Shown piece by piece: positions 1 to 64,000 of a stretch of 64,000 nt of DNA. Location: the IMG/VR virus record IMGVR_UViG_3300008516_000951, positions 1 through 64,000 of that record; one strand, given 5' to 3'. Below the pieces are notes generated by a model. It did not search any database, was not told where the DNA came from, and saw only the letters and a list, made by a program, of their open reading frames with translations. How positions within the stretch are numbered: the first letter of the stretch is position 1; every line of letters begins with the position of its first letter. Source of the DNA: a virus. A program made the translations under genes and the position numbers.

Positions 1-40
1 CGGCCCGCCGGTCCGACTCCGGCACGGGGCTTTAACTAAT
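1..40 (+). repeat. 40-bp GC-rich direct repeat, copy 1
   Basis: These 40 bases recur exactly at 1972-2011. The copy may begin before the window edge. It contains a perfect 5-bp stem GCCGG/CCGGC around the 7-base loop TCCGACT, then ACGGGGC and TTTAACTAA. The stem, loop and following seven bases look like a tRNA T-arm plus the 3' acceptor strand, but no rest of a tRNA is visible. Both copies lie in leaders just upstream of small genes. A weak terminator or processed leader hairpin is the simpler reading. Confidence 0.8.
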
Positions 41-65
41 CAATGACCTTTTTAGGAGTAGAACA

Positions 66-236
66 ATGAAAAGTCACATCAAATTTGAGCAAGTTCGAGG
101 CTGTGAATACTGCACGGCAGCAAAGCGCGAATTATACAAACGGCTTGCAGAAGGGAAAGCAGTAACGATAACGCTTCGGCCTGAGCACCCTGGTAGCCCG
201 GCAATGGGATGGCATATTGACCTACCAAAAGACTGA
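66..236 (+). CDS. Small hypothetical protein, 56 aa
   Basis: The frame begins at ATG 66 behind a strong AGGAG in the leader CTTTTTAGGAGTAGAACAATG. That leader recurs, slightly varied, before the genes at 317, 835, 1269 and 1663. The product is basic, has a C-x2-C pair near residues 13-16, and ends in a TGA at 234-236. I recognise no family. The shared leader marks it as one of a run of small early phage genes expressed together. Confidence 0.6.
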   Translation: MKSHIKFEQVRGCEYCTAAKRELYKRLAEGKAVTITLRPEHPGSPAMGWHIDLPKD

Positions 237-316
237 GGTCTATATAGCCTTGCTCCAGAATGCTAAAAACTTGTCCGTAATGTAGGAAAAGAGGTAACCT
301 TTTTAGGAATAGAACA

Positions 317-838
317 ATGAAAATCAAAAACAAAACTGATTATAATACTCAATTCCTCCGTAGGCTATTTATGGTCTGTGAAAAACACGAAGGGACAGAA
401 GGCAAGGGCCGGGTGGTGATGGTAGAGAAAACTTGGCGCGCTGGTATTCACGGCAAGGCTTGGTACAACTCAGGATTTGTAACGATTTATTTACCGCCAG
501 GCAAATACGGACCACACAGCTCAACTCTCGTTCAAATTTATATCCACGAGGTAGGGCATAATTTAGGATTACACCACAAGGACATGATAGATTGGTGGAG
601 CATCAATACCTCGTGGTTGCCTAATGATTTAAATTGCCCAATACCTCTAAAAGTATCCAAACCACCAAAACCCAAACCCAACATCGTAGAAGTGCGGACA
701 GCCAAAGCCCACAAAAAACTCGATGAATGGGAACACAAATTGAGCCGGGCTAAAACCTTTGTCAAAAAGTACCGGACAAAAGTCAGATATTACGAAAAGA
801 AAATGGCAGCATCAAACCAAGAAGGAGTAGAACAATGA
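317..838 (+). CDS. Metzincin-like zinc metallopeptidase, 173 aa
   Basis: Residues 77-87 read HEVGHNLGLHH, a full HExxHxxGxxH zinc site with catalytic Glu78 and His77, His81 and His87 as ligands, as in metzincin peptidases. The domain is minimal. The last 60 residues are charged and probably helical (coiled coil). No signal peptide is visible, so the product should act in the cytoplasm. The start has AGGAATAG 10 bases upstream, and the end overlaps the next gene by ATGA. The substrate is unknown; a host-takeover role is conceivable from its position among early genes. Confidence 0.7.
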   Translation: MKIKNKTDYNTQFLRRLFMVCEKHEGTEGKGRVVMVEKTWRAGIHGKAWYNSGFVTIYLPPGKYGPHSSTLVQIYIHEVGHNLGLHHKDMIDWWSINTSWLPNDLNCPIPLKVSKPPKPKPNIVEVRTAKAHKKLDEWEHKLSRAKTFVKKYRTKVRYYEKKMAASNQEGVEQ

Positions 839-1134
839 CAAGGCAAGAAATATACGCAACATATCTATTGCAAAAGGGATGTAAAGAAGTTATCCCGTCC
901 AAGTCTCGCAAGTACCGCCAATTTCTATCACCCAAAGGAGCAACATATTGGCTGGGCAAATCAGGAGCTATTCGGTCCGGCAAAGCAATTAGCAAATCAT
1001 TTAGCTTAACTAATTCCCGCACAGCCAAAAGCATCATAATAGCAGCAAAGGCAAGAATTACAAAAGACAAAGAGAATGAAAAGGTTAAACAACTTCAAAG
1101 GGCCGGAGTAAACCTTGCTGCTGCTGGAATGTAA
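835..1134 (+). CDS. Hypothetical basic protein, 99 aa
   Basis: It starts inside the ATGA overlap with the peptidase gene, with AAGGAG at 822-827, so the two are translationally coupled. The protein is rich in Lys, Ser and Ala, with no membrane segment or recognised motif. The region KSGAIRSGKAISKS to the end looks like a small nucleic-acid-binding surface, but that is only an impression from charge. Confidence 0.6.
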   Translation: MTRQEIYATYLLQKGCKEVIPSKSRKYRQFLSPKGATYWLGKSGAIRSGKAISKSFSLTNSRTAKSIIIAAKARITKDKENEKVKQLQRAGVNLAAAGM

Positions 1135-1178
1135 AAACCCAAAACAATATCAACCTATTTATTTCAAAGGACAGAATA

Positions 1179-1244
1179 ATGAAAGAGCCTTGGGAAATGA
1201 CAAGTGCAGAATACAAAGCCGAGAAGGGCCTTGTAACGAATTGA
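1179..1244 (+). CDS. Very short ORF (21 aa), possible gene remnant
   Basis: An ATG with AAAGGACAG upstream opens a 21-residue frame beginning MKEPWEM and ending at TGA 1242-1244. The start region looks like a genuine phage protein N-terminus, but the product is tiny. It could be a truncated gene or a leader peptide for the gene at 1269, whose SD follows directly. Confidence 0.3.
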   Translation: MKEPWEMTSAEYKAEKGLVTN

Positions 1245-1268
1245 TAACTTTTTTAGGAGTATGTGATT

Positions 1269-1634
1269 ATGAAAACGCAACGAACATCCGGAACAGATAT
1301 GTTGGGCAGCTTGCTCGACTCTCGGCGCGATATTGAAGACTGCGGCCGGGAGACCTCGGAAGGCTTCAAACATTGGGCAAGAGAATGTCGAAAATACATT
1401 AAAAGAAGCTGCAAGGTCCTCAAATTCTCTATTGGCCACTATTATTGGGATGTGTTTGTTGAAGGTAAAAATGCGCAAGTATGGTACATTTCTATTAGCG
1501 ACGTGCGATACTTTCCTGATAGTCCCATTATCTATCGCACGGCGAAGAACAGCAAGAACTATTCCGGTTTGTCCTTCGGAGCAAACAGACAAGTAAGCGC
1601 AGGCCAGCTAACGCAAGTGCTTCAAGGACTCTAA
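1269..1634 (+). CDS. Hypothetical protein, about 121 aa
   Basis: Three starts are possible in this frame region. ATG 1269 sits 9 bases after AGGAG (1255-1259) and fits best; GTG 1263 is too close. The C-terminal half has alternating hydrophobic and aromatic residues (YYWDVFVEG, VWYISISDVRYFP) suggesting a small beta-rich fold. No family is recognised. It belongs to the block of small early genes sharing the TTTTTAGGAGTA leader. Confidence 0.55.
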   Translation: MKTQRTSGTDMLGSLLDSRRDIEDCGRETSEGFKHWARECRKYIKRSCKVLKFSIGHYYWDVFVEGKNAQVWYISISDVRYFPDSPIIYRTAKNSKNYSGLSFGANRQVSAGQLTQVLQGL

Positions 1635-1662
1635 CGTTGACAATCTTTTTAGGAGTAGAATG

Positions 1663-1953
1663 ATGAAGACAAAAGTAAATCCGAAAAACATTACAATTAC
1701 AATTGATGGGGAAAAATATCGAGTCTTGAAGGATTACCCTATGCTAAGAGCTTGGTGTCTTATGATGGGGTCTTACCCATATTTTATTAACCAAGAATTA
1801 GCTAAAGCAAAAGAGACGAATGCACCACAAGAATCTATTTATTCCCGAATTCAAGAAAACGGTGATTGTTGGTGGGCCACAATGCCAATTGCCAATAAAA
1901 ACGCCCAAATTTCCTGTATTGAAATAGCACTTAACTATAACTGGATTAAATAA
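1663..1953 (+). CDS. Hypothetical protein, 96 aa
   Basis: AGGAG at 1651-1655 precedes two adjacent ATG codons (1660 and 1663); the second has the better 7-base spacing. The N-terminus (INITIDG-like strand, then KYRVLKDY) resembles a small beta-strand plus helix protein. No motif is recognised. It is the last gene before the second copy of the 40-bp repeat. Confidence 0.55.
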   Translation: MKTKVNPKNITITIDGEKYRVLKDYPMLRAWCLMMGSYPYFINQELAKAKETNAPQESIYSRIQENGDCWWATMPIANKNAQISCIEIALNYNWIK

Positions 1954-1964
1954 ATTGATTATGA

Positions 1965-2011
1965 CCCCGACCGGCCCGCCGGTCCGACTCCGGCACGGGG
2001 CTTTAACTAAT
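1965..2011 (+). repeat. 40-bp repeat copy 2 with two nested stems
   Basis: The repeat occupies 1972-2011. Here an outer CCCCG (1965-1969) can pair with CGGGG (1996-2000) around the inner 5-bp GCCGG/CCGGC stem (1978-1982 with 1990-1994), followed by CTTT. It separates the small-gene block from the XRE regulator, so a terminator or RNA-processing hairpin is likely. Confidence 0.6.
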
Positions 2012-2039
2012 TAACCTATTTATTTTGAAAGGATGTATA

Positions 2040-2228
2040 ATGAACAATACAGATTTCAGATATCAAATCAAAATTCTTATCGCCCAGAAAGGAATCAGTA
2101 TTCCACAACTATCGCGGCTGGTAGGATTAAACCAACAAACCATTTACAATTTCATCCAAGGCAAAAGTCAAATGACATCCTCAAATCTGGAGAAATTGTT
2201 TGACGCTTTGAAGACAATAAAAAAATAA
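2040..2228 (+). CDS. XRE/Cro-like transcriptional regulator, 62 aa
   Basis: The whole protein is one helix-turn-helix domain of the Cro/CI type: SIPQLSRLVGL, then NQQTIYNFIQGK as the recognition helix region, and a final helix with LEKLFDAL. ATG 2040 has GAAAGGA at 2027-2033. A 9-bp inverted repeat over the next promoter (2249-2273) begins 20 bases after the stop, so it probably controls the transcription of the genes from 2306 on. I infer repression from the operator position. Confidence 0.8.
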   Translation: MNNTDFRYQIKILIAQKGISIPQLSRLVGLNQQTIYNFIQGKSQMTSSNLEKLFDALKTIKK

Positions 2229-2237
2229 ATTTTTGAT

Positions 2238-2273
2238 TTGACCTCCAACTTTATAAACCTTATATTTATAAAG
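2238..2273 (+). promoter_or_regulatory. Sigma-70-like promoter with overlapping palindromic operator
   Basis: TTGACC (2238-2243), a 17-base spacer and TATATT (2261-2266) make a strong promoter for the sigma-like gene at 2306. The perfect inverted repeat CTTTATAAA / TTTATAAAG (2249-2257 and 2265-2273, 7-base centre) covers the -10 region. It is a natural binding site for a dimeric XRE protein such as the one encoded just upstream. Confidence 0.7.
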
Positions 2274-2305
2274 TCGAAACAAAATGTTGGAAAGGATTAA
2301 AAAGA

Positions 2306-2809
2306 ATGAGAACCAACCGAAAACAATCAACCAAAATTTATCACGAAATGCAATCTCTAATAGCGGGAATTGTATGGGACTATCACCACCGGTACAACTG
2401 GGAATGGGATGAGCTAATGGCCGAAGCCAATCTGTTGTTTATGATAGCCTTGAAAAAATACGACAAAAGAGCGAAGCTATCAACGTGGCTTACGACTTTC
2501 ATTTCCAAAAGTCTCATCAACTACATTGTGAGGACCATCAAGCAAGCCAAAATTCCAGAAAGGGACTTCATTGAATCCATTTATCCATCAAATATAATGA
2601 CTGATTTGATGGACGGCTTAGATAATGACGCTAAAATGATTCTTGATTTAGTATTCGATATACCTTCACAAATCCAAGAATCCATATTAACCAAAGGAAC
2701 ATCATCAAGACATTTCAAAGCCGGGATAAAACGTCACCTAACATCATTAGGTTGGAGCAGAAGGCAAATACAAAAGTCCTTCAATAAAATAAGCAATGCA
2801 ATCAACTGA
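2306..2809 (+). CDS. Sigma-70-family-like protein, 167 aa
   Basis: Residues 30-75 resemble sigma region 2: a WDELMAEANLLFMIALKKYD segment followed by AKLSTWLTTFISKSLINYI. Region 2 of ECF-type factors has the same order. The C-terminal 40 residues (WSRRQIQKSFNKI) could be a divergent region 4 helix-turn-helix. The SD is GGAAAGGA. It could be a phage sigma factor acting on the 36-bp promoter element repeated in this genome, or a degenerate paralogue without promoter function. I favour the first but cannot show it. Confidence 0.6.
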   Translation: MRTNRKQSTKIYHEMQSLIAGIVWDYHHRYNWEWDELMAEANLLFMIALKKYDKRAKLSTWLTTFISKSLINYIVRTIKQAKIPERDFIESIYPSNIMTDLMDGLDNDAKMILDLVFDIPSQIQESILTKGTSSRHFKAGIKRHLTSLGWSRRQIQKSFNKISNAIN

Positions 2810-4154
2810 GCTTTACCAATATCAAAAACAGGCCGTCAAAAGGATTCATCAGCTTAACGGACGAGTACTATTGGCTGATGAGATGGGACTCGGTAAAACT
2901 TTAGAAGGGCTTCAATGGCTCCACGAATCAAAAAACTTTCCTGCAATAGTTATCTGTCCGGCAACTCTGAAATGGCTCTGGAAAAGTGAGGCCCTTAATC
3001 ATTTAGGTATTCATAGCAGTATATTGCACGGAACAAAACCACCTAAATCTCAATTAACAAAAACACGGCGATTAACTATCCTGAATTATGACATTTTACA
3101 GTATTGGGAAGGCTACATAAAATCAATAAAACCCAAGACGTTAATCATCGATGAATGCCATTTTACCAAGACACGAGGCGCTTTACGAAGCCGAATCACA
3201 AAAAGACTTTCCCGGTCGATTCCCTACATAATAGCTATGAGCGGAACACCACTTACCAACCGACCATCTGAATTATGGAATATCCTCAATATAATCAGGC
3301 CGGACCTATATCCAAATTTTATCACATACGCTTTTCAATACTGCAAACCTACAAGGCGGCCCTGGGGATGGGAATACAAAGGTGCAAACAATCTAAAAGA
3401 ATTGCACCGAAAACTTTCAGAATCAATGATGATAAGGCGTTTGAAAAAAAAAGTGCTGCAAGAACTGCCTGACAAAATCCGCTCAGTCATCCCAATGAAA
3501 ACAAAACATCTAAAGACATATCGTGATGCTGAAAATGATTTCATAAACTGGCTCACCAAACAATCTATCACAAAAGCCAACCGAGCTAAAAGAGCGGAGC
3601 GATTAGTTCAAATGGGTTATCTAAAAAGACTCGCGGCAAGGATGAAAATGAAATTGGTTTTGAGATGGGTCAAAGATTTTTTGGACAACACCAATAAAAA
3701 ACTCGTTATATTCGCAATACACAGAAAAATCATCGAACGCATTCACAATCAATTCCCAAAATCCGTAGTGATAGACGGGAGGACATCAGACAGAAAAAGG
3801 CAGCAAGCTATTTACAATTTCCAACATAACCCCAATATACGTTTATTTATAGGTAACATTCACGCGGCAGGGCACGGAATTACACTTACAGCATCTCATA
3901 CATTAGCCTTTATAGAATTAGACTGGGTCCCGGGAAATCTCATACAAGCTGAGGACCGTATCCATCGTATAGGGCAGAAAGAATCGGTTATTATCTATTA
4001 TCTAATAACAAAGGGGACCATCGAGGAAAAGCTCTGCAAAATAATCCAACACAAACAAAACATTGTATCAAGCACGCTCGATGGAAATGAAAACGTCAAT
4101 CAATTAAGCGTCTATAACGAATTGGAACGGATGCTACGAAAGAGATTAAAATGA
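2796..4154 (+). CDS. SNF2-family DNA helicase/ATPase, 452 aa
   Basis: All core superfamily 2 motifs are present: LADEMGLGKT (about 26-35), DECH (119-122), SGTP (149-152), and near the C-terminus the block AAGHGITLTASH with QAEDRIHRIGQ, which is diagnostic for SNF2/RapA-like ATPases. Length fits a phage minimal helicase with no accessory domain. It overlaps the preceding gene by 14 bases. A role in remodelling DNA at replication or recombination forks is usual for such phage enzymes. Confidence 0.9.
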   Translation: MQSTELYQYQKQAVKRIHQLNGRVLLADEMGLGKTLEGLQWLHESKNFPAIVICPATLKWLWKSEALNHLGIHSSILHGTKPPKSQLTKTRRLTILNYDILQYWEGYIKSIKPKTLIIDECHFTKTRGALRSRITKRLSRSIPYIIAMSGTPLTNRPSELWNILNIIRPDLYPNFITYAFQYCKPTRRPWGWEYKGANNLKELHRKLSESMMIRRLKKKVLQELPDKIRSVIPMKTKHLKTYRDAENDFINWLTKQSITKANRAKRAERLVQMGYLKRLAARMKMKLVLRWVKDFLDNTNKKLVIFAIHRKIIERIHNQFPKSVVIDGRTSDRKRQQAIYNFQHNPNIRLFIGNIHAAGHGITLTASHTLAFIELDWVPGNLIQAEDRIHRIGQKESVIIYYLITKGTIEEKLCKIIQHKQNIVSSTLDGNENVNQLSVYNELERMLRKRLK

Positions 4155-4303
4155 AACAAGATAGAAGAAAACCAAAAGCAACTCTCTATATAACCAATCT
4201 CTCGGCAGAGGTCAAACGTCTTTTCAAAGCACATTGTAGTAAAATAGGAAAAACTATGACAGGAAAAATAGAGGAAATGATGCGAGAGGAGATAAAAAAA
4301 TGA
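4151..4303 (+). CDS. Ribbon-helix-helix-like small protein, 50 aa
   Basis: It is linked by ATGA overlaps to both the helicase upstream and the primase downstream. The layout is basic N-terminus, one strand (TLYITNLS), helix (EVKRLFKAHCSKIG), short turn, then a second helix (TGKIEEMMREEI). That is the Arc/CopG ribbon-helix-helix pattern. It is probably a small DNA-binding protein, perhaps autoregulatory. Confidence 0.6.
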   Translation: MKQDRRKPKATLYITNLSAEVKRLFKAHCSKIGKTMTGKIEEMMREEIKK

Positions 4304-5175
4304 AATTTATCGATATTCTAAATCAACTCAATATACAATATCGCACATCGGGTCATCATCATTGCAGACCCGGATGGATACAAATAGATTGCCCCTACTG
4401 CGGACGTGATTCAAATAAATGGCATTTAGGATATTCATTAGAAGGAAATTTTCTAAATTGCTGGAAATGTGGTTCCCATCCATTGATTTCAACTTTAATG
4501 GAATGTAGCCATTTACCTTTCAAAACTGTTAAAAAGGCCCTCACCAATTTGGATTCACCGCCTCCACCAAAAGAAAGACCTCAAGGCAAATTACGAATAC
4601 CCAAAGGAGTGAAACCATTAGCCAGGCCGCACCGAAATTATCTTCATAAAAGAAGATTCTACTCATCAAAATTGGAAAAAGCCTGGGGAATAAAAGGTAT
4701 CGGAGTTGCAAGCCGTCTATCCTGGCGTATTTTCATTCCTATCATATATCATTCCAAAACTGTCTCGTGGACGACCCGTACAATATCCGAAAAGAGTCGT
4801 CCACGATATATTTCAGCATCAGAAGTTGAAGAAAGCATTCCCCATAAATCGCTGTTATATGGAGAAGACTTCGCACGTCACGCTATCATAATTGTAGAAG
4901 GCCCATTCGACGCTTGGAGAATTGGTCCGGGAGCAGTCGCAACATTCAGCACCGGGGTATCACAATCTCAGATAGAAAAAATGCTCAAATATCCGATTCG
5001 TGGTGTTTGCTTCGATAACGAGCCGGATGCCCAAAAACGTGCAATCAAGTTGTGCAACAACTTGTCGGTATTCCCCGGCGAAACTTTCAATATCCAATTG
5101 GATGATGGTGTAAAAGATTCTGCCGAAATGAATCTCAAACAAGTCAAATACCTTCGGGAAAAAATCTTAGAATAA
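4300..5175 (+). CDS. DNA primase, zinc-binding and Toprim domains, 291 aa
   Basis: A CHC2-type zinc ribbon has ligands Cys31, Cys34, Cys54 and Cys57. The C-terminal half carries a Toprim core: IIIVEGPFDAWR with the conserved Glu, then GVCFDNEPDAQ supplying the acidic pair. At 291 aa it is much shorter than cellular DnaG, typical for phage primases that lack a fused helicase. The DnaB-like helicase is encoded separately at 6364. The enzyme should make primers for lagging-strand synthesis. Confidence 0.88.
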   Translation: MKFIDILNQLNIQYRTSGHHHCRPGWIQIDCPYCGRDSNKWHLGYSLEGNFLNCWKCGSHPLISTLMECSHLPFKTVKKALTNLDSPPPPKERPQGKLRIPKGVKPLARPHRNYLHKRRFYSSKLEKAWGIKGIGVASRLSWRIFIPIIYHSKTVSWTTRTISEKSRPRYISASEVEESIPHKSLLYGEDFARHAIIIVEGPFDAWRIGPGAVATFSTGVSQSQIEKMLKYPIRGVCFDNEPDAQKRAIKLCNNLSVFPGETFNIQLDDGVKDSAEMNLKQVKYLREKILE

Positions 5176-5191
5176 AAATTTTATTTTTTAG

Positions 5192-5219
5192 TTGACCTAC
5201 CATTAAATGCCAATATAAT
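5192..5219 (+). promoter_or_regulatory. Strong sigma-70-like promoter upstream of the initiator gene
   Basis: TTGACC (5192-5197), a 16-base spacer and a perfect TATAAT (5214-5219) lie 110 bases before the initiator start. The leader it would make contains the two interlocked stems described at 5239-5317. Confidence 0.7.
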
Positions 5220-5238
5220 AGCCCAAAAGTAAATACGA

Positions 5239-5317
5239 AACCCAGCAATACAAGGCGATTCAAACCGCCCGTCACGAACTTTTAGCTGGGGTTCATAGTG
5301 ACGGGCGGTTTTGTTTT
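5239..5317 (+). terminator. Attenuator-like or pseudoknotted leader before the initiator gene
   Basis: Positions 5262-5275 pair with 5298-5311 (14 bp, AAACCGCCCGTCAC with its complement) and are followed by TTGTTTT, as in an intrinsic terminator. Separately, AACCCAGC (5239-5246) is complementary to GCTGGGGTT (5285-5293), which lies in the loop of the first hairpin. The strand order A-B-A'-B' means either an H-type pseudoknot or two exclusive folds. The ATG of the next gene follows 11 bases after the T-run. Confidence 0.6.
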
Positions 5318-5328
5318 GAAAGAAAAAA

Positions 5329-6222
5329 ATGTCGAAACAAAAAAATGAAAATGACAACGATAATTTTGCTGAATCATTAATTCTAAATTTGGATTGTCCT
5401 GACAAACCTTCCTCCCATATTATCCCTATCACCCTTGCGTTATATCGCTTCTATTGTCATCAAGCTAACTATCAAGAAACCTCCCGACCCAAATGTACTA
5501 CTAAATTCGCTGCAAATGCACTTCACGTATCTCAAAACAAAATCCGTCAATGCAAAAATCATCTAAGATTATTGGGCCTAATAGAAGACATAAAAATAAA
5601 GGCCGGTAACAAGATTATTGGACACTATATTAAAGTCAATAAACACCAATCCCACCCTATACGAAGTCATACTGGTAAAAAGCAGAGTTCCCACAGTGTG
5701 GAAAGTCTTATAAAAACGCAGAGTTCCCACAGTGTGGAAAGTCTTATAGGGTGTAATAAGTCCTATACTACGTATAGTCCTTATACTAAGAAAGATAAGT
5801 TAACTGTCGCATCGCAAGGACGCGACGATGTGCTCTTGATTGATTTTGGTGGAAAACAACAAATAAACAATCGCCAATCCTTTGATAAAAAGTGCTGCCA
5901 AAAACTAATAGAATTACTCCAAACCAGAAGAAAGGTATTTAGAAAAATAAATTTAGCCAATTGGATAACCACATTCAAGAAGCTCAGAATTGATGACGGT
6001 ATTAAAAAATCCCGGATTAAAAAAGTCTTAATTTGGTATATCAAGCACTTTGGAGAAGATTATGTACCCGAAGCATATTCCGCCAAATCTTTTAGGGATA
6101 AGTTTCTCCAAATTGAATCATCGAAAGACCGCCAAAAATCCGAGAGAGAACGTAAAAGGTATGAGGGGGATATTTATAATGATTACGACCCGTCACTTGA
6201 GGAGGGTGAATGGAATGTCTGA
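5329..6222 (+). CDS. Replication initiator-like protein (lambda O-like), 297 aa
   Basis: The N-terminal 110 residues look like a winged helix: an ALHVSQNKIRQCKNHLRLLG helix-turn-helix followed by short strands (IKIKAGNKIIGHYIKV). The middle is a low-complexity linker made by two tandem DNA repeats (SSHSVESLI twice). The C-terminal part is basic and helical. The layout of DNA-binding domain, repeat-encoded linker and C-terminal domain parallels lambda O, with the origin inside the gene. It sits between primase and helicase, which fits an initiator. Its identity as initiator is inferred from context. Confidence 0.6.
   Translation: MSKQKNENDNDNFAESLILNLDCPDKPSSHIIPITLALYRFYCHQANYQETSRPKCTTKFAANALHVSQNKIRQCKNHLRLLGLIEDIKIKAGNKIIGHYIKVNKHQSHPIRSHTGKKQSSHSVESLIKTQSSHSVESLIGCNKSYTTYSPYTKKDKLTVASQGRDDVLLIDFGGKQQINNRQSFDKKCCQKLIELLQTRRKVFRKINLANWITTFKKLRIDDGIKKSRIKKVLIWYIKHFGEDYVPEAYSAKSFRDKFLQIESSKDRQKSERERKRYEGDIYNDYDPSLEEGEWNV
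5682..5777 (+). repeat. Two 31-bp iteron-like repeats and a palindrome: candidate replication origin
   Basis: The 31-base unit at 5682-5712 is repeated exactly at 5718-5748 (period 36, in frame). Each unit holds the near-palindrome CCACAGTGTGG. Just after them lies CTATAC-TAC-GTATAG (5763-5777) in an A+T-rich stretch. Iterons inside an initiator gene are the lambda origin arrangement. Confidence 0.55.
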
Positions 6223-6367
6223 AATCGTTTCTAAGCGATTTTGGTCCGATACCCCTATAAAACTACGTATCGGCCACCAAATTCGATTTAAGGGCCATCC
6301 TCGTGCGAAATTTAGGGTGTCTATGCGACGGTCTAACCACTTAATTGACGAAATCTTAGTAAATTGA
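6215..6367 (+). CDS. Small basic hypothetical protein, 50 aa
   Basis: ATG 6215 follows the strong SD GAGGAGG (6199-6205) and overlaps the initiator stop by 8 bases. Its own TGA overlaps the TTG start of the helicase gene. The product is basic (about 10 Arg/Lys in 50) with no cysteine. Its position between initiator and helicase suggests a replication accessory such as a loader fragment, but there is no sequence proof. Confidence 0.55.
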   Translation: MSEIVSKRFWSDTPIKLRIGHQIRFKGHPRAKFRVSMRRSNHLIDEILVN

Positions 6368-7758
6368 GAATTCAACGACGAAACAACCAGGATGAGCGAC
6401 GAGTGCTGACGGGTATGATAGTGGACTCAATAGTGTTGGGCCGGATAAGCAGTCGATGGAATGTTGGTGGGATGTTTCGGAGCCGTTGGGCTAATCTTGT
6501 CGGGGATTGGTGCGTACAGTATTATCTGCATTACGAGAAGGCCCCGATGAGTCATATTGAAAGTCTTTTTGAAACGTGGGCTGCCGAGTCCGGCAGTGAA
6601 GATATGATTTCTTTAGTATCCAAATTCCTGTCAAGTCTTAACAGCGAATATAAGGAATTGAAAGGTAGTATAAACACAGAGTACATTATTGATTTAGCGG
6701 GACGCTATTTCAACGAAGTCAAAATAGAAGGTCTTATTGACTCGGTACAATCCGATATAGATATCGGCAAATCCGAGAAAGCCGGATTAAGTATCACTAA
6801 TTTTAATCGTGTTGAATTAGGTATTGGGGAAGGGATTGACATTTTACAGGACACCGAAGCAATTAAAGAGGCACTTACTTACGAGAGAAAATCACTTATA
6901 AAATATCCGGGCGGTTTGGGGGAATTTTTTGGGGATGCTTTAGAGCGGGAGGGATTCATTACATTTCTGGGACCTGAAAAAAGAGGCAAGAGCTTTCTAC
7001 TTTGGGACTTGGCATACCGGGGGATGTTGCAACGGAAGCGTGTTGCATTTTTTGAGGCAGGTGATATGTCAAAGAGGCAAGTAATGAGAAGATTTATGGC
7101 TCGTATATCACGCCATCCATTAAAACCAGGTGTTGTAAAATGGCCTGTGGGAATAGAGCGTAATGAAAAAGGGAAGGCCCTGGTAAAATATAAGAGAAAG
7201 GAATTTGAAAAGAAATTGACTTGGCGAAGGGCATTAAAAGCCTGTACTAAAACAATGAGAACCAAAATCAAGAGTAAACAAACATATTTTCGATTATTGT
7301 GGCATCCGAATTCAACGCTTAGAATATCTAACATTGAATCCATACTCCAGGATTGGGAAAGGATGAATTGGATTCCCGACGTTATTGTTATTGATTATGC
7401 GGATATATTAGATATGAGCTACCCTCATCTTGAAGGGAGAGACTGTATAAACGAAACTTGGAAACAAATGAGAAGATTGTCCCAGAAATATCATTGTCTG
7501 CTTGTCACCGCAACTCAAAGCGATTCATCTTCGTATTCGCGGAAAACAATTGATATACGAAACTTTTCTGAGGACAAACGTAAAACGGCCCACATTACAG
7601 GGATGATTGGGATAAATCAAACACCTAAAGAAAAACAAAGAGGTATTCTTCGGCTGAACTGGATTGTGTTACGGGACGGCACTTGCCCTGTATATAAGTG
7701 TGTGTATCTGGCCACCTGCTTATCATTGGCAAATCCGGCTGTTGTAAGTTATTTTTGA
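6364..7758 (+). CDS. DnaB-like replicative helicase, 464 aa
   Basis: The C-terminal half is a RecA-type ATPase: Walker A GPEKRGKS (203-210), then a strand and FEAGDMS, and Walker B IVIDYAD (about 342-348). VTATQS follows as the sensor strand. The first 130 residues start with DERRVLTGMIVDS, like the helical N-terminal domain of DnaB. No ATG fits. TTG 6364, overlapping the preceding stop, gives the complete domain, while ATG 6415 would cut into it. It should be the fork helicase working with the separate primase. Confidence 0.8.
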   Translation: MRIQRRNNQDERRVLTGMIVDSIVLGRISSRWNVGGMFRSRWANLVGDWCVQYYLHYEKAPMSHIESLFETWAAESGSEDMISLVSKFLSSLNSEYKELKGSINTEYIIDLAGRYFNEVKIEGLIDSVQSDIDIGKSEKAGLSITNFNRVELGIGEGIDILQDTEAIKEALTYERKSLIKYPGGLGEFFGDALEREGFITFLGPEKRGKSFLLWDLAYRGMLQRKRVAFFEAGDMSKRQVMRRFMARISRHPLKPGVVKWPVGIERNEKGKALVKYKRKEFEKKLTWRRALKACTKTMRTKIKSKQTYFRLLWHPNSTLRISNIESILQDWERMNWIPDVIVIDYADILDMSYPHLEGRDCINETWKQMRRLSQKYHCLLVTATQSDSSSYSRKTIDIRNFSEDKRKTAHITGMIGINQTPKEKQRGILRLNWIVLRDGTCPVYKCVYLATCLSLANPAVVSYF

Positions 7759-7773
7759 TTCTTTCAAAAAAAG

Positions 7774-7809
7774 TTGGCAGGAAGCATTGAATTAATTTGA
7801 TAATATAAG
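7774..7809 (+). promoter_or_regulatory. Repeated phage promoter element, copy P1
   Basis: The 36 bases starting TTGGCAGGAAGCATTG and ending TTGATAATATAAG are matched at 17318-17353 (+) and 61400-61365 (-) with two to four differences. All three copies follow the stop of a long gene and face a new transcription unit. GATAAT (7799-7804) or TAATAT can serve as -10. The conserved upstream block GGCAGGAAGCA does not look like a host -35 box, so a phage-modified polymerase or activator is likely. Confidence 0.7.
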
Positions 7810-7849
7810 TAGAAATGTTTTTGACAAGTGAATAGACGGGGCGTTTGAA

Positions 7850-8080
7850 ATGAGCGAGCAAATAACCATATATCGGGTAAGTTGCCGAGCTTGCGGCAAG
7901 ATGTTCAAAGGGGCTTCTCAAGAAGAAGCGGACAAGGCCCATAAGCAGCATGTTGACAATGATTGTGAGACTATCAAAGTATTGAAGAAGGTTGAGTCGT
8001 TTCGCAAGAAGGCCATTAAGATACTGGGCCGAGAGCTTACTTTTAGAGAAGCAACAAAGTTACTCGATTTTGACAAGTGA
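7850..8080 (+). CDS. Small zinc-finger-like protein, 76 aa
   Basis: Cys12 and Cys15 (SCRACGK), then His residues around 31-34 and a Cys near 39, give a C-x2-C...H-x3-H...C pattern likely to bind zinc. The rest is a basic helix and a short C-terminal helix ending FDK. It is the first gene after promoter P1. GAAATG at the start gives only a weak SD. It may be a DNA- or RNA-binding regulator. Confidence 0.6.
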   Translation: MSEQITIYRVSCRACGKMFKGASQEEADKAHKQHVDNDCETIKVLKKVESFRKKAIKILGRELTFREATKLLDFDK

Positions 8081-8102
8081 TGATTTCAATTGAAAAGGAG
8101 TA

Positions 8103-8240
8103 ATGAAAATGAACGAAGATGAAGCACGAACAGAACTATACTGGGAGGCAACACGCTTGTTGAACAAATACATCACGGGCGGTTTTGAAAGCAAAGAAGA
8201 AGTTCTTGAGGAGCTTGAAAACGATTTAGAGGAAAGCTAA
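8103..8240 (+). CDS. Small acidic hypothetical protein, 45 aa
   Basis: AAAAGGAG (8093-8100) precedes ATG 8103. The product is acidic and helical (about 14 Glu/Asp). No family is recognised. It lies between two copies of the sequence GACAAGTGATGATTTCAATTGAAAAGG, which form the intergenic joints here. Confidence 0.55.
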   Translation: MKMNEDEARTELYWEATRLLNKYITGGFESKEEVLEELENDLEES

Positions 8241-8283
8241 GAAGAATTTTGACAAGTGATGATTTCAATTGAAAAGGTAAGAA

Positions 8284-8439
8284 ATGGACCACGGAAAAAA
8301 TTGCTATTGCCACAGATGCAAGAGATGGTTCCATTATCTTGGTATCTCCCAACACCGGGCTATGCACAGAGAAAGGAAAGAAAATTGCAAGATAACCTAT
8401 ACCCACGGGAATACATTTTTATACGAATGGGACAAGTGA
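8284..8439 (+). CDS. Small Cys/His-rich protein, 51 aa
   Basis: Cys8, Cys12, His17, His24 and His28 (CYCHRCKRWFHYLG, QHRAMHRE) make a C2H2-like zinc finger, with a further Cys at 35. AAAGG at 8273-8277 is the SD. It ends in DK-stop encoded by GACAAGTGA, the same motif that ends the gene at 7850. It is probably a nucleic-acid-binding accessory protein. Confidence 0.6.
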   Translation: MDHGKNCYCHRCKRWFHYLGISQHRAMHRERKENCKITYTHGNTFLYEWDK

Positions 8440-8448
8440 ATGTAATGG

Positions 8449-8526
8449 GGCGAGCGGCTACCGAGCGTTGTGAAGTTCCGGGTTGCCGAGCCAAAAGAGG
8501 TTGCAACGGATTGCCTCGTCCCCGCC
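8449..8526 (+). other. GC-rich structured leader element
   Basis: This is an abruptly GC-rich stretch between two small genes. GGGG-CGAG at its start can pair with CTCG-T-CCCC at its end (one bulged T), with an internal CGGC/GCCG stem. It follows GACAAGTGAATGTAATG, resembling the joints before 7844 and 19239. It could be a small structured RNA or an unrecognised inserted element. A short overlapping frame reads through it but lacks a start signal. Confidence 0.3.
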
Positions 8527-8544
8527 TTTGAGAATGGAGCAACA

Positions 8545-8706
8545 ATGATAGAAAGAACAGTACAAGATTTTGTTGAAGATATGGTATCTGACAACAAAGA
8601 ATTCAAATTGATTCTAGCCGTGGCCCAGAACACTCGATGGTATAATCGTTTGGATGAGATCAAAAATGAATTTCAATTGTTAAAGAATAGAATGCAAAGA
8701 AACTAA
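8545..8706 (+). CDS. Small hypothetical protein, 53 aa
   Basis: ATG 8545 has GGAG at 8536-8539. The frame extends upstream without a stop to another ATG at 8470, but that part lies in the GC-rich element. The protein has an acidic N-terminal helix and ends KNRMQRN. No family is recognised. Confidence 0.5.
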   Translation: MIERTVQDFVEDMVSDNKEFKLILAVAQNTRWYNRLDEIKNEFQLLKNRMQRN

Positions 8707-8791
8707 TATATAGGATGGTGAAAAAGTCAAAACACAAAACAAAAATTGGAAAGGATAAAAAATAGATATTAAGTTAAAGTCAGCCAGGTCA

Positions 8792-9226
8792 TTGTTCAAG
8801 TCGCTCGGATTCAAAACATCGCATAAATGGAGCGTACAAAAACTCACATCAAAAATAAAGAATCTTCCTGATTCAATAGAAGATATCACTATCAAAGATG
8901 CGAAGGTCAAAATGAGGGTCAAGAAGATTCTGGCAGAATTGAAAGCCGGTAAATCAATTAGGGTATTCGACCCTGACGATGCTGCTGCCGATAAGAAACG
9001 GGCTAATGCTGTTAAAGAAGCTAAGAAAAGAGAAGTATCTGCTAAAACAGAGAAAGTTGAAAAGAAGGTCCGTAAAAAGAAGCGTGTCAAGAACAAAGCC
9101 AAAAAGGAAGCAAAAAAGAAAGAGCGTGCCAAAAAAAGAGCCAAAGCCAAGGCCAAAACAGAGAAATTTGGAAAGAAAGTCCGTAAAAAGAAGTTATCAC
9201 TTTTCGATAAGGAACCAAAATTATGA
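8792..9226 (+). CDS. Lys-rich tailed hypothetical protein, about 144 aa (start uncertain)
   Basis: The folded part is about 65 residues (SHKWSVQKLTSKIKNLPDS to VFDPDD). It is followed by about 70 residues of Lys/Arg/Ala-rich helix, probably a nucleic-acid-binding tail. The first conventional start is TTG 8792 with no SD. A strong GGAAAGGA (8749-8756) instead precedes an in-frame ATA at 8762, from which DIKLKSARSLFKS would be added. The gene overlaps the clamp gene by ATGA and may be a replication accessory. Confidence 0.6.
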   Translation: MFKSLGFKTSHKWSVQKLTSKIKNLPDSIEDITIKDAKVKMRVKKILAELKAGKSIRVFDPDDAAADKKRANAVKEAKKREVSAKTEKVEKKVRKKKRVKNKAKKEAKKKERAKKRAKAKAKTEKFGKKVRKKKLSLFDKEPKL

Positions 9227-10233
9227 AAGTCAAACGAGAAGATTTCCTTAATCAATTAGAGTCCGTGCGTCCGGGATTGTCGCCCAGAGAATTAATCGAA
9301 CAATCATCTTGCATCATATTTCAAAAAGGAATGGTCTACACATACAACGATGAAATATCCTGTTCACAAAAATTACTGCCTTCACTAAGAAGTATTGAAG
9401 GTGCTGTACACGCTATCCCTCTCTTGAATCTGTTAAACAAAATGAAAGAAGATATAATTGGTGTGAGCGTGGAGAAAAGCATACTGCTGATTAAGGGCAA
9501 AAATCGCCGTGCCGGTATTCGTATGGATGAAAACATTTTGTTACCAATTGAAGCAGTTGATGAACCTAAAGAGTGGCAAAAACTGCCAAATGACTTTTCT
9601 GATGCAATAAGTTTAGTGCAATCCTGTGCCGGAACCAATGAATCGGAATTTGCAAGGACTTGCATTCATTTACACCCTGAATGGATAGAGGCGTGCAACA
9701 ATTATCAAGCCGCCCGTTACACAACAAAATTACCTTTTGAAAAATCAATACTGGCGCGTAAAGATTCATTGACTTATATCATTTCCGCAAATATGACAGA
9801 TTTTAGCTCGACGGAATCCTGGATTCACTTTCGTAACAAACAAGGTCTGATTATATCGTGCCGGAAATTTGTTGAAGATTATCCTGAGATAGGTTCTATA
9901 CTGGAAGTGAAGGGCAGGAATTTATCTTTACCAAAAGGGTTGAAAGAAGCCTCGGAAAAGGCAGCAGTATTCTCCGAAGAAAATACCGACGATAACCGAG
10001 TTGCCATCAGTATAGAAACCAACAAATTGGAAATCAAAGGTACGGGTGCTTCCGGCTGGTTCAAAGAGAAAAAGCAAATAAAATACGAAGGCAAGCCACT
10101 CAAATTCACTATTGAGCCGGGATTATTGAGTCAATTGGTCCAAAAATATAATGATTGTCAAGTGGCTAAAAATCGTTTGAAAATTACTTTTGATAAATTC
10201 GAGTATATCACTGTCTTGGGAAAAATCAATTGA
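9223..10233 (+). CDS. DNA polymerase sliding clamp (DnaN-like), 336 aa
   Basis: The length and the three-part alternation of strands and helices fit a bacterial-type beta clamp. The last 60 residues (LKFTIEPGLLSQLVQKYNDC, KNRLKITFDKFEYITVL) match the closing part of clamp domain 3. Conservation is low, so the call rests on pattern and context: a clamp loader is encoded at 16375 and a family A polymerase at 14063. It would tether the polymerase to DNA. Confidence 0.65.
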   Translation: MKVKREDFLNQLESVRPGLSPRELIEQSSCIIFQKGMVYTYNDEISCSQKLLPSLRSIEGAVHAIPLLNLLNKMKEDIIGVSVEKSILLIKGKNRRAGIRMDENILLPIEAVDEPKEWQKLPNDFSDAISLVQSCAGTNESEFARTCIHLHPEWIEACNNYQAARYTTKLPFEKSILARKDSLTYIISANMTDFSSTESWIHFRNKQGLIISCRKFVEDYPEIGSILEVKGRNLSLPKGLKEASEKAAVFSEENTDDNRVAISIETNKLEIKGTGASGWFKEKKQIKYEGKPLKFTIEPGLLSQLVQKYNDCQVAKNRLKITFDKFEYITVLGKIN

Positions 10234-11822
10234 GATTGCCGATAAACAAAATAATCTGCTCCGACTGCGTAGAGGCTATGAGCTGTTGGCCGGACGGCTG
10301 TGTGGATATGGTGGTGACATCAATACCGTATTGGGGGCTGCGGAGTTATTGGTGGGGTGGCGATTTAAAACTGCCCCACAAAAAACACAACAAAAATGGC
10401 AAGCCCATCCACGACTGGGCCGACCAAGATGAGATATATCAGATATGCACTGATTGCGGGGCCTTGCGACCGCGATACGGCATCGAGCCGACGTTGGAGG
10501 AGTATATTGCCACGACGGTCGAGATATTCCGCGAAGTCCGGAAGGTCTTGAAGGACTGGGGCACGCTGTGGCTGAATGTTGGGGATGCTTATGCGACAAG
10601 CTCAACATCGGGCGAACAAGGTGTTACAGGAGATCGGGCAAACCGAAGTTTCACAGCCGAAGGAATCCCAGCGAAAATCCCTTCCGGCCTAAAACCCGGC
10701 GACCTCATCGGCCTGCCGTGGCGAGTGGCCTTTGCTCTCCAAAAAGACGGCTGGTATCTCCGCTCGGCGATAATTTGGTGCAAATCGTGGTCGTTTCACG
10801 ATTGTGGTAAAAAACAAATAAAGAAAATCCGGACCGATTTATGGGGACGTAAAAGAACAAAAATAATTGATGAGGGCAATAGTTATGTCGGCTCCTGTAT
10901 GCCGGAGAGTCTAAAGGACTGGTGGTGGGAGCGGTGTCGGGTGAAGGTGAAAAGTGGTTGGGGTGATATTCCGCACCCAAGTCAAACACCGGGCGGCTAT
11001 TCCAGAGCGCCTAATAGTGGAGGAGTACTCAAAGCTCAAGCACAATGGCAAGACTGCCCCGGCTGCGATAAGTGCCGGGCCAACGGCGGCTACGTCCTGC
11101 GAAAGGGTTCCTGGCGACCGACGAGCGCGTACGAAATGCTATTTGAGTTTAGTAAATCCAAGACATACTATTGCGATGCAGAGGCGGTGAGAGAGGAGCT
11201 GGTGACATCGCCGGATAAATTGAGGCTAAGAGTCGAAGCAGCCAAGAAAGTAGAAGGAAGGGGGGATGCTTTAAGTATAGAAGCCTGGGGCCCAAATACT
11301 CAATCTTACAATCCTTCCGGACGCAATTTGAGAAACGTTTGGTGCATACAGACTCAGGCAACGAGCGTAAGCCATTACGCCACCTTCCCGGAGAAATTAG
11401 TAGAGCCCTGTGTAAAGGCCGGGACCAGTGAGAAGGGCAACTGCCCGAAGTGCGGGATGCCCTGGGCCAGGGTGATAGAGATAAATAAAGGCCAAAAACC
11501 CAGACAGAAGGGCGAGAAATATGATGGTATAAACGCTGGATATGGTACACATCCCGGCGTTGGGCGAGATGATATTATAAGTAAGACCCTCGGCTGGCGA
11601 CCCACTTGCACGTGCAACGCCGGAGAACCGGTCCCCGCCGTAGTCTATGACCCCTTCGCCGGGACCAATACGACAGGTTACGTCGCCAAAAAACTCAAAC
11701 GGAATTGGCTCGCCACCGAAATCAACCCAAAATATATAAAGTATGCTAAGCGAAGATTACAACCACACAAGAAAAAAGGCACACTTTTCGATAAAAAAAC
11801 ATCCAGAAAGAGAAAAAAATGA
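10230..11822 (+). CDS. DNA methyltransferase (N4-cytosine/N6-adenine, beta class), 530 aa
   Basis: Motif IV is near the N-terminus as TSIPYWG (usual form SPPYW), and the SAM-binding motif is at the C-terminal end (DPFAGTNTTG, then ATEINPKYIKYAKRRL). That order places it in the beta class. A long insert holds Cys pairs (CPGCDKC, CPKCGMP, CTCNAG) that may bind zinc. Ile replaces the first Pro of SPPY. G+C is clearly higher than in neighbouring genes, suggesting recent acquisition. It probably protects phage DNA from restriction. The start is TTG in the TTGA overlap. Confidence 0.88.
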   Translation: MRLPINKIICSDCVEAMSCWPDGCVDMVVTSIPYWGLRSYWWGGDLKLPHKKHNKNGKPIHDWADQDEIYQICTDCGALRPRYGIEPTLEEYIATTVEIFREVRKVLKDWGTLWLNVGDAYATSSTSGEQGVTGDRANRSFTAEGIPAKIPSGLKPGDLIGLPWRVAFALQKDGWYLRSAIIWCKSWSFHDCGKKQIKKIRTDLWGRKRTKIIDEGNSYVGSCMPESLKDWWWERCRVKVKSGWGDIPHPSQTPGGYSRAPNSGGVLKAQAQWQDCPGCDKCRANGGYVLRKGSWRPTSAYEMLFEFSKSKTYYCDAEAVREELVTSPDKLRLRVEAAKKVEGRGDALSIEAWGPNTQSYNPSGRNLRNVWCIQTQATSVSHYATFPEKLVEPCVKAGTSEKGNCPKCGMPWARVIEINKGQKPRQKGEKYDGINAGYGTHPGVGRDDIISKTLGWRPTCTCNAGEPVPAVVYDPFAGTNTTGYVAKKLKRNWLATEINPKYIKYAKRRLQPHKKKGTLFDKKTSRKRKK

Positions 11823-12022
11823 CTAAAGAAGGATTTTTTTCACAATCCGATTTGCAAAATAAGAACAGTACATATATGAATCGAGATTTGATAGAACCAA
11901 AATGGGTTGGTATTTGTAATGCCTGTGGCAAAACTTGGCTGATTTGTAATCGCCGGCAAATAATTTATTGTATTTGTGGACATCGTTTGAAGTATAAAAA
12001 TATAAAGAAAAATTATGCCTAA
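11819..12022 (+). CDS. Zinc-ribbon small protein sharing its N-terminus with the next gene, 67 aa
   Basis: Cys36-x2-Cys39 and a later C-x-C (CICG) form a zinc ribbon. The first dozen residues (TKEGFFSQSDLQ) copy the start of the downstream glycosylase-exonuclease (PKGFFSQSDFQ). The DNA match is AGGATTTTTTTCACAATCCGATTT at about 11828 and 12023. The duplication suggests a local copying event, or a functional tag such as a clamp- or SSB-binding peptide. Confidence 0.6.
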   Translation: MTKEGFFSQSDLQNKNSTYMNRDLIEPKWVGICNACGKTWLICNRRQIIYCICGHRLKYKNIKKNYA

Positions 12023-13220
12023 AGGATTTTTTTCACAATCCGATTTCCAAGGAACAAAACCCACATCGAAATTACCGTTATGTGGATTGTGTGGTCTTTA
12101 TAAAAATTGCAAAAGTCCCAAAATGCCAGTCACAGGCAAAGGCAAAAAGAATATATTGGTAGTGGCCGAAGCACCAGGCCAAGAGGAAGATAAATATAAT
12201 GAACAACTGATAGGTAAGGCCGGACAATATCTACGAAGAATACTCCGTAAGTTAGACGTGAATTTGGACCGGGATTGTTGGAAAACCAATGCAATTATTT
12301 GCAGACCACCCCATAATGAAACCCCTGAGAACAAAATTATTGAAGCGTGCCGACCAAATCTCTTGAAAACAATTGATGAGATTAAACCGCGTGTTATCAT
12401 ATTATTGGGTGGAATCGCTACAAAATCTCTAATAGGCTCGATGTGGACTGACAGCACCGGATTCCCAATAAGTCGATGGATAGGGTGGTCTATCCCTTCA
12501 CATAAATACAATTGCTGGATAATTCCCACTTGGCATCCTTCGTATTTATTAAGGCAATCAAGGAACAACGTGTTAGCACTTCACTTTAAGAAGCATTTGA
12601 AACTTGCCTTGGGAAAGAGTCTAAAAAGACCTTGGAATACCGTACCTGATTATGAAAAACAAGTCGAAATCATTTCACGCCCATCACAAGCTGCGAAATT
12701 GATAATTGAACTGATGAATAAAAAGGGTGCTATTGCTTTTGACTACGAGACAAATTGTTTGAAACCTGATGGGGAAGGCCCTGAAATAGTATCGTGCTCA
12801 ATCTGTTGGAAAGGTAAAAAAACTTTTGCATACCCTTTTCAAGGTAATGCGATAGAAGCCACCAGTAAATTATTAAAGTCGCCAGTGCCTAAAATCGGAT
12901 TCAATTTACAATTTGAAGAGCGTTGGACCAGAGCTATATTGGGACATCCGGTTAGAAACTGGTTTTTCGATTCAATGATAGCCACACATAGGTTAGATAA
13001 TCGTCAGGATATATGTAGTTTGAAATTCCAATCCTTCGTTAACTTAGGTGCTGCAAAATTCAAAGATGTAACCGAGCCATATTTGAAACCAAGTAAAGAT
13101 AAGTTCAATCGAATTCACGAATTGGATTGGAAAGATTTATTGCTGCGTAATGGGATGGATAGTTTGCTGACCTACAAATTGGCTATGAAACAGATGAAAC
13201 TATTAAGAATACAAAAATGA
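12015..13220 (+). CDS. Family 4 uracil-DNA glycosylase fused to DnaQ-like 3'-5' exonuclease, 401 aa
   Basis: Residues 20-200 are an iron-sulfur uracil-DNA glycosylase: Cys23, Cys26, Cys96 and Cys112 match the 4Fe-4S spacing, AEAPGQEED is the active-site loop and HPSYLL (174-179) the leucine-loop motif. Residues 238-400 are the DEDD exonuclease of DNA polymerase I: FDYETN (Asp243, Glu245), FNLQFEE (usual Asp replaced by Glu), FFDSMIATHRLD and GMDSLLTYKL. The polymerase at 14063 lacks this domain, so the two proteins probably form a split proofreading polymerase with built-in uracil removal. Confidence 0.88.
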   Translation: MPKGFFSQSDFQGTKPTSKLPLCGLCGLYKNCKSPKMPVTGKGKKNILVVAEAPGQEEDKYNEQLIGKAGQYLRRILRKLDVNLDRDCWKTNAIICRPPHNETPENKIIEACRPNLLKTIDEIKPRVIILLGGIATKSLIGSMWTDSTGFPISRWIGWSIPSHKYNCWIIPTWHPSYLLRQSRNNVLALHFKKHLKLALGKSLKRPWNTVPDYEKQVEIISRPSQAAKLIIELMNKKGAIAFDYETNCLKPDGEGPEIVSCSICWKGKKTFAYPFQGNAIEATSKLLKSPVPKIGFNLQFEERWTRAILGHPVRNWFFDSMIATHRLDNRQDICSLKFQSFVNLGAAKFKDVTEPYLKPSKDKFNRIHELDWKDLLLRNGMDSLLTYKLAMKQMKLLRIQK

Positions 13221-13431
13221 GAATTGTAGTGGTGTGTAGCAGTTGTAAGCAGGAATTGAAAATCAATCAAGGGTTTATAAAGGTCTTGATAGTATTGTAT
13301 TAGGTGTGGAACCTTGTACAAACCCGGACTGTTATCCTAAAGAAATTGATAACAGGGCCGAAAAAATAATTGATTCTCTCAAGGAGATTATAAATGAAAG
13401 CCAAGAACAAAACAAAGACAAAAACAAGTAA
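13217..13431 (+). pseudogene. Frameshifted small zinc-binding protein
   Basis: A frame from ATG 13217 (in the ATGA overlap) encodes MRIVVVCSSCKQELKIN and stops at 13303. The neighbouring frame continues with GLDSIVLGVEPCTNPDCYP and a helix, to TAA 13429-13431. Joined, they give one protein of about 65 aa with C-x2-C and C-x4-C pairs. A one-base change near 13270-13285 explains the break. It may be real decay, a sequencing error, or a recoding site. Confidence 0.5.
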
Positions 13432-14017
13432 GAAAAAGACAAAAACAAAGGTGAAAACATCTAAGAAAAAGACAGAAACAGTTAAACCAAAACCATTGAT
13501 AAGATTCACAATTGATAAATCTTTGGCAAGAGCATTATCCCTCACAAAAGGAGGCCCTAATTCGCATTATATGGAACAATCTTTAGATGTTGCCCGTGTA
13601 ACCGAAAAGGGGGAAATTATCACAACTAATAGGTGTTCTTTACTTGTGGTCACACCCATCAAAGACAACAGATTACTATTATCAAATATACAACAAGGTC
13701 TTTACGATATTGTTGGAGACACTTTTTTGAAAATAGATAAAGAAGAATTTATATTTCCAGACTGTGTACAATTTATATCCACAAAACCGAAATTGTTAGG
13801 GACCAGTATCATATCTTTACTCAGTGATATACTTACCTATATGATTAAAAGCCAAACAAAAATAAATATTTGGAGATTTGAAAACGTCCTCAAAATACTC
13901 AATAAATATAATAGCTGGACTTTTTATGGTGATTCTCCACATACACATATACTAATGGAATGTGAAACATTTCAATATAATATCAAATATGTTGTTATGC
14001 CTGTGTCAATGAAATGA
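13394..14017 (+). CDS. Lys-rich N-terminus with possible clamp-like C-terminal domain, 207 aa
   Basis: The first 35 residues are repeated Lys/Thr (KTKTSKKKTKTK), a flexible basic tail. The remainder is a mixed alpha/beta domain ending IKYVVMPVSMK. That ending resembles the YVVMPM tail of beta clamps. It may be a second, partial clamp-related protein or a polymerase accessory. It directly precedes the polymerase. SD is AAGGAG before ATG 13394. Confidence 0.5.
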   Translation: MKAKNKTKTKTSKKKTKTKVKTSKKKTETVKPKPLIRFTIDKSLARALSLTKGGPNSHYMEQSLDVARVTEKGEIITTNRCSLLVVTPIKDNRLLLSNIQQGLYDIVGDTFLKIDKEEFIFPDCVQFISTKPKLLGTSIISLLSDILTYMIKSQTKINIWRFENVLKILNKYNSWTFYGDSPHTHILMECETFQYNIKYVVMPVSMK

Positions 14018-14062
14018 ACACAAAAACATTATAAATCAAAACAAAAATCACAGGATAAATAA

Positions 14063-15451
14063 TTGAAACCTATTACAGACCAAGCATATAAACTTTTTCA
14101 CAATGGTAGTATTGCCTTGGCCCAAGTTTCATCCAACGGCATTCGTATAGACACGGACTATCTGCATCGACAAATAAAATCTGTCTCTCATCGGATTCTC
14201 AAAATTGAGGAATTGTTAAAGCAAAATAAAATATACAAAGTTTGGAGGCGCCGTTATCGAGATAGATTTACATTCGGTTCCCGGACCCAGTTGGGGAATG
14301 TATTATTTGAGACGATGGGATATGACCCTTCAACTTTTACCAAAAAAACAGGAAGGGCAAAAGCTGATGAAGCCGCTTTGAAAAGTATAAAAGAACCTTT
14401 TATCAATAAATATCTGCTTCTGGAAAGACTGAAAAAAACCCGCAGCACTTATCTCAAAGGAATTTTGCGGGAAACAATCGATGGTTTTGTACACCCAAAT
14501 TTCCCATTACACTTAGTACGTTCCTATCGTGGGAGTAGCGACCATCCTAATTTTACTAATATCCCAATGAAAGACCCCCAAATTAAAAAATTAGTGCGAA
14601 GGGCTTTTATATCTCGTAAAAATCACCGCCTTATTGAGATTGATTTCAAAGGTGCTGAGATTTGCTCTGCGACTTGTTATCATAAAGACCCAGCAATGAT
14701 TAAATACATACAGAATCCAAAATTGGATTTACACAGGGATATGGGGGCCCAATGCTATAAAGTTAAAAAGGGCCAAGTCACCTGGGGTATTCGGGATTGT
14801 GGAAAAAACAGATTTGTCTTTGCCGAATTTTATGGTGATTGGTACATAACACGTGCCCCTGATTTATGGGGTGCTATTAAGACAATGAATCTCAAGGTTG
14901 AAGATACCGGCTGCGATTTATATTCACATTTAGAAACAAAGGGTATTTATGAATTAGGTGACTGTGACCCGGATAAGGAACCAAGGGAGGGAACCTTCGA
15001 GAAGCATATTAAAGAGGTCGAATACGATTTCTGGAACAGACGATTCAGAGTTTATAATCAATGGAAAAAAGACTGGTATAATAAGTATTTGAAATTGGGC
15101 TATTTCGATACATTAACAGGATTCAGAATTGAAAGTGTTCTCAATAGAAAACAAGTCATAAATTATGGTATCCAAGGCTCGGCCTTTCACTGGTTGTTAT
15201 GGTGTTTGATTAAGATTCAAAGAATCCTAAATAAATATAAAATGAAATCCTTCATTATCGGACAGATTCACGACAGCATCGTTAGCGATGTTCATAAAGA
15301 CGAAATGAAGGATTATCTGGATATTGTGAAACAAGTTATTTATGAGGACATTAGAAAGCACTGGAAATGGATTATTGTACCATTGGTAGTTGAATGTGAG
15401 ATGAGTCCGGTGGATGGTAATTGGTATGAGAAAATTGGTGTGGAGATATGA
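14063..15451 (+). CDS. Family A DNA polymerase, polymerase domain only, 462 aa
   Basis: The protein starts within the thumb region and contains the T-RGSSDHPNFTNIP motif (about 152-167), motif A LIEIDFKGAEI (Asp194), motif B with Lys248, Arg250 and Tyr257-Gly, and motif C IHDSI (His403-Asp404, Ser replacing the usual Glu). It has no 5' or 3' exonuclease domain; these are separate genes at 20827 and 12015. The start is TTG 14063, 7 bases after AGGA. It is the main replicative polymerase candidate. Confidence 0.9.
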   Translation: MKPITDQAYKLFHNGSIALAQVSSNGIRIDTDYLHRQIKSVSHRILKIEELLKQNKIYKVWRRRYRDRFTFGSRTQLGNVLFETMGYDPSTFTKKTGRAKADEAALKSIKEPFINKYLLLERLKKTRSTYLKGILRETIDGFVHPNFPLHLVRSYRGSSDHPNFTNIPMKDPQIKKLVRRAFISRKNHRLIEIDFKGAEICSATCYHKDPAMIKYIQNPKLDLHRDMGAQCYKVKKGQVTWGIRDCGKNRFVFAEFYGDWYITRAPDLWGAIKTMNLKVEDTGCDLYSHLETKGIYELGDCDPDKEPREGTFEKHIKEVEYDFWNRRFRVYNQWKKDWYNKYLKLGYFDTLTGFRIESVLNRKQVINYGIQGSAFHWLLWCLIKIQRILNKYKMKSFIIGQIHDSIVSDVHKDEMKDYLDIVKQVIYEDIRKHWKWIIVPLVVECEMSPVDGNWYEKIGVEI

Positions 15452-15720
15452 GTAAAGAATTAAAGTGTCGCTATTGTAAAGGAAGATTGTTCTTTGGTTT
15501 TAATCACCGTTGTTCGGAACGTGTTCTCAATGAATATTTCGATAAACTTAATCAGCAACGTCTCAGAACCATTGAATCATTGGAATGGATGATGATGGAT
15601 ATGAAACACAAATACAATGAACAAAAAGGGACATTGGATGAGGATGTTTGCAGTGAGTACAGCCCCAAACTACAAAAGGCAATTGATTTATTAGAAGAAT
15701 TGAAAGCGAATAAAATATGA
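15448..15720 (+). CDS. Zinc-ribbon plus coiled-coil small protein, 90 aa
   Basis: Residues 7-22 (CRYCKGRLFFGFNHRC) give a C-x2-C...H-x-C metal site; the rest is one long helix with heptad-like leucines. It is coupled by ATGA on both sides, between polymerase and methyltransferase. No family is recognised. Confidence 0.6.
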   Translation: MSKELKCRYCKGRLFFGFNHRCSERVLNEYFDKLNQQRLRTIESLEWMMMDMKHKYNEQKGTLDEDVCSEYSPKLQKAIDLLEELKANKI

Positions 15721-15917
15721 AATTGCCAATCGGTAAAATAATCTGTGGAGATTGTCGGGATGTGATAAAAACCTTTCCTGATGAATGTAAAAATATGGTT
15801 ATCATTACCGACCCACCCTACGGAATTCAGTATGATAAAATACAAGGGACTCGTCCAAAAGAAAAAAAGAGGAAAAAATGCAAGGTGACGATGCAACAAT
15901 GGATTTGTCATTTCTAA
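15717..15917 (+). CDS. DNA methyltransferase, N-terminal part (frame 1), 66 aa
   Basis: This frame encodes the catalytic end of a beta-class N6-adenine/N4-cytosine methyltransferase: KIICGDCRDVI and motif IV TDPPYGIQYD. It stops after a few more residues in the wrong frame. The rest of the enzyme continues in the -1 frame from about 15869. The heptamer A_AAA_AAG at 15863-15869 is in the correct phase for a -1 slip, joining RPKEKK to EEKMQGDD. Alone, this piece cannot bind SAM. Confidence 0.75.
   Translation: MKLPIGKIICGDCRDVIKTFPDECKNMVIITDPPYGIQYDKIQGTRPKEKKRKKCKVTMQQWICHF
15863..15869 (+). promoter_or_regulatory. A_AAA_AAG slippery heptamer, candidate -1 frameshift site
   Basis: The zero-frame codons GAA AAA AAG place the heptamer A AAA AAG exactly as in the dnaX programmed frameshift. 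A -1 slip leads into the methyltransferase C-terminal frame. I see no strong downstream hairpin, only a weak TGCA...TGCA pairing. Confidence 0.5.
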
Positions 15918-16378
15918 TCAGACGGCCTGAGTTAAAAATTATATTCGGAATGCAAGATTTTTGGCGACAGATTCCTTTTTATGGAAGATGGCTATGTTGG
16001 GACAAGCGTGTGAAAAAGATTGCGGATTATGCAATTGGCGGTCCATTTGAATTAGCGTGGATAAGTAAGGACACCGGATATTACAAAATATACAGAGTGA
16101 TGCACGGCGGGCCTATAAATAATGACAACCCCAACAAACCCCGCTTTCACCCAACACAAAAACCCATCCGGCTAATGGCTGCTATTATCCGTGATTTTTC
16201 TAAAGAGAGTGATATTATATTGGACCCATTTGTAGGTAGTGGGTCCACTTGTATTGCCGCAGAGAGAGAAGGTCGAAAGTGGATTGGAATAGAGATTGAT
16301 AAAGAATACTGCCAAATTGCAAGAAGGCGTATCAAAACTGAAAAAAGAAATCCTTCATTGTTCAAAGGGAAATTATGA
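15878..16378 (+). CDS. DNA methyltransferase, C-terminal part (-1 frame), 166 aa
   Basis: It continues the enzyme begun at 15717: GMQDFW, FHPTQKPIRLM, then the SAM site DPFVGSGSTCIAAE and GIEIDKEYCQIARRR. ATG 15878 with AGAGGA 4-9 bases upstream could also start it separately, giving a two-subunit enzyme. Fusion by frameshift is the other option. It probably modifies phage DNA against host restriction, alongside the enzyme at 10230. Confidence 0.8.
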   Translation: MQGDDATMDLSFLIRRPELKIIFGMQDFWRQIPFYGRWLCWDKRVKKIADYAIGGPFELAWISKDTGYYKIYRVMHGGPINNDNPNKPRFHPTQKPIRLMAAIIRDFSKESDIILDPFVGSGSTCIAAEREGRKWIGIEIDKEYCQIARRRIKTEKRNPSLFKGKL

Positions 16379-17310
16379 GCAAAGAATTGTACAAGAAATA
16401 TCGACCCAAAATCTTAGACGAAATCTTCGGCCAATCAAATTCGGTTACGATATTGGCTCGAATGATAAAATCAGAAACCATCCCCCATACAATACTTTTT
16501 TCAGGGCCATCCGGCTGCGGCAAGACTACACTCGCCCGGATAATGAGGCGTAAATTGAAATGCCATAAATTCGATTTCACTGAATTAAACACGGCTGACT
16601 TTCGGGGCATAGACGAGGTGCGTAAAATACGAGTGCGGATACAATCTGCACCATTGAAAGGTAAATGCCGTGTATGGTTAATCGACGAATGCCATAAATT
16701 AACATCGGATGCTCAACACGCCTTACTCAAAATGTTAGAGGACACACCAAATCATATCTATTTCTTTTTAGCCACAACCAATCCAGAAAAACTACTCAAA
16801 ACAATTCGCAATCGATGCACTGAAATATCAGTCAAACCATTGAAGGACAAAGACCTGATTGAATTGATAAAGTCTGTTTGTATAAAGGAAGGTCTAACTG
16901 GATTCCCTTCTGATGTAGTCAAAAAAATAGTTGAATGCAGCGAAGGCTCGGCAAGGAAGGCACTGGTATTTTTACACAAAGTTATTGAGCTAAAAAACAA
17001 AAAGGAAATGTTAAATGCTATCATAACAGCGAGTGCCGAAACACAAGCATTTGAAATAGTCCGAGCCTTATTATACAAACCGAAAACAACTTGGTCCCAA
17101 ATGGCCAAGATTCTTCGAGAAACTATGGGCGAAGATGCAGAGCAAATCAGATGGTTGGTGCTGGCTTGTGCAAAAACAGAAATCCTCAAAGGTGGGAAAT
17201 TGGCAGCCAAAGCATTCCTTATTATAGATGCTTTCCGTGATAATTTTTACGATAGTAAGCACGCAGGGCTTTGTGCGGCGTGTTATGAGGTTATTGTTGG
17301 GAGTGGTTAA
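16375..17310 (+). CDS. Clamp loader AAA+ subunit (DnaX/RFC-small-like), 311 aa
   Basis: The start YKKYRPKILDEIFGQ is the RFC/DnaX signature. Walker A GPSGCGKTT (44-52), Walker B WLIDECHK (101-108), sensor ATTNPEKLL and an RNRC arginine-finger motif (SRC equivalent) follow. The C-terminal 100 residues form the collar. One gene probably supplies all subunits, as in T4 gp44. It loads the clamp encoded at 9223. Confidence 0.92.
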   Translation: MSKELYKKYRPKILDEIFGQSNSVTILARMIKSETIPHTILFSGPSGCGKTTLARIMRRKLKCHKFDFTELNTADFRGIDEVRKIRVRIQSAPLKGKCRVWLIDECHKLTSDAQHALLKMLEDTPNHIYFFLATTNPEKLLKTIRNRCTEISVKPLKDKDLIELIKSVCIKEGLTGFPSDVVKKIVECSEGSARKALVFLHKVIELKNKKEMLNAIITASAETQAFEIVRALLYKPKTTWSQMAKILRETMGEDAEQIRWLVLACAKTEILKGGKLAAKAFLIIDAFRDNFYDSKHAGLCAACYEVIVGSG

Positions 17311-17317
17311 TTTTTAA

Positions 17318-17353
17318 TGGCAGGAAGCACTGAGTTAATTTGATAATAATAAG
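17318..17353 (+). promoter_or_regulatory. Repeated phage promoter element, copy P2
   Basis: TGGCAGGAAGCACTGAG continuing to TTTGATAATAATAAG matches P1 and P3. It begins 8 bases after the clamp-loader stop and faces the recombination genes from 17380. Confidence 0.7.
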
Positions 17354-17379
17354 AAAAGGTTTATTGGAAAGGATTAAGA

Positions 17380-17862
17380 ATGAAAGTAACACCAGAATTT
17401 TTCGATATTGATATGAATCAATTGGATGTGGAATGGTTAAGACAACCGCGAATGTTCTTTACTACCGCCGAAGCGTTAGCCGAAGCCCGCCGAGATTTCG
17501 AGCAAGCAAAAAGTGAGTTGGATTTGACCGACGCCGAATTAGACAAGGCTATTAGAGCTAATCCAGAAGAATATGGCTTGCCTCAAAAGACAACCGAAAC
17601 TATGATAAGCAAAACCATCATCGCTTGTGAAAACCATACTGCGGCATCGGATGAAATTCAAATGAAGAAGCACCGTGTCGATGTTCTCCAAGCTGCTGTC
17701 ACGGCATTAGACCATCGCAAGAAAGCGTTGGAGAATCTAGTCCAACTTCACGGCCAAAACTATTTTTCGACTCCGATAGCGAAAGGCAATTCTAAAGACG
17801 TAATAGAAGAAGCCAAGAAAATTAAGTCTCGCCGGGGAAAACGAAGGAAACGTGATGCTTGA
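17380..17862 (+). CDS. Helical protein, possible UvsY-like recombination mediator, 160 aa
   Basis: It is almost entirely helical, with a coiled-coil pattern and a conserved-looking block KKALENLVQLHGQNYFSTP near the C-terminus, ending in a basic SRRGKRRKR tail. It is the first gene after P2 and precedes the ssDNA-binding protein and the recombinase, the place and size of a mediator that loads recombinase on ssDNA. SD is GGAAAGGA. Function is inferred from neighbours. Confidence 0.55.
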   Translation: MKVTPEFFDIDMNQLDVEWLRQPRMFFTTAEALAEARRDFEQAKSELDLTDAELDKAIRANPEEYGLPQKTTETMISKTIIACENHTAASDEIQMKKHRVDVLQAAVTALDHRKKALENLVQLHGQNYFSTPIAKGNSKDVIEEAKKIKSRRGKRRKRDA

Positions 17863-18019
17863 TATATTATTTTGGATTGTATTAGGAATAATAACTACCC
17901 CCATTGTGGTGTATTTATGGGTAAGGTCGGCCACCTTGGGATTCTTTAGAGGAAAGGATTTATATGGCAATATAAAAAGTCAAAATCAACAGGACAACAA
18001 CAATAATGATAAGGAGTAA
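17855..18019 (+). CDS. Small single-pass membrane protein, 54 aa
   Basis: ATG 17855 overlaps the previous stop by 8 bases. Residues 4-24 (ILFWIVLGIITTPIVVYLWV) form one clear transmembrane helix, with an Asn/Gln-rich polar C-terminus. The end of the gene contains the AAGGAG used by the next gene. Role unknown. Confidence 0.6.
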   Translation: MLDILFWIVLGIITTPIVVYLWVRSATLGFFRGKDLYGNIKSQNQQDNNNNDKE

Positions 18020-18026
18020 ACTAATT

Positions 18027-19139
18027 ATGTCGAAAAGAAAAAAGAAACAAAGAGCAACTCGCAGTTCAAGAAAAGCAGCTAAAAGACGTTCTGAGGAACA
18101 CAAAAGTGGATTTGACAGGACATCATTGGATGTGCCCGAAGGTGTGAATCTTTTCGGACTCAAGAGTGACAGGCCTATTCGCATCGATATTATCCCTTAT
18201 AAAGTAGGAAAAGGGAATCCGTATGCTGATGAAGGTGAATTGCATTGGGAAAGAACATTCTTCGTTCATCGGGGGATAGGCCCTGAGCAAAACAATTATG
18301 TATGCCCTCGACGGACTGCCGATAAGAAATGTCCAATTTGTGAACATCGGACTAAACTTATGAAAGACCCCGAGGCGGATGAAGACCTTATCAAAGATTT
18401 AGCACCGAAGGAACGGCAACTGTTTAATATTGTAGATACCAAAGACCGTGACAAAGGCGTTCAGATTTGGGACATATCATTCTGGCTTTTCGGTAAGGCT
18501 TTGGATGCATTACGTGATAATGCTGATGAAGATGATGATTACGAAGCCTTTGCCGATTTGGAAGGTGGTATGACTTTGAAGTGTGCTGTTGAGGAAAAAC
18601 GATTCTCCGGTAACACTTATTACGAGGTCATCAACATCATTTTCAAACCCCGCAGAGAGGATTATGACGAAGATATGCTCGACAAGTCGAATTGTTTGGA
18701 TGAAGTGGTAAAGATTCTACCTTATAAAGAATTGAAAGCCATCTTTTTGCAAACAGAAGATGAGGATAACGACGAAGACGACGAAGACAATAACGATGAT
18801 GATGAAGATTTTGAAGATGCCGTCCCAGATAAAGACAACGATGATGATGACGATGATGAAGATTGGGGGGATGAAGATGAAGAGGGAGACGACGATGATG
18901 ATGACGATGATGATGAAGATGATGAAGATGATGATGAAGATGATGATGACGAAGATGATGACGAAGATGAGGACTGGGGGAATGAGGAAGAAGATGAAGT
19001 AAAGAAACCAAAATCCAAGTCGAAATCCAAATCAAAGTCGAAATCAAAACCTAAGTCAAAGAAACCGAAATCCAAATCAAAATCAAAGAAACCAAAATCC
19101 AAGTCGAAATCCAAGTCGAAAAAGAAAGGTAAAAAATAG
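18027..19139 (+). CDS. Single-stranded DNA-binding protein (gp32-like) with acidic and basic tails, 370 aa
   Basis: A basic N-terminus (SKRKKKQR) precedes an OB-like domain holding a zinc site (Cys93, Cys102, Cys105, His107), as in T4 gp32. Strand patterns (IRIDIIPYKVG, WDISFWLFGKALD, YYEVINIIFKPR) follow. From about residue 245 comes a Glu/Asp tract of nearly 90 residues, the usual protein-docking acidic tail but very long. It is capped by about 45 residues of KSKSKSKPKSKK repeats of opposite charge. Start 18027 uses AAGGAG at 18011-18016. Confidence 0.8.
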   Translation: MSKRKKKQRATRSSRKAAKRRSEEHKSGFDRTSLDVPEGVNLFGLKSDRPIRIDIIPYKVGKGNPYADEGELHWERTFFVHRGIGPEQNNYVCPRRTADKKCPICEHRTKLMKDPEADEDLIKDLAPKERQLFNIVDTKDRDKGVQIWDISFWLFGKALDALRDNADEDDDYEAFADLEGGMTLKCAVEEKRFSGNTYYEVINIIFKPRREDYDEDMLDKSNCLDEVVKILPYKELKAIFLQTEDEDNDEDDEDNNDDDEDFEDAVPDKDNDDDDDDEDWGDEDEEGDDDDDDDDDEDDEDDDEDDDDEDDDEDEDWGNEEEDEVKKPKSKSKSKSKSKSKPKSKKPKSKSKSKKPKSKSKSKSKKKGKK

Positions 19140-19150
19140 GGAGTTTAATC

Positions 19151-19225
19151 GTAGTGGGATATGAGATTGTTTATTGTAGAGATGGTAGCCTCTTTTGTTT
19201 GACCCCCATATTCCACTACATTTTT
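19151..19225 (+). terminator. Probable intrinsic terminator after the ssDNA-binding protein gene
   Basis: GTAGTGGGATATG (19151-19163) pairs with CATATTCCACTAC (19207-19219; one G-U pair), then ATTTTTG. The loop is long (43 nt). It lies 11 bases after the stop codon. Confidence 0.55.
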
Positions 19226-19238
19226 GACAAGTAAAGAC

Positions 19239-19362
19239 GGGGCGGCGGTGTGTGTGAAACGCTGGCGAATCGTGTGCTAAGCGAAGTGGCGAGAGTTGGA
19301 TAAAGGCCAACACAGCTATTACGGATGCTCCCCCGGAACCAGGTAAAAATCCTGCCCGCCCC
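19239..19362 (+). ncRNA. Structured RNA candidate in a leader, 124 nt
   Basis: GGGGCGG (19239-19245) closes with CCGCCCC (19356-19362), followed by ATTTTTTG. Inside are CGCT/AGCG (19260-19263 with 19280-19283), GTTGG/CCAAC with a 7-base loop (19295-19311), and CAGG/CCTG with a 7-base loop near 19340-19354. The two 7-base-loop arms and the 7-bp closing stem recall a tRNA, but the 5' part is too long. It may be a leader regulator or terminator for 19387 onward. Confidence 0.4.
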
Positions 19363-19386
19363 ATTTTTTGAAAGGATTGTAAGAAA

Positions 19387-19608
19387 ATGAGTTGTAAGCA
19401 ATGTCAAGAATTTCAAGAATCTGAGGCAACAAGTTATTATCGTTGGAAAAATGCAAACATTGAAATTAGAGCGTGCCACATTCATTTAACAGAAATTTTC
19501 AGTGCATTGGATTTTATGCAAAAAGACGAAAATCTAAATGGTGGAAATTTTGGTTATGAAAACCGAAGACCTCAAAAAAGCATTACGCAAGAAAAAGCAG
19601 AAGCGTAA
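19387..19608 (+). CDS. Small Cys/His zinc-binding protein, 73 aa
   Basis: The N-terminal SCKQCQEF with Cys3-x2-Cys6 and a later ACHIH (Cys30, His31 and His33) suggest zinc binding. GAAAGGA precedes the ATG. The end overlaps the recombinase gene by about 50 bases in another frame. The last 20 residues look less protein-like than the rest, perhaps an extension caused by a lost stop. Confidence 0.6.
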   Translation: MSCKQCQEFQESEATSYYRWKNANIEIRACHIHLTEIFSALDFMQKDENLNGGNFGYENRRPQKSITQEKAEA

Positions 19609-20623
19609 AGTATCTGCAAAGGATTTTTTGTCCACCGGTTCGACTTTGTTGAATTTGGCTTGTACAGGAAAGCCGAATCGTGGTTTCAAAAAAGGACACT
19701 ATTATTATCTTGTAGGTGATACCGATTCGGGAAAGACATTTCTGTCTTTGACTTGTTTGGCCGAAGCATCTATCAATCCCAATTTCAAAGATTATCGTTT
19801 CATATTTGATAATGCCGAAGATGGTGCATTGATGGATATAGAAAAGTTTTTTGGTAAGGCTGTTGCATCTCGGATAGAACCACCCAGCATAGGAAAGCTG
19901 TATTCTGATACCATCGAAGAATTTTATTATCACGTTGATGACGCTGTTAAAATGAAAAGACCTTTCATATATATATTAGATTCGATGGATGCGTTGAGCA
20001 GTGATTACGAAGGTGAAAAATTTGATGAGCATAAAACAGCATATCGTAAGGGGCGAAAGGCTGTTGGCTCTTATGGTGATGGCAAGGCCAAAATAAACTC
20101 CCAAAGTATCCGCCAACTACTTACTTATCTTCGCAAGTCTGGTTCTATTTTAATTGTCATTAGCCAAACAAGGGATAACTTGGGATTTGGTTTTGCAAAA
20201 AAGACTCGTAGTGGTGGGCACTCTCTGGCTTTTTATGCTTGTATTGTTATTTGGTCAAGCGTTAAAAAATCAATCAAGAGGACCGTTAGAAGCAAAAACC
20301 GACAATTAGGCACGCTATGCAAAGTCCAGGTCAAACGAAATCGCCTCACTGGTAGGCAACGGTCTGTTGAAATGCCCATATACTATTCCTTTGGAATTGA
20401 CGACATAGGTAGTTGCGTTGATTACCTGTTGGATGAAAAGCACTGGAGGAAATCCGGGGAAAAGATACGGGCCCCGGAATTTGAATTCAAAGGAACCAGA
20501 AAAAAGTTCATTAAGTTTATCGAAAAAGAAGGTTTGGAAAAAGACCTGAAAGATATTGTTAGCGATGTGTGGAATGAAATCGACGAAGCGTGTTCTATTA
20601 AAAGAAAACGGAAATATGAGTGA
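19556..20623 (+). CDS. RecA/UvsX-like recombinase, 355 aa
   Basis: Walker A GDTDSGKT (54-61), FDNAEDGA, Walker B IYILDSMDAL, and VISQTRDNLGFGF with a basic L2-like segment fit the RecA/UvsX/KaiC ATPase fold. RecA's LexA-type C-terminal domain is absent. ATG 19556 follows GGTGGAA; an upstream ATG at 19538 is also possible. With the mediator, ssDNA-binding protein and Mre11/Rad50 genes it forms a recombination-dependent replication set like that of T4. Confidence 0.85.
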   Translation: MKTEDLKKALRKKKQKRKVSAKDFLSTGSTLLNLACTGKPNRGFKKGHYYYLVGDTDSGKTFLSLTCLAEASINPNFKDYRFIFDNAEDGALMDIEKFFGKAVASRIEPPSIGKLYSDTIEEFYYHVDDAVKMKRPFIYILDSMDALSSDYEGEKFDEHKTAYRKGRKAVGSYGDGKAKINSQSIRQLLTYLRKSGSILIVISQTRDNLGFGFAKKTRSGGHSLAFYACIVIWSSVKKSIKRTVRSKNRQLGTLCKVQVKRNRLTGRQRSVEMPIYYSFGIDDIGSCVDYLLDEKHWRKSGEKIRAPEFEFKGTRKKFIKFIEKEGLEKDLKDIVSDVWNEIDEACSIKRKRKYE

Positions 20624-20834
20624 AAACCAAAATCTTAGACCAGGTGATGTAATAAAATTCAAATCAGATGCTCAAGTCTTTGGCATCGGAGTTTTGCATC
20701 ATAAAAAATCGCCTATATATTGGGATATAACAACATCCGACTTTTCATATACTTCTATCCCAAGCGATTTTGAAAAGATAAATGACTTAAATGTGTTTGA
20801 TTTGATAGATAAGGAATTGAGAAAAAATGAATAA
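20616..20834 (+). CDS. Small hypothetical protein, 72 aa
   Basis: Its start is inside the end of the recombinase gene (ATGAGTGA) and its own end overlaps the exonuclease start. It looks like a small beta-barrel (RPGDVIKFKSDAQVFGIGVL), SH3-like. No family recognised. Translational coupling suggests co-expression with the recombination genes. Confidence 0.6.
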   Translation: MSENQNLRPGDVIKFKSDAQVFGIGVLHHKKSPIYWDITTSDFSYTSIPSDFEKINDLNVFDLIDKELRKNE

Positions 20835-21711
20835 GACCTGGTTAATACTCGATTGCAATTATCTTTGCCACCGGGCAAAACATTCCATAGGCGGATTGTC
20901 GTATGGGGGAACGCCTACTGGAGTCATTTATGGATTCCTAAGAAGTCTTCCCTCATTACAAAATATGGGAAATTTCTTCAAAGATACATCACATTTTGTA
21001 TTTTGTTGGGACAGTACGAGTAGTAAACGAGAGGAAATTTTTTCTGATTACAAAAAATCCCGAAGGATGCGGCATAAAGAATGGGCACCGGAAGAAAAAG
21101 AATTTGAAAATGCGTTCCGAAACCAGATGAAAAGATTACGCACAATGTATCTTCGTACCATAGGCTTTCGTAATATCTTTTGGCAAAAAGGTTATGAGAG
21201 TGATGATATAATAGCATCCATTTGTTTGCATATAGATGATAATGATGAAGCCATTATTGTAACATCCGACCAAGATTTATATCAATGTATTCGTTCAAAT
21301 GTGTCCTGTTATAATCCCCAAACAAATAAAACGCTTACATTGCAAGGATTCAAAAAGAGATATGATATTCTTCCGAAAGAATGGGCCGTAGTAAAAATAA
21401 TCGCTGGATGTTCCACTGATGAAGTACCCGGAGTGCCCGGTGTGGGAGAGAAAACAGCTATCAAATACTTAACAGGAGAGTTAGATAAACATACAAAAAC
21501 ATTCAAAAAAATTGCGACATCTGCCTCTTTTCCACTATATGCAAGAAATCGAAAGCTGATAAAGCTGCCAATGGAAGGTACTCATCGATTCAGACTACAA
21601 GATGATGAGTTATCAGAAGAGGGATGGCGACAGGTCACTAAACTATTAGGTATGAGGTCTATCCGAGATAGAATGCCCTTTTATACAAGGGAAAAGGAGA
21701 TTAAGAAATGA
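20827..21711 (+). CDS. 5'-3' exonuclease / flap endonuclease, 294 aa
   Basis: It has the FEN/PIN layout of the polymerase I N-terminal domain: WLILDCNYLCHRA (first Asp), FCWDS, ESDDIIASI, VTSDQDLYQ, and the helix-hairpin-helix GVPGVGEKTAIKYL. It completes the separated parts of a polymerase I: exonuclease here, proofreading at 12015, polymerase at 14063. It should remove RNA primers and flaps. Confidence 0.9.
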   Translation: MNKTWLILDCNYLCHRAKHSIGGLSYGGTPTGVIYGFLRSLPSLQNMGNFFKDTSHFVFCWDSTSSKREEIFSDYKKSRRMRHKEWAPEEKEFENAFRNQMKRLRTMYLRTIGFRNIFWQKGYESDDIIASICLHIDDNDEAIIVTSDQDLYQCIRSNVSCYNPQTNKTLTLQGFKKRYDILPKEWAVVKIIAGCSTDEVPGVPGVGEKTAIKYLTGELDKHTKTFKKIATSASFPLYARNRKLIKLPMEGTHRFRLQDDELSEEGWRQVTKLLGMRSIRDRMPFYTREKEIKK

Positions 21712-21902
21712 GTATACGAACATTAGAAAGTGCAATCTTAGCCGAAGCTAAAAAAGTAACGGATAATAAAAAACTTAGACTAAAGGATATAATGGAATGG
21801 CGTACAACAAAAATTAAAACACATCCAAATGAAAAATTATATTACCTACCTGATATTGGAGTCCATATAGCGGTAAAAGAACAATCGAGGAAAAAGAAAT
21901 GA
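21708..21902 (+). CDS. Small hypothetical protein, 64 aa
   Basis: Linked by ATGA overlaps to the exonuclease and the nuclease. The sequence is basic with a helical first half (TLESAILAEAKKVT) and a strand pair (EKLYYLPDIGVHIAV). No family recognised. Confidence 0.6.
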   Translation: MSIRTLESAILAEAKKVTDNKKLRLKDIMEWRTTKIKTHPNEKLYYLPDIGVHIAVKEQSRKKK

Positions 21903-22522
21903 CAAAAGGAAGTGCAAAAGGTTCATCGTTTGAAAGACATATCTGTAAATTACTAAGTCTATGGTGGACAGAAAATGAAAGGGATGATGTATTTTGGAGA
22001 ACGTCGGGCAGTGGAGCCAGGGCTAAAACCCGCAGCAAAAAGAATCAAACTACCTTTGGCCAATATGGAGATGTGCAGGCTATCGACCCCATCGGCCAAC
22101 CACTAATTGATTTATGCACCATTGAAATCAAAACAGGCTATTCCAAATATAGTTATGCTGATTTATTAGACCGCACACCCAATCACAAAATCCAAATGTA
22201 TGAAAAATTTATTGAGCAGGCCCAAACCGATTGCCATAATGCAGAGGCTTTCTCTTGGCTACTCATTACAAAGAGAAATCGAAGGGAAACGTTAATATGT
22301 TTTCCTGTTCAAATTCACAAAATTTTGTATAATATGAAGTGTGCCTTATTAGTATCCTCTACCATCGTGAACTCAATCAATAAACATACCTTTGTCGTTA
22401 CTACTTTGAGAAATTTCTTAACCAAAGTCCACCCCAAATATATCAAAAGTATGGATAAAAGATGGGTAAAGATATATAAAAATGGGCCATTTTTACCAAA
22501 AAGAGAAATGAGAAGAGGTTGA
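21899..22522 (+). CDS. PD-(D/E)XK nuclease, possible Holliday-junction resolvase, 207 aa
   Basis: KGSSFERHICKLLS supplies the first Glu on a helix, YGDVQAI the Asp, and TIEIKTG the E-x-K of a PD-(D/E)XK nuclease, in the order seen in Hjc-type resolvases and related phage nucleases. Its place between the flap exonuclease and Mre11/Rad50 fits processing of branched recombination intermediates before packaging. The precise substrate cannot be read from sequence. Confidence 0.75.
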   Translation: MTKGSAKGSSFERHICKLLSLWWTENERDDVFWRTSGSGARAKTRSKKNQTTFGQYGDVQAIDPIGQPLIDLCTIEIKTGYSKYSYADLLDRTPNHKIQMYEKFIEQAQTDCHNAEAFSWLLITKRNRRETLICFPVQIHKILYNMKCALLVSSTIVNSINKHTFVVTTLRNFLTKVHPKYIKSMDKRWVKIYKNGPFLPKREMRRG

Positions 22523-22791
22523 AAAAGTCTGAAGCACAAAAAATCTATAGCCTACTTAATCAATGGACTCGCTGTGAAATTATATCCAGGCACGGACAAT
22601 TCGACAATTTGGAATTTGCCCAATATGCCGTAAAAAAGATTGAGATAGAAAATCGAATCAGGAAGATTTTATATGGTTCGTCTGATTTGGTTCGACTGGG
22701 AATTAAATGGGAATTGTTAAAACCAAAAATCAAACGAAGGAAAAAGAAAAAACGTGACAAAAACAAAAGACAACATAACCAAAACTCTTGA
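22519..22791 (+). CDS. Basic hypothetical protein, 90 aa
   Basis: The start is TTG in a TTGA overlap with the nuclease. Two amphipathic helices precede a strongly basic tail (PKIKRRKKKKRDKNKRQ). The tail overlaps the next gene by 38 bases. It could be a nucleic-acid-binding accessory. Confidence 0.5.
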   Translation: MKKSEAQKIYSLLNQWTRCEIISRHGQFDNLEFAQYAVKKIEIENRIRKILYGSSDLVRLGIKWELLKPKIKRRKKKKRDKNKRQHNQNS

Positions 22792-22948
22792 AATTCTTTT
22801 ACAAAGAGAAACGCCGGAACAGTTTGACCAAAAAATCACTATTGCCCTTGCTTATACAAACGGCAATCTGACAAAAGCGGCAAGGCTTCTCGGAATATCT
22901 ACGAGTACAATGAACAGACACGTTGCCAGACGAAGAAAGGATTATTAG
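22754..22948 (+). CDS. Fis-type helix-turn-helix protein, 64 aa
   Basis: The C-terminal 35 residues read NGNLTKAARLLGISTSTMNRHV, the Fis/NtrC-type helix-turn-helix. The start is GTG within the preceding basic-tail gene. It is probably a small DNA-binding protein; whether it regulates phage transcription is unknown. Confidence 0.7.
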   Translation: MTKTKDNITKTLEILLQRETPEQFDQKITIALAYTNGNLTKAARLLGISTSTMNRHVARRRKDY

Positions 22949-22956
22949 AGATTTCA

Positions 22957-23994
22957 ATGATAGAAAAACTGCAAATCAAAAATTTCGGTGCTAACGAGAG
23001 AATCGATATAGACTGCAATCAGCCCATCACTTGCATTGTGGGTAAAAGTTTCTTAGGCAAGTCCTGGATTCTCCGGGCATTGCGTTGGGTGGCCCGAAAC
23101 AAACCCACCGGGGATTCCTATATCCATTGGGATGCTGACAAGTCTTCTGTTCGATTGACTGTTGATAAAACTAAAATTACAAGAACACGCAGCAAAAGTA
23201 TCAATACATATAAGCTCGGAAAGAAAGTGTTTGAGGCATTTGGTACTGATGTCCCAAAAAAGATAACTCAAATCTTAAATCTTTCAGATATCAATTTTCA
23301 AGGTGTTAATACTTTAGGCCAGCACGAACCGCCGTTTTGGTTTTCGCTAACTGCCGGTGAAGTGTCCCGTGAATTGAATGCTATTGTAAATTTAGATATT
23401 ATAGACAAGACACAAGCAACCATCGCAGCCCAATTGCGAAAGGCCCGCTCCACAATCGAAGTGGTCCAAAGCAGAGTTGATAATCTTTCCGAACAGAAGG
23501 AAAAACTCCAGTGGGTTAAAAGAATAAATACTGATTTAGAACAAGTGGAATCCCTTCAAATCGATTATCTGGGAAAAGCCCGTATTTGCGATATAAGGCG
23601 TGAAACACTTAAATTAGGGGAAAACTATACCCAGGCCTGTAAAATCGCCTCAAATCAAGCGTCTGTCGGCGGAATAGCTATGTCTGCGGGCGATTTATCC
23701 CTCAAAATCAGTGCAGACGTTCAAACATTATCAGATTTGATAAAATCAGCCAAAACATATAAGGCAAGGAAAAAAGCCAAACCACCTTCTTTAGCCCGCG
23801 TGAAAAAAGCCAAAGAATATACAGACGATATAAAAGAGCAGATATATGAATTGGAATTAAGAATAGAAAGTCTTGCCGATAGAAAGGAATGTCGATGTCA
23901 AGCAGAGGTCGAATTAAAACAATCCAAAATGAAATTCAACAAAGCCGTTGGAGACAAATGTCCACTATGCGGGGCTCCGATGAAAAAGTTATAG
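22957..23994 (+). CDS. Rad50/SbcC N-terminal half ending at the zinc hook, 345 aa
   Basis: Walker A GKSFLGKS (29-36) lies in a Rad50-like N-terminal ATPase lobe (MIEKLQIKNFGANERI). A coiled coil runs from about 150 to 330. The protein stops seven residues after the zinc-hook motif CPLC (335-338). Walker B, signature and D-loop are missing here and occur in the separate gene at 25776. So this is half a Rad50 made as its own polypeptide. Confidence 0.85.
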   Translation: MIEKLQIKNFGANERIDIDCNQPITCIVGKSFLGKSWILRALRWVARNKPTGDSYIHWDADKSSVRLTVDKTKITRTRSKSINTYKLGKKVFEAFGTDVPKKITQILNLSDINFQGVNTLGQHEPPFWFSLTAGEVSRELNAIVNLDIIDKTQATIAAQLRKARSTIEVVQSRVDNLSEQKEKLQWVKRINTDLEQVESLQIDYLGKARICDIRRETLKLGENYTQACKIASNQASVGGIAMSAGDLSLKISADVQTLSDLIKSAKTYKARKKAKPPSLARVKKAKEYTDDIKEQIYELELRIESLADRKECRCQAEVELKQSKMKFNKAVGDKCPLCGAPMKKL

Positions 23995-24893
23995 CCATAT
24001 TCGTAGCTGATTCTCATTTCAGTTTGAATCCCCCGGTATGGCGCTCTGCCGAGCCGGATTGGTTTGAGGCTATGAAGAGACCTTTGGATGAGATAAATAG
24101 AATAGCTACTGAAAATAATTGTCCCGTAATAGCTGCCGGGGACATTTTTGACCGATGGAACAGCCCGCCTGAACTAATCAATTTTGCTATTGAAAGTCTT
24201 CCTGAATCAATGTATGCCATTCCCGGACAACACGACTTGGCCCTTCATCAGTTTGAAGATATTAAGCGAAGTGCATTTTGGACATTAGTAAAAGCTGGTA
24301 CTATTACTCCTTTGTTTCCTAATAAACCTATACAAACAAATAATTTGATTCTTCACGGATTCCCCTTTGGATTCTCATTGTCATCTATACCTGCGATGGA
24401 CGATGGTAAAATACATATAGCCGTAGTTCACGATTATATTTGGATTCCTAATTATTGTTATCCCAACGCACCACAAGAAAAACGATTGAAAACAGACGAG
24501 AGAGATGATGAGAACTTTTACTATGGTTATGATATAATTGTTTACGGTGATAATCACAAAGGTTTTTTAACACAGGCAGGCCGTACTTCAATTTTCAATT
24601 GTGGTGCAATGATGAGGCGAAAATCAGATGAAGCCGATTATCAACCCCAAATTGGATTACTATTGGAATCGGGCGAAATCAAAAGACATTACCTCGACAT
24701 ATCAAAAGACAAGTATTTAGAATCATCCAAAGGCAAACAAACACATCAATTAGACACCACGGCATTTATGCAGGAATTAGAAAAGCTGGGAAAATCGGCT
24801 TTGGATTTTTCCGATGCTATAAAACAATACTTTGAAACAAACAAGGTAGATTTAGAAATCCAAAAAGTTATATTGGAGGCTATGGGAAAATGA
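23958..24893 (+). CDS. Mre11/SbcD-like metallophosphatase nuclease, 311 aa
   Basis: Metal-binding motifs are in order: VADSHFS (D-x-H), AAGDIFDRW (GD-x2-D), PGQHD (GNHD variant), VVHDYIW and YGDNHKG. ATG 23958 has GGAG 6 bases upstream and overlaps the Rad50 N-half by 37 bases. The longer frame from 23889 lacks such a signal. The last 60 residues are helical and may bind the Rad50 coiled-coil base. It trims DNA ends for recombination. Confidence 0.85.
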   Translation: MSTMRGSDEKVIAIFVADSHFSLNPPVWRSAEPDWFEAMKRPLDEINRIATENNCPVIAAGDIFDRWNSPPELINFAIESLPESMYAIPGQHDLALHQFEDIKRSAFWTLVKAGTITPLFPNKPIQTNNLILHGFPFGFSLSSIPAMDDGKIHIAVVHDYIWIPNYCYPNAPQEKRLKTDERDDENFYYGYDIIVYGDNHKGFLTQAGRTSIFNCGAMMRRKSDEADYQPQIGLLLESGEIKRHYLDISKDKYLESSKGKQTHQLDTTAFMQELEKLGKSALDFSDAIKQYFETNKVDLEIQKVILEAMGK

Positions 24894-25333
24894 GAGAAAT
24901 AGAATTCAGAGGCAAACGCAAAGACAACGACGAGTGGGTGTACGGTAATTTAATTACTATGCGAGACGGAGTTTGGATTGCAAAACAAGGTTATGAATTT
25001 ACGGGCATTGATTCCAAAAAAAGATTGTGTGGACTTATTGAAGTCATCCCTGAAACAGTCGGTCAATATACCGGAGTCGAAGACAAGAACGGCAAGAAGA
25101 TATACGGTGGAGATATAATTGAATTGCGCAGATTTATCGTTATTCATATAGAAGACGGAGAAGTCATATATGAAAACGGGGCCTTCCGAGTGAGGCATAT
25201 CCAATTCCGAGATTGTTCAGGACCGGTATTTGACACTCGTTTATTGTGTGAATTTCTAAGATGTAAAGTCATCGGCAACATCCACGACAATCCCAAAATG
25301 CTCAAAGAAAAACAGGAGGCTATGGGAAAATGA
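24890..25333 (+). CDS. YopX-family protein, 147 aa
   Basis: The start REIEFRGKRKDNDEWVYGNL, the middle VGQYTGVEDKNGKKIYGGDI and the end VIGNIHDNP are the hallmarks of the YopX family, common small phage proteins of unknown role. Its last 20 bases (GGAGGCTATGGGAAAATGAG) copy the end of the Mre11 gene, and both proteins end EAMGK. The family assignment is firm, the function unknown. Confidence 0.85.
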   Translation: MREIEFRGKRKDNDEWVYGNLITMRDGVWIAKQGYEFTGIDSKKRLCGLIEVIPETVGQYTGVEDKNGKKIYGGDIIELRRFIVIHIEDGEVIYENGAFRVRHIQFRDCSGPVFDTRLLCEFLRCKVIGNIHDNPKMLKEKQEAMGK

Positions 25334-25539
25334 GCATATCGTATGATGTACCGGTAGTGTGTCAATTTCCCAATCAAGATGGATTTAGGGAACCCGAAGG
25401 TACTGTGATTGTCAACCGATACCCTGTAGTCGGAGATGTCTTGATACTTAGTGACAAGAAGGAATGGATAGTAGTGGCTGTTGAAGGAGACCCCAACTAT
25501 TGTTGGCCAGAGGTTATTTGTGAATTGAAAGGAAATTAA
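25330..25539 (+). CDS. Small hypothetical protein, 69 aa
   Basis: ATGA-coupled to the YopX gene. A compact beta-rich protein (VVGDVLILSDKKEWIVVAVEG), perhaps an SH3-like barrel. No family recognised. Confidence 0.55.
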   Translation: MSISYDVPVVCQFPNQDGFREPEGTVIVNRYPVVGDVLILSDKKEWIVVAVEGDPNYCWPEVICELKGN

Positions 25540-25540
25540 G

Positions 25541-25789
25541 ATGAATGAACTAAGTCATTATACACAACTCAAAGAGAAAGTAGAAAAAGCCAGGCAACGA
25601 GCAGATAAGGCCCAGGGTGCTTTGGAAGAAATAATGGCAAGGCTAAAGAAGGAATTTGGGTGCGATTCTCTGCCGTCGGCTAAAAAGAAGCTCAAAGAAT
25701 TGGAAGCGGAATTAGTCGTAGCCAAAAAGAAATTTGAACAGGCTATGGATAACTTTGAAAATGAATGGGAAGAAGATGAACCTAACTAA
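25541..25789 (+). CDS. Coiled-coil protein, 82 aa
   Basis: Nearly all helix with heptads (LKEKVEKARQRADKAQ, AKKKLKELEAELVVAKKKFEQ) and a short non-helical turn at FGCDSLPSA in the middle. It lies between the two Rad50 halves, next to the C-terminal one. It may supply the missing descending coiled coil, or be a separate antiparallel hairpin. The gap to the previous gene is one base. Confidence 0.6.
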   Translation: MNELSHYTQLKEKVEKARQRADKAQGALEEIMARLKKEFGCDSLPSAKKKLKELEAELVVAKKKFEQAMDNFENEWEEDEPN

Positions 25790-26345
25790 CACAAGAATCA
25801 AAGTTGATAAAATGCTCGGCGAGCTAAAATCAACTCAAACCCAACTCAAAAATGAGCGGGCCATTCTTATCGAATCCGAAGACCATTTGGCCCATATTGA
25901 AGAGGCCCAAGACATCGTGCAGCAAGTCGCCCAACTAATACAGCAGCAAGCCCATAATCAAATAGCGGCTGTTGTCACCCGATGTTTGGTGACTGTTTTT
26001 GAAGATGATTATGGTTTTGAGATTCATTTTGAGAAGAAACGGGGACGGACCGAGGCCAATTTGATATTGACTAAGGATGGTAATGAAATTGAAAATCCGT
26101 TAAACAGCGATAGTGGGGGCGTGGTCGATATAGCTGCATTTGCCCTACGTCTAAGTTGTTTGGTCTTGGCAAAGCCCAGGCAAAGACGTTTTCTGGCTAT
26201 GGATGAGCCTTTCAAATTTGTATCGGCAGAATATAGAGAAAATGTGAAGATGCTATTGGAAGGATTGGCTGAGGATTTTGATTTGCAAATAATTATGGTG
26301 ACGCACGTACAAGAATTGGTATGTGGTAAAATTATTAGGCTATAA
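25776..26345 (+). CDS. Rad50/SbcC C-terminal half, 189 aa
   Basis: After a short coiled coil come the Rad50 signature region (LNSDSGGVVDIAAFALRLS), Walker B with the catalytic acid (RRFLAMDEPFKFV) and the H-loop (IIMVTHVQEL). Walker A is absent; it is in the protein at 22957. ATG 25776 overlaps the coiled-coil gene. Together with that protein and Mre11 it should assemble a complete ATPase-nuclease. Confidence 0.85.
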   Translation: MNLTNTRIKVDKMLGELKSTQTQLKNERAILIESEDHLAHIEEAQDIVQQVAQLIQQQAHNQIAAVVTRCLVTVFEDDYGFEIHFEKKRGRTEANLILTKDGNEIENPLNSDSGGVVDIAAFALRLSCLVLAKPRQRRFLAMDEPFKFVSAEYRENVKMLLEGLAEDFDLQIIMVTHVQELVCGKIIRL

Positions 26346-26349
26346 CAAT

Positions 26350-26430
26350 ATGTTCTCAGGCTCTTATACAAGAACAAAGGAAATAAAACAAAAAATAAGT
26401 GAAAGTCTTACAGGAACATTATTCGATTAG
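26350..26430 (+). CDS. Very short ORF (26 aa), NUMOD3-like peptide
   Basis: The frame TRTKEIKQKISESLTGT resembles one NUMOD3 unit, a DNA-binding motif of homing endonucleases (pattern S-x-E-T-K-x-K-I-S-E-S-L). There is no clear SD. It may be a small DNA-binding protein or a remnant of a lost homing endonuclease. Confidence 0.35.
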   Translation: MFSGSYTRTKEIKQKISESLTGTLFD

Positions 26431-26435
26431 ATAAA

Positions 26436-26504
26436 GCAGGACACACCTTGAAGTTGAGTTCAGCCGGTGAAAGCTGTTGGAAAGGACCCAAGCGTGTGTC
26501 CTGC
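26436..26504. terminator. Long hairpin at the convergent gene junction
   Basis: GCAGGACACAC (26436-26446) and GTGTGTCCTGC (26494-26504) pair perfectly over 11 bp around a 47-base loop that itself can form CAGC/GCTG. It sits exactly between the last + gene and the last - gene. A bidirectional terminator is likely, though neither side has a long T-run; a structured RNA is possible. Confidence 0.5.
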
Positions 26505-26505
26505 A

Positions 26506-27144
26506 TCAATTCAAATGTAATTTCATAACAGGTGGTAACATTTCCCGTGAATTGCTCCTTACGAGTCTGCCTTTATTTCTTCGCATTGTACGGCTTGCCT
26601 GATAATGGACAATAATAGGATATTTAACAGAACATCTTGCATTACATATTTTGCAGTACGATTCCGGCAGGTTATAAAAATTACCATTCAGTGTTTGCTC
26701 TAACGCCTTTTGATTGCCCCGGCCTTTGTCGGCATTGCCTATACAAAGCTCTTCCCATCTTTTCATTAACTTATATGTCCTCTCGTTGTTCTTCAAAAAT
26801 ATAGTACCACTAAGCACTTCAAATGTAGTGGATTTTTTGTTAATATGGCTTTGGTCGAATAAATGAATAGCTATGTCTTCTTCTATCTCCTCAAACAATT
26901 CAGGGTATCCAAAAAATTCGGCGTCACAATCAATACTTACTATATCGTTGGAAGGAAACATCTTCATCATTTTCAATATGAAAGTCGGCTGATAATTGAC
27001 GTTTTTGTACCAGTCCCCCAAACTTTCGATTCCTTCGATGTAGTAAGGTATTTTGTACTTGTCCAAAGATTTCACAAGCACCTTGGTATGGTCTTCATAG
27101 AAAGTATTTCTTGTAAAGTAGCCCACGACAACAAAGTTTTTCAT
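26506..27144 (-). CDS. Glycosyltransferase, GT-A fold with DCD motif, 212 aa
   Basis: KNFVVVGYFTRN at the start and SIDCDAEFFGYPELFEE in the middle are typical of nucleotide-sugar transferases in which DxD binds the metal and the sugar nucleotide. The Cys residues CKICNARC near the end may form a small metal site. It is the last gene of the - strand unit. It acts with the other glycan genes; the sugar transferred is not evident. Confidence 0.65.
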   Translation of the reverse strand: MKNFVVVGYFTRNTFYEDHTKVLVKSLDKYKIPYYIEGIESLGDWYKNVNYQPTFILKMMKMFPSNDIVSIDCDAEFFGYPELFEEIEEDIAIHLFDQSHINKKSTTFEVLSGTIFLKNNERTYKLMKRWEELCIGNADKGRGNQKALEQTLNGNFYNLPESYCKICNARCSVKYPIIVHYQASRTMRRNKGRLVRSNSREMLPPVMKLHLN

Positions 27145-27145
27145 T

Positions 27146-27574
27146 TTATAACTCCTGAACTATTTCAATGAAAGTTCCTTCCGGTGCTTTGCAAAATGCC
27201 AATTTAGCAAATCCGTTTGGGGATATAAGAGGCGGAGATAAAAACTCGATTCCTTCTTGCACCAATCTCTCATACACTTTTTCAACATCTTTTACAGTCA
27301 CAGCAAAATGAGCGATGCCGTTTGTGAACAAAGACCTGTTTTCCACTTTAGTAGTGTCCCCATAGTCTAACAATTCTATCATACTGTTATCAGGAGCAGC
27401 TAATTTGATAGTAGTTACTTTAATGTTTTTTCCAGCCGACAATTTATCAATATAGTCTGAAGGTTCTTTCATTTGACCTCGTTGGCTTTCTTCAAATCCA
27501 ATCAATTTGTAAAATCTCAACGAACGCTCAAAGTCTTTGACTACAATTCCTATATGTCTGATGTTACTTATCAT
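27146..27574 (-). CDS. VOC (glyoxalase/dioxygenase) superfamily protein, 142 aa
   Basis: Two beta-alpha-beta-beta-beta modules are visible: IRHIGIVVKDFERSLRFYK...MIELLDY, then IAHFAVTVKDVEKVYERL...TFIEIVQEL. His and Glu at the usual metal positions (HIG, MIELL, HFA, FIEIV) are kept. In sugar gene clusters such proteins act as epimerases or lyases. The product overlaps the methyltransferase start by about 11 bases. Confidence 0.8.
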   Translation of the reverse strand: MISNIRHIGIVVKDFERSLRFYKLIGFEESQRGQMKEPSDYIDKLSAGKNIKVTTIKLAAPDNSMIELLDYGDTTKVENRSLFTNGIAHFAVTVKDVEKVYERLVQEGIEFLSPPLISPNGFAKLAFCKAPEGTFIEIVQEL

Positions 27575-28259
27575 TTTTGACTCCAGTAGCTAATATCATC
27601 TTTTCTTTTGAAAAACGAATCCACATCCTAAACTGTTCTTCTTTTTTGTCTTTCCACTTCAAAGAATGTGGTAATAAAGAGGTAATATCACAAAGAACTT
27701 TTAACCAAGGATACTTCCATAGTATAGGAAGTTGTCTAAATAGAATGCTTTCAACGTTTATAAATCCTTTTATTCGCATTGCGTTTTGCAGTGATTTTCT
27801 TGTCCAAGCCTTTACGTGTGTATAGTCATCCCAAAAAATCTCGTGCTGAGTATTCCAATCAGGTGTCATCAATACGGCAATCCCACCAACTTTTAATACT
27901 CGATGAACTTCCAAAAGAAAATTATCTGCATTAAATACGTGTTCAAGAACGGACTTAGAGAATACAACATCAAACTCATTGTCCCGAAAAGGGAAGGACT
28001 CTCTCTCTATATCACAAAGTGAAACTTTATAACAAGAAGCATTTACACATTCAGACTTGTTATCCAAACCCCGAACTAAAAAACCTCTTCTCGCAAATCC
28101 CTCAAGATGATTACCCTTACCACTCCCCACATCCAATAGTCTTCTCTTATAATTGGATGGTCCAATATATCGTTCAATTAGATGGTCACAAAGTTTTTGG
28201 GGATAGTCGTTCTCTCCCTTTTCTTTTCTAAAATACAACGTCTTCAAATAGTTACTCAT
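27564..28259 (-). CDS. Class I SAM-dependent methyltransferase, 231 aa
   Basis: LLDVGSGKGNHLEGFARRG is the SAM-binding motif I, followed by GLDNK, DVVFSKSVLEHV and VGGIAVLMTPDWNT in the normal order of Methyltransf_11-type enzymes. It probably methylates a sugar or sugar precursor, given the neighbouring nonulosonate and glycosyltransferase genes. Confidence 0.8.
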   Translation of the reverse strand: MSNYLKTLYFRKEKGENDYPQKLCDHLIERYIGPSNYKRRLLDVGSGKGNHLEGFARRGFLVRGLDNKSECVNASCYKVSLCDIERESFPFRDNEFDVVFSKSVLEHVFNADNFLLEVHRVLKVGGIAVLMTPDWNTQHEIFWDDYTHVKAWTRKSLQNAMRIKGFINVESILFRQLPILWKYPWLKVLCDITSLLPHSLKWKDKKEEQFRMWIRFSKEKMILATGVKNDK

Positions 28260-28957
28260 TTTTCAGCCTCATATCTTGCATACTCCAAATCTTCCATTGA
28301 ATCAATATCAGTGATTCGGGGAACCAAGAATGGTAACACTCTGTTCCCGTGAATTTTACCCGTTTCTAAAATATGTGACGTTTTCAGAATATCAACGTAT
28401 CCATTCGCGTCATAAGTTGTGGTGTAGAAATGTCGGGGGAGGTTGGCCTCATCTAAATTAAACGAACCAGAGCCTACTATCTTCAAGTAATCACCGTCTA
28501 TCTCAAAGTGTTTGTAGGCTGACTGGGCCATTTCAACGACAGAACGTAGGGCCGTAGCGTCTGGACGCTGTTCGATATATTGGATGGCTCGATTAACATA
28601 CTCAGGTTTTCGTAAGGGTGACGTAGGCCGAAGATGAATCAAATACTTAGGCAATGTTTTTCCTTCCATTATTAACCATTGTAATAAATGATTCACCCAC
28701 TCTGCATCGCAACTATCATCCTTAGAAATCGAATCAGGTCTGAGAAAAGGAACATCCGCCCCATACTTTATAGCCATTGTTTGGTACAATTTAGAATCCG
28801 TAGAGACAATGATTCTATTTATCTCTGGAACGGATTTTGCAGTAGAAATGCAATGAGCTATCAAAGGCAGTCCGGCTAATAGCTGGATGTTCTTATCTGG
28901 AATTGATTTTGAACCAGACCTTGCCGGAATGACGGCACATATACCATCGAATTTCAT
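28256..28957 (-). CDS. CMP-nonulosonate (acylneuraminate) cytidylyltransferase, 233 aa
   Basis: IPARSGSKSIPDKNIQLLAG is the CTP-binding signature of NeuA/PseF/LegF enzymes. STDSK, LRPTSPLRKPEYV and the closing VPRITDIDSMEDLEYAR agree with the family over its whole length. It activates a nonulosonic acid (sialic, legionaminic or pseudaminic type) as the CMP-sugar. Which acid cannot be decided here. It works after the synthase at 30426. Confidence 0.9.
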   Translation of the reverse strand: MKFDGICAVIPARSGSKSIPDKNIQLLAGLPLIAHCISTAKSVPEINRIIVSTDSKLYQTMAIKYGADVPFLRPDSISKDDSCDAEWVNHLLQWLIMEGKTLPKYLIHLRPTSPLRKPEYVNRAIQYIEQRPDATALRSVVEMAQSAYKHFEIDGDYLKIVGSGSFNLDEANLPRHFYTTTYDANGYVDILKTSHILETGKIHGNRVLPFLVPRITDIDSMEDLEYARYEAEK

Positions 28958-29697
28958 TGTAATATCCCCTTAGAAAGCCAGCCCCCATCTACCCACAAGT
29001 CCGTACCTGTAACATAACTTGAAGCATCAGAAGCCAGGAACAGGGCAGGCCCCACCATTTCCTCCGGGTCTGCCCATCTCCCTAACATCGTACTGTCAGC
29101 CCTTAATTTGTAGGCAAAGTGATTATCAAGGCTCTTCTGATTCATTGAAGTTTCAGTATAACCAGGCCCAAGATTATTGACTCGAATCCCATACTTACCC
29201 CAATCGTAAGCAAGAGACTTTGTAAGCATCCGCACTCCACTTTTAGCCGCAGCGTAAGCAGGGTTGTTTGGCATAGCCTGGGCGGCATTGATACTGGTAA
29301 AGTTTATGATGCTGCCTTTTATCTTCTGCTTAATCATTTGAAGACCGGTCAGTTTACATAGCAGAAAAACGGCATCGAGGTTTATCTTCATTACTTCCAT
29401 CCACAAGTCCAAGGGAAAGTTATTCCCAAAAATAGGAGTAGTAATACCGGCACAGTTTATAAGCACGTCTATTCGACCAAAGTGTTCCATAAATCTGTCA
29501 AATGCCATTTCTACGTTTGCTGGTTTTGACAAATCAACAGCCGTGTAAAAACAATTTGCAACACTATCCTCTCTCCTATCAAAAACACATATCTTTGCAC
29601 CTGCTTCAAAAAATCCTTTCACTAAAGCCGAACCAATTCCACCGGCCCCACCTGTTATTAAAACTACCTTGCCTTGAACTAAAAATAAGTTTTTCAT
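28954..29697 (-). CDS. Short-chain dehydrogenase/reductase, 247 aa
   Basis: The Rossmann motif TGGAGGIG, NCAG, the catalytic Ser-Tyr-Lys (FTSINAAQ, YAAAK) and GPGYTETSM define a classical SDR. Phage and bacterial nonulosonate clusters often carry such an enzyme next to the cytidylyltransferase (as in PtmA-like legionaminate genes). SD is GAAGAGG. The likely substrate is a sugar intermediate. Confidence 0.88.
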   Translation of the reverse strand: MKNLFLVQGKVVLITGGAGGIGSALVKGFFEAGAKICVFDRREDSVANCFYTAVDLSKPANVEMAFDRFMEHFGRIDVLINCAGITTPIFGNNFPLDLWMEVMKINLDAVFLLCKLTGLQMIKQKIKGSIINFTSINAAQAMPNNPAYAAAKSGVRMLTKSLAYDWGKYGIRVNNLGPGYTETSMNQKSLDNHFAYKLRADSTMLGRWADPEEMVGPALFLASDASSYVTGTDLWVDGGWLSKGILQ

Positions 29698-29700
29698 TTG

Positions 29701-30429
29701 TTATACCTCTTCAAAATCTAATTTATCTGTAATTTCAAATTGCTTTTCAAGTGGCACTGTTTGTAATCGAATTGCGTGCGGTCGAAAGGAATCTGATATA
29801 TTGGAGGTTTCTATTTTACCTTTGGCAACATCTTTCCGAACAAAAAAAGCATTGTAACCTTCAGAATCACAACCAACAAAACAATAACCCTTTTCTAACC
29901 CTAGTTTGATAAGAGCAGATAAAGAAGCCCCGTGATAAAAAACATTCCCTTTTCTGTGTCTATCAAACTTTGGGTCATATTTAGTTGTAACACACCAATT
30001 AGGTCTTATTGAGGAATTATATTCAATAACAACAACACGAGGATTTATATTTTTTATGGCCTTCCATATCCAATAATCATTTCCATCAACATCAATCGTC
30101 AACAAATCAATTTCATTTGGTATTCCGTTTTCATAAAGTACCTGTTCAATGTTCTCCGCTGTTATAAAACACTGTACTATTTGAACTCTATTAGATTCTA
30201 ATTTCAATTTCTCATTATAGAAATCTCTACTTGTATTGACGTGTTTCTTCACGGCATCCATCAACAAACCATTCCACTTATGGTTGATTATCAGATTCGC
30301 CGAATTATGTCCGGCTGGACCACTCCCAAATTCAACAAGACAATGATTGGTAGTACCCACTTTAGAAAAGAGATACATCAGAATACCATCTTCACCACCG
30401 TGTGAAAAAATCTTAAATTCATTTTTCAT
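29701..30429 (-). CDS. FkbM-like methyltransferase, 242 aa
   Basis: VEFGSGPAGHNSAN replaces motif I, and IDLLTIDVDGNDYWIWKAI is the acidic motif typical of FkbM-family proteins. AGGAG lies before the ATG. Family members methylate hydroxyls of sugars or glycolipids. The assignment is at family level. Confidence 0.6.
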   Translation of the reverse strand: MKNEFKIFSHGGEDGILMYLFSKVGTTNHCLVEFGSGPAGHNSANLIINHKWNGLLMDAVKKHVNTSRDFYNEKLKLESNRVQIVQCFITAENIEQVLYENGIPNEIDLLTIDVDGNDYWIWKAIKNINPRVVVIEYNSSIRPNWCVTTKYDPKFDRHRKGNVFYHGASLSALIKLGLEKGYCFVGCDSEGYNAFFVRKDVAKGKIETSNISDSFRPHAIRLQTVPLEKQFEITDKLDFEEV

Positions 30430-31256
30430 AAGTGACTCCTAAGTTTTAAAGCGTTGATTTTTTCTTGTTCTGTTATTGTTTTCAAACCGTTGCCCATTGC
30501 TTTCTCTATTTTTCTCACGGCCCCCACTAATTCATACAGCCCGGCCGGACTTACAGACGCCGCCTGGTCCGAACCGTACATTGCCCTGTCTAAAGTAATG
30601 TGCCTTTCTAGACTTGTTATTCCCAAAGCGGCGGCAGCATAAGAAATAGCCAGCCCGGACTCGTGACCACTGTATCCCACGTCACAGTGATATGTTCTTC
30701 GCAAGAGATTTATGCAATTCAAATTAGCATCAGCCGGGTCCATCGGATAAACAGAAACACAGTGCATCAATTCAAACGGACAGTTGTGCATACGAAAGAT
30801 TTTTGTAACTCTTGATATATCTGATAAATTACTCATACCGGTAGAAATAAAAGTATGCCTTTTCTCTTCCGATACCTCCCTTAATAATTCTTCCTGTATC
30901 AACATAGCAGACGCTATTTTATTATGCTTCAAATCAAATTGACGAAGAAAGATTTGGCTACTCACGTCCCACGCGGACGCAAACCATTCTATCTTTCTAC
31001 TTGCACAATGACTGTGTATTTGTTCATAATCATCTTGGCCTAATTCAAGACCTTCTTTTTGGGCCCTTTGAGTACTTCCCCAAGGGCTTTCACGGGGTGA
31101 ATCCAAATACTCTTTGGCATAGACTTTGTTTACGGTCCTCTTTTGAAATTTCACAGCATCACACCCCGCCCCGACAGCTAAGTCTATCAACTTTTTTGCA
31201 ATGTCTATATCGCCGTTATGGTTGATTCCTATCTCTGCAATTACAAAAATGCTCAT
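30426..31256 (-). CDS. Nonulosonic acid synthase (NeuB/LegI/PseI-like), 276 aa
   Basis: FVIAEIGINHNGDIDIAKKL is the NeuB start, with AVKFQKR, STGMSN, LMHCVSVYP, VGYSGHE and LERHITLD following as the TIM-barrel active-site strands. The usual C-terminal antifreeze-like domain is missing; the protein stops at the barrel. The start is ATG 31256 with GGAG, not the upstream TTG. It condenses phosphoenolpyruvate with an N-acyl hexose to make a nine-carbon acid. Confidence 0.88.
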   Translation of the reverse strand: MSIFVIAEIGINHNGDIDIAKKLIDLAVGAGCDAVKFQKRTVNKVYAKEYLDSPRESPWGSTQRAQKEGLELGQDDYEQIHSHCASRKIEWFASAWDVSSQIFLRQFDLKHNKIASAMLIQEELLREVSEEKRHTFISTGMSNLSDISRVTKIFRMHNCPFELMHCVSVYPMDPADANLNCINLLRRTYHCDVGYSGHESGLAISYAAAALGITSLERHITLDRAMYGSDQAASVSPAGLYELVGAVRKIEKAMGNGLKTITEQEKINALKLRSHL

Positions 31257-31971
31257 AATAATTTCTCCAATTGAAAACAAATTGTTCCTGTAAAAGATTC
31301 ACATTCACTTTAGGAAGTAAATAGTTTTTCGGCACTGAAGCAGGGCACAAATTTTTATCGTGAAGAACCCAACACCACATTCTATTCCGTACACCCTCTT
31401 TTGATTCGGCTGTTTTGTGCAACAAATTATGTTGGGTAAACCAAACGGTTTTAACATTATCAGAGTTCTTTTCAATATAAGAAGGAAACTGGTTATAGAG
31501 ATATTCCCTCTCCATCAAAACATTGTCCTGCAAACGGAAAACATAACCAAGGGGAAATACTAATTGAAAGTTGTCTTTCTTTGGCATATCGAATTGAACT
31601 CTTTGTATAAAGTCCTTACTTATCATATCATCTACATCCATCCTTGTCGTTATGATATAATCAACTTCGGGACGTATAAATCGTTTTACGACTTTCATTG
31701 CTAAATCTTGGACTGACGTTGATTTACTATAAATAGGTGATATACGACTATACTTTTTAATAATACGACGATATAACATCGGTGTCTTTTCATCGAAAAG
31801 AACAATCCACACAAAATTCTGATTTGTTTGAGAAACTACCGAAGGATACGTGAAATAATCAAACAACCAAAGCCGATAATTCATCCACTCAAGAGCGATA
31901 TTTTCTTCATATTTATCAAACAAGCCTAAGTTGAATCTACTTATTATGAAATGTTGAAGACTAATTGCCAT
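31216..31971 (-). CDS. Putative rhamnosyltransferase-like glycosyltransferase, 251 aa
   Basis: ISRFNLGLF, then WMNYRLWLFDYFTYPSVVSQ and NFVWIVLFD follow the conserved start of the 'putative rhamnosyl transferase' family. TTRMDVDDM is the metal-binding acidic motif. The C-terminus overlaps the synthase gene by about 40 bases. The donor sugar is not certain. Confidence 0.7.
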   Translation of the reverse strand: MAISLQHFIISRFNLGLFDKYEENIALEWMNYRLWLFDYFTYPSVVSQTNQNFVWIVLFDEKTPMLYRRIIKKYSRISPIYSKSTSVQDLAMKVVKRFIRPEVDYIITTRMDVDDMISKDFIQRVQFDMPKKDNFQLVFPLGYVFRLQDNVLMEREYLYNQFPSYIEKNSDNVKTVWFTQHNLLHKTAESKEGVRNRMWCWVLHDKNLCPASVPKNYLLPKVNVNLLQEQFVFNWRNYYEHFCNCRDRNQP

Positions 31972-32830
31972 TGAAAAATACCCCTAATAAAGTATCGCAA
32001 CTATTTAGCGACTTTAATTGTTTGATGTACAAATCATTTAGTTCATCCGAATGAAGAAAAGACCATTGCTCTTGTCCGTTGGATTTTCCCCTGGCCAACC
32101 AGTATAAATGATTAGTCAAAGGATATCTTTGAACTTGACCTATGTTGTGATGTGATAAACCCGATTGCTTACAAACTTCTCCTAAAGTCATATCGTTATA
32201 CAAAAACAAATGGCAGCTCCAAAATGTAGAGTCCATAAAAGCCTTGCACTTATACAAACTAATCAAAGCGTCATTACTATTTGGAGTCTCTATTATAATT
32301 CTACCGTTCTTTGTCAACAGACTTTTGAGTTGTTTAATAATAGACACAGGATTAGGTAAATGCTCTATTACGTGGAACATCGTGATTATGTCAAATCTTG
32401 CGGAATTCAATTCGGATATATTTTCGTAGATTTCAATGGAATCTCTTTCAAGGCTTTTTGATAACTGTGTTCTTATACGTGCCTCCGGTTCAATGCCTAC
32501 TGTTCGACCCGCTAATTTATCCACCTTGAAAAGAAAGTTACAATTACCAGCCCCAAAATCTAATAAACTTTTACCTTTTATAAATGACTTGAATGTCTTG
32601 AATCTTCTTTCATCATCTGCCTGAGAGGTCTTTATCCAATCCGCTAAATCCAAAGACGTTTTACCTTTGTGTATTTTGGATTCTTCGTAGAAATCTTTTG
32701 TAATGTGGTCAAACGAAGATAAAAAAACCAATCCACAATCATCACATCGCAAAACTGACACGTCATCTCTATCCCGCACCCTGTCTGCAATTTGGGTATG
32801 CTTTTCACTTCCGCAAAGATAACAATTCAT
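31961..32830 (-). CDS. SAM methyltransferase with N-terminal zinc ribbon, 289 aa
   Basis: Cys3/Cys6 (CYLCG) and a later CDDCG form a zinc ribbon, followed by LLDFGAGNCNFL, MFHVIEHLPNP and a final domain. This is the layout of C-methyltransferases found in sugar pathways. ATG 32830 has GGAG 10 bases upstream, inside the preceding gene. It probably methylates a nucleotide sugar. Confidence 0.75.
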   Translation of the reverse strand: MNCYLCGSEKHTQIADRVRDRDDVSVLRCDDCGLVFLSSFDHITKDFYEESKIHKGKTSLDLADWIKTSQADDERRFKTFKSFIKGKSLLDFGAGNCNFLFKVDKLAGRTVGIEPEARIRTQLSKSLERDSIEIYENISELNSARFDIITMFHVIEHLPNPVSIIKQLKSLLTKNGRIIIETPNSNDALISLYKCKAFMDSTFWSCHLFLYNDMTLGEVCKQSGLSHHNIGQVQRYPLTNHLYWLARGKSNGQEQWSFLHSDELNDLYIKQLKSLNSCDTLLGVFFNGN

Positions 32831-33899
32831 TTGCTTTTGTCTCCACTTCTTCAAATAAATGCGAACAATAACTTGGGCATCTTCTCCAACCGAAAAGAGT
32901 ATCCACTTCATCCTGATTTATAATAGGTTCATTAGATGCTAAAAATGAATCCAACTCTCTCATATCATACACTCTGGGGACGGCCTCATACATAGCATTA
33001 CCTATCTTCGGTAGCATATTTCTTGTCCATTCGTGCTTGTTTTTCAGCCAATAATGCTTGCCCATATACCCTGTGAAATGAGTTACAAGAGAATTACAAG
33101 CAACCTTTTTACCAAGATACAAACACTCCGCCGACATACTGCTGGAGAGATTTACTATAATATGAGATGCTGCTGCAAAAAGAACATATCGGGGCGTCGT
33201 ACTGTCAACACGATTCCTTATAGGGGACTCTTTGAAAAACTTAGGAATGGGCCTCCCCGGATGAAGATGGACTACAACCTGAAAACCTCTTTTAACCGCC
33301 TGCTTCGTAATATTCTCATACCAAGAAAATTCCTTTTCACTAAGAAGGGACGACCCCAAAATAAGTAGTTTATTTCCGTATTTTTGCTTCACCTTTCTTA
33401 CTTGAATCTTGAAATCATTAGTGTTAAACCAATCCCAATCCGGGTCACATCCGTTAATGAAAAATAAATCCTCTGTAAAGGTCTTAAAATGGTCAATAGT
33501 TCTTTGTCCCTTAACATACATACCATCTAAAGTATCTCTTGTCCTGTCCGGTGTGTAATGTGGATTCGACATTTGGTTATATGTTGAAATCGAGTTGTTA
33601 ATCTTTATGTTAATTTTTCCGTTATTTTTACTCTCTATTAAATAATTTTTTTCAAATCGTGAGTATCCTGAAGATTCGGCGAAAACAATGTCAAAGTCCA
33701 TTTTGTTATCACCAAACTTTCTTTGCAGATAAGAAATTTTTGAAGCCCTTATAATGTCCGAAGAATGAGGTCTATCTTTCTGCCAACTCAAATAAGGGTT
33801 TATGCCAAGTGCATTCAAGTATTTTATAAGGGACAATTGTGAATAGAGAGAGGTATATCTCATTGCACAAAAAGAATATCTCAATTCGGGTTTATACAT
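32805..33899 (-). CDS. GT-B-like glycan or polyol-phosphate transferase, 364 aa
   Basis: The C-terminal half has GFQVVVHLHPG and AAASHIIVNLSSSMSAECLYLGKKV, as in CDP-glycerol glycerophosphotransferases and capsule GT-B enzymes in which His and Ser/Glu bind the nucleotide. The N-terminal half is unfamiliar. It overlaps the next gene by 8 bases. Confidence 0.55.
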   Translation of the reverse strand: MYKPELRYSFCAMRYTSLYSQLSLIKYLNALGINPYLSWQKDRPHSSDIIRASKISYLQRKFGDNKMDFDIVFAESSGYSRFEKNYLIESKNNGKINIKINNSISTYNQMSNPHYTPDRTRDTLDGMYVKGQRTIDHFKTFTEDLFFINGCDPDWDWFNTNDFKIQVRKVKQKYGNKLLILGSSLLSEKEFSWYENITKQAVKRGFQVVVHLHPGRPIPKFFKESPIRNRVDSTTPRYVLFAAASHIIVNLSSSMSAECLYLGKKVACNSLVTHFTGYMGKHYWLKNKHEWTRNMLPKIGNAMYEAVPRVYDMRELDSFLASNEPIINQDEVDTLFGWRRCPSYCSHLFEEVETKANELLSLRK

Positions 33900-34473
33900 T
33901 CTCCAATCCTTCTCTTATTTTTGTGATAGCCACCTTAGTTGTATTTAACCAAACTTGAGTACCTATGGGGGACTTACAAATAAAGCCGGTCAAACCTATG
34001 GACTTCAAAAATGCAACAACTTTATGCCCTTTGACTCTCGTGGTGTGAGGGTTTATCTCTCCGTTCATAGTCACACCGGCATCATCCACTATCAATATGC
34101 CGTTTGGAACCATTTTAGTAATGGCCAGTCTAAACTCCTCAAATATAAAATCCTTGTCATTAGACGTATCCAAAAAGATAAGATGATATTTATCTTTTGT
34201 TTGTCTAAGATAGCTAATGGAATCACCCAATACCCATTTAACATTTGAACTATTTTGACAAACCCTTTTACTTTCTTTTATGCAATCCTCGCTTTTATCC
34301 ACCGAAACTAAAAAACCACTATCGCCAAGCGTCTCTGATATATGAAGAGTGTTATTATGATTGTCGGAGAAGCGTCTTATTGTCCCTGTCTCCAAACAAT
34401 TCAAAAGCCTATGGGGAAATCGTTTCTTTAGTTCTTTCACTGCCTTAATCAGATTTATTTGAAATGTTTGCAT
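33892..34473 (-). CDS. Class I SAM methyltransferase, 193 aa
   Basis: LETGTIRRFSDN at motif I, VSVDKSEDCI, VLGDSISYL, LIFLDTSND and GILIVDDAG match Methyltransf_24-type enzymes related to rhamnosyl O-methyltransferases. Its position among glycosyltransferases supports modification of a sugar chain. Confidence 0.65.
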   Translation of the reverse strand: MQTFQINLIKAVKELKKRFPHRLLNCLETGTIRRFSDNHNNTLHISETLGDSGFLVSVDKSEDCIKESKRVCQNSSNVKWVLGDSISYLRQTKDKYHLIFLDTSNDKDFIFEEFRLAITKMVPNGILIVDDAGVTMNGEINPHTTRVKGHKVVAFLKSIGLTGFICKSPIGTQVWLNTTKVAITKIREGLENV

Positions 34474-35309
34474 TTCATTATTCCTTTCACCGATTCAGGA
34501 TGAATGCCTGTAAACCGTTTTGTTTTTGATTTTCTATCACAAGGAATTATTCTATATTTACTTTCTATTGACGTCCGGTTTTTAGGTGTCCATTTCAGAA
34601 AACAATTTTTATACCAATCATTTAAGTCCAACTTCCAAGGTTTTTCCCACCCATAATTTTTATACAATGCAACTTTTTGTTTAACTTGCTCTGATGTTAT
34701 GTAGCTATAATGGTAACAATAAATACCCTTAGCTTTTAAGAAATCTGCTCTCATTATTTTTATATCTTGGGCAAATCTCCCAAATTTCTTAATCAGCAAA
34801 GAAGGCGGCCTGTGCGTCGTAAAATGACAAGGATGGACTATCTTAAAAATACGTTGTATTTCGTTGCGGGGCTTCTCTTTTGAATCCAAAATGTAATCGC
34901 ACCCCTTCCAAAAATGAATTATAGGAATAGTCACTTGGTACACATTCGGCCTATTTCTAAGTATATTAAAAATACGAATTATCTCATCCTTTTTATACAC
35001 TTCATCAGAATCAACAAGCCATACGTAATTACCTTTCACAAACTCCATTGCTTTATTTTGCATCGCACACTTATCGTACCACCTGCCTTGAATCAATCTT
35101 ATCTTTTTGTTAGAATCCGGGAATTTTTTGATGAATTGAACAGTCCCATCTTTAGAGCTTCCATTGAGATTCGCGGCAAACATACATTTCCTCTCGGCCC
35201 CTTCCACTATAATTATTTCGTAGGCAGCTTTGTAAATGCTCTTCAAAACAGCCTCTATATAAGGCAGTCCGTTTAATACAATCATAATAAAAGACATCTT
35301 TATCTTCAT
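34455..35309 (-). CDS. Family 2 glycosyltransferase, 284 aa
   Basis: SFIMIVLNGLPYIEAVLKSI starts a GT2 fold. KDGTVQFI and VWLVDSDEVY (DxD) give the nucleotide-sugar site. ATG 35309 overlaps the preceding stop as TAATG; the upstream TTG at 35324 is unlikely. It presumably extends the phage-specified glycan. Confidence 0.8.
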   Translation of the reverse strand: MKIKMSFIMIVLNGLPYIEAVLKSIYKAAYEIIIVEGAERKCMFAANLNGSSKDGTVQFIKKFPDSNKKIRLIQGRWYDKCAMQNKAMEFVKGNYVWLVDSDEVYKKDEIIRIFNILRNRPNVYQVTIPIIHFWKGCDYILDSKEKPRNEIQRIFKIVHPCHFTTHRPPSLLIKKFGRFAQDIKIMRADFLKAKGIYCYHYSYITSEQVKQKVALYKNYGWEKPWKLDLNDWYKNCFLKWTPKNRTSIESKYRIIPCDRKSKTKRFTGIHPESVKGIMKCKHFK

Positions 35310-36223
35310 TAAATATATTCCCAATCAAAAGAATCTCTATCAAAAGACCACACTATGTTGGTATTCCCATACATCCTTTTTACAGTTTTCAAATCTTTCC
35401 TTTTCGGAAGATGATGAGTAAATCCCCATTTTTGTCGAAAGCAGTTGTGAACTTTTCCTGCCTTCTTTGATATAATATGAGCAGCCCTTGTCCCTGCAAT
35501 TCTACAATGAGTATAAACGATATTTGGAATCCATATATTCCATAGTCCTTTTCTCATTGCGGATAGTCCCCAATCCTCGTCCACAAGCAAAGATACTTCG
35601 CTCCAATCTTCGCACAAATCAAACTTGCTGGATTCTATCGCTATAAAATGAGAAAAAGGTGCGTGGCATATAACGGGCTTCTCAGGAAAGTCATAATTCA
35701 AACCCCGATAACTTCCCCTCTTTAACCATCCTTCGCCAAGTAAGTGAAACTGAAACATTTGTCTTTTAGACCAGGCATTACCTTCTAAAAAATCACGATG
35801 ATAGCCGGGCCTTGTAGATGGGGCCCAGTTCCCATTCAAATAGTCATCATCTGTAAAACTCACCCATCCTATATCTCGCATCGGCTTTACTGTTTTCTCC
35901 AAGGTGGGTATAAAGTTTTGAGTTTTCAAATCTATATCATCGTGGGCCACTATAAACCACTTTGATGTCTTGCCATATCTTTGAAAAGTGTTATTAGTAA
36001 AACTTGCAAAAGAATCACAACAATTTCTTATAATTACAACGTTATAACTTTTGAATTTACAAAGTGTATGGAGAATAGGTTTATCAATATACGGAGCTAC
36101 CCCTATCACCAACAAATAATCGAGAGTCCCTATATTTCTCAAAATTGACGACACGCTTCGCTCAACCAAAAAATTCGTTGACTTGTGACTGCCGACTAAC
36201 ATACTAATTACTACGGACGACAT
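35309..36223 (-). CDS. GT2-like glycosyltransferase, 304 aa
   Basis: VVISMLVGSHKST begins a GT-A-type fold, WFIVAHDDIDL carries the acidic motif, and LVDEDWGLSAMRKG resembles the catalytic ED motif. Family-level call only. It overlaps both neighbouring genes, as in a tightly packed operon. Confidence 0.65.
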   Translation of the reverse strand: MSSVVISMLVGSHKSTNFLVERSVSSILRNIGTLDYLLVIGVAPYIDKPILHTLCKFKSYNVVIIRNCCDSFASFTNNTFQRYGKTSKWFIVAHDDIDLKTQNFIPTLEKTVKPMRDIGWVSFTDDDYLNGNWAPSTRPGYHRDFLEGNAWSKRQMFQFHLLGEGWLKRGSYRGLNYDFPEKPVICHAPFSHFIAIESSKFDLCEDWSEVSLLVDEDWGLSAMRKGLWNIWIPNIVYTHCRIAGTRAAHIISKKAGKVHNCFRQKWGFTHHLPKRKDLKTVKRMYGNTNIVWSFDRDSFDWEYI

Positions 36224-36987
36224 CGTATAAGTTCTCCTTTTTCTGTCAATTCCCAGGGAGCATTTGTAATAAACCCGCTATGCACATTACTGTCCTTATC
36301 GGCAATCTTTCTATTTTGAATTGCTTCGGGCCCTTTCTGAATTGCAATACCACCATCCGCTTTTTTATAATTGTGGGTTTGATGCACTACAAAAATGGCC
36401 TTTGTTGCATTCACAACCTTATGGCCTTTCTTTATCGCTTGAAATACCAACCAGTTATCCCAAGCCACTCTACCTATAACCAAAGGTGGAATCTCCATCC
36501 AGTCTAATCTTCTAAATACAAAGTAATCAATTCCAGTGTGGTTATGTATTGAGCCCTTTCTAATAACCTTCTTTCTCAATCTCATTTCCCAATTTTTTCT
36601 ATCGAAGTTTATCAAATCAGACACTTCCAAATTGTGCCTCCGTCCTATCAAAAGAAAATGCTCGGTTGTTTCATATTTCAAAGCAGTTTCACTAAGGCTG
36701 TCCGTCAAAATAACATCGGCATTGACATAGACATTTATAGGATGACTCGCCATTTTTTGGGCCTTGTTGAATATATCACTGCAATAAGGCGTCCCATACG
36801 AATTTGTTTTCACATCTGGAATATGTTTTAGATATAATTTCTTGCAAATTTGGGCGGTTCCGGGCTCATTGCCTATCAAAATGATTTCCGGTCTGCATTT
36901 CAATTTCGTCCAACTCATTATAGCATTCGTCTGGATAATCCCGATATGCCCTGCAAAGGGCTTCGGCGTAGTAAATATCGTCAACAC
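36211..36987 (-). CDS. GT-A-type glycosyltransferase, 258 aa
   Basis: TIFTTPKPFAGHIGIIQTNA, VYVNADVILTD (the acid-containing site), TGIDYFVFRR and WDNWLVFQAIKKG occur in order. I know this set from uncharacterised glycosyltransferases in phage and environmental surface-sugar clusters. No substrate can be named. Confidence 0.65.
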   Translation of the reverse strand: MLTIFTTPKPFAGHIGIIQTNAIMSWTKLKCRPEIILIGNEPGTAQICKKLYLKHIPDVKTNSYGTPYCSDIFNKAQKMASHPINVYVNADVILTDSLSETALKYETTEHFLLIGRRHNLEVSDLINFDRKNWEMRLRKKVIRKGSIHNHTGIDYFVFRRLDWMEIPPLVIGRVAWDNWLVFQAIKKGHKVVNATKAIFVVHQTHNYKKADGGIAIQKGPEAIQNRKIADKDSNVHSGFITNAPWELTEKGELIRCRP

Positions 36988-37490
36988 GGGATTCTCTCCA
37001 AAAAATCAAGTGTATGCTTATTACTCAACACCGTCGTCCAAGGCTCGGCGAATATATAATCATAACGATGTTCAAATAAATCAAATACCTCCTCATACTC
37101 ATAATCTTTAACATTCGCATCGTGAACAACCATATATTCGGCCCTATTTTTCAATAACCTAATATCTTCTTTCCTTCTTAAAGTAGGTCCGTGGTCTATA
37201 AAAATAACACCCCAATTTTGCCTTATCGACTTTGTAAATCTATCCCAGTCCCTAACATATCGAAAGGTATGATTATCATTTTGAAGATACAAGAATTGGT
37301 TTAACCACATCCAACAATTATCGAGAGACAATAACTGCCGCTTTTTCACAAGGGCTATCTCGTGCAAAAGTGGCGTACTATAAAAACCACATCCATACTC
37401 CAATATCGGCCCGACGGTGTGTAAAGCTACCGCAGCCAGCATCGGAATATGAGAAGCCTTGGTTAGCATCGTATCTTTATCCATACCCAT
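36981..37490 (-). CDS. SAM methyltransferase-like protein, 169 aa
   Basis: GPILEYGCGFYSTPLLHEI is a motif I variant; VIFIDHGPTLRR gives the acidic motif. The size and the MVVHDAN segment recall small methyltransferases of glycan clusters. AAGGA precedes ATG 37490. Activity not proven. Confidence 0.6.
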   Translation of the reverse strand: MGMDKDTMLTKASHIPMLAAVALHTVGPILEYGCGFYSTPLLHEIALVKKRQLLSLDNCWMWLNQFLYLQNDNHTFRYVRDWDRFTKSIRQNWGVIFIDHGPTLRRKEDIRLLKNRAEYMVVHDANVKDYEYEEVFDLFEHRYDYIFAEPWTTVLSNKHTLDFLERIPC

Positions 37491-37492
37491 AA

Positions 37493-38155
37493 CTATCCTT
37501 TTCGTAATAACGATTTCCGTGAACAATACAAAGAACCGTCGCCTTGACCTAAAACAAAATTGCGTCTGTACAAAGCATCTTTATTATTTGTACCACCTTC
37601 TCCTTTCCAAACGTGCCTTACAATTATCTGAGGAATATAGACAACTTTTTTCATTCTATAAACCACGTCTCTAAATTCATTGTCGGCCCCAAAGCTCTTA
37701 TATATGGGGTTATAAATATAGCCAAACTTTTCGTACAGCTTTTTACCCATAACAGACAAGGCTATATTGCCCTGAAATCTGCCCACATTGAAATGCAAAG
37801 CCCCATCCAAATTAGGAAAGTATTCTTTCATTGCTTTGACTATTACTTCGTCAAAAGATTTGACAATGGGAATCATATCATCTGAAACAAGAAAAAGAAT
37901 ATCGAAATTCTCATCTTTCATATCGGCATTCACTGCTTCTATTTTTGTTTTATGAGTGCCGTATTTGTAAACCAAATTGGGAAAGCCTTTCATAAAGTTT
38001 TTCATCGCAGGATTGTTCATAGTTTTATCGTCAGCATTCAAAGTAATCAAAAAACGATGTTGGCCGATATTTCTAATCATAGCGTAATACTTTTGTAAGG
38101 TCTGCTTAAACCAAATCGGCCTGCTTCTCGACGGATACTTGAAAAGAATATTCAC
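37493..38155 (-). CDS. GT2-like glycosyltransferase, 220 aa
   Basis: NILFKYPSRSRPIWFKQTLQ, FLITLNADD and ILFLVSDDMIPI place it among GT-A glycosyltransferases. VRHVWKGEG-N-K-D-LY is a C-terminal block shared by this family. It joins the next gene by overlap. Confidence 0.7.
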   Translation of the reverse strand: MNILFKYPSRSRPIWFKQTLQKYYAMIRNIGQHRFLITLNADDKTMNNPAMKNFMKGFPNLVYKYGTHKTKIEAVNADMKDENFDILFLVSDDMIPIVKSFDEVIVKAMKEYFPNLDGALHFNVGRFQGNIALSVMGKKLYEKFGYIYNPIYKSFGADNEFRDVVYRMKKVVYIPQIIVRHVWKGEGGTNNKDALYRRNFVLGQGDGSLYCSRKSLLRKG

Positions 38156-38799
38156 ACATCTCCAAGTGGAATATAAGGTATAAATTCATTGAGCCTGCTA
38201 ATGGACGAGCGGGAAATCACTTTAATATCCGTTTTGCTTTTTAGAATGTTCAAAGCAAATTCAAAATTTAGAAAGAATCGTTCAAATGTTGAATCACCTA
38301 TACGCCTGCCTTTGTATTTGTCGTGATAATGACACCTACCTTCATTAAGAGTTAAGTCTATTCCTAACAAGTGAATCTTTTTGTAACCCAACAATACGGC
38401 CAATTGCAAGGCACAAAAACCACTGTTCCATCCTCTACGAAAATCGTTCCAAGAAAAACCAATCCCTTCCAATCCAGGACTCTTAATTATCACATCTACA
38501 CAAGACAAATCATATACAAAGCCCGAACGATGTATTAGCTGCCCTCTATTCCATTTCATCACCGGATGGTCTAAACTGAGAATCATCACCCACGTTGTTT
38601 TTACATCCTCAAAATGACCCTCCTGCACCTTGCGAAAAATATCCGAATCACCTGTAATACAAAAAGTCGGATTGGGCACATCCAAAGCAGACATATTGAC
38701 TGCTATCGTATCTTTGTCTCGTAGTTTATTGAATCGAAAGTCTTTGAGGCTATTTCCACCGCCAACAATGAAGACCTCATCCCTTCGCACCGCTTTCAT
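38152..38799 (-). CDS. DUF115/Maf-like glycosyltransferase, 215 aa
   Basis: VFIVGGGNSLKDF at the start and KIHLLGIDLTLNEGRCHYH are the conserved blocks of DUF115. That family includes Maf proteins, which add nonulosonic acids to flagellin. With the NeuB- and NeuA-like enzymes of the same operon it could transfer the CMP-sugar to a phage or host protein. ATG 38799 has GGAAAGGA. A paralogue lies at 56519. Confidence 0.65.
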   Translation of the reverse strand: MKAVRRDEVFIVGGGNSLKDFRFNKLRDKDTIAVNMSALDVPNPTFCITGDSDIFRKVQEGHFEDVKTTWVMILSLDHPVMKWNRGQLIHRSGFVYDLSCVDVIIKSPGLEGIGFSWNDFRRGWNSGFCALQLAVLLGYKKIHLLGIDLTLNEGRCHYHDKYKGRRIGDSTFERFFLNFEFALNILKSKTDIKVISRSSISRLNEFIPYIPLGDV

Positions 38800-38932
38800 T
38801 TTTGTCCTTTCCAATTATCAATTCTCTCACCTTATCTTTGAGTTCATCAATCTCGTCTCTTAGTTTCTTAATCTCTTTTTTCAATTTTTGGTTCTCTAAA
38901 ACAAATGGACACTTTCCAGAGTTATTTTTCAT
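38777..38932 (-). CDS. Small coiled-coil protein, 51 aa
   Basis: An unbroken heptad helix (LKKEIKKLRDEIDELKDKVRELI) with one Cys near the N-terminus. The end overlaps the DUF115 gene and provides its SD. Possibly a trimeric or dimeric spacer protein; function unknown. Confidence 0.6.
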   Translation of the reverse strand: MKNNSGKCPFVLENQKLKKEIKKLRDEIDELKDKVRELIIGKDKNESGAKG

Positions 38933-38946
38933 TTATATCTCATAAA

Positions 38947-39354
38947 TTAAGCATCGTACTCATAACCCCACAAGTCCATTATACAAGTCGCCGCACCCGT
39001 AGTTTCTTGTGTAGTGATTTCACAACCAAATTCCTCAGCAGCATCTAAAACTAAAGCGGCTACCGGAGTCGCATTTGGAATAGGCTGCATAATTAAAGCC
39101 TCATCTGCAAATCCCGCTCCAACATTTGTAAGCGTTTGGTCGCCGAGAAACTCATCACAAGAACCACCTGTTTTACCGAGCGTCACAACAGACTCATCTA
39201 CCGCCTCATCAAAAGTCCTCGCCACCACTAATAATGGAATGGCTTTCTTCCCCGTAGGCACTGTGTACATACCCACTTCTGTACCTGCCACCGCCGCTAA
39301 ATCTATCGTTTCACTACCTAACAAACTCAAAACTTTTTCTTTGGCTCTGGCCAT
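38947..39354 (-). CDS. Putative virion protein near the tail fibres, 135 aa
   Basis: A beta-rich protein (GTEVGMYTVPTGKKAIPLLVVA, TPVAALVLDAAEEF) with several Cys residues and no basic patches. The strand pattern and its location after the tail fibre genes suggest a fibre-associated or capsid-decorating protein. SD GAAAGGA. No family recognised. Confidence 0.55.
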   Translation of the reverse strand: MARAKEKVLSLLGSETIDLAAVAGTEVGMYTVPTGKKAIPLLVVARTFDEAVDESVVTLGKTGGSCDEFLGDQTLTNVGAGFADEALIMQPIPNATPVAALVLDAAEEFGCEITTQETTGAATCIMDLWGYEYDA

Positions 39355-39366
39355 TTTACAATCCTT

Positions 39367-39576
39367 TCAAATATATAGTAGTACATTGCCGTCATAAGTT
39401 AAAACTTCTGAACCATCAATACGACCGGACGTATTATCATCCCATACCAAAGGATTACTGGCTTCGGCCATAAGTTTATCCATATCAATAAGCATTCCAT
39501 TCATAACCGCATCCCATTCGTCCGAACCCTGTTCCAATAGGGGAAAAGCATAGTTGTCCGTATAAGAAATCGCCAT
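39367..39576 (-). CDS. Small acidic hypothetical protein, 69 aa
   Basis: ATG 39576 has GAAAGGA upstream. The acidic, aromatic sequence (DNYAFPLLEQGSDEWDAVMNG) is like phage tail-fibre accessory proteins. Likely part of the fibre set with its neighbours. Confidence 0.5.
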   Translation of the reverse strand: MAISYTDNYAFPLLEQGSDEWDAVMNGMLIDMDKLMAEASNPLVWDDNTSGRIDGSEVLTYDGNVLLYI

Positions 39577-39592
39577 CAAATCATCCTTTCAA

Positions 39593-40981
39593 TTATGGAG
39601 CTTTGAACATTTTATCAACCGTATAATGTGTATGCCAATCGAGTACAATAACTTCGCCAGCAATCTCGTTGGCAGTAGCAGCTATTCTTATCAATCTGCT
39701 GCCCAATAATTCGTGCATTTTTATTTCGTTCCCCGCTCCATCAATATTATAATCAATAGTAAACTCTATTTCATACTCATCATACTGGGCAGCACGTCCG
39801 GCAAGAACAGTTGTTTCTACATCCACGTCATTAGAAGTAACAGGGACTACTTCTTCTTCAACGGCGTGTTCCCAGGACAATCTCAATTGAAATTTATCAC
39901 CCACATCCTCAGCACCGCTCAAAGCCACTTTTACGTGAAACACGATGTCTGAAGCCTCATCCCATCGACCGGGCACATTTTCCCGAAAAAATAATTCTTC
40001 ATCCGCCCCGTGAATGGGTAAACTAAATCCTTGGAATATACCGATGCTTACCTGAGTAGGTTTGCCGGTCCCTGCTGTCTTGGCCTGGTCTAATTCTGCT
40101 CTCAAAGTTAAGATTCGTTTTGCAGAACCAACCAAGCTCACTACGCCGGTCGCACTGACTTGAAGGTAATTCGTTGTTCCACCGTCACCCAACTGGGTTG
40201 TACCGTTGACCTTGACTTTGGCATCTTGACTGAGAACAAGTAAATTCGCATTGGCGGCAGTGGAAGACCAGGTTTGAAATACGAGCTTAGCAGGAACGAA
40301 ATTCGCTCCAGCCGCCCCGACTTGCTTACCTTGAATCGAAGCCCCGACTGCAACGGACGAACCGGATGTTATACCTTGAAAGCTGAATTGGCCAAGCACA
40401 TCGTCTGTAATAGTTTCTACATAAATTCCAATTGAATTGGTGTGGGATTTCACCAATCCCACAAGCGGAGCAAAGGCAGTTGTTGTCGAAAAACTTCGGC
40501 AGTCAAACTCAGCTTGTGGTGAATAATAAGCTCTCAATATCAAAGCTCGGATGATATTGTCACTTCTAACCTCACCCCCCGTTATGCTCAAACGATTCCC
40601 GGCATCATCAAAAGTAAGGTATAATCCAGCCGCTCCAATAGTTGCTGCATTTGGAACGATGATATTTCCACCAAAAGTAGAAGATGAAGCAGTAATCGAA
40701 ATCTCCGCCGTCCCACCTATTTCCAACGTCAGCGTCCCCGCCACCCTGTTGATACTCCCGCAGGTCAATTCGCCTGTGCCTATATCAATAGAAGTTGCAA
40801 CGATAGTGCTTACGGTGAGAGTGTCTGCCGTTATATCGCTACTGACTACGAGGTCTCCACTGATAGTAACAACACCGTCCGTCAACGTCACTAAGTCGGA
40901 GTCGTCAACCGTCCCAAAGGTATAGCCTGACACCGTGGTCCAGTTGGGCAGTTGTATTGTACCGGTCGGTTGAATTATCAT
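39593..40981 (-). CDS. Tail fibre protein, 462 aa
   Basis: The N-terminal 150 residues are repetitive Ser/Thr/Ile/Val strands (LVVSSDITADTLTVSTIVAT), as in trimeric beta-helix fibres. A later globular part is followed by a jelly-roll-like C-terminus. It overlaps the J-like tip gene by ATGA. It probably attaches to the tip and contacts the host surface. A Thr/Ser-rich fibre would be a reasonable acceptor for the glycan made by downstream genes. Confidence 0.7.
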   Translation of the reverse strand: MIIQPTGTIQLPNWTTVSGYTFGTVDDSDLVTLTDGVVTISGDLVVSSDITADTLTVSTIVATSIDIGTGELTCGSINRVAGTLTLEIGGTAEISITASSSTFGGNIIVPNAATIGAAGLYLTFDDAGNRLSITGGEVRSDNIIRALILRAYYSPQAEFDCRSFSTTTAFAPLVGLVKSHTNSIGIYVETITDDVLGQFSFQGITSGSSVAVGASIQGKQVGAAGANFVPAKLVFQTWSSTAANANLLVLSQDAKVKVNGTTQLGDGGTTNYLQVSATGVVSLVGSAKRILTLRAELDQAKTAGTGKPTQVSIGIFQGFSLPIHGADEELFFRENVPGRWDEASDIVFHVKVALSGAEDVGDKFQLRLSWEHAVEEEVVPVTSNDVDVETTVLAGRAAQYDEYEIEFTIDYNIDGAGNEIKMHELLGSRLIRIAATANEIAGEVIVLDWHTHYTVDKMFKAP

Positions 40982-43900
40982 ATACTATCCGCTCTTATCA
41001 TTCGCGTATCTGAAATAAAATCACCAATAGCAGAAATCTCTACATCAATAGGGTCTTTACCAGCCCTTTCTGCTGCGGTGATTAACACTTGATATTCTTC
41101 GGAATAATATCCGCCCAAGTCCTTAACTTCTGATAAAATTACAGTCCCATCCGTCTCCAATAATCTTATCAGCACCGAATCGACCGAATCATCTTTATCA
41201 TAAGCACCCCAGGGCGTTATACCCCAACCCCCGCGACCATAGCCGGATGTTTTACTGCAAAAATACCAGTCAACAGTTAAGATAGACGTTTTATACGTCT
41301 CCAAACCTTCCCATCCATTTATCCTCATCAATGAAACAGGTAATGGTGTTTTGTACTTGCCCGTCACCGTATGACTAACGGCTGAAACGTCCGCAATCTC
41401 CTGTATCTGTGTGGAATAATATGAAAGCACTTTGAAATATAATGTTTGGCCGATATCAGTTTCTTCATAAATATAGGAGAAATCAACGTCTAACGTTTCA
41501 ACAGATTCTCCAGGCACGTGGACAACAGGTTTAGTATTAAACATCCCCCTTATTAAACCCGTAATTTCCCAAATACCCTCAGTGGCCGTTTCAACACATT
41601 CATAATATCCAATTATTTCTTCATCAACTCTCAAGAATTTTCGACCGTTCAAAAAATCCTCATCGGTAATGTCGGTAGCCAAATCAGTGACAGTCCCTAT
41701 ATCAACGACCATCACATCGCTGCCGCGATATGCCTTGTTCGGATACTCCACAAGATTGTTCACAAGTGTTCCCACAGAGTTGGCATCCCCACCTGTTATG
41801 CCGTCAATGGATGCTTGACCTACCAATTCATAACTTTCATCATCATAGCTTCGATATACATACCATCCGTTCGTATATTCGTTACCAGGTGTAAGGCTCA
41901 GTAAAAGTAATTCGACATTAGGATGTTCCCGGAAAGCCACATTAGCCGCATCAGCCAGAGTCACATCCGATTCAGGCGTCCAAGAAGATTCCTGGGCAGT
42001 TATAGCGGCCAAAGAAGCATACAACTCTGACAAATCTTCAATGGCTTCCACCGCAAGCCCTCTGCCGTCTTTATCTTCACTAATGCTAAGAATGCGGACC
42101 TTCTCATCCGTTATTAAAAACCCGTCCGACAATGTTATCACATCACCCGGTTCCAAAAGCATATTTTTGTAGGTCAATGTGAATTTGTACATTGTATAGC
42201 GGTACATCGAATCCAACAACCAGATATACCGCAGCTTGTTAGCTAAAGATGCTCGCTTGACACCGGACAGTTGAATCGTTTTTTTGCGAACAGACGAAAC
42301 ACGTTGGTCCACCGCATCCATTGCCGTCGCAATTGAAGCATCGTAATCCTTACTTCGATTCACCCAGAGTATTTCAATTCGGTTGATTGTTTCATTGTAG
42401 AATCGCTTTTGTATTTGTACGGGTGGCTCCGGATTTTCACCCTCTTCAATAACCAAATCACCACGGCCGATAGCGGCAACACTCGCTTCGGACTTGAAAC
42501 AATCCAAGCAAATCTTCCCATTGCTCATATAGATAAAACCGCGAAAATGACTGAGAATATAATCCAGCCAATCCACTAACGGACGCTGCGAATCAATAAC
42601 AAGTGAAATCAAAAAGTCATTTTCATAACAGTAGTCCCACACGTCGTCGAAAGTGTCTTTATTAACCAAACTCGTATCTATCCCAGCACCGTGTTGTTCG
42701 CTAGTTATGAGGTCATAAATAATATCGGCAGGATTCACATCACCACCGTGTTCTCCGGCCTTATATAAATATAAAGAATCAGGTTCACCATAACACGTCC
42801 ACATTTCAGATGGAAAGGAGGCGTTGCGAGGTTCAAATGTATTTTCAAGATTCAAATCAACATCATATACCAAAACTCTCGGAACACTCGTCCCCGTTTC
42901 TCCAGTAACATATAGTCTGTTTCCCGGAGCAATCGCAATATGCCCTGCTGAATCTATCCCAATCATCGTCTTCTTATTTATTAAAGTTAAGGCATAATCA
43001 AATTTGTATATTGTTTGTTTACTTAATACATAGATATAATCATTCAATATAACACCAGAAAAAGCACTTATGCCGTCTGTATAAGCAGTAACCACATCTG
43101 TCGTGTCATTTAAATCACAAAGTGCTACGTGAATCTCTGGATGATGTGGATCACCTCCTATGCAAAGCATTTTGCCCTTTTTCAACACCCGAACACCACC
43201 TATTGTGGACTTCATATCCTCATCGATAAACAAATCATAAGGCGCAACAGCATTACGCCAAGTATCAACAATTGAACCATCATCGGGACTACGTCTTTCT
43301 AAATAGTCATCCCAATCAGGGACAAAACTTGCGCGTATTCGATAAACATAACCTCTTGAATCAGTTTCTAAGGCCCAACTACTTCCACCTATAACAAGTC
43401 TCCATATTAGAGTACCATCCGTCGAATCCCATTTCCATAAAACACTTGAATATACTATTCGCTTTTCTTCTGCATAAATATATTTACCATCTTTAGAAAA
43501 TCTCGCGGCTAAAATCACATCGTGTGCAGTCCAATCACTCGAACCCGTACTATCAAAATGTATATTTAAATTATTGTCATCCCTGTCAAAAACAACAATT
43601 GGCTCACGTGGGCTAACTACATCAGGATAACGACTAATCAAATACCGTCCCGTTGCTCGATGAACATCACAGGCAAAACATACACCACCTGCATCCATCA
43701 CATTTTCAATTTCATATTCGATAGTCAATCTATTTGCAGTATTTGGAGTACAAACCAAAGGCCCCAACGGGTCGCCTGATTGTGAAACTTCAAAAACAAA
43801 ATTCGGTATCTGTTGGGTACTTCCTAAGTCCCAATCGGTAAAGAATGCACAACACTCGTGTTTGTAGTCTGAAAAATCCTCTCCAGTCAAGGCCGAGATA

Positions 43901-44352
43901 CCTTGATTGTCAAAGCCGTCAAATCTGGTGAAAGATGAAACTACTATCTCCGTTTTTCCCTGCCAGGCCCTTATAATTTTAGCAGTACCGCTACAAAGCG
44001 AAATTAAAAAAGACCGTCGATAAGCGGTCTCTCTCATCGTAGAGCCACCACCACCACCTTTGCCTCCACCGGACTTGTGCTTGATAGTATAAGGTTGGAG
44101 AGGTCCCATCCAAATTACATTTCCTGCAATCCTCTCCGTACCATATACAATTGCAAGCGGTGTGCCTTTGTTAGTTCGCTGGACGGGATAACCCGCCATT
44201 GTAGGCATATCACCCTTTTTAGTCTTGGGTGGGAATAGCACCGCCCCCAGTATTGAACCAACCATAAATCCAAGCTGCGGCTGGCCTACAAACCCCCCTA
44301 TAATAGCACCACCTATCGCAAAAGCTAATTGTGTACCGCCTTCTTTTGCCAT
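40978..44352 (-). CDS. Tail tip protein (J-like) with inserted beta-propeller-like region, 1124 aa
   Basis: It opens with a Gly/Ala hydrophobic segment (FAIGGAIIGGFVGQPQLGF) and the GTPLAIVYGTERIAGNVIW block typical of phage tip/baseplate-hub proteins. GGGKGGGGGSTMRET and a hub domain follow. Between about 265 and 525 lie repeated strands (AARFSKDGKYIYAEEKRIVY, LETDSRGYVYRI, LYVTGETGTSVPRVLVYDVD) like a propeller insert. Fibronectin-like domains end the protein. It caps the tail and carries the fibre. Confidence 0.82.
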   Translation of the reverse strand: MAKEGGTQLAFAIGGAIIGGFVGQPQLGFMVGSILGAVLFPPKTKKGDMPTMAGYPVQRTNKGTPLAIVYGTERIAGNVIWMGPLQPYTIKHKSGGGKGGGGGSTMRETAYRRSFLISLCSGTAKIIRAWQGKTEIVVSSFTRFDGFDNQGISALTGEDFSDYKHECCAFFTDWDLGSTQQIPNFVFEVSQSGDPLGPLVCTPNTANRLTIEYEIENVMDAGGVCFACDVHRATGRYLISRYPDVVSPREPIVVFDRDDNNLNIHFDSTGSSDWTAHDVILAARFSKDGKYIYAEEKRIVYSSVLWKWDSTDGTLIWRLVIGGSSWALETDSRGYVYRIRASFVPDWDDYLERRSPDDGSIVDTWRNAVAPYDLFIDEDMKSTIGGVRVLKKGKMLCIGGDPHHPEIHVALCDLNDTTDVVTAYTDGISAFSGVILNDYIYVLSKQTIYKFDYALTLINKKTMIGIDSAGHIAIAPGNRLYVTGETGTSVPRVLVYDVDLNLENTFEPRNASFPSEMWTCYGEPDSLYLYKAGEHGGDVNPADIIYDLITSEQHGAGIDTSLVNKDTFDDVWDYCYENDFLISLVIDSQRPLVDWLDYILSHFRGFIYMSNGKICLDCFKSEASVAAIGRGDLVIEEGENPEPPVQIQKRFYNETINRIEILWVNRSKDYDASIATAMDAVDQRVSSVRKKTIQLSGVKRASLANKLRYIWLLDSMYRYTMYKFTLTYKNMLLEPGDVITLSDGFLITDEKVRILSISEDKDGRGLAVEAIEDLSELYASLAAITAQESSWTPESDVTLADAANVAFREHPNVELLLLSLTPGNEYTNGWYVYRSYDDESYELVGQASIDGITGGDANSVGTLVNNLVEYPNKAYRGSDVMVVDIGTVTDLATDITDEDFLNGRKFLRVDEEIIGYYECVETATEGIWEITGLIRGMFNTKPVVHVPGESVETLDVDFSYIYEETDIGQTLYFKVLSYYSTQIQEIADVSAVSHTVTGKYKTPLPVSLMRINGWEGLETYKTSILTVDWYFCSKTSGYGRGGWGITPWGAYDKDDSVDSVLIRLLETDGTVILSEVKDLGGYYSEEYQVLITAAERAGKDPIDVEISAIGDFISDTRMIRADSI

Positions 44353-44355
44353 AAT

Positions 44356-44811
44356 TCAAGAGGCTTTCAGCAGTCTATCTTTATCAAGCCGATATGAACA
44401 AACCCAACGCAAACTCAAAGGCGAATCTTTTAACAAAGTATAACAACACTTACCCCCATCCTTCCAACAATGGGCCATTATCACATCCTTAATAAAAACG
44501 CCCACGTGGGCCTTGCACTTACCAAATCGAAATAACAGAATATCCCCCGGTTCGATTAAACTGTTGGGGACCCTTTTGGCGAATTTCATCAACTCCTCTT
44601 CAATATGATTGTCGGCTTTGCTGTGAAGATTCCAATCATACTTATACTTGCGTAATTTGTACTTCTTCAAATATCCCAAGTTCCGCAAGGCCCCAATAAT
44701 CATCCCCGTACAATCACACCCAAACATTGACGTGCCCCGATGCTGATAATGAACCTTTGCATCTACAAATTTAGTGACCTCTTTAACCAGTTGTGCCCCT
44801 AACTCACTCAT
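44356..44811 (-). CDS. NlpC/P60 peptidoglycan endopeptidase, tail tip, 151 aa
   Basis: GCDCTGMIIGALRNLGYL gives the catalytic Cys34, CKAHVGVFI the His102, with His114 as third residue. The start region is the usual NlpC/P60 fold (cf. lambda K). The gene lies between the DUF2163 and J-like tip genes as in lambda L-K-I-J. It probably opens the cell wall during DNA entry. Confidence 0.88.
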   Translation of the reverse strand: MSELGAQLVKEVTKFVDAKVHYQHRGTSMFGCDCTGMIIGALRNLGYLKKYKLRKYKYDWNLHSKADNHIEEELMKFAKRVPNSLIEPGDILLFRFGKCKAHVGVFIKDVIMAHCWKDGGKCCYTLLKDSPLSLRWVCSYRLDKDRLLKAS

Positions 44812-45872
44812 TACATTATTGTCGATTCGATTTTTGGAATATACAAATACCCATTGAAATTAGACACGTTATTGAACTTGTTCAAACAACTCTCAGTCGC
44901 ACGCCCGTCGCATCCGGGATACACATCATAAGTATCACCATTCTCTATCTCATTGGGGAAAGCCGTTATCATTGCAACATCACCACCCGATTGACTCAAA
45001 ATCATTCTTCTAAAACCATCGTTATTACCGGAAGTCATTTCAACTTCACCCAAGGCATAAAAAGTGACGTCGGCTGCTGCCGTACCGTCGCAGTCCACCG
45101 AATCACCACCAACGTTTTGCAATTGTTCACCATCAGCAAACGGAAGACCATTCTGTTCAACAAACCACATATAACCGGAATCCGATTCAACATAAGATAT
45201 CCCCACTACTTTTCCCGTTCCGCCACCCACTTGTCCCGTGACAGTATCAGCTATCTCAATTGGATTGTCCTCATCACCCGCATCAAACGCCAACTTATAC
45301 GTAGTCCCCCTAATAGAATCCGTAAGTGTAAATTTGTCACCGCCGTCGGCAGTAGCCGAACCCGAATATGCGTAATCCGCTCTTGTTAAAGTGCATAATG
45401 TATCAAATAGATTATTATTGCAGCCTTCTTGATAGATAATCTTCGGGACTTGAATACCCAACCCATCCAAAGCCGAGTGACAGTGTAAAATTAAGTCCCT
45501 GCGATTAAATTCAATGTCCGCACGACCTTGAAAAATAGTCATTTCCATATCGGCGGCATACGTCTCATCCCAAAGCACTCGCTTGATAACTATATTTGCC
45601 CCATCCACCGAATTGTTTTGTAGAATACTATACAATAAACCAGAAATGTTCCCCAAAGTCACCGTAACATCGTCTGATTCCAAATTCATTTTGTACGAAA
45701 TTTGAGAACGGGTTACAGGAATAGCCGTATATTCATTACTCCAACTTATATCTGCCGAATGGGACGTGTAATAGTAAGTGACTCCATTAGCCAGCGTTAT
45801 CTCGTATAACTCAGCGACTTTAACCAAATCCTCAGCAATGGCCGCAGCAAAATTTGCATTTACACTAATCAA
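44811..45872 (-). CDS. DUF2163 tail tip/baseplate protein, 353 aa
   Basis: The start VAELYEITLANGVTYYYTSHS and the pattern of strands followed by the Cys-rich end (GCDGRATESCLNKFNNVSNF) match DUF2163, lambda L-like proteins that bind an iron-sulfur cluster at the tip. An insert between about 165 and 270 has immunoglobulin-like strands. It is positioned between the DUF2460 and NlpC genes, as in other siphoviruses. Confidence 0.85.
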   Translation of the reverse strand: MISVNANFAAAIAEDLVKVAELYEITLANGVTYYYTSHSADISWSNEYTAIPVTRSQISYKMNLESDDVTVTLGNISGLLYSILQNNSVDGANIVIKRVLWDETYAADMEMTIFQGRADIEFNRRDLILHCHSALDGLGIQVPKIIYQEGCNNNLFDTLCTLTRADYAYSGSATADGGDKFTLTDSIRGTTYKLAFDAGDEDNPIEIADTVTGQVGGGTGKVVGISYVESDSGYMWFVEQNGLPFADGEQLQNVGGDSVDCDGTAAADVTFYALGEVEMTSGNNDGFRRMILSQSGGDVAMITAFPNEIENGDTYDVYPGCDGRATESCLNKFNNVSNFNGYLYIPKIESTIM

Positions 45873-46540
45873 GAGGGAATTACCTCAATTAAACTCAAAG
45901 CAGGATTGCTCCAAAATTCACGTAGATTTTGAAAATCACGATAACGGTCACTATCAAATCTCACCCGAAAATAAAATTGATAGTCCACTGTCACCACTTC
46001 CCCTGCACCTAAAGCACCTACGGGAGCAGCCAGCCCAGAGTCAGCCCAATTTATAATTCCGGCACTGTCATCTAAAGTAAAATTCAAATCTTCTGTTTGT
46101 ACTACACCATCTATTTTTATCACTGGGGCATAAGTCGTACTCGGTACAATGTCTTTCTTGTTTTCACTCCAAGTTTCAGTTTCGCCTACATAATAATTCT
46201 TGAGAAGCTGGGTTGTCGTCTCTCCACCCACCGCCGTAATAGAACATTCAGTTGCCGAACAAGAATAATCGTGCCTATCCGTGTAAAGAAACGTATCGTA
46301 ACGACCTCTTGCCCGATGAAACATTTCAATTACTTTATCACGAGCATCCTCATCCATCACCCCCCAGTTCAAAGCCCAACGCCTTTGAGGTCGTGGATCG
46401 ATTTGATTACGTTGCTCGATTTTTGTGTCCATCCGTACTATGTCCGTCTGCCAATCGAAGAACTTAGTAAGGGGAAGTACTTCATCGAAGTTTCCCATCC
46501 CGGAAGCATCAAATACAACATCATTTAATACTACATCCAT
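45869..46540 (-). CDS. DUF2460 distal tail protein, 223 aa
   Basis: RNQIDPRPQRRWALNWGVMD is the family signature, and YYFRVRFDSD with FSN-like ending (REFWSNPALSLIEV) agrees. ATG 46540 has GGAG 6 bases upstream; the longer frame lacks an SD. It should sit below the tail tube and dock the tip proteins. Confidence 0.85.
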   Translation of the reverse strand: MDVVLNDVVFDASGMGNFDEVLPLTKFFDWQTDIVRMDTKIEQRNQIDPRPQRRWALNWGVMDEDARDKVIEMFHRARGRYDTFLYTDRHDYSCSATECSITAVGGETTTQLLKNYYVGETETWSENKKDIVPSTTYAPVIKIDGVVQTEDLNFTLDDSAGIINWADSGLAAPVGALGAGEVVTVDYQFYFRVRFDSDRYRDFQNLREFWSNPALSLIEVIPS

Positions 46541-46541
46541 T

Positions 46542-49391
46542 TTATTCTCCGCCCCTGGGGCCATATCGCCTCAAAGGATGATTTGTATTCATTGCTTGTT
46601 TTGTCACCGATGCAACTACGTCTCGATTCTCAGCTAACATCTGGCCAACACTTTTAGAGTCCCACGCCTTGACGTTCGTATGGTAATTATTAACTATTGT
46701 CGGGGACTCTCCTCTCTCACTATCTTTTTTCAATTGGGCCACATTACCACGAGACAATACCACCTCTCCAGTTTGAAGGATTCCAGGCCTTTCATCCGCT
46801 CCCAACCCATTATGATAACGTTTTGCATTGGCAAAAGCAGCCCCAGGAACCATACGATTCATTGCAGTCTGGCCAACCACCCCACCTTTATGATAAGCCG
46901 ATGTCAGCCAAGCAGGGGTTGTTCCACCACCTCCACCGGTAGTTGTAGTCGCCCCCGCTCCTGCACTACCCCCTCCACCCATACCACCAGCAAATAATCC
47001 ACCTATCATCATCCCTACTCCAGCACCACCACCAATCCCACCTCCAGATACTCCTCCAAGCAATCCACCTACAATGTTAGCCATTTGTGCTCGAATAATC
47101 ATTTGTAATATTTCCCGATGAATTGTTTGGGCAAGTGATTTGAAATCAGCTTTCCCCGTCATTACTAAATCCGTTATAGATGATGATATTTTATCAAGGG
47201 AACTTGCTGCAATCTCACCCAAATTTTGAAAAACATTAGATGCTTCATTTTCCCATTGTTTCAACTCGACAACAAACGCAGCCGGGCCTCGACGGCCCTT
47301 GATTAGCTTGTCTAATCTTTCCTCATATCTATTTATAGCTTCAATGGATTTCTTAGAACCAATTCCATATTCTTTTTCAGCCAGCTTTCTAAACTTGATT
47401 AACTTCTCAGCACGTTCCCTTTCATCATCTATTAAACCTAATAAACGATACTCCTCATCCAGAGCACCGAGCATATCCCGCATATTTTGTTCACCCTCAG
47501 TCAACTCTTTATTCATTTCTTCAAGCACTGGAGGTATCTGTTTCAGACCCGTTACTAATGGACCTACCAATCGAGGCGACTCATAGAAAAACGAAGTGAA
47601 GTCTTGCCTAAAATCATCAAAAATACTAATAAAAGGTCCGGCAGCTTTTTTAATGTCTTTCCAAAAATCATTAGCACGTTGTGCATCTCTTTCAGCAAGG
47701 TCGGCAAAACGCTTTCTAAATATATCGGCAAAAGCCCCGGTCCCGGAAGATAATTCTTGTTTTGCATCTTCCATTATTTGACCAAGCCGTTCCGGCAGTC
47801 CTTCAAATACATTATCTATATTCTTTCTTAATTTTTCATTTTGTATTGTTGTTTCAGCAACACCCCACTTAATCGGGTCAACCCACATTTGTTTAATAGC
47901 AGGAGTCATTGAAATCAAACCACGCTGTTCGGGCATAGGAATAGAAATACGTTTACCCGCTGTAAGACCTATTTCACCACCCAACCTTTTATAGGCATCC
48001 AATATCTCTTGCTTGCCTGCTTTATCAGGCATCAAACTCTCTTTCAAAGCAACCCAAATACCCTTACCAACTCTCAAAACCATATCAATAAGCACTTTTG
48101 CATAGGCTTTTATAAGAACAATTGACAAATTAAAAAACCCCGCCAAGGCAGCAGGTAAATCATCCTTAATTAACAAAACAAAATCTTTGAATACATCCAT
48201 CACAAATATAACCCTATCCGCTATTTTTTCAGCCCATTGCGTAACCAACCATTGATTCTCTTCAAACCATTTCGTCATCTTTAGTAATTCAGGGGCCAGT
48301 CTCTCTCCTATTGATATGGCCACAACTTTGATTTGATTCCAACACTTTTTCATTTGAGCACTAAAAGATTTCAAGTTCGCCTCTGCCAACCTTTTGGCGG
48401 TTTCACTCATTTTGGCTAATTTTTCCTCAAATTCCGCCACTGCATCCCCCATTCCTAATAGGGGAAAAATAGCCTGCTGAGAACGGGCTTGAAATCCCAA
48501 TAAATCCAAAGCCCTCGCTCTCACAGTAACACCCATCCCTTCCAATGCCTTAGTTAAGTCTTTCCCTATATCGGAAAAAGCCCTCATATTATCTTCGGCA
48601 TCTACTATTGAAACCCCAAGTTTTTTCCATTCAACCTCATTATCAACAAATGCCTTAACTGTTAATCTCACCATTCGAGAGAAAAATTCACCACCAACCG
48701 CTCCCTTTTTAGAACTTTTAGCATACGCCGCCAACGCAGCAGTACCCCCTTCAATACTTATACCATATTGTTTCATAAGAGGGCCGGAAATTTGAAGAGC
48801 TTCGGCAAATTGCTCCGTTGTAGCGTTGGCCAAAGTATTCGCCCCAACAAGAATATCAGTCACCTTAGTCAGATTTTTCAAATGTATTTCAGTATCCTGG
48901 GATTCCAAACCCAAAGCAGCTTGCGCATCAACAGCCAATGTAGTGGCCTTAGCTAAATCAAAACTCCCAGCAACGGCAAGTGTATTTACAACATCCAAAG
49001 CCTTAATAGATTGAGCCGCATTTAATCCCGCAGAACCTAAGTAAAAATAACCCTTAGCCAAATCAGTGGCTGAAATAACACTTTCTGTTGACATCTGGAG
49101 AGCGGTTTTTCTCATCTCCTCTCTCATCTCATCTGATACATCCGCAAAGATAGCAAGAGATTTAACCATAGCATCGTCAAAAGATGCGAACGCCTTGACT
49201 GATGCTGCCGCAATCCCAGCACCGGCAATGGCCAATCTCCTTCCATATTTCATTAAGACAGCATTATGCTTACTTATAAGATTTACAGTCCCTTTGAGAG
49301 TTCTTGACACTCTGCCCATCGTGGCCTGAAACTGAGAGGCGTCGGCCCTAAGATGCACCAATAAATTACCAATGTTCATACCAAATGCCAT
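46542..49391 (-). CDS. Tail tape measure protein, 949 aa
   Basis: The N-terminal IGNLLVHLRADASQFQATM and the region FDDAMVKSLAIFADVSD are typical of the TP901 tape measure family. A long helical region follows, then a Gly-rich stretch (GGVSGGGIGGGAG) and a C-terminal GGVVGQ/NVAQLKK block. Using the rule of about 1.5 angstrom per residue, the tail would be near 140 nm. The length implies a flexible siphovirus tail. Confidence 0.92.
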   Translation of the reverse strand: MAFGMNIGNLLVHLRADASQFQATMGRVSRTLKGTVNLISKHNAVLMKYGRRLAIAGAGIAAASVKAFASFDDAMVKSLAIFADVSDEMREEMRKTALQMSTESVISATDLAKGYFYLGSAGLNAAQSIKALDVVNTLAVAGSFDLAKATTLAVDAQAALGLESQDTEIHLKNLTKVTDILVGANTLANATTEQFAEALQISGPLMKQYGISIEGGTAALAAYAKSSKKGAVGGEFFSRMVRLTVKAFVDNEVEWKKLGVSIVDAEDNMRAFSDIGKDLTKALEGMGVTVRARALDLLGFQARSQQAIFPLLGMGDAVAEFEEKLAKMSETAKRLAEANLKSFSAQMKKCWNQIKVVAISIGERLAPELLKMTKWFEENQWLVTQWAEKIADRVIFVMDVFKDFVLLIKDDLPAALAGFFNLSIVLIKAYAKVLIDMVLRVGKGIWVALKESLMPDKAGKQEILDAYKRLGGEIGLTAGKRISIPMPEQRGLISMTPAIKQMWVDPIKWGVAETTIQNEKLRKNIDNVFEGLPERLGQIMEDAKQELSSGTGAFADIFRKRFADLAERDAQRANDFWKDIKKAAGPFISIFDDFRQDFTSFFYESPRLVGPLVTGLKQIPPVLEEMNKELTEGEQNMRDMLGALDEEYRLLGLIDDERERAEKLIKFRKLAEKEYGIGSKKSIEAINRYEERLDKLIKGRRGPAAFVVELKQWENEASNVFQNLGEIAASSLDKISSSITDLVMTGKADFKSLAQTIHREILQMIIRAQMANIVGGLLGGVSGGGIGGGAGVGMMIGGLFAGGMGGGGSAGAGATTTTGGGGGTTPAWLTSAYHKGGVVGQTAMNRMVPGAAFANAKRYHNGLGADERPGILQTGEVVLSRGNVAQLKKDSERGESPTIVNNYHTNVKAWDSKSVGQMLAENRDVVASVTKQAMNTNHPLRRYGPRGGE

Positions 49392-49392
49392 A

Positions 49393-49731
49393 TTATTTCT
49401 TCCTTTTCAAACCTAAAGCACCAAACCAAAAACTTTTAGACATTTTAATCCTTCCTTTCTTTTCTTCTTCGGACAAAGGCTTCATTTGATGCTCAGGTTT
49501 TGATTTGAATTTCAAAATGAAATCCTTCAATTTTACACGCCTTGGATACTTAACATAACTACGCCTAATCTCAGCAGCAATCGAAGCAAGATAGTAATAC
49601 TCCGTTCGTTCAAAAGTGTTCTCCAATAACAAATACTCTTGCCAAGCTACAAATTCAGACGATGTTGTCTTGGCCTTGCATTCCTGCAACGGAAGATGTA
49701 GATGAGACGCTAATCTATACCAAGCCAGCAC
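49393..49731 (-). CDS. Tail assembly chaperone, second frame (T-like), 112 aa
   Basis: Its frame is -1 relative to the preceding G-like gene. It has no good start of its own (GTG 49731, AGGG nearby). It most likely exists as a G-T fusion made at the A_AAA_AAC heptamer 49746-49752. The sequence (EFVAWQEYLLLENTFERTEYY) is helical and charged, like GT domains that bind the tape measure. Confidence 0.75.
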   Translation of the reverse strand: MLAWYRLASHLHLPLQECKAKTTSSEFVAWQEYLLLENTFERTEYYYLASIAAEIRRSYVKYPRRVKLKDFILKFKSKPEHQMKPLSEEEKKGRIKMSKSFWFGALGLKRKK

Positions 49732-49739
49732 CTCACCCT

Positions 49740-50099
49740 TTAATCGTTTTTTTCCGTACCAGAACCACCTGTCTCTAAAGAACTCAAAGTCTGGGCCGCT
49801 TCAAATAAACCACTCAAAACACTGGATGGAAAAGTCTGTAACACATCCTTCTTTATTAAAACACTTTGCTCATCGTATAAACAAAGCGATAAAAGCCCAG
49901 CTTGAAGCCCTTGGAAATTTTTTATATTTTGGACTCGACCGCTGGGCCCGAAATTACATCGCTTCGCCATATCTGTAAGGAAAGTGTCACGAGCTTGTCC
50001 GGACAACTCCTTCAAAATATATTGCTTTTTTGCACCGGTAGTATCAACAATCTCCACCGGCATTTCTTTCAACGACAAGTTGAATTCTAACTTATCCAT
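49740..50099 (-). CDS. Tail assembly chaperone (G-like), 119 aa
   Basis: Small acidic-basic alpha/beta protein (FNLSLKEMPVEIVDTTG, LSGQARDTFLTDMAKRC) directly upstream of the tape measure, where all siphoviruses encode chaperone G. It ends TEKND after the slippery heptamer. SD GGAAAGGAC. It should coat the tape measure during tail assembly. Confidence 0.75.
   Translation of the reverse strand: MDKLEFNLSLKEMPVEIVDTTGAKKQYILKELSGQARDTFLTDMAKRCNFGPSGRVQNIKNFQGLQAGLLSLCLYDEQSVLIKKDVLQTFPSSVLSGLFEAAQTLSSLETGGSGTEKND
49746..49752 (-). promoter_or_regulatory. A_AAA_AAC slippery heptamer for G-T fusion
   Basis: In the G frame the codons are GAA AAA AAC, so the heptamer is in the -1 slip phase. A -1 shift bypasses the TAA and continues RLKGEVLAWYRLA into the T frame. 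Codon phases of the two genes differ by exactly -1. Confidence 0.75.
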
Positions 50100-50235
50100 A
50101 ATTTTGTCCTTTCCAATCTGTTAAATCACCATCATACATAGCATTTTTTCACACGAGGTTGCGTTTTAACGCGATTTTACAGCCCTACCCATAGTTTCCA
50201 CCCTAATTTGGGTTAAAACCGCTTAGAACGCATTT

Positions 50236-50670
50236 CTACGCTGCATACACTGGAGCAGTTTCAACCTGAGAACCATTCTGATTAGTTGGGACCATAGCAA
50301 GGTCCGCCGTAGGCTGCTCACCTTCAACAATAGCACCGGGTGTAAACGAATCAATAAATCCCCACCACGTTAAAGTCGAATCATCGGGGAAAGTAATTAT
50401 AATAGATTGATTCGTTCCCAACATTGCGATAATCTCATCATAAACTTCCGGGTTGTAGGCCACAACACACGAACATTCAGTCAGAGTCATTAGATGTTTG
50501 GGTGAAATCGTTCTCCAAGCTGTATTCCGCATTGTGGTGACATCATTACCACCACCCATCGAAGCACCTGGAGGTGTAACCTCTTTTTCCCATAACAACA
50601 AAGTCACTCCGCTCGTACCGGCGGAGAACGTTATTGTAGTAGAAAAGCCATCGTCTATTCGTTCGGACAT
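50236..50670 (-). CDS. Major tail tube protein, 144 aa
   Basis: TTITFSAGTSGVTLLLWEKEVTPPG with GGNDVTTMRNTAWRT, then MVPTNQNG near the end, follow the pattern of small siphovirus tail tube proteins. It stands between the tail terminators and the chaperones. SD GAAAGGGA. Confidence 0.75.
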   Translation of the reverse strand: MSERIDDGFSTTITFSAGTSGVTLLLWEKEVTPPGASMGGGNDVTTMRNTAWRTISPKHLMTLTECSCVVAYNPEVYDEIIAMLGTNQSIIITFPDDSTLTWWGFIDSFTPGAIVEGEQPTADLAMVPTNQNGSQVETAPVYAA

Positions 50671-50689
50671 CGTAAATCCCTTTCAAAAA

Positions 50690-51148
50690 CTAAACTGTCA
50701 CATTCTTTATTGTTGCTGAAAAACCTACCTCAAATAAAAACCGTCTCTTGGTCCCTTCTTCTAATCCCAAGGTATTAACAGGACCATCACGTGAAACGTT
50801 TTTCAATTCATAACTTTGTGCATCCACTACGACAGATGAGTTGTCTATTCTGTCTAACTTAAATGCAATAGCTTCTATTTTCTTATAACCCTTTTCATAA
50901 TTAGAGGAACGCAATCTGAATATAATACCCTGATGTTTTATCACCTCACCACTACTCATCAAGCGTCCGTCTTTAGAACCACTCACACCTATAACAACCC
51001 CGGCATTAACCTTAACATTAGCACCGTCCGGTAAAGAGGCCACATATAAAGGCCAAGTGGCTCTTGCCGAAGGCACAGTCATCAATCCTTCACCTATAAT
51101 ATAAGTGGCCATAATAGAAGCTGGTGTATTTATCAGTTCTATACCCAT
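50690..51148 (-). CDS. Tail terminator-like protein, copy 2, 152 aa
   Basis: It is clearly related to the next gene upstream (51148): both share PLYVAS-PDG, KDGRLM, R-RS--Y--G, a KIE helix and TKRRFLF near the C-terminus. Size and position, between connector and tube genes, suggest tail terminator or head-tail completion. The pair arose by tandem duplication. GAAGLV-like specifics are not recognised. Confidence 0.6.
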   Translation of the reverse strand: MGIELINTPASIMATYIIGEGLMTVPSARATWPLYVASLPDGANVKVNAGVVIGVSGSKDGRLMSSGEVIKHQGIIFRLRSSNYEKGYKKIEAIAFKLDRIDNSSVVVDAQSYELKNVSRDGPVNTLGLEEGTKRRFLFEVGFSATIKNVTV

Positions 51149-51693
51149 CAGCCCGTCAATTCCTTAATAGTTGCAAGGAAATTAGTTGTGAACAAAAATC
51201 GTCTTTTCGTAGAATCCCTTTCCAATCCCAAAGGTACTATTGGTGATGTTCGAGATACATTCAAAATCTCATATTCCAACGGTGATATTTCAATTGTTTG
51301 ATTCAACACAGCATCCAAGTCGGATACAATATCTTCAATCTTTTCAAATCCTTCATTATACTCTCTGGAACGAATACGAATTTGCATACCATAATGCTGA
51401 ATCATAGAACCAATCATTAACCGCCCATCTTTAATCCCCAAAGTATCATAGACCGCACCGACATTGGTCTCAACATTATCACCATCCGGCATAGATGCTA
51501 CATACAAAGGCCAATTTCCCTGCACAGACGGACGGGTCATCAAAGCCAATGTTTGTATAATATACTCGGCAATAACAGTAGCCGGGGAATTGACTAATAT
51601 ATCGCTTCCTTGCGTAGTACGAAGGGACGTTAAAATCAACGACCCTCCTGTCGCAGCAGCTATGTAATTGTCACCGACTATTATTTTACTCAT
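51148..51693 (-). CDS. Tail terminator-like protein, copy 1, 181 aa
   Basis: Paralogue of 50690 with a longer N-terminus (VGDNYIAAATGGSLILTS) that may add a strand. The two are TGATG-type neighbours, overlapping by one base. One copy may bind the neck and the other the tail end, but this is only a guess. Confidence 0.6.
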   Translation of the reverse strand: MSKIIVGDNYIAAATGGSLILTSLRTTQGSDILVNSPATVIAEYIIQTLALMTRPSVQGNWPLYVASMPDGDNVETNVGAVYDTLGIKDGRLMIGSMIQHYGMQIRIRSREYNEGFEKIEDIVSDLDAVLNQTIEISPLEYEILNVSRTSPIVPLGLERDSTKRRFLFTTNFLATIKELTG

Positions 51694-52169
51694 ACTATCG
51701 TTACCGTCTTATACGGACTGGTTTGGGACAACACAATTTCCATCACAACAGTTGTCCCATCAGAAGCATCCAATAATTGATAAGTGTCGGTTGTACCGGT
51801 TTTCAATTGCCACTTCCCGGCAGACCAAGCCGCCAATATTTTTAACAATACTTCATAAGTCATAGCACCACCGGCAGTAAATCGTGTATCTGCCATCAAA
51901 GCATCTACAATTTCAGCAGCAGTTATCGACCCACCTGCAATTGTCACATCCGGTTGATAAACAGCAAAACCAATTTTATCAATACCGTCATCAATAAGAA
52001 CTAAGTCACCCGCCTCCACAAGAGTAGATGAACCAATATAAACACCACTTACACCTACATTCGTTTCCGGCATTGATACCAATAAATCTCTATTGGTCCC
52101 ATCTGCTTTGTAGATATTAGCAGTTAGTATATTACCCGGTTCCCAACCAAATGGAATTTCATTCGCCAT
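51690..52169 (-). CDS. Putative virion protein, 159 aa
   Basis: A beta-rich start (ILTANIYKADGTNRDLLVSM) and a helix-rich end (AAEIVDALMADTRF, YEVLLKILAAWSAGKW) resemble phage baseplate or fibre-junction proteins. The overlap with both neighbours is short. No family recognised. Confidence 0.55.
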   Translation of the reverse strand: MANEIPFGWEPGNILTANIYKADGTNRDLLVSMPETNVGVSGVYIGSSTLVEAGDLVLIDDGIDKIGFAVYQPDVTIAGGSITAAEIVDALMADTRFTAGGAMTYEVLLKILAAWSAGKWQLKTGTTDTYQLLDASDGTTVVMEIVLSQTSPYKTVTIV

Positions 52170-52557
52170 TTACTTTTTTCAAATCTTCCTTGGCTTGCTC
52201 TACCATTTCTTCTTTAATATCTTCTTTAACTTCTTTCTTTCCTTCATCCAGTCCACTTGCATTATCCTCCAATATGATTGAAACAGATGCTACTACAAAA
52301 GACTGGAAAGTGACTAGCATACAATCCTGAATCAATTTTGCTTCAGCTATCGAAATCTCACAATTTGAAAACTGAAATTTTTTGGCCAAATCCCAACGCT
52401 CAAGCATCTTTATTAAGGTCTTCTCCAAAACAGGAGCATTACCTAAAGCGTGGACAATAATATCACCCAATATCCAGGGTTCTTCCTTCCCATCAATTAA
52501 CCTCATAAAAGGTTTACCATCGGGGCCAAATACACTTTGTGTTGTGTCTAAAACCAT
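52159..52557 (-). CDS. Hypothetical protein with acidic helical tail, 132 aa
   Basis: The N-terminus (FGPDGKPFMRLIDGKEEPWILGD) looks like a small strand domain. The C-terminal 40 residues are Glu/Lys-rich helix. It lies between the fibre-like gene and tail genes. Unrecognised. Confidence 0.5.
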   Translation of the reverse strand: MVLDTTQSVFGPDGKPFMRLIDGKEEPWILGDIIVHALGNAPVLEKTLIKMLERWDLAKKFQFSNCEISIAEAKLIQDCMLVTFQSFVVASVSIILEDNASGLDEGKKEVKEDIKEEMVEQAKEDLKKVNGE

Positions 52558-52577
52558 CGTTATATCCTTTCCAAAAA

Positions 52578-54239
52578 TTAACTTAATGACGTTATAATTC
52601 CACCATTTACGGTTACAGTATTCCCATTATTATCCACAAAAGACCCATCCACTCCGGCTACACCATTGTCTGCAAATCCACCACCGGCATTTACTGTCCC
52701 AGTAGTCCTCACCTCAGTTACATTGGAATCCCCCAACATCACCTGATTAGAAGCATCCGGCTCGGCATTATAGCCTATTGCCGTTGAATTTGTATAGATT
52801 AACTGTGGGGTTAATTTATGACCTACTCCAGTACCCTGCTGTATCATTAAATCGAAGAGTAGTTCTAAAGTGTTTGCATTAATGACTTTCCAAAGATAAA
52901 CAGTACCATCAACAAGAATCGGCAAAGGTGCTGAACCCTCTGTAAATTTCAAATTATGATAAGTTCCGATGGCTCCTATACCGTGGCCTACGATAGTCAC
53001 CCGATTATTTGCTGTATCTACATCTACATTGTCAAAAGTAACAGCACTTCCTGCATCTTCGACAAACGTATTAAAAGCATTATAACCTAAAGCTGAATTA
53101 TAATCACCATCATTATATTGTCCTGCATAAGGTCCAAAGGCTGTTAAATAACTACCAGTATTTCGTTGACCGGAATATGAACCATAACAAGACTGCCAAA
53201 TACCTGTGTTAAAATGACCGGAATATGAACCAAAAACTGATTGGTCTGTAGCAGAATTTTTATATCCTGCATATCTACCAAGTGCTGTTTGATTGGCACC
53301 TGTATTAGCATAACCAGCAGGATTGCCAAAAGCAGTTTGATTTGCACCCGTATTTTGAAAACCCGCATTAGAACCAAAAGCAGTCTGCGATGCACCGGAA
53401 TTTTGAAAACCTGCACCAAAACCAAATACTGTTTGTGATGCACCAGAATTAGTATTTCCAGCATTATGCCCAATAGCAGTCTGCCCTGCACCCGTATTAT
53501 CTAAACCTGCTGAATGACCTATCGTAGTAACATAGGTTTTAGTATTACCTTTTGATGCCGAATATCCTAAAGATGTAACACCAGCTAATAAAACACCCTC
53601 AGCATTTGTACCTATTGAAGTACTTTGATTCGTATCGTCAAATTCAAAGTTGTTAGCATATATCTTCTGGTTAAAGGTAACTGTTCCAGTGGTAGTAAAA
53701 CCAAAAGCTCCCCCATCACTGTTTACTGCATCGTGCTGTAAAGTATCCCCATTATGAAGATGATTGGAAAGCGAATATGTATTAGTATCCAAAGCAAATG
53801 TGTCGGCTGCCGTCATCTTAACAAAAGAAACCGAAGCATAAACCAACACCGACAAACTCATCAAATTAACGTGAAACGCTTGAACATCCGTACCTATCAC
53901 CAAACTCAATTCAGCAGGCGTCACTTGATGCGGATTCCCTACAATCAATTGCGAATGAGCATAAGCCGTATTCCAATTCGTTATATCTCCAGACATTATG
54001 CCCACTGCAGCACTGGCTGAAAAAATAGGATCAACTTCAACCGTCAAATATCCTGCTAAGGCGTGGTCGCCCCAACTATATGCTGCATCCCACTCAGCAT
54101 TAATCACAGCATTAGCTATATTGCCTGAATCTATATTAGCATTAGTAACAACCTGACTCCCCATATCCCAAGCACCGGCCAATGCTACTGAACCATCTTT
54201 ACGTAAAGCTCCAACATCTTTTAACACAGACACTATCAA
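52578..54239 (-). CDS. Fibre-like protein with YadA-type head repeats, 553 aa
   Basis: Residues about 235-400 hold at least nine repeats of roughly 16 residues of the form TAFG-AG--NTGA-Q, as in the left-handed beta-roll of YadA heads and phage fibres. The N-terminal 130 residues (SASAAVGIMSGDITNWNTAY) look like a trimeric stalk. The start is TTG in the TTGA overlap with the gp10-like gene. Trimeric and surface-exposed; possibly a head or neck fibre. Confidence 0.7.
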   Translation of the reverse strand: MIVSVLKDVGALRKDGSVALAGAWDMGSQVVTNANIDSGNIANAVINAEWDAAYSWGDHALAGYLTVEVDPIFSASAAVGIMSGDITNWNTAYAHSQLIVGNPHQVTPAELSLVIGTDVQAFHVNLMSLSVLVYASVSFVKMTAADTFALDTNTYSLSNHLHNGDTLQHDAVNSDGGAFGFTTTGTVTFNQKIYANNFEFDDTNQSTSIGTNAEGVLLAGVTSLGYSASKGNTKTYVTTIGHSAGLDNTGAGQTAIGHNAGNTNSGASQTVFGFGAGFQNSGASQTAFGSNAGFQNTGANQTAFGNPAGYANTGANQTALGRYAGYKNSATDQSVFGSYSGHFNTGIWQSCYGSYSGQRNTGSYLTAFGPYAGQYNDGDYNSALGYNAFNTFVEDAGSAVTFDNVDVDTANNRVTIVGHGIGAIGTYHNLKFTEGSAPLPILVDGTVYLWKVINANTLELLFDLMIQQGTGVGHKLTPQLIYTNSTAIGYNAEPDASNQVMLGDSNVTEVRTTGTVNAGGGFADNGVAGVDGSFVDNNGNTVTVNGGIITSLS

Positions 54240-54697
54240 AGTCGTTTTGCCTCTCTGGTTATGATTGCAATTATTTCAGATTTCTTTTCTCTGGCAGGCT
54301 TCTCTAAAAATTTAGCTTGTTGATTTGGTCCGCGTTTGGACCATTTCTTTTTTTGAGCAGGTGTAGTGGCTGATGCAATCCTATCAGCATACGCTACATT
54401 AAACCTTTCGCCGTGCAATGCCTCCAAATTTTCGTGAACATATATAGCATAATCACACGCGGAAGAACCGTAACTTACAATTATATCAGTGCGAAAACCG
54501 ATTCCACCTACATTTCGAGTGGTTGCAGTTGCTTTCAAATTACCCAAATCAACAGGAACAATTTTCATACTCTCACGTTGTAAGAATATCCCGGCTCTTT
54601 TCAAACCACGGCCTATCCCCATACCAATTTTATCATTAGCACTACGAAGGTTTCGCAGCACGGTAGGCAGCCCGGATATTTTTATCAATCGAGCCAT
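54236..54697 (-). CDS. HK97 gp10-like tail completion protein, 153 aa
   Basis: ISGLPTVLRNLRSANDKIGM, ESMKIVPVDLGNLKAT and DYAIYVHEN are the standard blocks of HK97 gp10. It stabilises the joint between head and tail. ATG overlaps the neighbouring stop. Confidence 0.85.
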   Translation of the reverse strand: MARLIKISGLPTVLRNLRSANDKIGMGIGRGLKRAGIFLQRESMKIVPVDLGNLKATATTRNVGGIGFRTDIIVSYGSSACDYAIYVHENLEALHGERFNVAYADRIASATTPAQKKKWSKRGPNQQAKFLEKPAREKKSEIIAIITREAKRL

Positions 54698-55062
54698 TAC
54701 AATATCGCCGTTCGCAAAAATTCAGTTGCTCTCAAATTCGGATTCTTGAGAAAACCTCTTATTTCCCAAGCACCTTCGTTTTCCTTGATGTTCACAGGTT
54801 CAACAATATCTGCAATTTCACCTAACATCAAAACACCACCTATATCCACATCACAGTCAACATAGACTTTGGCCTTAGACAATTCACGAGTGCCATCCGG
54901 CCCAATAAATTCCTCAACAGCATCGTCCCATCGGCACTTTATTGGTATCGGGTCTGCCCATTGAGGTTGTCCATAATCATCAAAATCAACACCACCACTT
55001 TCATCTGAAGCCAAAGGCCAGTACACACCATCCTGTTTTCGCATTCGATTTATAATGGACAT
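54697..55062 (-). CDS. Head closure-type connector protein, 121 aa
   Basis: MRKQDGVYWPLASDESGG, IPIKCRWDDAVEEF and VYVDCDVDIGGVLMLGEI suggest a small beta-barrel connector like head-closure proteins of siphoviruses. It is located next to HK97 gp10-like. Family call is from pattern and place. Confidence 0.6.
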   Translation of the reverse strand: MSIINRMRKQDGVYWPLASDESGGVDFDDYGQPQWADPIPIKCRWDDAVEEFIGPDGTRELSKAKVYVDCDVDIGGVLMLGEIADIVEPVNIKENEGAWEIRGFLKNPNLRATEFLRTAIL

Positions 55063-55064
55063 TC

Positions 55065-55346
55065 TTAATTACCATTTTCCATTTGCATCTTCTTAATATC
55101 ATCAACACCAGATTTGATATACTTAATATCGGATTGGATAGTGATAATATCTTCCCGATTTCTTTGGGCCTTTGCCTTGGCCTCTATAATAGCCAAGTCA
55201 TTGAAATGAAGGCTCTCAGAATTTATAAGAACATCTTTTCTCAGAGAAGCATATCCCATCCCCACAGCAAAAATAACACTGAGAAAAGGTACTGCATACA
55301 ACAAGAAATTCCTTACTATATTGTTACCATTCTTCTCTTTAGACAT
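55065..55346 (-). CDS. Membrane-anchored coiled-coil protein (holin- or spanin-like), 93 aa
   Basis: ATG 55346 uses GAAAGGG. Residues 15-34 (FLLYAVPFLSVIFAVGMGYA) form a transmembrane segment; the remainder is a polar helix ending DIKKMQMENGN. The layout of one N-terminal helix and a periplasmic coiled coil suggests an i-spanin or holin accessory. Confidence 0.55.
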   Translation of the reverse strand: MSKEKNGNNIVRNFLLYAVPFLSVIFAVGMGYASLRKDVLINSESLHFNDLAIIEAKAKAQRNREDIITIQSDIKYIKSGVDDIKKMQMENGN

Positions 55347-55361
55347 CCGAAGCCCTTTCAA

Positions 55362-55760
55362 TTATTCAACAGTTTCTTCCTCTGTCCCCAACCACAACAC
55401 GCTTACCGACGGGGATTTACCCTTCTTAATATCCTCATTCAATTTAGCCAAATTACCGTCCGTATCCATTCGCATCGCAGTCTGGCCATAATGAGAAGTG
55501 TCAAATCCCAAGTCAACCCTGGACTGCATTGTCTCCGAAACCGGACCGGCCTTTTCCTGAAATGCCCTCATATCCCGATTTGTGTAAAAGTGAGCCGACA
55601 ACCACCTTTCAATTAGCTCCAAACGCACCGCAGTATAGCCACTATCGGTACATAACTCAGTTACTAACTGATTAGCTATTGTAATAAAAGGGTCCAAGTC
55701 AATAGCAGCATCAACTTCGATAATCCCTTCAACCAGAGTCGGAGTCGTCCTGTTCGCCAT
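55362..55760 (-). CDS. Head-tail connector-like protein, 132 aa
   Basis: The start MANRTTPTLVEGIIEVD and VTELCTDSGYTAVRLELIERWLSAHFY resemble the helical adaptor proteins (HK97 gp6-like) below the portal. ATG 55760 is preferred for the clean N-terminus; 55778 is possible. It overlaps the preceding small gene. Confidence 0.6.
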   Translation of the reverse strand: MANRTTPTLVEGIIEVDAAIDLDPFITIANQLVTELCTDSGYTAVRLELIERWLSAHFYTNRDMRAFQEKAGPVSETMQSRVDLGFDTSHYGQTAMRMDTDGNLAKLNEDIKKGKSPSVSVLWLGTEEETVE

Positions 55761-55962
55761 CGTTACCATCACTTTCATTTACAGCGTTGTCCCACCTGTT
55801 CACAGCCGCCTCAACTTCTTTACGGGCTGCTGCTATTTCTTCGGGTGAAATGATTTCTCCGGCCTGGACTCTTTTAGCCAATTCAGAAATTTCCTCAACT
55901 ACGCCTATACCATCTGCAATGAGTTTTATAATCAACAGAATAGATGCAATATCCACAGGCAT
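55729..55962 (-). CDS. Small helical hypothetical protein, 77 aa
   Basis: Two helices (ILLIIKLIADGIGVVEEI and ISPEEIAAARKEVEAAVNRW) with an acidic tail. It directly precedes the connector and follows the lysis-type gene. The hydrophobic first helix could insert in a membrane, so a holin role is possible. Unproven. Confidence 0.5.
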   Translation of the reverse strand: MPVDIASILLIIKLIADGIGVVEEISELAKRVQAGEIISPEEIAAARKEVEAAVNRWDNAVNESDGNDGEQDDSDSG

Positions 55963-56522
55963 TATTTATCACCCCCTTTCATAAGTTGATATTCTATCAA
56001 TTTGGTCAGTACATTCCTAAAATGTGTCGCTATGTCGGGGGCTTCCTCACCATTCTCTAACATCAAATCCCATTCGGACAAGTAATCGCGTCCCTGGTAA
56101 ATCAAATTTGTAATTCGTTTAGTTTGTTTCGGTTTGAATTCGCCCGCCAGTTGTAACTCCGTTAAAACATTCACCGTCGCGGCAAAACTTTTTTGGGCCA
56201 CCAACAATTCAGCTTGCGGATTTTGCTGAAACTCAGAAGCACAGCCAGAAAGGAACAACAGGCAGCACAGCAAAACAATTGCATTCGCTGCCTGTTGTCC
56301 GGCAGAAGGAGAACTATTGTTCTTGTCTTTTTTCACAGCACCCTGCTTCAAATCAAATCCAAATATCTTCGCTAATGCTTTCAGCCAAATACCTATCTCA
56401 TCTAATGCCTTGTCATCTCGCGGTGTAGGCGTTATAACTACAATAGTCCGAGCCGCAGTATACGCCGCCCCTATCAAAGCAAACCACTCTACATAATGGT
56501 CTCCTATCCATTCAAGCATCAT
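55962..56522 (-). CDS. Holin-like N-terminus fused to a lipoprotein, 186 aa
   Basis: The first 50 residues (WFALIGAAYTAARTIVVITP, then LDEIGIWLKALAKIFGFD) look like a small membrane holin. The middle has a second hydrophobic run with a lipobox, IVLLCCLLFLSGC, then a polar helical domain, as in an o-spanin-type or other outer-membrane lipoprotein. Two genes may have become fused, or an internal start may give the lipoprotein. AAAGGAGC precedes the ATG pair at 56522/56519. Confidence 0.55.
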   Translation of the reverse strand: MMLEWIGDHYVEWFALIGAAYTAARTIVVITPTPRDDKALDEIGIWLKALAKIFGFDLKQGAVKKDKNNSSPSAGQQAANAIVLLCCLLFLSGCASEFQQNPQAELLVAQKSFAATVNVLTELQLAGEFKPKQTKRITNLIYQGRDYLSEWDLMLENGEEAPDIATHFRNVLTKLIEYQLMKGGDK

Positions 56523-57157
56523 ACTTGCTCCTTTCTTTTTGCAAAAAAATCTTTCACAGAAATCTTCGGAAAACAATCCAAACAACTATCATCGGTAATG
56601 TTGATAATTTGACGGCCTGGAAATACTTTAGGCAAATCCTTTTTCACAAATTGGAATCCCGTTACAAATTTAGGATATACACTTTCGGAGGGTTTGGCGA
56701 TAAGATGGTCGTGCCAATTAGATTTACCTTCTTTCGATAGTTTCATATCAAAGCCTAAGAGATAAACCGTCTTTGCACCAAGAATCAAAGCGAGATTTAC
56801 AGCACTCGCCCCAGTATTATCATTCCAACCCAATGCGTCGGTGTGAAGCCCTCTGGCTTCACGTCCCATAGTCCACAGCCAAGACAATCGGGTTTTGTAT
56901 AGTTGGGGAGCCGATGTAAAAATCACACCACCTGTAACTTCGTATTGATTTAAGTCCCTTTTAAATTTTTTGAACCATTTTGCATCACCAAAAAAGCATA
57001 TTTTACAAACGTCCTTTCCCAATCTGAAAGCTGTATTACAACCTATTGTCAATTCATTCTTGAAGAAAGTCCAATCGAAATTGCGTAAAGAATCCCCTCC
57101 GCCAATTACAAAAACATCCTGACCCTTCCATTTTGATTCAGGCTTCCAGGGAGGCAT
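56519..57157 (-). CDS. DUF115-like protein in the head gene cluster, 212 aa
   Basis: VFVIGGGDSLRNFDW and VYLLGFDMKL-KEGKSNWHDH match the blocks of the DUF115-like protein at 38152. It stands between capsid and lysis-type genes. GAGGAGG precedes the ATG. It may be a sugar transferase acting on virion or host proteins, separate from the main glycan operon. Confidence 0.6.
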   Translation of the reverse strand: MPPWKPESKWKGQDVFVIGGGDSLRNFDWTFFKNELTIGCNTAFRLGKDVCKICFFGDAKWFKKFKRDLNQYEVTGGVIFTSAPQLYKTRLSWLWTMGREARGLHTDALGWNDNTGASAVNLALILGAKTVYLLGFDMKLSKEGKSNWHDHLIAKPSESVYPKFVTGFQFVKKDLPKVFPGRQIINITDDSCLDCFPKISVKDFFAKRKEQV

Positions 57158-57159
57158 TT

Positions 57160-57603
57160 TTAATCCTCCTCATACTCCTGCAAAAATGAAGTAACTTGAG
57201 AAGCCCTCAATTTCTTCTCATTCATAACTTCACCGTCATCAGGATCAACAACTGTGTACCAAGCACCTTTCTTAAACACCTGCAATTGAACCTTAGATGC
57301 AATTGGAAATTCATCGGTGATATCCACACCGTGCTTACTTTCTACAGGTGATTCCGGTTCCAGTTTAGATTCAGGTGAGGGGGGCGGAGGAATAGATACC
57401 CCCTCACCTTTCGTGGGTTCGGGAATTGTCGGTGTCGCCGGGACAGCAATCCCTTCCCCACCTGCCGAAACATTGTCTACACGAATAAACTTGTTTGGAA
57501 ACAAATCAACCAAATCGTGCGGTGATTCTATTGTATCACCAGCCTTGTAAATCTTTCCGTTCTCTGAATGCCCACCTACTTTATCCTTGAGCTTAAACAG
57601 CAT
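57160..57603 (-). CDS. Putative head protein with Pro-rich linker, 147 aa
   Basis: A small N-terminal domain (LKDKVGGHSENGKIYKAGDT), then about 45 residues of Pro/Glu/Ser linker (IPPPPSPESKLEPESPVESK), then a C-terminal strand domain. Tethered two-domain architecture fits a capsid-attached or neck protein. SD GAAAGGAC. Confidence 0.5.
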   Translation of the reverse strand: MLFKLKDKVGGHSENGKIYKAGDTIESPHDLVDLFPNKFIRVDNVSAGGEGIAVPATPTIPEPTKGEGVSIPPPPSPESKLEPESPVESKHGVDITDEFPIASKVQLQVFKKGAWYTVVDPDDGEVMNEKKLRASQVTSFLQEYEED

Positions 57604-57669
57604 AATATAGTCCTTTCCGAAGAAATCCTATTGATATTACAAGAATTTACTTTCACCTGACATTCACAA

Positions 57670-58725
57670 TCAAACAGAAGCGTGGCCAATTCCGGTCGAA
57701 CCGTTTTGGTCGGCCCTCATTTGGGGAACCATAATGTTCATAACTTTGAAGTTGACTTGAAGGCCGCCGAATGAATCCCACTGAACCGTAGTGGTATTCA
57801 TACCGATTACTTCGCGTACAACATCAGCAGTCATTTGAACCATCAGAATATCATAATTCTGCAACCAATCCGATGTATTCAAACTTACAAAATCCCCAAC
57901 AGAAAGAATACGTTCACGAAGTGTAGTAGCCAAAGCAGTCTTGAAGTCTTCATCAAGATACGTGTCCCAACTTGGAGCGTTGTACAGCAACCACGGGCCG
58001 TGGTAATGAATGTTTTTCATCTGCTGACGCAAACCTAACAATTCAGTTATCAATGTGCTACCAGTCCAGCCAGCAGCCGCCGGAGAAGTGAAAGTCGCTG
58101 TTCTACGCGCCGGATAGTTGGTGTAGCCATAAATAGTGCCACCACCATATACATAAGTAGATAGCCTGCCCAATAACATCTGTTCATTACTTTCAGCCAC
58201 TTTGCGGGCAGCCAGTTCGGCCATCGTTGTATCAAGCGGTGAATTACCACTACGAGAAATAGCAATCTGCCGAGCCGAAAACATAAAATCCTTATGAGTT
58301 ATTGGCAACGGTAAATTTGTCAACTCATAAACGGGACGGTCATTAGGATTATCCCTTAATCCGTCCATACTGATAGAGGCATCGTTAATGTCACTTTGCG
58401 TTTCAGTTTGGAACACTGATTTTCCCATTCCATTAGGAATGCTATAAGTCAATCCCTTCCCCAAAAGGTCGGCCACGGCACGTAATCTTTCACGAGCTAC
58501 TTTAAGAACAGCTTCGTCCAAATGTATCCAGTCGTCCTTACGCAACGTCGCTGTAGCATTAGCCGCCAAAGGCACAGCTTTGGGTTTGCTATACCTATCG
58601 TTTTGGGTGATATAACTTTTCCCATCTTTCCCAATATAGGGCCGCAAAGCATTAACATTAAAATTAGAGGCCAACAACTTACTTGCAACATCGCCACTGG
58701 CCTGACCGTTCATAATAAAATCCAT
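57670..58725 (-). CDS. Major capsid protein (HK97 fold), 351 aa
   Basis: The protein follows the protease and decoration genes and has the size and organisation of encapsulin-type capsid proteins: a long N-arm, ELTNLPLPITHKDF in the E-loop area, a helical P domain (AARKVAESNEQMLLG) and a C-terminal strand region (VNFKVMNIMVPQMRADQNG). ATG 58725 uses GAAAGGA. It forms the head shell. Confidence 0.85.
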   Translation of the reverse strand: MDFIMNGQASGDVASKLLASNFNVNALRPYIGKDGKSYITQNDRYSKPKAVPLAANATATLRKDDWIHLDEAVLKVARERLRAVADLLGKGLTYSIPNGMGKSVFQTETQSDINDASISMDGLRDNPNDRPVYELTNLPLPITHKDFMFSARQIAISRSGNSPLDTTMAELAARKVAESNEQMLLGRLSTYVYGGGTIYGYTNYPARRTATFTSPAAAGWTGSTLITELLGLRQQMKNIHYHGPWLLYNAPSWDTYLDEDFKTALATTLRERILSVGDFVSLNTSDWLQNYDILMVQMTADVVREVIGMNTTTVQWDSFGGLQVNFKVMNIMVPQMRADQNGSTGIGHASV

Positions 58726-58789
58726 TGTAAATCCTTTCAAACAAACAAAAACAATTCACTTAACTTCACTTCTTTCCTCGAAAGCAAAA

Positions 58790-59218
58790 TTAGATAACTC
58801 GCACCCTGGCCAAAGTGTTAACTGCACCGGAATCAGTCAAATCACACGCTTCCATTGCGTATGCTATAACCCTTTGGGTCGTTGCAGTACGCTCAATAAG
58901 CGTCCCATCACCACCACTAACAAGTTTATCGCCAATTGCAATATCCTGGTCAGCCTGAATCAAGGCCCTTACTTCACTACCTTTATTCGGTAAAATACAA
59001 GACACGACATTTTCAATAGTATAAACCGTGTCAACAGTATTCGCCTGCAAAGCATCCTCTTCAGCAAACAAAGCCTCAGCTATATCCCCCACAGACGAAT
59101 GGGGTAATACTTGATTACTTGAATCAACCTCTAACAACATACCCGGATAAATACCGGCCACATCTGCAGTATGCTCTTCGTGCCGGTAAGTACCCGCCGA
59201 ATGAATTCGATTAGCCAT
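58790..59218 (-). CDS. Capsid decoration/stabilisation protein, 142 aa
   Basis: The start RIHSAGTYRHEEHTADV and IYPGMLLEVDSSNQVLPHS, followed by short strands (KGSEVRALIQADQDIAIGDKL), are typical of small beta-barrel head decoration proteins located between protease and capsid genes. SD AAAGG. Confidence 0.7.
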   Translation of the reverse strand: MANRIHSAGTYRHEEHTADVAGIYPGMLLEVDSSNQVLPHSSVGDIAEALFAEEDALQANTVDTVYTIENVVSCILPNKGSEVRALIQADQDIAIGDKLVSGGDGTLIERTATTQRVIAYAMEACDLTDSGAVNTLARVRVI

Positions 59219-59285
59219 TGTTAAACCTTTCCATTAAACCTTTTATTTACCATTCATAAACAGTCGTCATCAAAAGCAAAATACA

Positions 59286-60836
59286 TTAGGAATCTTCTTT
59301 TGCCCCAACAAAATCATTCACTGTCGGAGCAAGCAAAGGCTCCTCTATATACCCATCACGATTAACCACCGGAGCTTGCCCACCATAATTAGGCAAGTTC
59401 GTTACCAACTCATCATTATCTTCCTCAGCCAATACTGCAATTTGTCGAAGCTCTTCCAAATCCTTTTCCATTAACTGCTCTTTGGTAAATGTATTCTTTT
59501 CATTAGCAGTAATTTTTTCAATGACATTCGCCACATCAGCTTCATAAGATTTGATGCCGTTAATAAGCACCCTTTGTATTTTCAGAGGAAACGTCGTAAT
59601 ACATTCTTGTAATGTAGTAGGCTTCTTCTCCTCAATATTGGTTTCCACTTTGCTTTCAATATCCACTTGTTTGTCTGTCCTTTTTTCCTCTACCTTTTCC
59701 TCGGTAGCAGTCTCATCAATTACTACCTTTTCCTCGGTTTCATTGACGATGGGGACCATCTTTTCCAAGTCGCCCTTATCTATCTTCATTAGTTTCTCAC
59801 GGTCTTTTTCATCCCAATGAGTAGTCTCGTTGGTAATAAGACCATCTACAATCACTTTCTTATCCATTTCAATTTCCTTTCTATTAACCATTTCAATTGT
59901 TCCACTAAAATTAGCCACAAACGTCCCGTCTTTCGTACGATACTCTACTACACGAATAACCTCTTGAGGACCATCAGCAAATTCCACACCGCCTTCCTTG
60001 ATAACATATAATTGCTTAAACAAAGCACCGTCATTTTCATAAATGAAGAAATCATCATATACACTTTCAACATACGCATCTTCCAACTTGTCTCGCAAAA
60101 GGCTGCTCAGCAAGTTACTCGTTTCACCAAAACTCATATCCACATTCAATCTCAAAAACCCCGCCCCATCCTCTACCGAGCAAGCACCTTTCAAATCTGG
60201 CAATAAAGCCAAATGGTCCGGCCTAAAGTTTCTTGCAATAGCTTGATAAGTTTTACCATTGAATTCCCCCTCTTGACTCTCGTTATCGGTAAATAACCCG
60301 GTGGACAATTCCATAATCTTGTTATTCTCCACCGCTTCCATAATACGGTCATCCACTGCATTCATTCTATTTATTTCCATCCAAGCCTCTGCTTTCAACT
60401 TACCATCCTCAAAAGTGGTGTTCATTATCACACCAATTTTCCGATTGGTCAGAATATCCGGGTCGCACGCACTTATCGGCTGGCCATTGTATTTGGGATG
60501 ATAAACAATGACAGGTTTTGCATTCCAAACAACCGGAGTTTTAGCCATCTCATCAGCCGGGTACAATATAGGGCCCCCACTGCCATCCAATACCCCTTCC
60601 ACCATCATAATCATAGGGGCAACCAAATAATCTCTACCCTCCATCGAATCGTGTCGAACATTTCCTGTGAAATTAGCTGTGAGTTTCAACATTTGATTCT
60701 CCTTATAACCAGATGCCTTAATAGCAGCCCCCTGCTTTGCCGCCTTAGCCTTAGCACCTTCACCTATATAGCATTTACCACTCTTGCCCCACTTCCATCC
60801 TTCCTTACCATCTTTTATACATCTTTGTACTGGCAT
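59286..60836 (-). CDS. Prohead protease (DUF2213) fused to scaffold, 516 aa
   Basis: Residues 50-235 are the DUF2213 protease: PVVWNAKPVIVYHPK, GKLKAEAWMEI, IMELSTGLFTDNE and RNFRPDHLALLPDLKGACS with its Ser/His/Asp set. From about 330 a helical, Glu/Lys-rich region (ETEEKVVIDETATEEKVEEK) acts as scaffold. It cleaves itself and capsid precursors. The N-terminal 40 residues are a Cys-containing basic segment. SD GAAGGA. Confidence 0.82.
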   Translation of the reverse strand: MPVQRCIKDGKEGWKWGKSGKCYIGEGAKAKAAKQGAAIKASGYKENQMLKLTANFTGNVRHDSMEGRDYLVAPMIMMVEGVLDGSGGPILYPADEMAKTPVVWNAKPVIVYHPKYNGQPISACDPDILTNRKIGVIMNTTFEDGKLKAEAWMEINRMNAVDDRIMEAVENNKIMELSTGLFTDNESQEGEFNGKTYQAIARNFRPDHLALLPDLKGACSVEDGAGFLRLNVDMSFGETSNLLSSLLRDKLEDAYVESVYDDFFIYENDGALFKQLYVIKEGGVEFADGPQEVIRVVEYRTKDGTFVANFSGTIEMVNRKEIEMDKKVIVDGLITNETTHWDEKDREKLMKIDKGDLEKMVPIVNETEEKVVIDETATEEKVEEKRTDKQVDIESKVETNIEEKKPTTLQECITTFPLKIQRVLINGIKSYEADVANVIEKITANEKNTFTKEQLMEKDLEELRQIAVLAEEDNDELVTNLPNYGGQAPVVNRDGYIEEPLLAPTVNDFVGAKEDS

Positions 60837-61012
60837 ATATCATATCCTTCATTATTCGATAGAATACGACCAAAGAAAGAAAGTATAAAAGGATTTTTGA
60901 AGGTGAATCAGAAATGAATCACAAAACCATACAAAATATATATATATGATTTGAGAGAAAGTGCTTGAAATAGGTATATTTATCAGAAATAGGTCTAATT
61001 ACAAAAGCATCC

Positions 61013-61076
61013 AAATAAAAAAGGCTTACCAGCTATAAAAATCAGAAGATGCAAATCAAGAAAGCTGGTAAGCCTT
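61013..61076 (-). terminator. Strong intrinsic terminator of the 61.0-61.4 kb RNA
   Basis: AAGGCTTACCAGCT (61021-61034) and AGCTGGTAAGCCTT (61063-61076) pair over 14 bp without mismatch. Reading on the - strand the stem ends in AAGCCTT and runs into TTTTATTT. It would end transcripts begun at promoter P3 before the prohead protease gene unless read-through occurs. Confidence 0.75.
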
Positions 61077-61362
61077 CACTTTGGAGGAGATGTGCCGAAA
61101 AAGTTGGGGGCACATCAAGTGCTCGCATTGAGGAGGAGGAGTAGATGGGGAATAACAAAACACTCAATGGCCCCCGAACCAACCTATTTCTTCAATTGTA
61201 TGATAGCAGGTTGGGAAGGGGGAAACGCTGACAAAACCTTCCCAACCAAGAAGACATCCTTGTCTTTACATCCCGGCACGTGAGAACATCAGCAAAGCAC
61301 ATCGCCGGGCGTCCTTGAGTCCCAACGGAACACATCAGGAGAATCCCATTTCTCAAGCGTTC
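61013..61362 (-). ncRNA. Structured RNA candidate, about 350 nt
   Basis: No gene occupies 60837-61404. From P3's start point near 61362 to the terminator the - strand can form: CTTGAG/CTCAAG (61314-61319 with 61352-61357), CCCGGC/GCCGGG (61272-61277 with 61304-61309), GGTTGGGAAGG/CCTTCCCAACC (61209-61219 with 61237-61247, 11 bp), GATGTGCC/GGCACATC (61089-61096 with 61109-61116), and the terminator stem. The region 60837-61012 beyond is A+T-rich with nothing obvious. Confidence 0.55.
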
Positions 61363-61364
61363 CA

Positions 61365-61400
61365 CCTATATTATCAAATTAACTCAGTGCTTCCTGCCAA
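61365..61400 (-). promoter_or_regulatory. Repeated phage promoter element, copy P3
   Basis: Read on the - strand it starts TTGGCAGGAAGCACTGAG and ends TTTGATAATATAGG, the same element as P1 (7774) and P2 (17318). It begins 5 bases after the stop of the gpF-like gene and drives the structured region 61013-61362. Confidence 0.7.
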
Positions 61401-61404
61401 AAAT

Positions 61405-63285
61405 TTATAATAATTCTTTTCCCGCCCACACACTACGCCTTTCTATTTCTCGATAAGAACGTTTGATAGTTTTGGGACCTTCGGACTTTATACTCTTTTT
61501 CACGGCTGTTTTACCACGCTTCCCCCACAATTGACCTTTCTGTTTCATATTCTTTTCCGCAGGCATCCAACTGCAACGACAATTATGGCTTGCAACATTA
61601 TTAGCAATATAATATGATTCAGTAGTTTCTAAATTATAGATATACCCCAAATAATGAAAGGCTTTACAATGAACAATAGAAGCATTCACAAAACGAGTAT
61701 CATTACAAAGACGTCTTGCAATTTTCTTATCCCGTTGTCTATCAAAAAAATTGCAAAACTTTACAAACAAGGAATGTCTGAAAATGCTCTTTCCAAACAA
61801 TTTAATGTAAGCCGCAGTACTATACGAAATCGCCTTTTGTCCACCAATATTCATATCAGAACCCAAAGTGAAGCGGAAACGATAAAATGGGCTAATATGA
61901 ATCTGATTGCAAGAGCCAATCAAGTTAGAGCCGCACATAAAGCAAGAATCGGACAACAAGTGTCGTGGACAACCAAATGCAAACGCGCCAAGACTATTGA
62001 GAAACATCCGCCTAATAATTCGCCATACGAAATCAAACTTGCGAAAATGCTGTTGAAAAGAGGGATTAAAACTATTCCCCAAAAAGCAATTGGAGGATAT
62101 AACTGCGACCTTGCTGCCTATCCCGTCGCCGTGGAAGTCTTTGCTGGAAAGTGGCATTGGTACGGAAATCACATCGCTATTACTGAGAAACGATTCCGCT
62201 ATATCCTCAATTCTGGATGGTTTATCTATGTCGTTGCAATCAACAATTCTTTCCCTCTCACTGATGCTGTTGCACATCACCTCGCTTCCTATATCCAAAG
62301 TATTCGCAGGGACAAACCCATCAGATGTCAATATCGGGTGGTTTGGGGTGCAAACGAATTTATCACCAAAGGAAGTCTTAAAGACAAACATATCTCCATC
62401 ATACCACCGTTTACTAACACCCGTGATTCCACCACCGGGCGTTACAAGCGAATCAGGAGGTAAGCAATTCGGATGTCGAGGAATTAAACCACGTGCCTCC
62501 TTAACTGTCATCACCACACCCTCTAAATCCCCACACAAAGGGCACACCCTATCATCCCCAACCGTACTCCACTCGGCCATTACCGTTATCTCTTTCACAC
62601 CCAAATGTTCAAACGCATCCAATTGTCCTTCGGCGTGGGCGTGTATGATTTCAGTGCGGGCCAAGGTTAAAGCCCTGGTGTTAGTAATTTTAGTAACGTT
62701 GTTTCTCAACTCTCGTGCTATCTTTCTTGGACTATAACCCTTAACCAAACCCTCACTTAATATCCGGGACATTTGCTGACTCATCGATGATGTAACACCT
62801 TTCAATTCTTCAAACGTACGGGTGCTCAGTAATTCGATTTTATTCAACAATTCCGGGGCGTCAAATGCAGTCCGTAGAAATTCAGCCTTACCACCCAAGA
62901 AAAACTCATCACCTTCCATAGCCAACTCAGCAGCACGTAAATCAGTGTAAGCCCTCAACCCACCTTTGCGATAAGCTGATTCAACATAAGTGCCTGTCCA
63001 AGGTTTTCCTGTTATAGCATCAGTAGTCAATATCTTGGCGTCAATTTGTTGCTGGAGCCATTTCTGATATGCCTGGGCCTTTTGGGCAGATGTATTGAAA
63101 CGCCAAGCCTGCCTCTCCTGCAAAATGGCCAATTCCTTTCGCTCCTCCAATCCAAAGACATCGTCGGTTACTATCAACGTTTGGATAGCTTTGGATACAC
63201 TTTTGAATCGGCGTTTCATATCGGCACAGAATTTACGCCGAAGCAAGGTGGTCCTCGTCGGGTCACGTTTGAGTTGGTTAGGCAT
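61405..63285 (-). CDS. Mu gpF-like head morphogenesis protein interrupted by an intein, 626 aa precursor
   Basis: The flanking sequences (1-273 and 569-626) form a Mu gpF/SPP1 gp7-like minor head protein: TLARTEIIHAHAEGQLDAFE, then zinc ligands CPLC (248-251), HPN(271-273) joined to CRC after splicing. Between them lies a complete intein, residues 274-568. The gene starts in a TAATG overlap with the 49-aa Gly-rich protein. The mature protein would be 331 aa, normal for the family. It should act at the portal during head assembly. Confidence 0.9.
   Translation of the reverse strand: MPNQLKRDPTRTTLLRRKFCADMKRRFKSVSKAIQTLIVTDDVFGLEERKELAILQERQAWRFNTSAQKAQAYQKWLQQQIDAKILTTDAITGKPWTGTYVESAYRKGGLRAYTDLRAAELAMEGDEFFLGGKAEFLRTAFDAPELLNKIELLSTRTFEELKGVTSSMSQQMSRILSEGLVKGYSPRKIARELRNNVTKITNTRALTLARTEIIHAHAEGQLDAFEHLGVKEITVMAEWSTVGDDRVCPLCGDLEGVVMTVKEARGLIPRHPNCLPPDSLVTPGGGITGVSKRWYDGDMFVFKTSFGDKFVCTPNHPILTSDGFVPANTLDIGSEVMCNSISERERIVDCNDIDKPSRIEDIAESFLSNSDVISVPMPLSSKDFHGDGIGSKVAVISSNCFLGNSFNPSFQQHFRKFDFVWRIIRRMFLNSLGAFAFGCPRHLLSDSCFMCGSNLIGSCNQIHISPFYRFRFTLGSDMNIGGQKAISYSTAAYIKLFGKSIFRHSLFVKFCNFFDRQRDKKIARRLCNDTRFVNASIVHCKAFHYLGYIYNLETTESYYIANNVASHNCRCSWMPAEKNMKQKGQLWGKRGKTAVKKSIKSEGPKTIKRSYREIERRSVWAGKELL
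61582..62466 (-). mobile_element. Intein (295 codons) whose centre holds an antisense endonuclease gene
   Basis: Splicing motifs are complete: block A begins at Cys274 (CLPPDSLVTPGG), block B is TPNH (313-316, His316), block F is GYIYNLETTESYYIANN, and block G is VASHN with His567 and Asn568, followed by Cys569. No LAGLIDADG or HNH motif is seen in residues 345-540. That segment is antisense to the + strand gene at 61669. Inserted in the HPNC/RC zinc motif. Confidence 0.9.
61669..62463 (+). CDS. Antisense homing endonuclease (Vsr/EDxHD-like), 264 aa
   Basis: It begins at ATG 61669, 7 bases after the phage-type SD GAAAGG (61656-61661); an ATG at 61654 lacks an SD. Residues 26-60 form a helix-turn-helix (SENALSKQFNVSRSTIRNRL). 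The core SPYEIKLAKMLLKRG (Glu121), GYNCDLA (Asp147), VAVEVFAGKWHW (Glu156, His163) and RYILNSGWFIYVVAI match the EDxHD/Vsr nuclease pattern. It ends at TAA one codon inside the intein. Its codons align in register with the intein codons on the other strand. Confidence 0.8.
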   Translation: MNNRSIHKTSIITKTSCNFLIPLSIKKIAKLYKQGMSENALSKQFNVSRSTIRNRLLSTNIHIRTQSEAETIKWANMNLIARANQVRAAHKARIGQQVSWTTKCKRAKTIEKHPPNNSPYEIKLAKMLLKRGIKTIPQKAIGGYNCDLAAYPVAVEVFAGKWHWYGNHIAITEKRFRYILNSGWFIYVVAINNSFPLTDAVAHHLASYIQSIRRDKPIRCQYRVVWGANEFITKGSLKDKHISIIPPFTNTRDSTTGRYKRIRR

Positions 63286-63434
63286 TATCCCTTTCTTCCA
63301 GTCCCTTTACCCCTACCCCCTCCTTTACCACGGCCCGGCCCACCTTTACTACATCCACCAGTATTCCTATTACGGCCCCCACCGCCTGAACGCCCTGTCC
63401 CTTTACCTGCACCCTTTTTTACGCCATAAGCCAT
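63285..63434 (-). CDS. Gly/Lys/Arg-rich small protein, 49 aa
   Basis: GAAAGGAC precedes ATG 63434. The product is nearly all Gly, Lys, Arg and Ser (KGAGKGTGRSGGGGRNRN, GGPGRGKGGGRGKG) with one Cys. Its stop overlaps the gpF-like start as TAATG. Such a disordered basic peptide could bind DNA or RNA inside the head or during packaging. No family recognised. Confidence 0.65.
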   Translation of the reverse strand: MAYGVKKGAGKGTGRSGGGGRNRNTGGCSKGGPGRGKGGGRGKGTGRKG

Positions 63435-63458
63435 TTTACTGTCCTTTCTAATTAAAAA

Positions 63459-64000
63459 TTATTCTTGCCCTAATACTTCAGCAGCCAACCGGGCAGATTC
63501 AGATTTCTTAATTGCATCACTTTTTATAGCCACGTCACTTTCCCTGGCTTTCAATTCCGCTTCACGTTCTTCATCCTGCTCTTTCTGCAATCTCATAGCA
63601 GCCTCCTCTATCTGTTTAGCTTCTTCCAATTCCATCCCCAATATCATAGTCAAATACTCCAAAGGCGGAATCAAGGTATCCACACCACCACCCACATATT
63701 TAGCCATTGCTTCACTTAGTGTCTTCGCAATCTCAGCAGTTTCTTTTTCTCCCGGCACATTCAAATCAGGCCATTCTACAAAATACTCTGCAGGTTCCGG
63801 TAATATACCAAACATAATCAGCCTGTCAACAAATACACGAATCACCATAGGCGTCAAATATCCCTCTTGTCTTTTCTTAATTCGCATATTCCAACGCTTA
63901 GTGTCCTGGTCTGCCGCTAATCGGGATTCCTCTGTCCCTACAAACACACGATATGGCGCACCCAAACTCACAGCAATATATTTCATCTGGGCCTCTATAT
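63459..64000 (-). CDS. Portal protein, C-terminal part (DUF1073-like), partial
   Basis: The frame is open to the window edge; the codons before ATG 63986 (IEAQ) continue it, so the start lies beyond 64000. AVSLGAPYRVFVGTEESRLA, RIKKRQEGYLTPMVIRVFVD and YFVEWPDLN match the end of DUF1073-type portals. The final 60 residues are a charged helix. The portal forms the DNA channel and is followed by the head genes described. Confidence 0.8.
   Translation of the reverse strand, partial: IEAQMKYIAVSLGAPYRVFVGTEESRLAADQDTKRWNMRIKKRQEGYLTPMVIRVFVDRLIMFGILPEPAEYFVEWPDLNVPGEKETAEIAKTLSEAMAKYVGGGVDTLIPPLEYLTMILGMELEEAKQIEEAAMRLQKEQDEEREAELKARESDVAIKSDAIKKSESARLAAEVLGQE

Follow-up and report, generated by a model that had tools for sequence, protein, structure and literature searches.

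Analysis of a 64.0-kb stretch of DNA (the window), taken from a 67.9-kb virus record, identified a unit between two phage head genes. In all likelihood, it represents a phage form, increased in size, of an anti-Shine-Dalgarno (aSD) element that is conserved in Planctomycetota and was not found in the databases and literature searched. The element has the layout UUUUCAUCACCCUCCUCC-GAA followed by a terminator hairpin and a U-run, and occurs in dozens of viral contigs and at least 117 GTDB contigs. We lean, with a little better than even confidence, toward the view that the window holds a phage small-RNA gene, an enlarged and diverged sibling of this element, whose RNA would pair in trans with Shine-Dalgarno sequences.

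The unit is located in a block of minus-strand head genes comprising the portal (C-terminal part), a MuF head protein with an intein (61405–63285; Pfam Phage_Mu_F, E 5.5e-11; Intein_splicing, E 9e-5, under Pfam's cut-off), a DUF2213 prohead-protease-like protein (59286–60836; Pfam DUF2213, E 2e-8), a 142-aa protein and a DUF6260 capsid-like protein (57670–58725). The gap between the upstream MuF gene and the downstream protease gene spans 568 bases without a convincing gene and reads, on the minus strand, from the MuF stop codon through the promoter-like element P3, about 350 nt of non-coding sequence, a 14-bp terminator with a U6 run and an AT-rich leader to the protease. No plausible gene was found on the RNA strand, where the longest frames encode 57 and 46 aa and both lack a Shine-Dalgarno site, in agreement with the original prediction that about 350 nt are gene-free. 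We assigned the proposed small-RNA gene of about 350 nt to positions 61017–61365 of the minus strand, with the 5′ end of the RNA probably just downstream of P3. The predicted boundaries (P3 to terminator) and the position of the terminator ahead of the prohead protease both stood. The prediction carried no strand; the minus strand follows from the promoter, the U-run and the gene order, whereas folding does not set it, the plus strand folding as strikingly (z −5.5).

The intein region of the MuF gene also contains an antisense 269-aa frame (window 61654–62463, plus strand) with a helix-turn-helix and a weak restriction-endonuclease-like match. Homologues of this frame were detected by tblastn in 127 phage records, 74 of them spanning at least 80% of its length, and in the two records examined the gene annotated there is the head protein on the opposite strand. 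The frame seems to encode an endonuclease of wide occurrence, placed antisense within a MuF intein. Near the start of the record, near-identical 43-bp repeats occupy window positions 1–43 and 1972–2014.

The promoter-like element P3, TTGGCAGGAAGCACTGAGTTAATTTGATAATA, maps to 61369–61400 on the minus strand and can alternatively be read as GGCAG-N17-TGATAATATA, the form common to kin phages. It was predicted to be a repeated promoter, and the window indeed contains three copies (+7774, +17317 and −61400) compared to none expected in shuffles; AG-N17-YGATAATA occurred in the window only at these same three places. P3 aligns with the kin promoters immediately after the MuF stop codon, and the promoters under comparison read GGCAG-N17-TGAT in the window, T-T-A/T/C-AG-N17-Y-GAT in kin phages and TAAAG-N17/18-CGAT at the Planctomycetota element. 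A sigma-54 reading of P3 was ruled out by its spacing, as judged by eye. The copies at +7774 and +17317 are located just past the stop codons of replication-region genes and ahead of the next gene, a placement suggesting that synthesis of the RNA may accompany expression of those genes and not be restricted to the late phase. Elsewhere on the plus strand, exact 32-bp repeats TTTTGACAAGTGATGATTTCAATTGAAAAGG(A/T) at 8067–8098 and 8246–8277 precede small genes and possibly represent a second promoter or regulatory type.

The multiple stems of up to 14 bp that had been claimed were confirmed, with stems of 14 bp (61021–61034/61063–61076), 11 bp (61209–61219/61237–61247), 8 bp (61089–61096/61109–61116) and 7 bp (61126–61132/61163–61169). 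The whole RNA on the minus strand folded with z −3.9, with no shuffle equally good. In 120-nt segments, the folding excess came solely from the terminator end (z −6.9 and −3.5), and the middle stems at 61120–61360 were near chance (z about −0.8 to −1.4); these stems are real complementarities that are no stabler than those of shuffles. The original prediction of a novel structured RNA stands for the overall fold and for a real, gene-sized non-coding unit, but the middle is not exceptional and has no recognisable relative, and the label misses the point of interest, the probable kinship with an aSD element. The unit is better described by its conserved part, a single-stranded aSD stretch joined to a terminator, than as a "large structured RNA".

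The perfect 11-bp hairpin GGTTGGGAAGG/CCTTCCCAACC (61209–61247) has a counterpart in kin phages, where a comparable G/A-rich hairpin precedes the motif. In the predicted fold, a 7-bp hairpin, CATTGAG/CTCAATG (61126–61169), displays in its loop aSD stretch 1, CUCCUCCUCCUC (61130–61141), with a mean unpaired probability of 0.92. The second stretch, CUCCUCC (61083–61089), is located directly upstream of the terminator, 6 nt before its stem, as in the family, where the motif lies upstream of a hairpin; its unpaired probability in the predicted fold is only 0.44. Altogether, CTCCTCC occurs in the RNA in three overlapping copies, compared to 0.02 expected in shuffles. The intrinsic terminator (61017–61076) consists of a 14-bp stem, a 28-nt loop and U6. 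Beyond it, the AT-rich protease leader (60837–61012) carries tandem ACCTATTTC repeats (60967–60975 and 60985–60994) complementary to RNA positions 61182–61191; this 10-nt complementarity is expected at about 5% by chance, and the association of the repeats with the RNA is uncertain.

No Rfam family matched the window, in line with the original statement that no known RNA corresponds to the unit, and weak scores to sRNA41, ar14, ylbH and miRNA families were all far under threshold and treated as chance. A tRNA reading was dismissed, ARAGORN finding none in the window, though some kin phages have tRNAs in the same gap. Rfam searches of the window, kin and host loci together returned only tRNAs.

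Searches with the capsid and protease proteins yielded some 150 related loci from viruses, among which many overlap as parts of one contig. In these relatives, the MuF–protease gap is a variable slot of a few bases to several kb with differing inserts; locus L011, for instance, carries a tRNA there, and the inserts observed range from tRNA or tRNA-like genes to small frames and hairpins (L014 4409–5861; L011 3821–7251; L038 4300–4460). No sequence relative of the whole window RNA was found among 173 loci beyond the same virus, nor among 50,697 phage records, in which the canonical motif alone was also not found. Inspection of the gaps revealed that in several relatives a strong terminator is immediately preceded by CTCCTCC, with the consensus TTTTCATCACCCTCCTCC. 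In 2.07 Mb of loci, the exact string TTCATCAC[C/T]CTCCTCC was confined to L011, L018, L031 and L112/L115, with a hairpin following every occurrence.

Five kin loci (L234, L019, L120, L115 and L112) carry the element in the same slot after MuF as the window. Their parts follow in the order promoter, one or two hairpins, CU-rich motif, terminator and protease, with a promoter of the form AG-N17-(C/T)GATAATA, or close to it, after MuF. The L019 unit begins about 100 nt past another terminator, and the protease of L120 has the most similar segment found outside the same virus (67%). An alignment of the complete window RNA with the five kin units was convincing only at the promoter and the 3′ end. 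This repeated layout supports the earlier claim that the unit is discrete, bounded by a promoter-like element and a terminator that belong to it. In another locus, L071, a copy matched by model R2 (described below) at 3337–3391 is located just upstream, not downstream, of MuF (23.6 bits, E 0.003).

To define the element outside this phage group, IMG/VR was scanned for exact copies of the motif, giving 77 stretches with 56 distinct copies, and GTDB representatives were scanned with the 21-mer TTTTCATCACCCTCCTCCGAA, giving at least 117 contigs; the exactness of the motif in both sets is by construction, since it was the search key, and the stems are located outside the key. A U-tailed hairpin of at least 8 bp was found within 5 nt of 44 of the 56 viral copies, compared to 0.27% of random positions; the IMG/VR query itself required TTT downstream, which accounts for a small part of this excess. 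Among the matches listed, the titles assign 114 of the 117 GTDB contigs to Planctomycetota, for the most part to Phycisphaerae and Sedimentisphaerales, and the others belong to two Patescibacteria MAGs and one Nanoarchaeota MAG. The 16-mer is present in 1–3 copies per genome in ten genomes. The hairpin next to the motif showed two-sided changes in 10 of 11 pairs, with 91% of the cells pairing, and its covariation (0.709) exceeded that of shuffled alignments (0.188) and of slid ones (at most 0.271). The original prediction had named relatives lacking covariation or the promoter/terminator pair as evidence against the unit; for the 3′ module, none were found. Shine-Dalgarno sequences can pair with CUCCUCC, their complement, and the 3′ tail of 16S rRNA is similar to AUCACC..CUCC. 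Among the lower-scoring copies found by model, CUCCUCC was kept in nearly all and the flanks varied.

A promoter-like pair of boxes, TAAAG-N-CGAT, was detected upstream of the element in 86 of 115 host loci, compared to 0.6% in shuffles, and its spacing was only 17 or 18, though 12–22 was allowed. We take this arrangement to resemble a sigma-28-type promoter with a slightly longer spacer. In about 69 host loci the upstream neighbour comes from one family, divergently oriented in most, which from the sequences is presumably PanB (panB). Of 298 genomes of the class, 54 were matched by the strict model R1, as were 11 of 392 taken from across the phylum, some of these matches being weak, indicating that the element belongs to part of the class. 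An example among the GTDB loci (L251–L367) is L262, with the motif at 2746–2766. In the Patescibacteria MAGs (L274 2690–2710 and 3785–3805; L346), the motif and hairpin flank a look-alike of a REP-associated (IS200-like) transposase gene, which suggests a mobile form of the element. The element matched no Rfam family, and a literature search for the motif letters returned unrelated papers only; the aSD-terminator element is thus apparently undescribed in Rfam or in the literature searched.

Does the window RNA belong to this element? The full motif UUUUCAUCACCCUCCUCCGAA is absent from the window RNA, and R1 aligned there with the terminator part only (9.2 bits, E 0.45). A second, broader model, R2, built from 27 diverged copies and kin with the window left out, ranked window positions 61105–61017 on the minus strand first in the 64 kb (20.9 bits, E 0.0016, a rough value), matching the terminator together with aSD stretch 2, which it aligned to the family motif, and pairing CUUUUUCGGCACAUCUCCUCC with CUUUUCAUCACCCUCCUCC. 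In 560 kb of other relatives, R2 gave a single match under E 0.1. Two kin loci outside the R1 training set, L019 and L120, matched R1 with E-values of 2.5e-8 and 1.7e-5. The window RNA is therefore a probable, not a proven, diverged member of the element as far as these alignments go, because R1 failed, both models give only rough E-values, and the resemblance was already known when R2 was built. Compared to the element, the window RNA is longer and has several further stems and a second, longer CU-rich stretch, CUCCUCCUCCUC, in a hairpin loop.

Bacterial small RNAs with comparable parts are known in Alphaproteobacteria, in another phylum. The alpha-r14/cuckoo sRNAs carry an ultraconserved aSD motif, CCUCCUCCC, in unpaired regions while their stems differ highly (PMC10746234). 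The open position of the motif in these RNAs (NfeR1) and the related CcsR RNAs resembles that of stretch 1 of the window RNA in its loop; however, alpha-r14/cuckoo has three hairpins with an identical motif in each, whereas the window RNA carries a single copy in a loop and another ahead of the terminator. A third aSD hairpin with CCUCCUCCC was not found in the window RNA, which has the one loop with CUCCUCCUCCUC, and the Rfam ar14 model scored 16.8 bits on the window against a threshold of 58.8. The alphaR8 sRNAs combine a single-stranded UUUCCUCCCU with a Rho-independent terminator and act on mRNAs by pairing (PMC12559287). In the Caulobacter members SisA–D, UUUCCUCCCU is located downstream of a weak hairpin and is followed by the terminator, parts similar to those of the Planctomycetota element, but the motif sequence and the phylum are different; the UUUCCUCCCU core is absent from the window RNA, and Rfam gave no match. 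The Planctomycetota element has the parts of alphaR8 with the conservation pattern of alpha-r14/cuckoo. Among phage RNAs, the anti-sRNAs AsxR and AgvB (cited in PMC12559287) and other phage-encoded sRNAs (review PMC12197685) are small RNA genes that act on host RNA networks. AsxR and AgvB are enterobacterial and act on other sRNAs, whereas the window motif would target ribosome sites. The original prediction had also compared the unit with phi29 pRNA, GOLLD and ROOL. These are large phage-associated RNAs, of which pRNA is tied to head functions; the window RNA gave no Rfam match of any kind.

Action in trans by pairing with ribosome sites is, by analogy with these systems, the most likely mode of the window RNA. 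In the proposed mechanism, P3 would start a minus-strand transcript of about 350 nt ending at the 14-bp terminator. The 3′ module, a CU-rich aSD stretch before a terminator hairpin, would be a diverged member of the Planctomycetota and viral element, and the enlarged RNA would show a second CU-rich stretch in a loop. The exposed CUCCUCC stretches could then pair with Shine-Dalgarno sites in mRNAs of the host or the phage, so that translation of these mRNAs is reduced or redirected, with the host copy acting in parallel or being replaced. The analysis shows the parts, the open stretch 1, the family with its covariation, distribution and synteny, and the position in kin phages, whereas transcription, pairing, its effect on translation, the targets and the host are inferred. 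A crude test of stretch 1 against 77 start regions of the phage gave no excess pairing relative to shuffled motifs (z −0.8); the RNA may accordingly act on mRNAs of the host or on only a few of the phage's own, or the hypothesis itself may be mistaken. A related capsid protein was found in 1 of 298 genomes of the class, on a short contig, which is uninformative about the host. A broader scenario, which we hold to be less likely than not, is that Phycisphaerae phages repeatedly captured a conserved host sRNA gene with its promoter type, its 16S-tail-like motif AUCACC..CUCC and its terminator, and that this phage enlarged the gene to a 350-nt multi-aSD RNA changing which mRNAs host ribosomes start on.

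Several features of the unit could be read in other ways. The phage copies keep the host motif exactly while their stems differ, and the window RNA is long and multi-site, as might be expected of a decoy or sponge that mimics the host element and competes for its mRNA targets or an RNA-binding protein, or titrates host RNAs, instead of itself regulating defined mRNAs; precedents are AsxR, AgvB and a sponge RNA whose targets are CU-rich sRNAs (PMC12559287). The phage RNA, however, has the host's CU-rich strand and not its complement, which makes sponging of the host RNA by pairing impossible, and we consider a decoy unlikely. The position between co-oriented head genes, the terminator ahead of the protease, and the 10-nt stretch complementary to the two protease-leader repeats would also suit an element acting only in cis, in which promoter, spacer and terminator insulate the head genes or set protease expression as an attenuator or leader. 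Insulation would hardly call for a dedicated promoter driving about 350 nt up to a terminator, the CU-rich motif persists at unrelated positions in genomes although the stems change freely, and in bacterial genomes the element stands as its own unit, divergent from panB; a role purely in cis is therefore rather improbable. The presence of a promoter and the conservation of the motif without that of the stems likewise weaken the reading as a bare terminator. Between the original alternatives of an own transcript and a long leader, the discrete unit is supported, but the strong terminator between the RNA and the protease makes a leader of the head genes unlikely.

The failure of R1 on the window, the modest R2 match, and the involvement of only about 25 of 350 nt in an RNA whose composition is CU-rich in places would be consistent with accidental CU-rich stretches in an unrelated phage RNA of another type. 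Such a coincidence seems a poor explanation given that R2 ranked the unit first in 64 kb, on the correct strand and in the correct place, that two separate CU-rich sites are present with three CTCCTCC copies against 0.02 expected, and that a clear element occupies the same slot in kin phages. Finally, the CU-rich stretch could mirror a Shine-Dalgarno site on the opposite strand that serves a small protein: the plus strand of the window has GAGGAGGAGGAGTAGATG followed by 28 codons, and canonical copies of the element read GGAGGAGGGTGATGAA there. Reverse frames are short, however, with medians of 11 codons among the 121 host copies and 29 codons among the 55 phage copies, and both the U-run and the promoter are located on the motif strand, so we strongly disfavour a plus-strand product.

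Taken together, our analysis describes the Planctomycetota element as gene-like: a genome has one to a few copies, the motif and the promoter are conserved, and in Phycisphaerae the element is syntenic with panB. It is also present in many viral contigs, at several genomic positions. It offers an entry to RNA regulation in Planctomycetota, a phylum with almost no sRNA work in the literature searched. The window RNA provides a testable case of a phage using an aSD RNA, which would show the same solution outside Alphaproteobacteria. If this holds true, the motif could help to assign uncultured phages to Phycisphaerae hosts.

Follow-up and report, generated by a model that had tools for sequence, protein, structure and literature searches.

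A head-gene intein in the phage DNA studied here very probably carries, antisense to itself and in codon register, a nuclease of the helix-turn-helix (HTH) and EDxHD type, presumably for the homing of the intein. The DNA analyzed (the window) comprises positions 1-64,000 of an IMG/VR virus record of 67,929 bases. On the - strand, the ORF at 61405-63285 encodes a 626-aa precursor of a minor head protein (Phage_Mu_F / SPP1 gp7) with an in-frame intein of 295 aa (Cys274-Asn568; 61582-62466), inserted at HPN|CRC; the + strand of the same DNA holds an endonuclease gene of 264 aa plus TAA at 61669-62463. About 800 base pairs here encode two unrelated proteins, one per strand, in exact codon register. 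The codon boundaries of the - ORF and the + ORF (61654-62463) coincide, as the initial annotation had claimed and the ORF coordinates bear out, so that any TTA, CTA or TCA codon of one frame puts a stop codon into the opposite frame. The + ORF has 269 codons with a further ATG at 61654; the endonuclease probably starts at ATG 61669, giving 264 aa. None of its 15 Leu and 19 Ser codons is TTA, CTA or TCA (P about 1e-4), exactly as first noticed, whereas in the rest of the phage these triplets make up 30% of the Leu and 18% of the Ser codons. The sense Leu and Ser codons facing the endonuclease are likewise free of these three triplets (P about 1e-5), which within the entire intein are confined to residues 2, 279 and 284, all beyond the endonuclease coding part. 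That the antisense frame is open is not due to chance, because relatives at 29-64% identity have kept it. Another + strand ORF overlapping the same region (62090-62737) had no family match, and no Rfam families or tRNAs were found within the window.

When phages were searched with the + protein by tblastn, 129 records were recovered, among them Aaphi23, Salmonella jerseyviruses and Gordonia, Pseudomonas, Klebsiella and Vibrio phages, and most of the matches fell on annotated head-protein genes; for Aaphi23, the antisense match (3e-28, 38%) was stronger than the sense match (5e-17, 25%). In IMG/VR, one degenerate pattern gave 429 relatives, and each of the 80 retained lies opposite a long open sense frame, with its codons in register. 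The intein site in the relatives, phages and prophages alike, is almost always HPN|CRC. As a reverse check, we scanned with the intein frame alone; in all 80 loci so obtained, the codon-aligned antisense matched the endonuclease HMM (E <= 4e-49), and this antisense was open over at least 240 codons in 78 of them, the remaining two being L158, which ends at the contig end, and L121. Homologous inteins with a broken antisense frame, which the initial annotation had named as evidence against its claim, thus number 1 in 80, and that one, L121 (IMGVR_UViG_3300036760_000785), is a deletion derivative that has lost the part facing the N-terminal half of the endonuclease and has stops in that frame, with its intein still open and its splicing residues present; judged from its sequence, L121 is a natural decay intermediate. 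The arrangement is not unique to the window phage but is found in hundreds of others. Thirteen relatives from bacterial genomes (Gemmatimonadales, Rubellimicrobium, Chitinophaga, actinobacteria, Chloroflexi, Thiotrichales, PVC group and Scytonema) are likewise antisense to long sense ORFs, most of which have clear block B or block F motifs; in the Thiotrichales copy, the match is confined to the C-terminal half. Among remoter relatives, the antisense arrangement occurs in Mycobacterium phage Sejanus, Vibrio H2, Rhodococcus REQ3, a Helicobacter prophage and a Promineifilum plasmid. We lean, with reservation, toward an old and widespread class of mobile elements, largely unannotated, in which a nuclease and an unrelated, protease-like self-splicing domain occupy opposite strands with codon facing codon; the start and ribosome site of the nuclease often fall in a splicing block, its stop faces intein residue 2, and the class extends over phages or prophages of Pseudomonadota, Actinomycetota, Bacteroidota, Chloroflexota, Cyanobacteriota and Gemmatimonadota at least.

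In Escherichia phage fEg-Eco06 (L012), this head gene is interrupted elsewhere, at STTC, by an intein of the same kind that likewise has an antisense endonuclease, which indicates that the element has changed its insertion site. In Salmonella phage vB_StyS-sam (L009), the database ORF43 (+, 2697-3098) lies inside the antisense endonuclease region, and ORF42 (2521-2769) overlaps it on the opposite strand. The head gene is labelled NAD+-asparagine ADP-ribosyltransferase in several records.

The EDxHD endonucleases known to us are either intron-borne or free-standing between split intein halves; the latter, in fractured genes, were reportedly described by Dassa and colleagues in 2009. A split intein of that type was ruled out for the window, as the sense ORF is continuous over 626 codons. 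The present protein resembles EDxHD homing endonucleases such as I-Bth0305I in its nuclease core fold, in the joining of this core to a DNA-binding part and in its phage setting, but its gene lies antisense inside one continuous intein. With canonical LAGLIDADG-type large inteins, the element shares the combination of Hint splicing ends and an endonuclease in one mobile insert, except that the endonuclease here is a separate protein encoded on the other strand and overlapping the splicing blocks themselves. Two further systems come close. The ShiLan element, a phage methylase insert with a hidden HNH endonuclease, is also open in the host frame with the endonuclease in another frame, but that frame is on the same strand, and the element has neither a splicing domain nor a detectable ribosome-binding site (PMC11855218), whereas here an intein and the opposite strand are involved; in the methylase gene at 10230-11822 of the window, no ShiLan-like hidden ORF was found. 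In Porphyra group I introns, His-Cys box endonuclease genes are encoded on the complementary strand and are thus antisense to a self-splicing host as well; this host, however, is a peripheral extension of an RNA intron, with an opposite strand that is not protein-coding (PMC2585584).

There is a real chance, if clearly the smaller one, that the arrangement has already been described, for example by Gosselin, Arsenault and Gogarten (bioRxiv 2025, 10.1101/2025.01.02.630785). As far as its title goes, this preprint deals with a 'Non-Canonical Architecture', and Gordonia MuF inteins would be in its scope; PMC11855218 cites the preprint together with overlapping reading frames in actinophages. The words antisense, reverse and opposite do not occur, however, in PMC11855218, a 2025 paper by the same authors on a same-strand, out-of-frame HNH element, and none of the papers covered by the literature search reports an antisense endonuclease in an intein.

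The helix-turn-helix that had been read from the + protein was recovered by profile: the HTH spans residues 25-55 (61741-61833, + strand), with PF02796 at residues 25-52 and model helices at residues 25-33, 38-45 and 49-58, and the window + frame scored 25.5 bits against HTH_7, above the cut-off of 23.8. The EDxHD/Vsr-like nuclease core, likewise proposed at the outset, occupies residues 119-191 (62023-62241, + strand). An AlphaFold model of the endonuclease, built with an alignment of 18 sequences, reached a pLDDT of 80.6, and its top PDB match in Foldseek was the catalytic domain of the homing endonuclease I-Bth0305I (3r3p_A; E 5.5e-4, prob 1.00, TM 0.63 by target length); a nuclease-fold match, the lack of which had been set as grounds for rejection, is thereby in hand. 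PDB searches with single sequences of either frame gave nothing useful, and only the alignment-based model gave matches. Among family members, the best Pfam matches were 7e-14 for HTH_7 and 2e-8 for REase_MTES_1575. Residues E121, D147, E156, H163 and H168 are invariant in 18 relatives, as read from the family alignment rather than from a residue-by-residue mapping onto 3r3p. In a wider set, the nuclease-motif His (H163) is kept in 57 of 66 sequences, and the WH motif is absent from some lineages, e.g., Aaphi23; some copies may therefore be inactive or use other residues.

The lack of the WH motif in some copies, together with the presence of the HTH domain, could also be taken to mean that the + protein is a real DNA-binding protein of nuclease fold that acts as a regulator or interferes with the host or a rival, and not in the homing of its own intein. 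A free-standing homologue fits such a role: in the Acinetobacter Obolenskvirus phages BUCT629 (L190, 2860-3753) and IME285 (L189, 455-1348), the endonuclease gene adjoins, and is convergent with, an intein-free head gene gpF. We regard this possibility as improbable, since the nearest solved structure is a homing endonuclease and the protein is confined to inteins at one conserved site, the exceptions being the Obolenskvirus copy and a small number of insertions at shifted positions. Moreover, Jerseyvirus includes both intein-plus phages and siblings with precise empty sites, the latter reading CATCCTAAC|TGTCGG in Salmonella phage SE2 compared to CATCCTAAT-[272 codons]-TGCCGT in phage sam. The free-standing gene has 12-13 stops in its antisense frame and diverges as an ordinary gene does, with 6/6/27 changes at codon positions 1/2/3; in an unrooted tree, it groups, on a long branch, with the Aaphi23 and Vibrio PvVp04 copies (100/99), and it may be an escapee from an intein or else the ancestral form.

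The host of the antisense gene is a head protein by profile (Phage_Mu_F, PF04233, 43.6 bits, 5.5e-11; TIGR01641, 2.4e-13). Its intein is complete as initially described (Cys274, TPNH, His567-Asn568 and Cys569 of the 626-aa ORF), having Cys1, block B TPNH (62338-62349, - strand), which faces the C-terminal part of the endonuclease and is under dual constraint, block F YNLE (61627-61638, - strand), and block G with the penultimate His and terminal Asn (61582-61587, - strand), followed by Cys+1. Against Pfam Intein_splicing (PF14890), it scored 22.7 bits, under the cut-off of 35.8. In the structural model of the intein, the ends are confident (pLDDT mostly 82-94) and Hint-like, and the middle is disordered (about 30-55); GyrA, RecA and DnaB inteins came out on top in Foldseek (prob 0.98-0.99), a weak result in which the best E was 0.02 and no match reached 0.001. 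As sense protein, this middle part is mostly a read-through of the nuclease gene.

Selection on the two strands was examined by codon position. Between the window and its relative L016, sense codon positions 1/2/3 differed by.41/.18/.27 in the overlap, compared to.40/.31/.59 in the exteins; four-fold sense sites differed by 10% inside the overlap and 63% outside, and amino acid identity in the overlap was.63 for the endonuclease vs.52 for the sense frame. For the 45 listed pairs of highest similarity, divergence in the overlap was set against that in the exteins of the genes concerned. In these pairs, the third sense position was the most variable one in the exteins; in the overlap, it was slow, and the first position, i.e., the wobble position of the endonuclease, was the most variable, except in the identical pair L038/L040. 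With the same exception, the endonuclease was more conserved than the sense protein in every listed pair. This inverted pattern indicates that the endonuclease frame is selected.

A sliding divergence profile over 172 pairs resolved three zones. Opposite endonuclease residues 1-132, the four-fold sites of the endonuclease differed by 57-68%, approximately the extein rate, with a sense identity of 23-33%; only the endonuclease is clearly constrained there, with little constraint on the sense frame. At endonuclease residues 133-168 (nuclease core, sense DFHGDG) and 205-264 (facing blocks A-B), endonuclease four-fold sites differed by 11-30% and sense ones by 11-41%. Both frames are under purifying selection, which is dual at these two stretches. 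Neutral substitution in the + frame, the remaining outcome against which the initial annotation had staked its claim, was contradicted by pairwise codon positions, the sliding profile and codon partition alike. Within the core, the endonuclease motif Y-N-C-D (residues 144-147; 62098-62109, + strand) faces sense codons with a fixed third base: opposite the invariant Tyr144, Asn145 and Asp147, the sense frame always has Val or Ile, encoded by GTA/ATA, GTT/ATT and GTC/ATC, respectively (66/66 sequences each). The sense motif DFHGDG (62122-62139, - strand), facing endonuclease residues 152-157 (PVAVEV), is constrained on both strands; its Asp and His dictate the synonymous base in endonuclease codons 153 and 155, which are GTC, ATC or CTC in 66/66 sequences and GTG in 53/53 with Val, respectively. 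The conservation of DFHGDG exceeds what the endonuclease requires.

The little-constrained, predictedly disordered middle of the sense frame might suggest that the endonuclease alone is functional and that the sense reading is a dead insert that has lost splicing. This is very unlikely, as the intein residues C1, T40, H43, H294 and N295 (the Cys1, TxxH and His-Asn signatures) are invariant in 23 aligned relatives, the L121 intein stays open after loss of the endonuclease, and the extein is an essential-type head gene. In addition, endonuclease four-fold sites facing blocks A-B are suppressed to 11-29% differing, for which selection on the sense strand is the sole explanation. Least credible of all is that the + frame is no gene and looks open and conserved merely through the codon-register intein opposite: codon-aligned antisense frames do inherit sense similarity, and the phase is always this one, but such shadow conservation is ruled out by the codon-position tests, in which the + frame beats the sense frame in the overlap and diverges least at its own positions 1 and 2, and the + frame further has HTH and nuclease matches, a confident model and a free-standing relative that is an ordinary gene, with no such conservation in the antisense frame of the exteins.

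For an intein with a functional antisense nuclease, we propose the following mechanism. The - strand would yield the head-protein precursor, from which, judging by the conserved residues, the Hint ends would splice the intein out and rejoin HPN to CRC. A separate + strand transcript would be translated into the HTH-EDxHD nuclease, which presumably cuts the intein-free HPNC|RC site; repair would then copy the whole unit into the cut site, as the fold, the empty sites and the sporadic presence of the element suggest. Such a unit would let a mobile intein bring along an endonuclease whose expression is separate from that of the host protein. Long gene pairs in antisense tend to be contested for want of solid evidence on both frames. 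In the present case, each frame belongs to a recognisable family, and with homologues in the hundreds, empty sites, a naturally deleted copy and a free-standing one, the dual coding can be put to the test by ordinary genetics. In-register sense-antisense coding is said to have been proposed for early genes by Rodin and Ohno, and the present pair is a living case of it, because middle bases face each other in this register. Many head-protein inteins in the databases have no annotated endonuclease or only spurious fragments of one, and such genes will go undetected by gene callers that do not permit long overlaps.

The ribosome-binding site noted earlier for the + gene is present as a Shine-Dalgarno-like AAAGG (61657-61661, + strand) 7 nt before ATG 61669, and L016 and L017 have a similar sequence in the corresponding position. 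The endonuclease ATG is, in most relatives, the antisense of the His in block F HVYNLE, and a GAGG is the antisense of Asn-Leu. The block F His is accordingly CAT in 57 of 68 cases vs 137 of 332 in exteins (P 8e-11), and the Leu is CTC in 50 of 68 vs 487 of 2004 (P 8e-17), both P values being overstated since kinship is ignored. In the window and relatives like it, Tyr is the first residue of the motif and the endonuclease starts further downstream; the block F Leu of these relatives is often TTA, a stop for the endonuclease frame, as it is in the window. The endonuclease stop TAA (62461-62463, + strand) faces intein residue 2 (Leu, TTA), as is the case in 48 loci, 28 with TTA and 20 with CTA. 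With the start and ribosome site in block F and the stop opposite residue 2, the gene in most relatives fits inside the intein. A + strand promoter search gave 3 sites, compared to 4.1 expected, none of them above chance, including a possible TTGCAA-17-TATGAT at 61590-61618. A promoter for the + gene could lie inside 60837-61404, the noncoding stretch after the head gene, which contains a perfect 14-nt inverted repeat (61021-61034 and 61063-61076, 28 nt apart).

Follow-up and report, generated by a model that had tools for sequence, protein, structure and literature searches.

A question raised by this locus is whether a long frame that lies open antisense to an intein is a gene in its own right and, if so, whether its start signals are written into the codons of a conserved splicing motif. 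The window, i.e. the whole stretch of 64,000 nucleotides analysed here (positions 1 to 64,000 of IMG/VR virus record IMGVR_UViG_3300008516_000951), holds a gene for a MuF-like minor head protein that is interrupted by an intein, and on the opposite strand a second frame nearly fills this intein, extending from next to block F as far as codon 2. The features of the two genes are as follows (precursor numbering for residues of the head protein).

61405–63285, minus strand: MuF-like minor head protein precursor, 626 aa, intein-interrupted (PF04233, E = 5.5e-11; phrog_758/15127, head morphogenesis)
61582–62466, minus strand: intein, 295 aa, CLPPDSLV...ASHN, inserted between HPN and CRC of the MuF protein
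62305–62355, minus strand: intein block B (VCTPNHPILTSDGFVPA), with T40 and H43 invariant or nearly so in alignment A6
61597–61644, minus strand: intein block F (YIYNLETTESYYIANN), site of the ancestral antisense Shine–Dalgarno sequence (SD) and start
61582–61596, minus strand: intein block G (VASHN), followed by Cys+1 at 61579–61581
61669–62463, plus strand: putative antisense homing endonuclease gene, 264 aa, with the codon registers of both genes aligned
61741–61824, plus strand: helix-turn-helix (HTH) domain, nuclease residues 25–52 (PF02796, E = 1.4e-5)
62023–62268, plus strand: Vsr/EDxHD-like nuclease core with the conserved residues E121 (62029), D147 (62107) and E156 (62134), invariant in alignment A5
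62125–62136, both strands: doubly locked codons, nuclease V153-A154-V155-E156 and intein D114-G113-H112-F111

Taken as a whole, the locus is best explained as a mobile intein with a homing endonuclease gene on its opposite strand, in codon register with it, and we put the probability of this explanation at about 0.88. It builds on open conserved frames, selection on SD and start, nuclease homology and presence/absence alleles, all of which are observed; the transcription, translation, splicing, cleavage and homing of the element are predicted from sequence. The minus strand would be read within the MuF head protein, from which the intein would splice itself out, and the plus strand would be read separately, from an SD and start of its own at the C-terminal end of the intein, into a two-domain nuclease. 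The insertion site in MuF genes without the intein would be the target of this nuclease, and repair of the cut would copy the intein into them. The SD and start of most relatives are the reverse complement of block F codons; in the window, they would have been re-made 27 nt further in.

The window intein carries Cys1, TPNH, the terminal HN and Cys+1, with Cys1 and Asn invariant in alignment A6, and the family intein profile matched solved inteins with E values down to 5e-11. PF14890 was matched in 78 of 80 family members, the window intein itself staying under the Pfam cut-off (25.2 of 35.8 bits). That a working head protein is required implies that the predicted intein would be removed by protein splicing.

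On the plus strand, a profile of the nuclease alignment A5 matched 3r3p, the catalytic domain of I-Bth0305I, with E = 4e-6 (7.5e-6 for alignment A1, which was dropped for the collection scan as too diverse), and the nuclease family profile matched the DUF559 endonuclease-like protein 3hrl with E = 3e-7. E121, D147, E156 and R175 are conserved in the nuclease; the His-Asp part of EDxHD is not placed without a structure. The first, N-terminal HTH of the relatives is absent from the window nuclease. By homology, the plus frame thus appears to be a real gene, encoding an HTH plus Vsr/EDxHD-like homing endonuclease related to I-Bth0305I. Its codon position 3 stands opposite intein position 1, and its TAA stop faces the TTA codon of intein Leu2.

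The arrangement is not confined to the window phage, but recurs in well over a hundred phages unrelated to it. A tblastn search with the nuclease matched 120 phage records, and the matches listed lay, where the annotation was informative, under genes annotated as head proteins. Together with scans of IMG/VR and GTDB genomes this gave 139 loci, selected by nuclease homology only, in phages and prophages from several bacterial phyla, including contigs labelled Gemmatimonadales, Rubellimicrobium, Glycomyces, Bavariicoccus, Chloroflexi and Melioribacter. In 138 of the 139, at GC contents of 0.37–0.73, the aligned antisense (intein) frame is free of stops across the whole match, and the other two frames contain stops in nearly every locus. 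The N- and C-terminal motifs of the intein are intact where they can be assigned. As single-linkage clusters at 45% identity merge 94 of these loci, statistics were redone with one sequence per cluster.

Nearly all members interrupt a MuF-like head gene, and do so at one shared conserved Cys motif. The single locus of the 139 without the antisense intein frame is that of Acinetobacter phage IME285 (L014, 455–1348), in which the nuclease is free-standing and convergent with an adjoining intein-free MuF gene, possibly as an ancestor or an escapee. In L122 the nuclease is a pseudogene beside an intact intein, and in L153 its middle part is deleted, leaving a 194-aa mini-intein; nuclease and intein are, by these three cases, separable. 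In phage fEg-Eco06 (L017) the insertion lies at a different conserved MuF Cys, between STT and CRARDG, so that at least two insertion sites exist.

How, then, does the nuclease gene start? The initial annotation had placed an SD and a start codon for the antisense frame inside the codons of block F, and had argued from this that the frame is translated and not just open by chance. The relevant elements on the plus strand (CCCCAAATAATGAAAGGCTTTACAATGAACAAT) are the following.

61630–61632, plus strand: in-frame stop TAA, which bounds the open frame on its upper side; in most relatives the ancestral SD (GAGGTT) occupies this place
61642–61644, plus strand: ATA, relic of the ancestral start codon; ATG or GTG here in 88 of 119 relatives
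61656–61661, plus strand: SD GAAAGG, opposite the codons of Ala542-Phe543-His544
61669–61671, plus strand: nuclease start codon ATG, opposite His539

The letters confirm the two signals and their spacing of 7 nt, the minus-strand codons being His539 at 61669–61671, Ala542 at 61660–61662, Phe543 at 61657–61659 and His544 at 61654–61656. GAAAGG followed by ATG after 5–9 nt occurs 21 times in the window, mostly at gene starts, against 3.3 ± 2.3 expected, and 61656 is its sole plus-strand occurrence in the minus-oriented half. Upstream of 42 clear phage genes, GAAAGG is found in 10 and AAAGG in 12 cases; to describe such sites as used throughout this phage was therefore somewhat strong, the motif being common but not universal. 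An alternative in-frame start, ATG 61654, overlaps GAAAGG and has no SD, and its equivalent in L149 is unusable, as an in-frame stop intervenes before the conserved start; 61669 is thus the likely start. Also, the leader of the major capsid gene (58720–58740, GAAAGGATTTACAATGGAC) and that of the nuclease (61656–61673, GAAAGGCTTTACAATGAAC) are nearly identical.

In the window, these signals stand beside rather than inside block F. The Y-N-L-E of block F is encoded at 61627–61638, with Tyr550 as its Tyr, and the SD lies opposite residues 6–8 positions N-terminal of Tyr550, which are variable among relatives. The claim that the start signals had to be written into the conserved splicing motif therefore fails as worded for the window, but a position inside block F is exactly what is seen in 85 of 113 relatives. 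There, the start is antisense to the His of the motif G-H-V-Y-N-L-Q/E and the SD is antisense to N-L-Q/E; for instance, CAT GTT TAT AAC CTC CAA on one strand is TTG GAG GTT ATA AAC ATG on the other. The block F Leu is CTC in 70 of 83 sequences, whereas the background for these genes is 28% (12 of 14 when each cluster is represented once, p = 1e-5), a synonymous choice which shows selection on the antisense SD in block F. Moreover, an SD of 4 nt or longer stands before 98 of 113 starts versus 73 of 428 internal in-frame ATGs (p = 5e-44), or, with one sequence per cluster, 20 of 26 starts versus 14 of 101 internal ATGs (p = 1e-9), with the remaining 15 of the 113 starts lacking such an SD. Since GHIYDL is present in the solved intein of MJ0781 too, the block F motif is generic and as such lends itself to being read as an antisense start.

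The window belongs to a subgroup in which this state has been altered. Tyr (or Phe) replaces the block F His in the window and in L004, L020, L021, L022, L023, L024 and L149, which turns ATG into ATA, AAA or GTA (His to Tyr, hence ATA, in the window), and the old SD is now an in-frame TAA in several members (at 61630 in the window). Exactly 27 nt downstream, every one of these has an ATG instead, preceded by an SD of its own, be it AAAGG, AAAGGA, GGAG, GAGGTG or GGAGGT. In L149 and L021 a stop between the old and the new place makes the new ATG the first possible start; L149 also retains AAGGTT at the old SD place. The best reading is that the start of the subgroup was lost and then re-made 27 nt downstream with a new SD, under double constraint, and that the window SD lies beside block F because the ancestral start and SD inside block F were lost and replaced. 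A loss of the SD from related inteins that keep the nuclease frame, which would have spoken against a functional start, was not what the nine members showed: all keep the position of the ATG and an SD of 4–6 nt. Conservation of GAAAGG itself holds for the presence of an SD, the AAAGG spelling being kept in only some of them.

Both strands of the overlap are under selection. The nuclease genes contain not a single TTA, CTA or TCA among 29,273 codons, and in overlapped genes 2,166 Leu and 1,939 Ser codons include none of the three; host exteins use TTA/CTA and TCA freely (692 of 3,621 Leu and 331 of 2,440 Ser codons). In every subgroup pair compared, the nuclease is more similar than the intein (66% and 54% identity, respectively, for the window and L004), with nuclease third positions varying most in nearly all. 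In the exteins and in blocks F–G the intein third position is the fastest; along the nuclease body this pattern flips at the overlap borders and the nuclease third position becomes the fastest, and opposite blocks A–B both frames are slow. At the catalytic V-A-V-E, codon choice is nearly fixed (GCC in 103, GTG in 95 and GAA in 96 of 105), nuclease third positions being frozen there because the intein reads F-H-G-D. Thus, the earlier conclusion that the plus frame is a gene and not a chance opening has held up, by its conservation, its nuclease homology and the selection on its SD and start, with start signals within intein-coding DNA. The intein motif DFHGDG (residues 110–115 of relatives) is itself nearly invariant. 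FHGD probably has a function of its own, since the motif is kept where the nuclease is a pseudogene (L122) or deleted (L153).

Evidence on mobility comes from relatives of the window phage. Alleles with and without the intein, including a precise empty site, exist in closely related Jersey phages: ZCSE7 and K53 align without gaps on either side of the site and are set apart by exactly the 816-nt intein, K53 being the intein-free form. Among 349 Jersey-type MuF gene records, 58 cover 80% or more of the interrupted gene, and in many others the match is confined to its two flanks, with about 55% coverage. Co-conversion of the flanks was rejected as proof of homing, because the comparison of ZCSE7 with K53 gave a textbook profile but the dip recurs in controls without the intein, i.e. 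divergence peaks at the site in intein-plus/minus pairs and equally in minus/minus pairs. In the intein-free Jersey phages L159 and L162–L164, the region between –240 and +120 nt relative to the empty site shows unusual variability. Within the window subgroup, the nuclease core is about 64% identical and the MuF N-extein 36%, which suggests that the element has moved between hosts.

Could the plus frame nevertheless be something other than the gene of a homing endonuclease? Among antisense frames, the aligned ones are those that stand open by chance most often, and this one might be a mere shadow of a conserved intein and of rare-codon avoidance, with GAAAGG and ATG brought together by accident. 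This notion, to which we give hardly any credence, is already refuted by the codon-position and codon-choice tests, as conservation is higher in the frame of the nuclease than in that of the intein and SD and start force synonymous choices in block F; the matches to solved nucleases and the free-standing copy in L014 also speak against it. A nuclease that is real in the family could, however, be silent or decaying in the window phage, its frame merely being open. The missing first HTH, the disappearance of the ancestral SD and start, the lack of a strong promoter and the decayed relatives L122 and L153 fit such a course, but we hold it to be improbable, given that nine of nine subgroup members keep the new start with an SD, that E121, D147 and E156 are present in the window nuclease and that purifying selection on the nuclease frame is seen in L004, which is about 64–66% identical. 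Finally, the nuclease might cut DNA for purposes other than homing, e.g. target the genomes of rival phages, with the intein as a harmless berth. The flank profile is indeed not a clean homing signature, but nearly all relatives interrupt a MuF gene at the shared conserved Cys motif, the free-standing relative in L014 also lies beside MuF, and presence/absence alleles exist, so this use is, if anything, a shade less probable still than silence or decay.

For a mobile intein with an antisense homing endonuclease, the plus strand would also have to be transcribed within a minus-strand operon, and a single candidate element lies close upstream of the start.

61590–61618, plus strand: weak promoter-like TTGCAA-17-TATGAT, candidate, antisense to blocks G/F

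It scores 9 of 12, which is not above synonymous recoding, and was rejected as a promoter for not exceeding shuffles, as was TTGAGA-18-TATATT at 60951–60980 on the same strand; TTGCAA and TATGAT hexamers occur at the same place in L021 and L149. The initial annotation had seen no obvious plus-strand promoter, which is right for the window, with this weak element only, but not for some relatives, which have consensus promoters. Sigma-70 sites scoring at least 12 are found upstream of the start, antisense to blocks F–G, in 8 of 96 loci, versus an expectation of 0.9 under synonymous recoding and none in extein windows. Several read TTGACA-18-TATAAT and others are of the extended –10 type, mostly with the –10 at –34 or –51 from the start, and the block G Ser is TCA in 17 of 39 versus 8%. 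By these counts, it seems rather doubtful that plus-strand messages arise only by read-through from distant plus-strand transcription, although the weak window promoter and the many GC-rich relatives without a consensus promoter would suit that idea. We lean, with some reserve, towards regarding the last approximately 30 intein codons as an old and widespread two-way cassette, which forward would encode blocks F–G and backward would supply promoter, SD and nuclease start, with start sites lost and re-made. Its SD and start part is well supported, and for its promoter part support comes from a minority of loci.

The open-access papers searched contained no description of an endonuclease encoded antisense to an intein; a subscription paper could exist. 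In classical mobile inteins (LAGLIDADG or HNH), intein and homing endonuclease likewise form one mobile unit inserted at a conserved motif, with empty alleles, but the nuclease forms a domain within the intein polypeptide itself, in the same strand and frame, whereas here it is a separate opposite-strand gene overlapping the splicing domain. Fractured-gene split inteins with a free-standing EDxHD gene have reportedly been described by Dassa et al. in 2009. With these, with EDxHD homing endonucleases in general and with I-Bth0305I the present family shares the nuclease superfamily (by profile), an HTH part and the association with inteins; those genes, however, lie in introns or between split halves, and not antisense within an unsplit intein. 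The capsid morphogenesis protein intein of phages Snoke and LSPA1 has been published, with no endonuclease gene mentioned (PMC6776784). Both phages (L001 and L161) are members of the present family, and the element published as an intein only was here found to contain the antisense nuclease gene as well. The nearest published case is an insertion in the methylase of ShiLan, which conceals an out-of-frame HNH endonuclease and has no detectable intein (PMC11855218). In both, the insertion leaves the frame of the host gene open and hides a homing nuclease in a different one. In ShiLan, however, the nuclease is of the HNH type, read from the host gene's own transcript, without splicing domains or an SD and with the opposite strand unmentioned; the present family is antisense, has a real intein, and has SD and start under selection.

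What had been a single coincidence of SD and ATG thus becomes a testable rule, namely that the gene on the opposite strand sets the codon choice of block F. The family offers a large, apparently old, full-length antisense overlap of two selected proteins, with a likely function known for each strand and with the two separable, so that theories of overlapping genes concerning codon register, locking of shared codons and turnover of start sites can be put to the test with natural sequences. A further suggestion is that what look like mini-inteins in the head genes of phages carry a hidden homing endonuclease, which gene-calling pipelines rarely call and which would change the count of active mobile inteins. 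In phage PK2 (L165, 519–1328) the antisense frame has been annotated, as hypothetical protein XRA40007; it is rarely called otherwise.

Downstream of the MuF gene, the 330 nt up to the terminator have no Rfam match and no evident function, and no Rfam matches were obtained anywhere in 60830–63300. The terminator itself, at 61022–61076 on the minus strand, is a 15-bp hairpin followed by a T run (z = –6.7) and is a strong intrinsic terminator.
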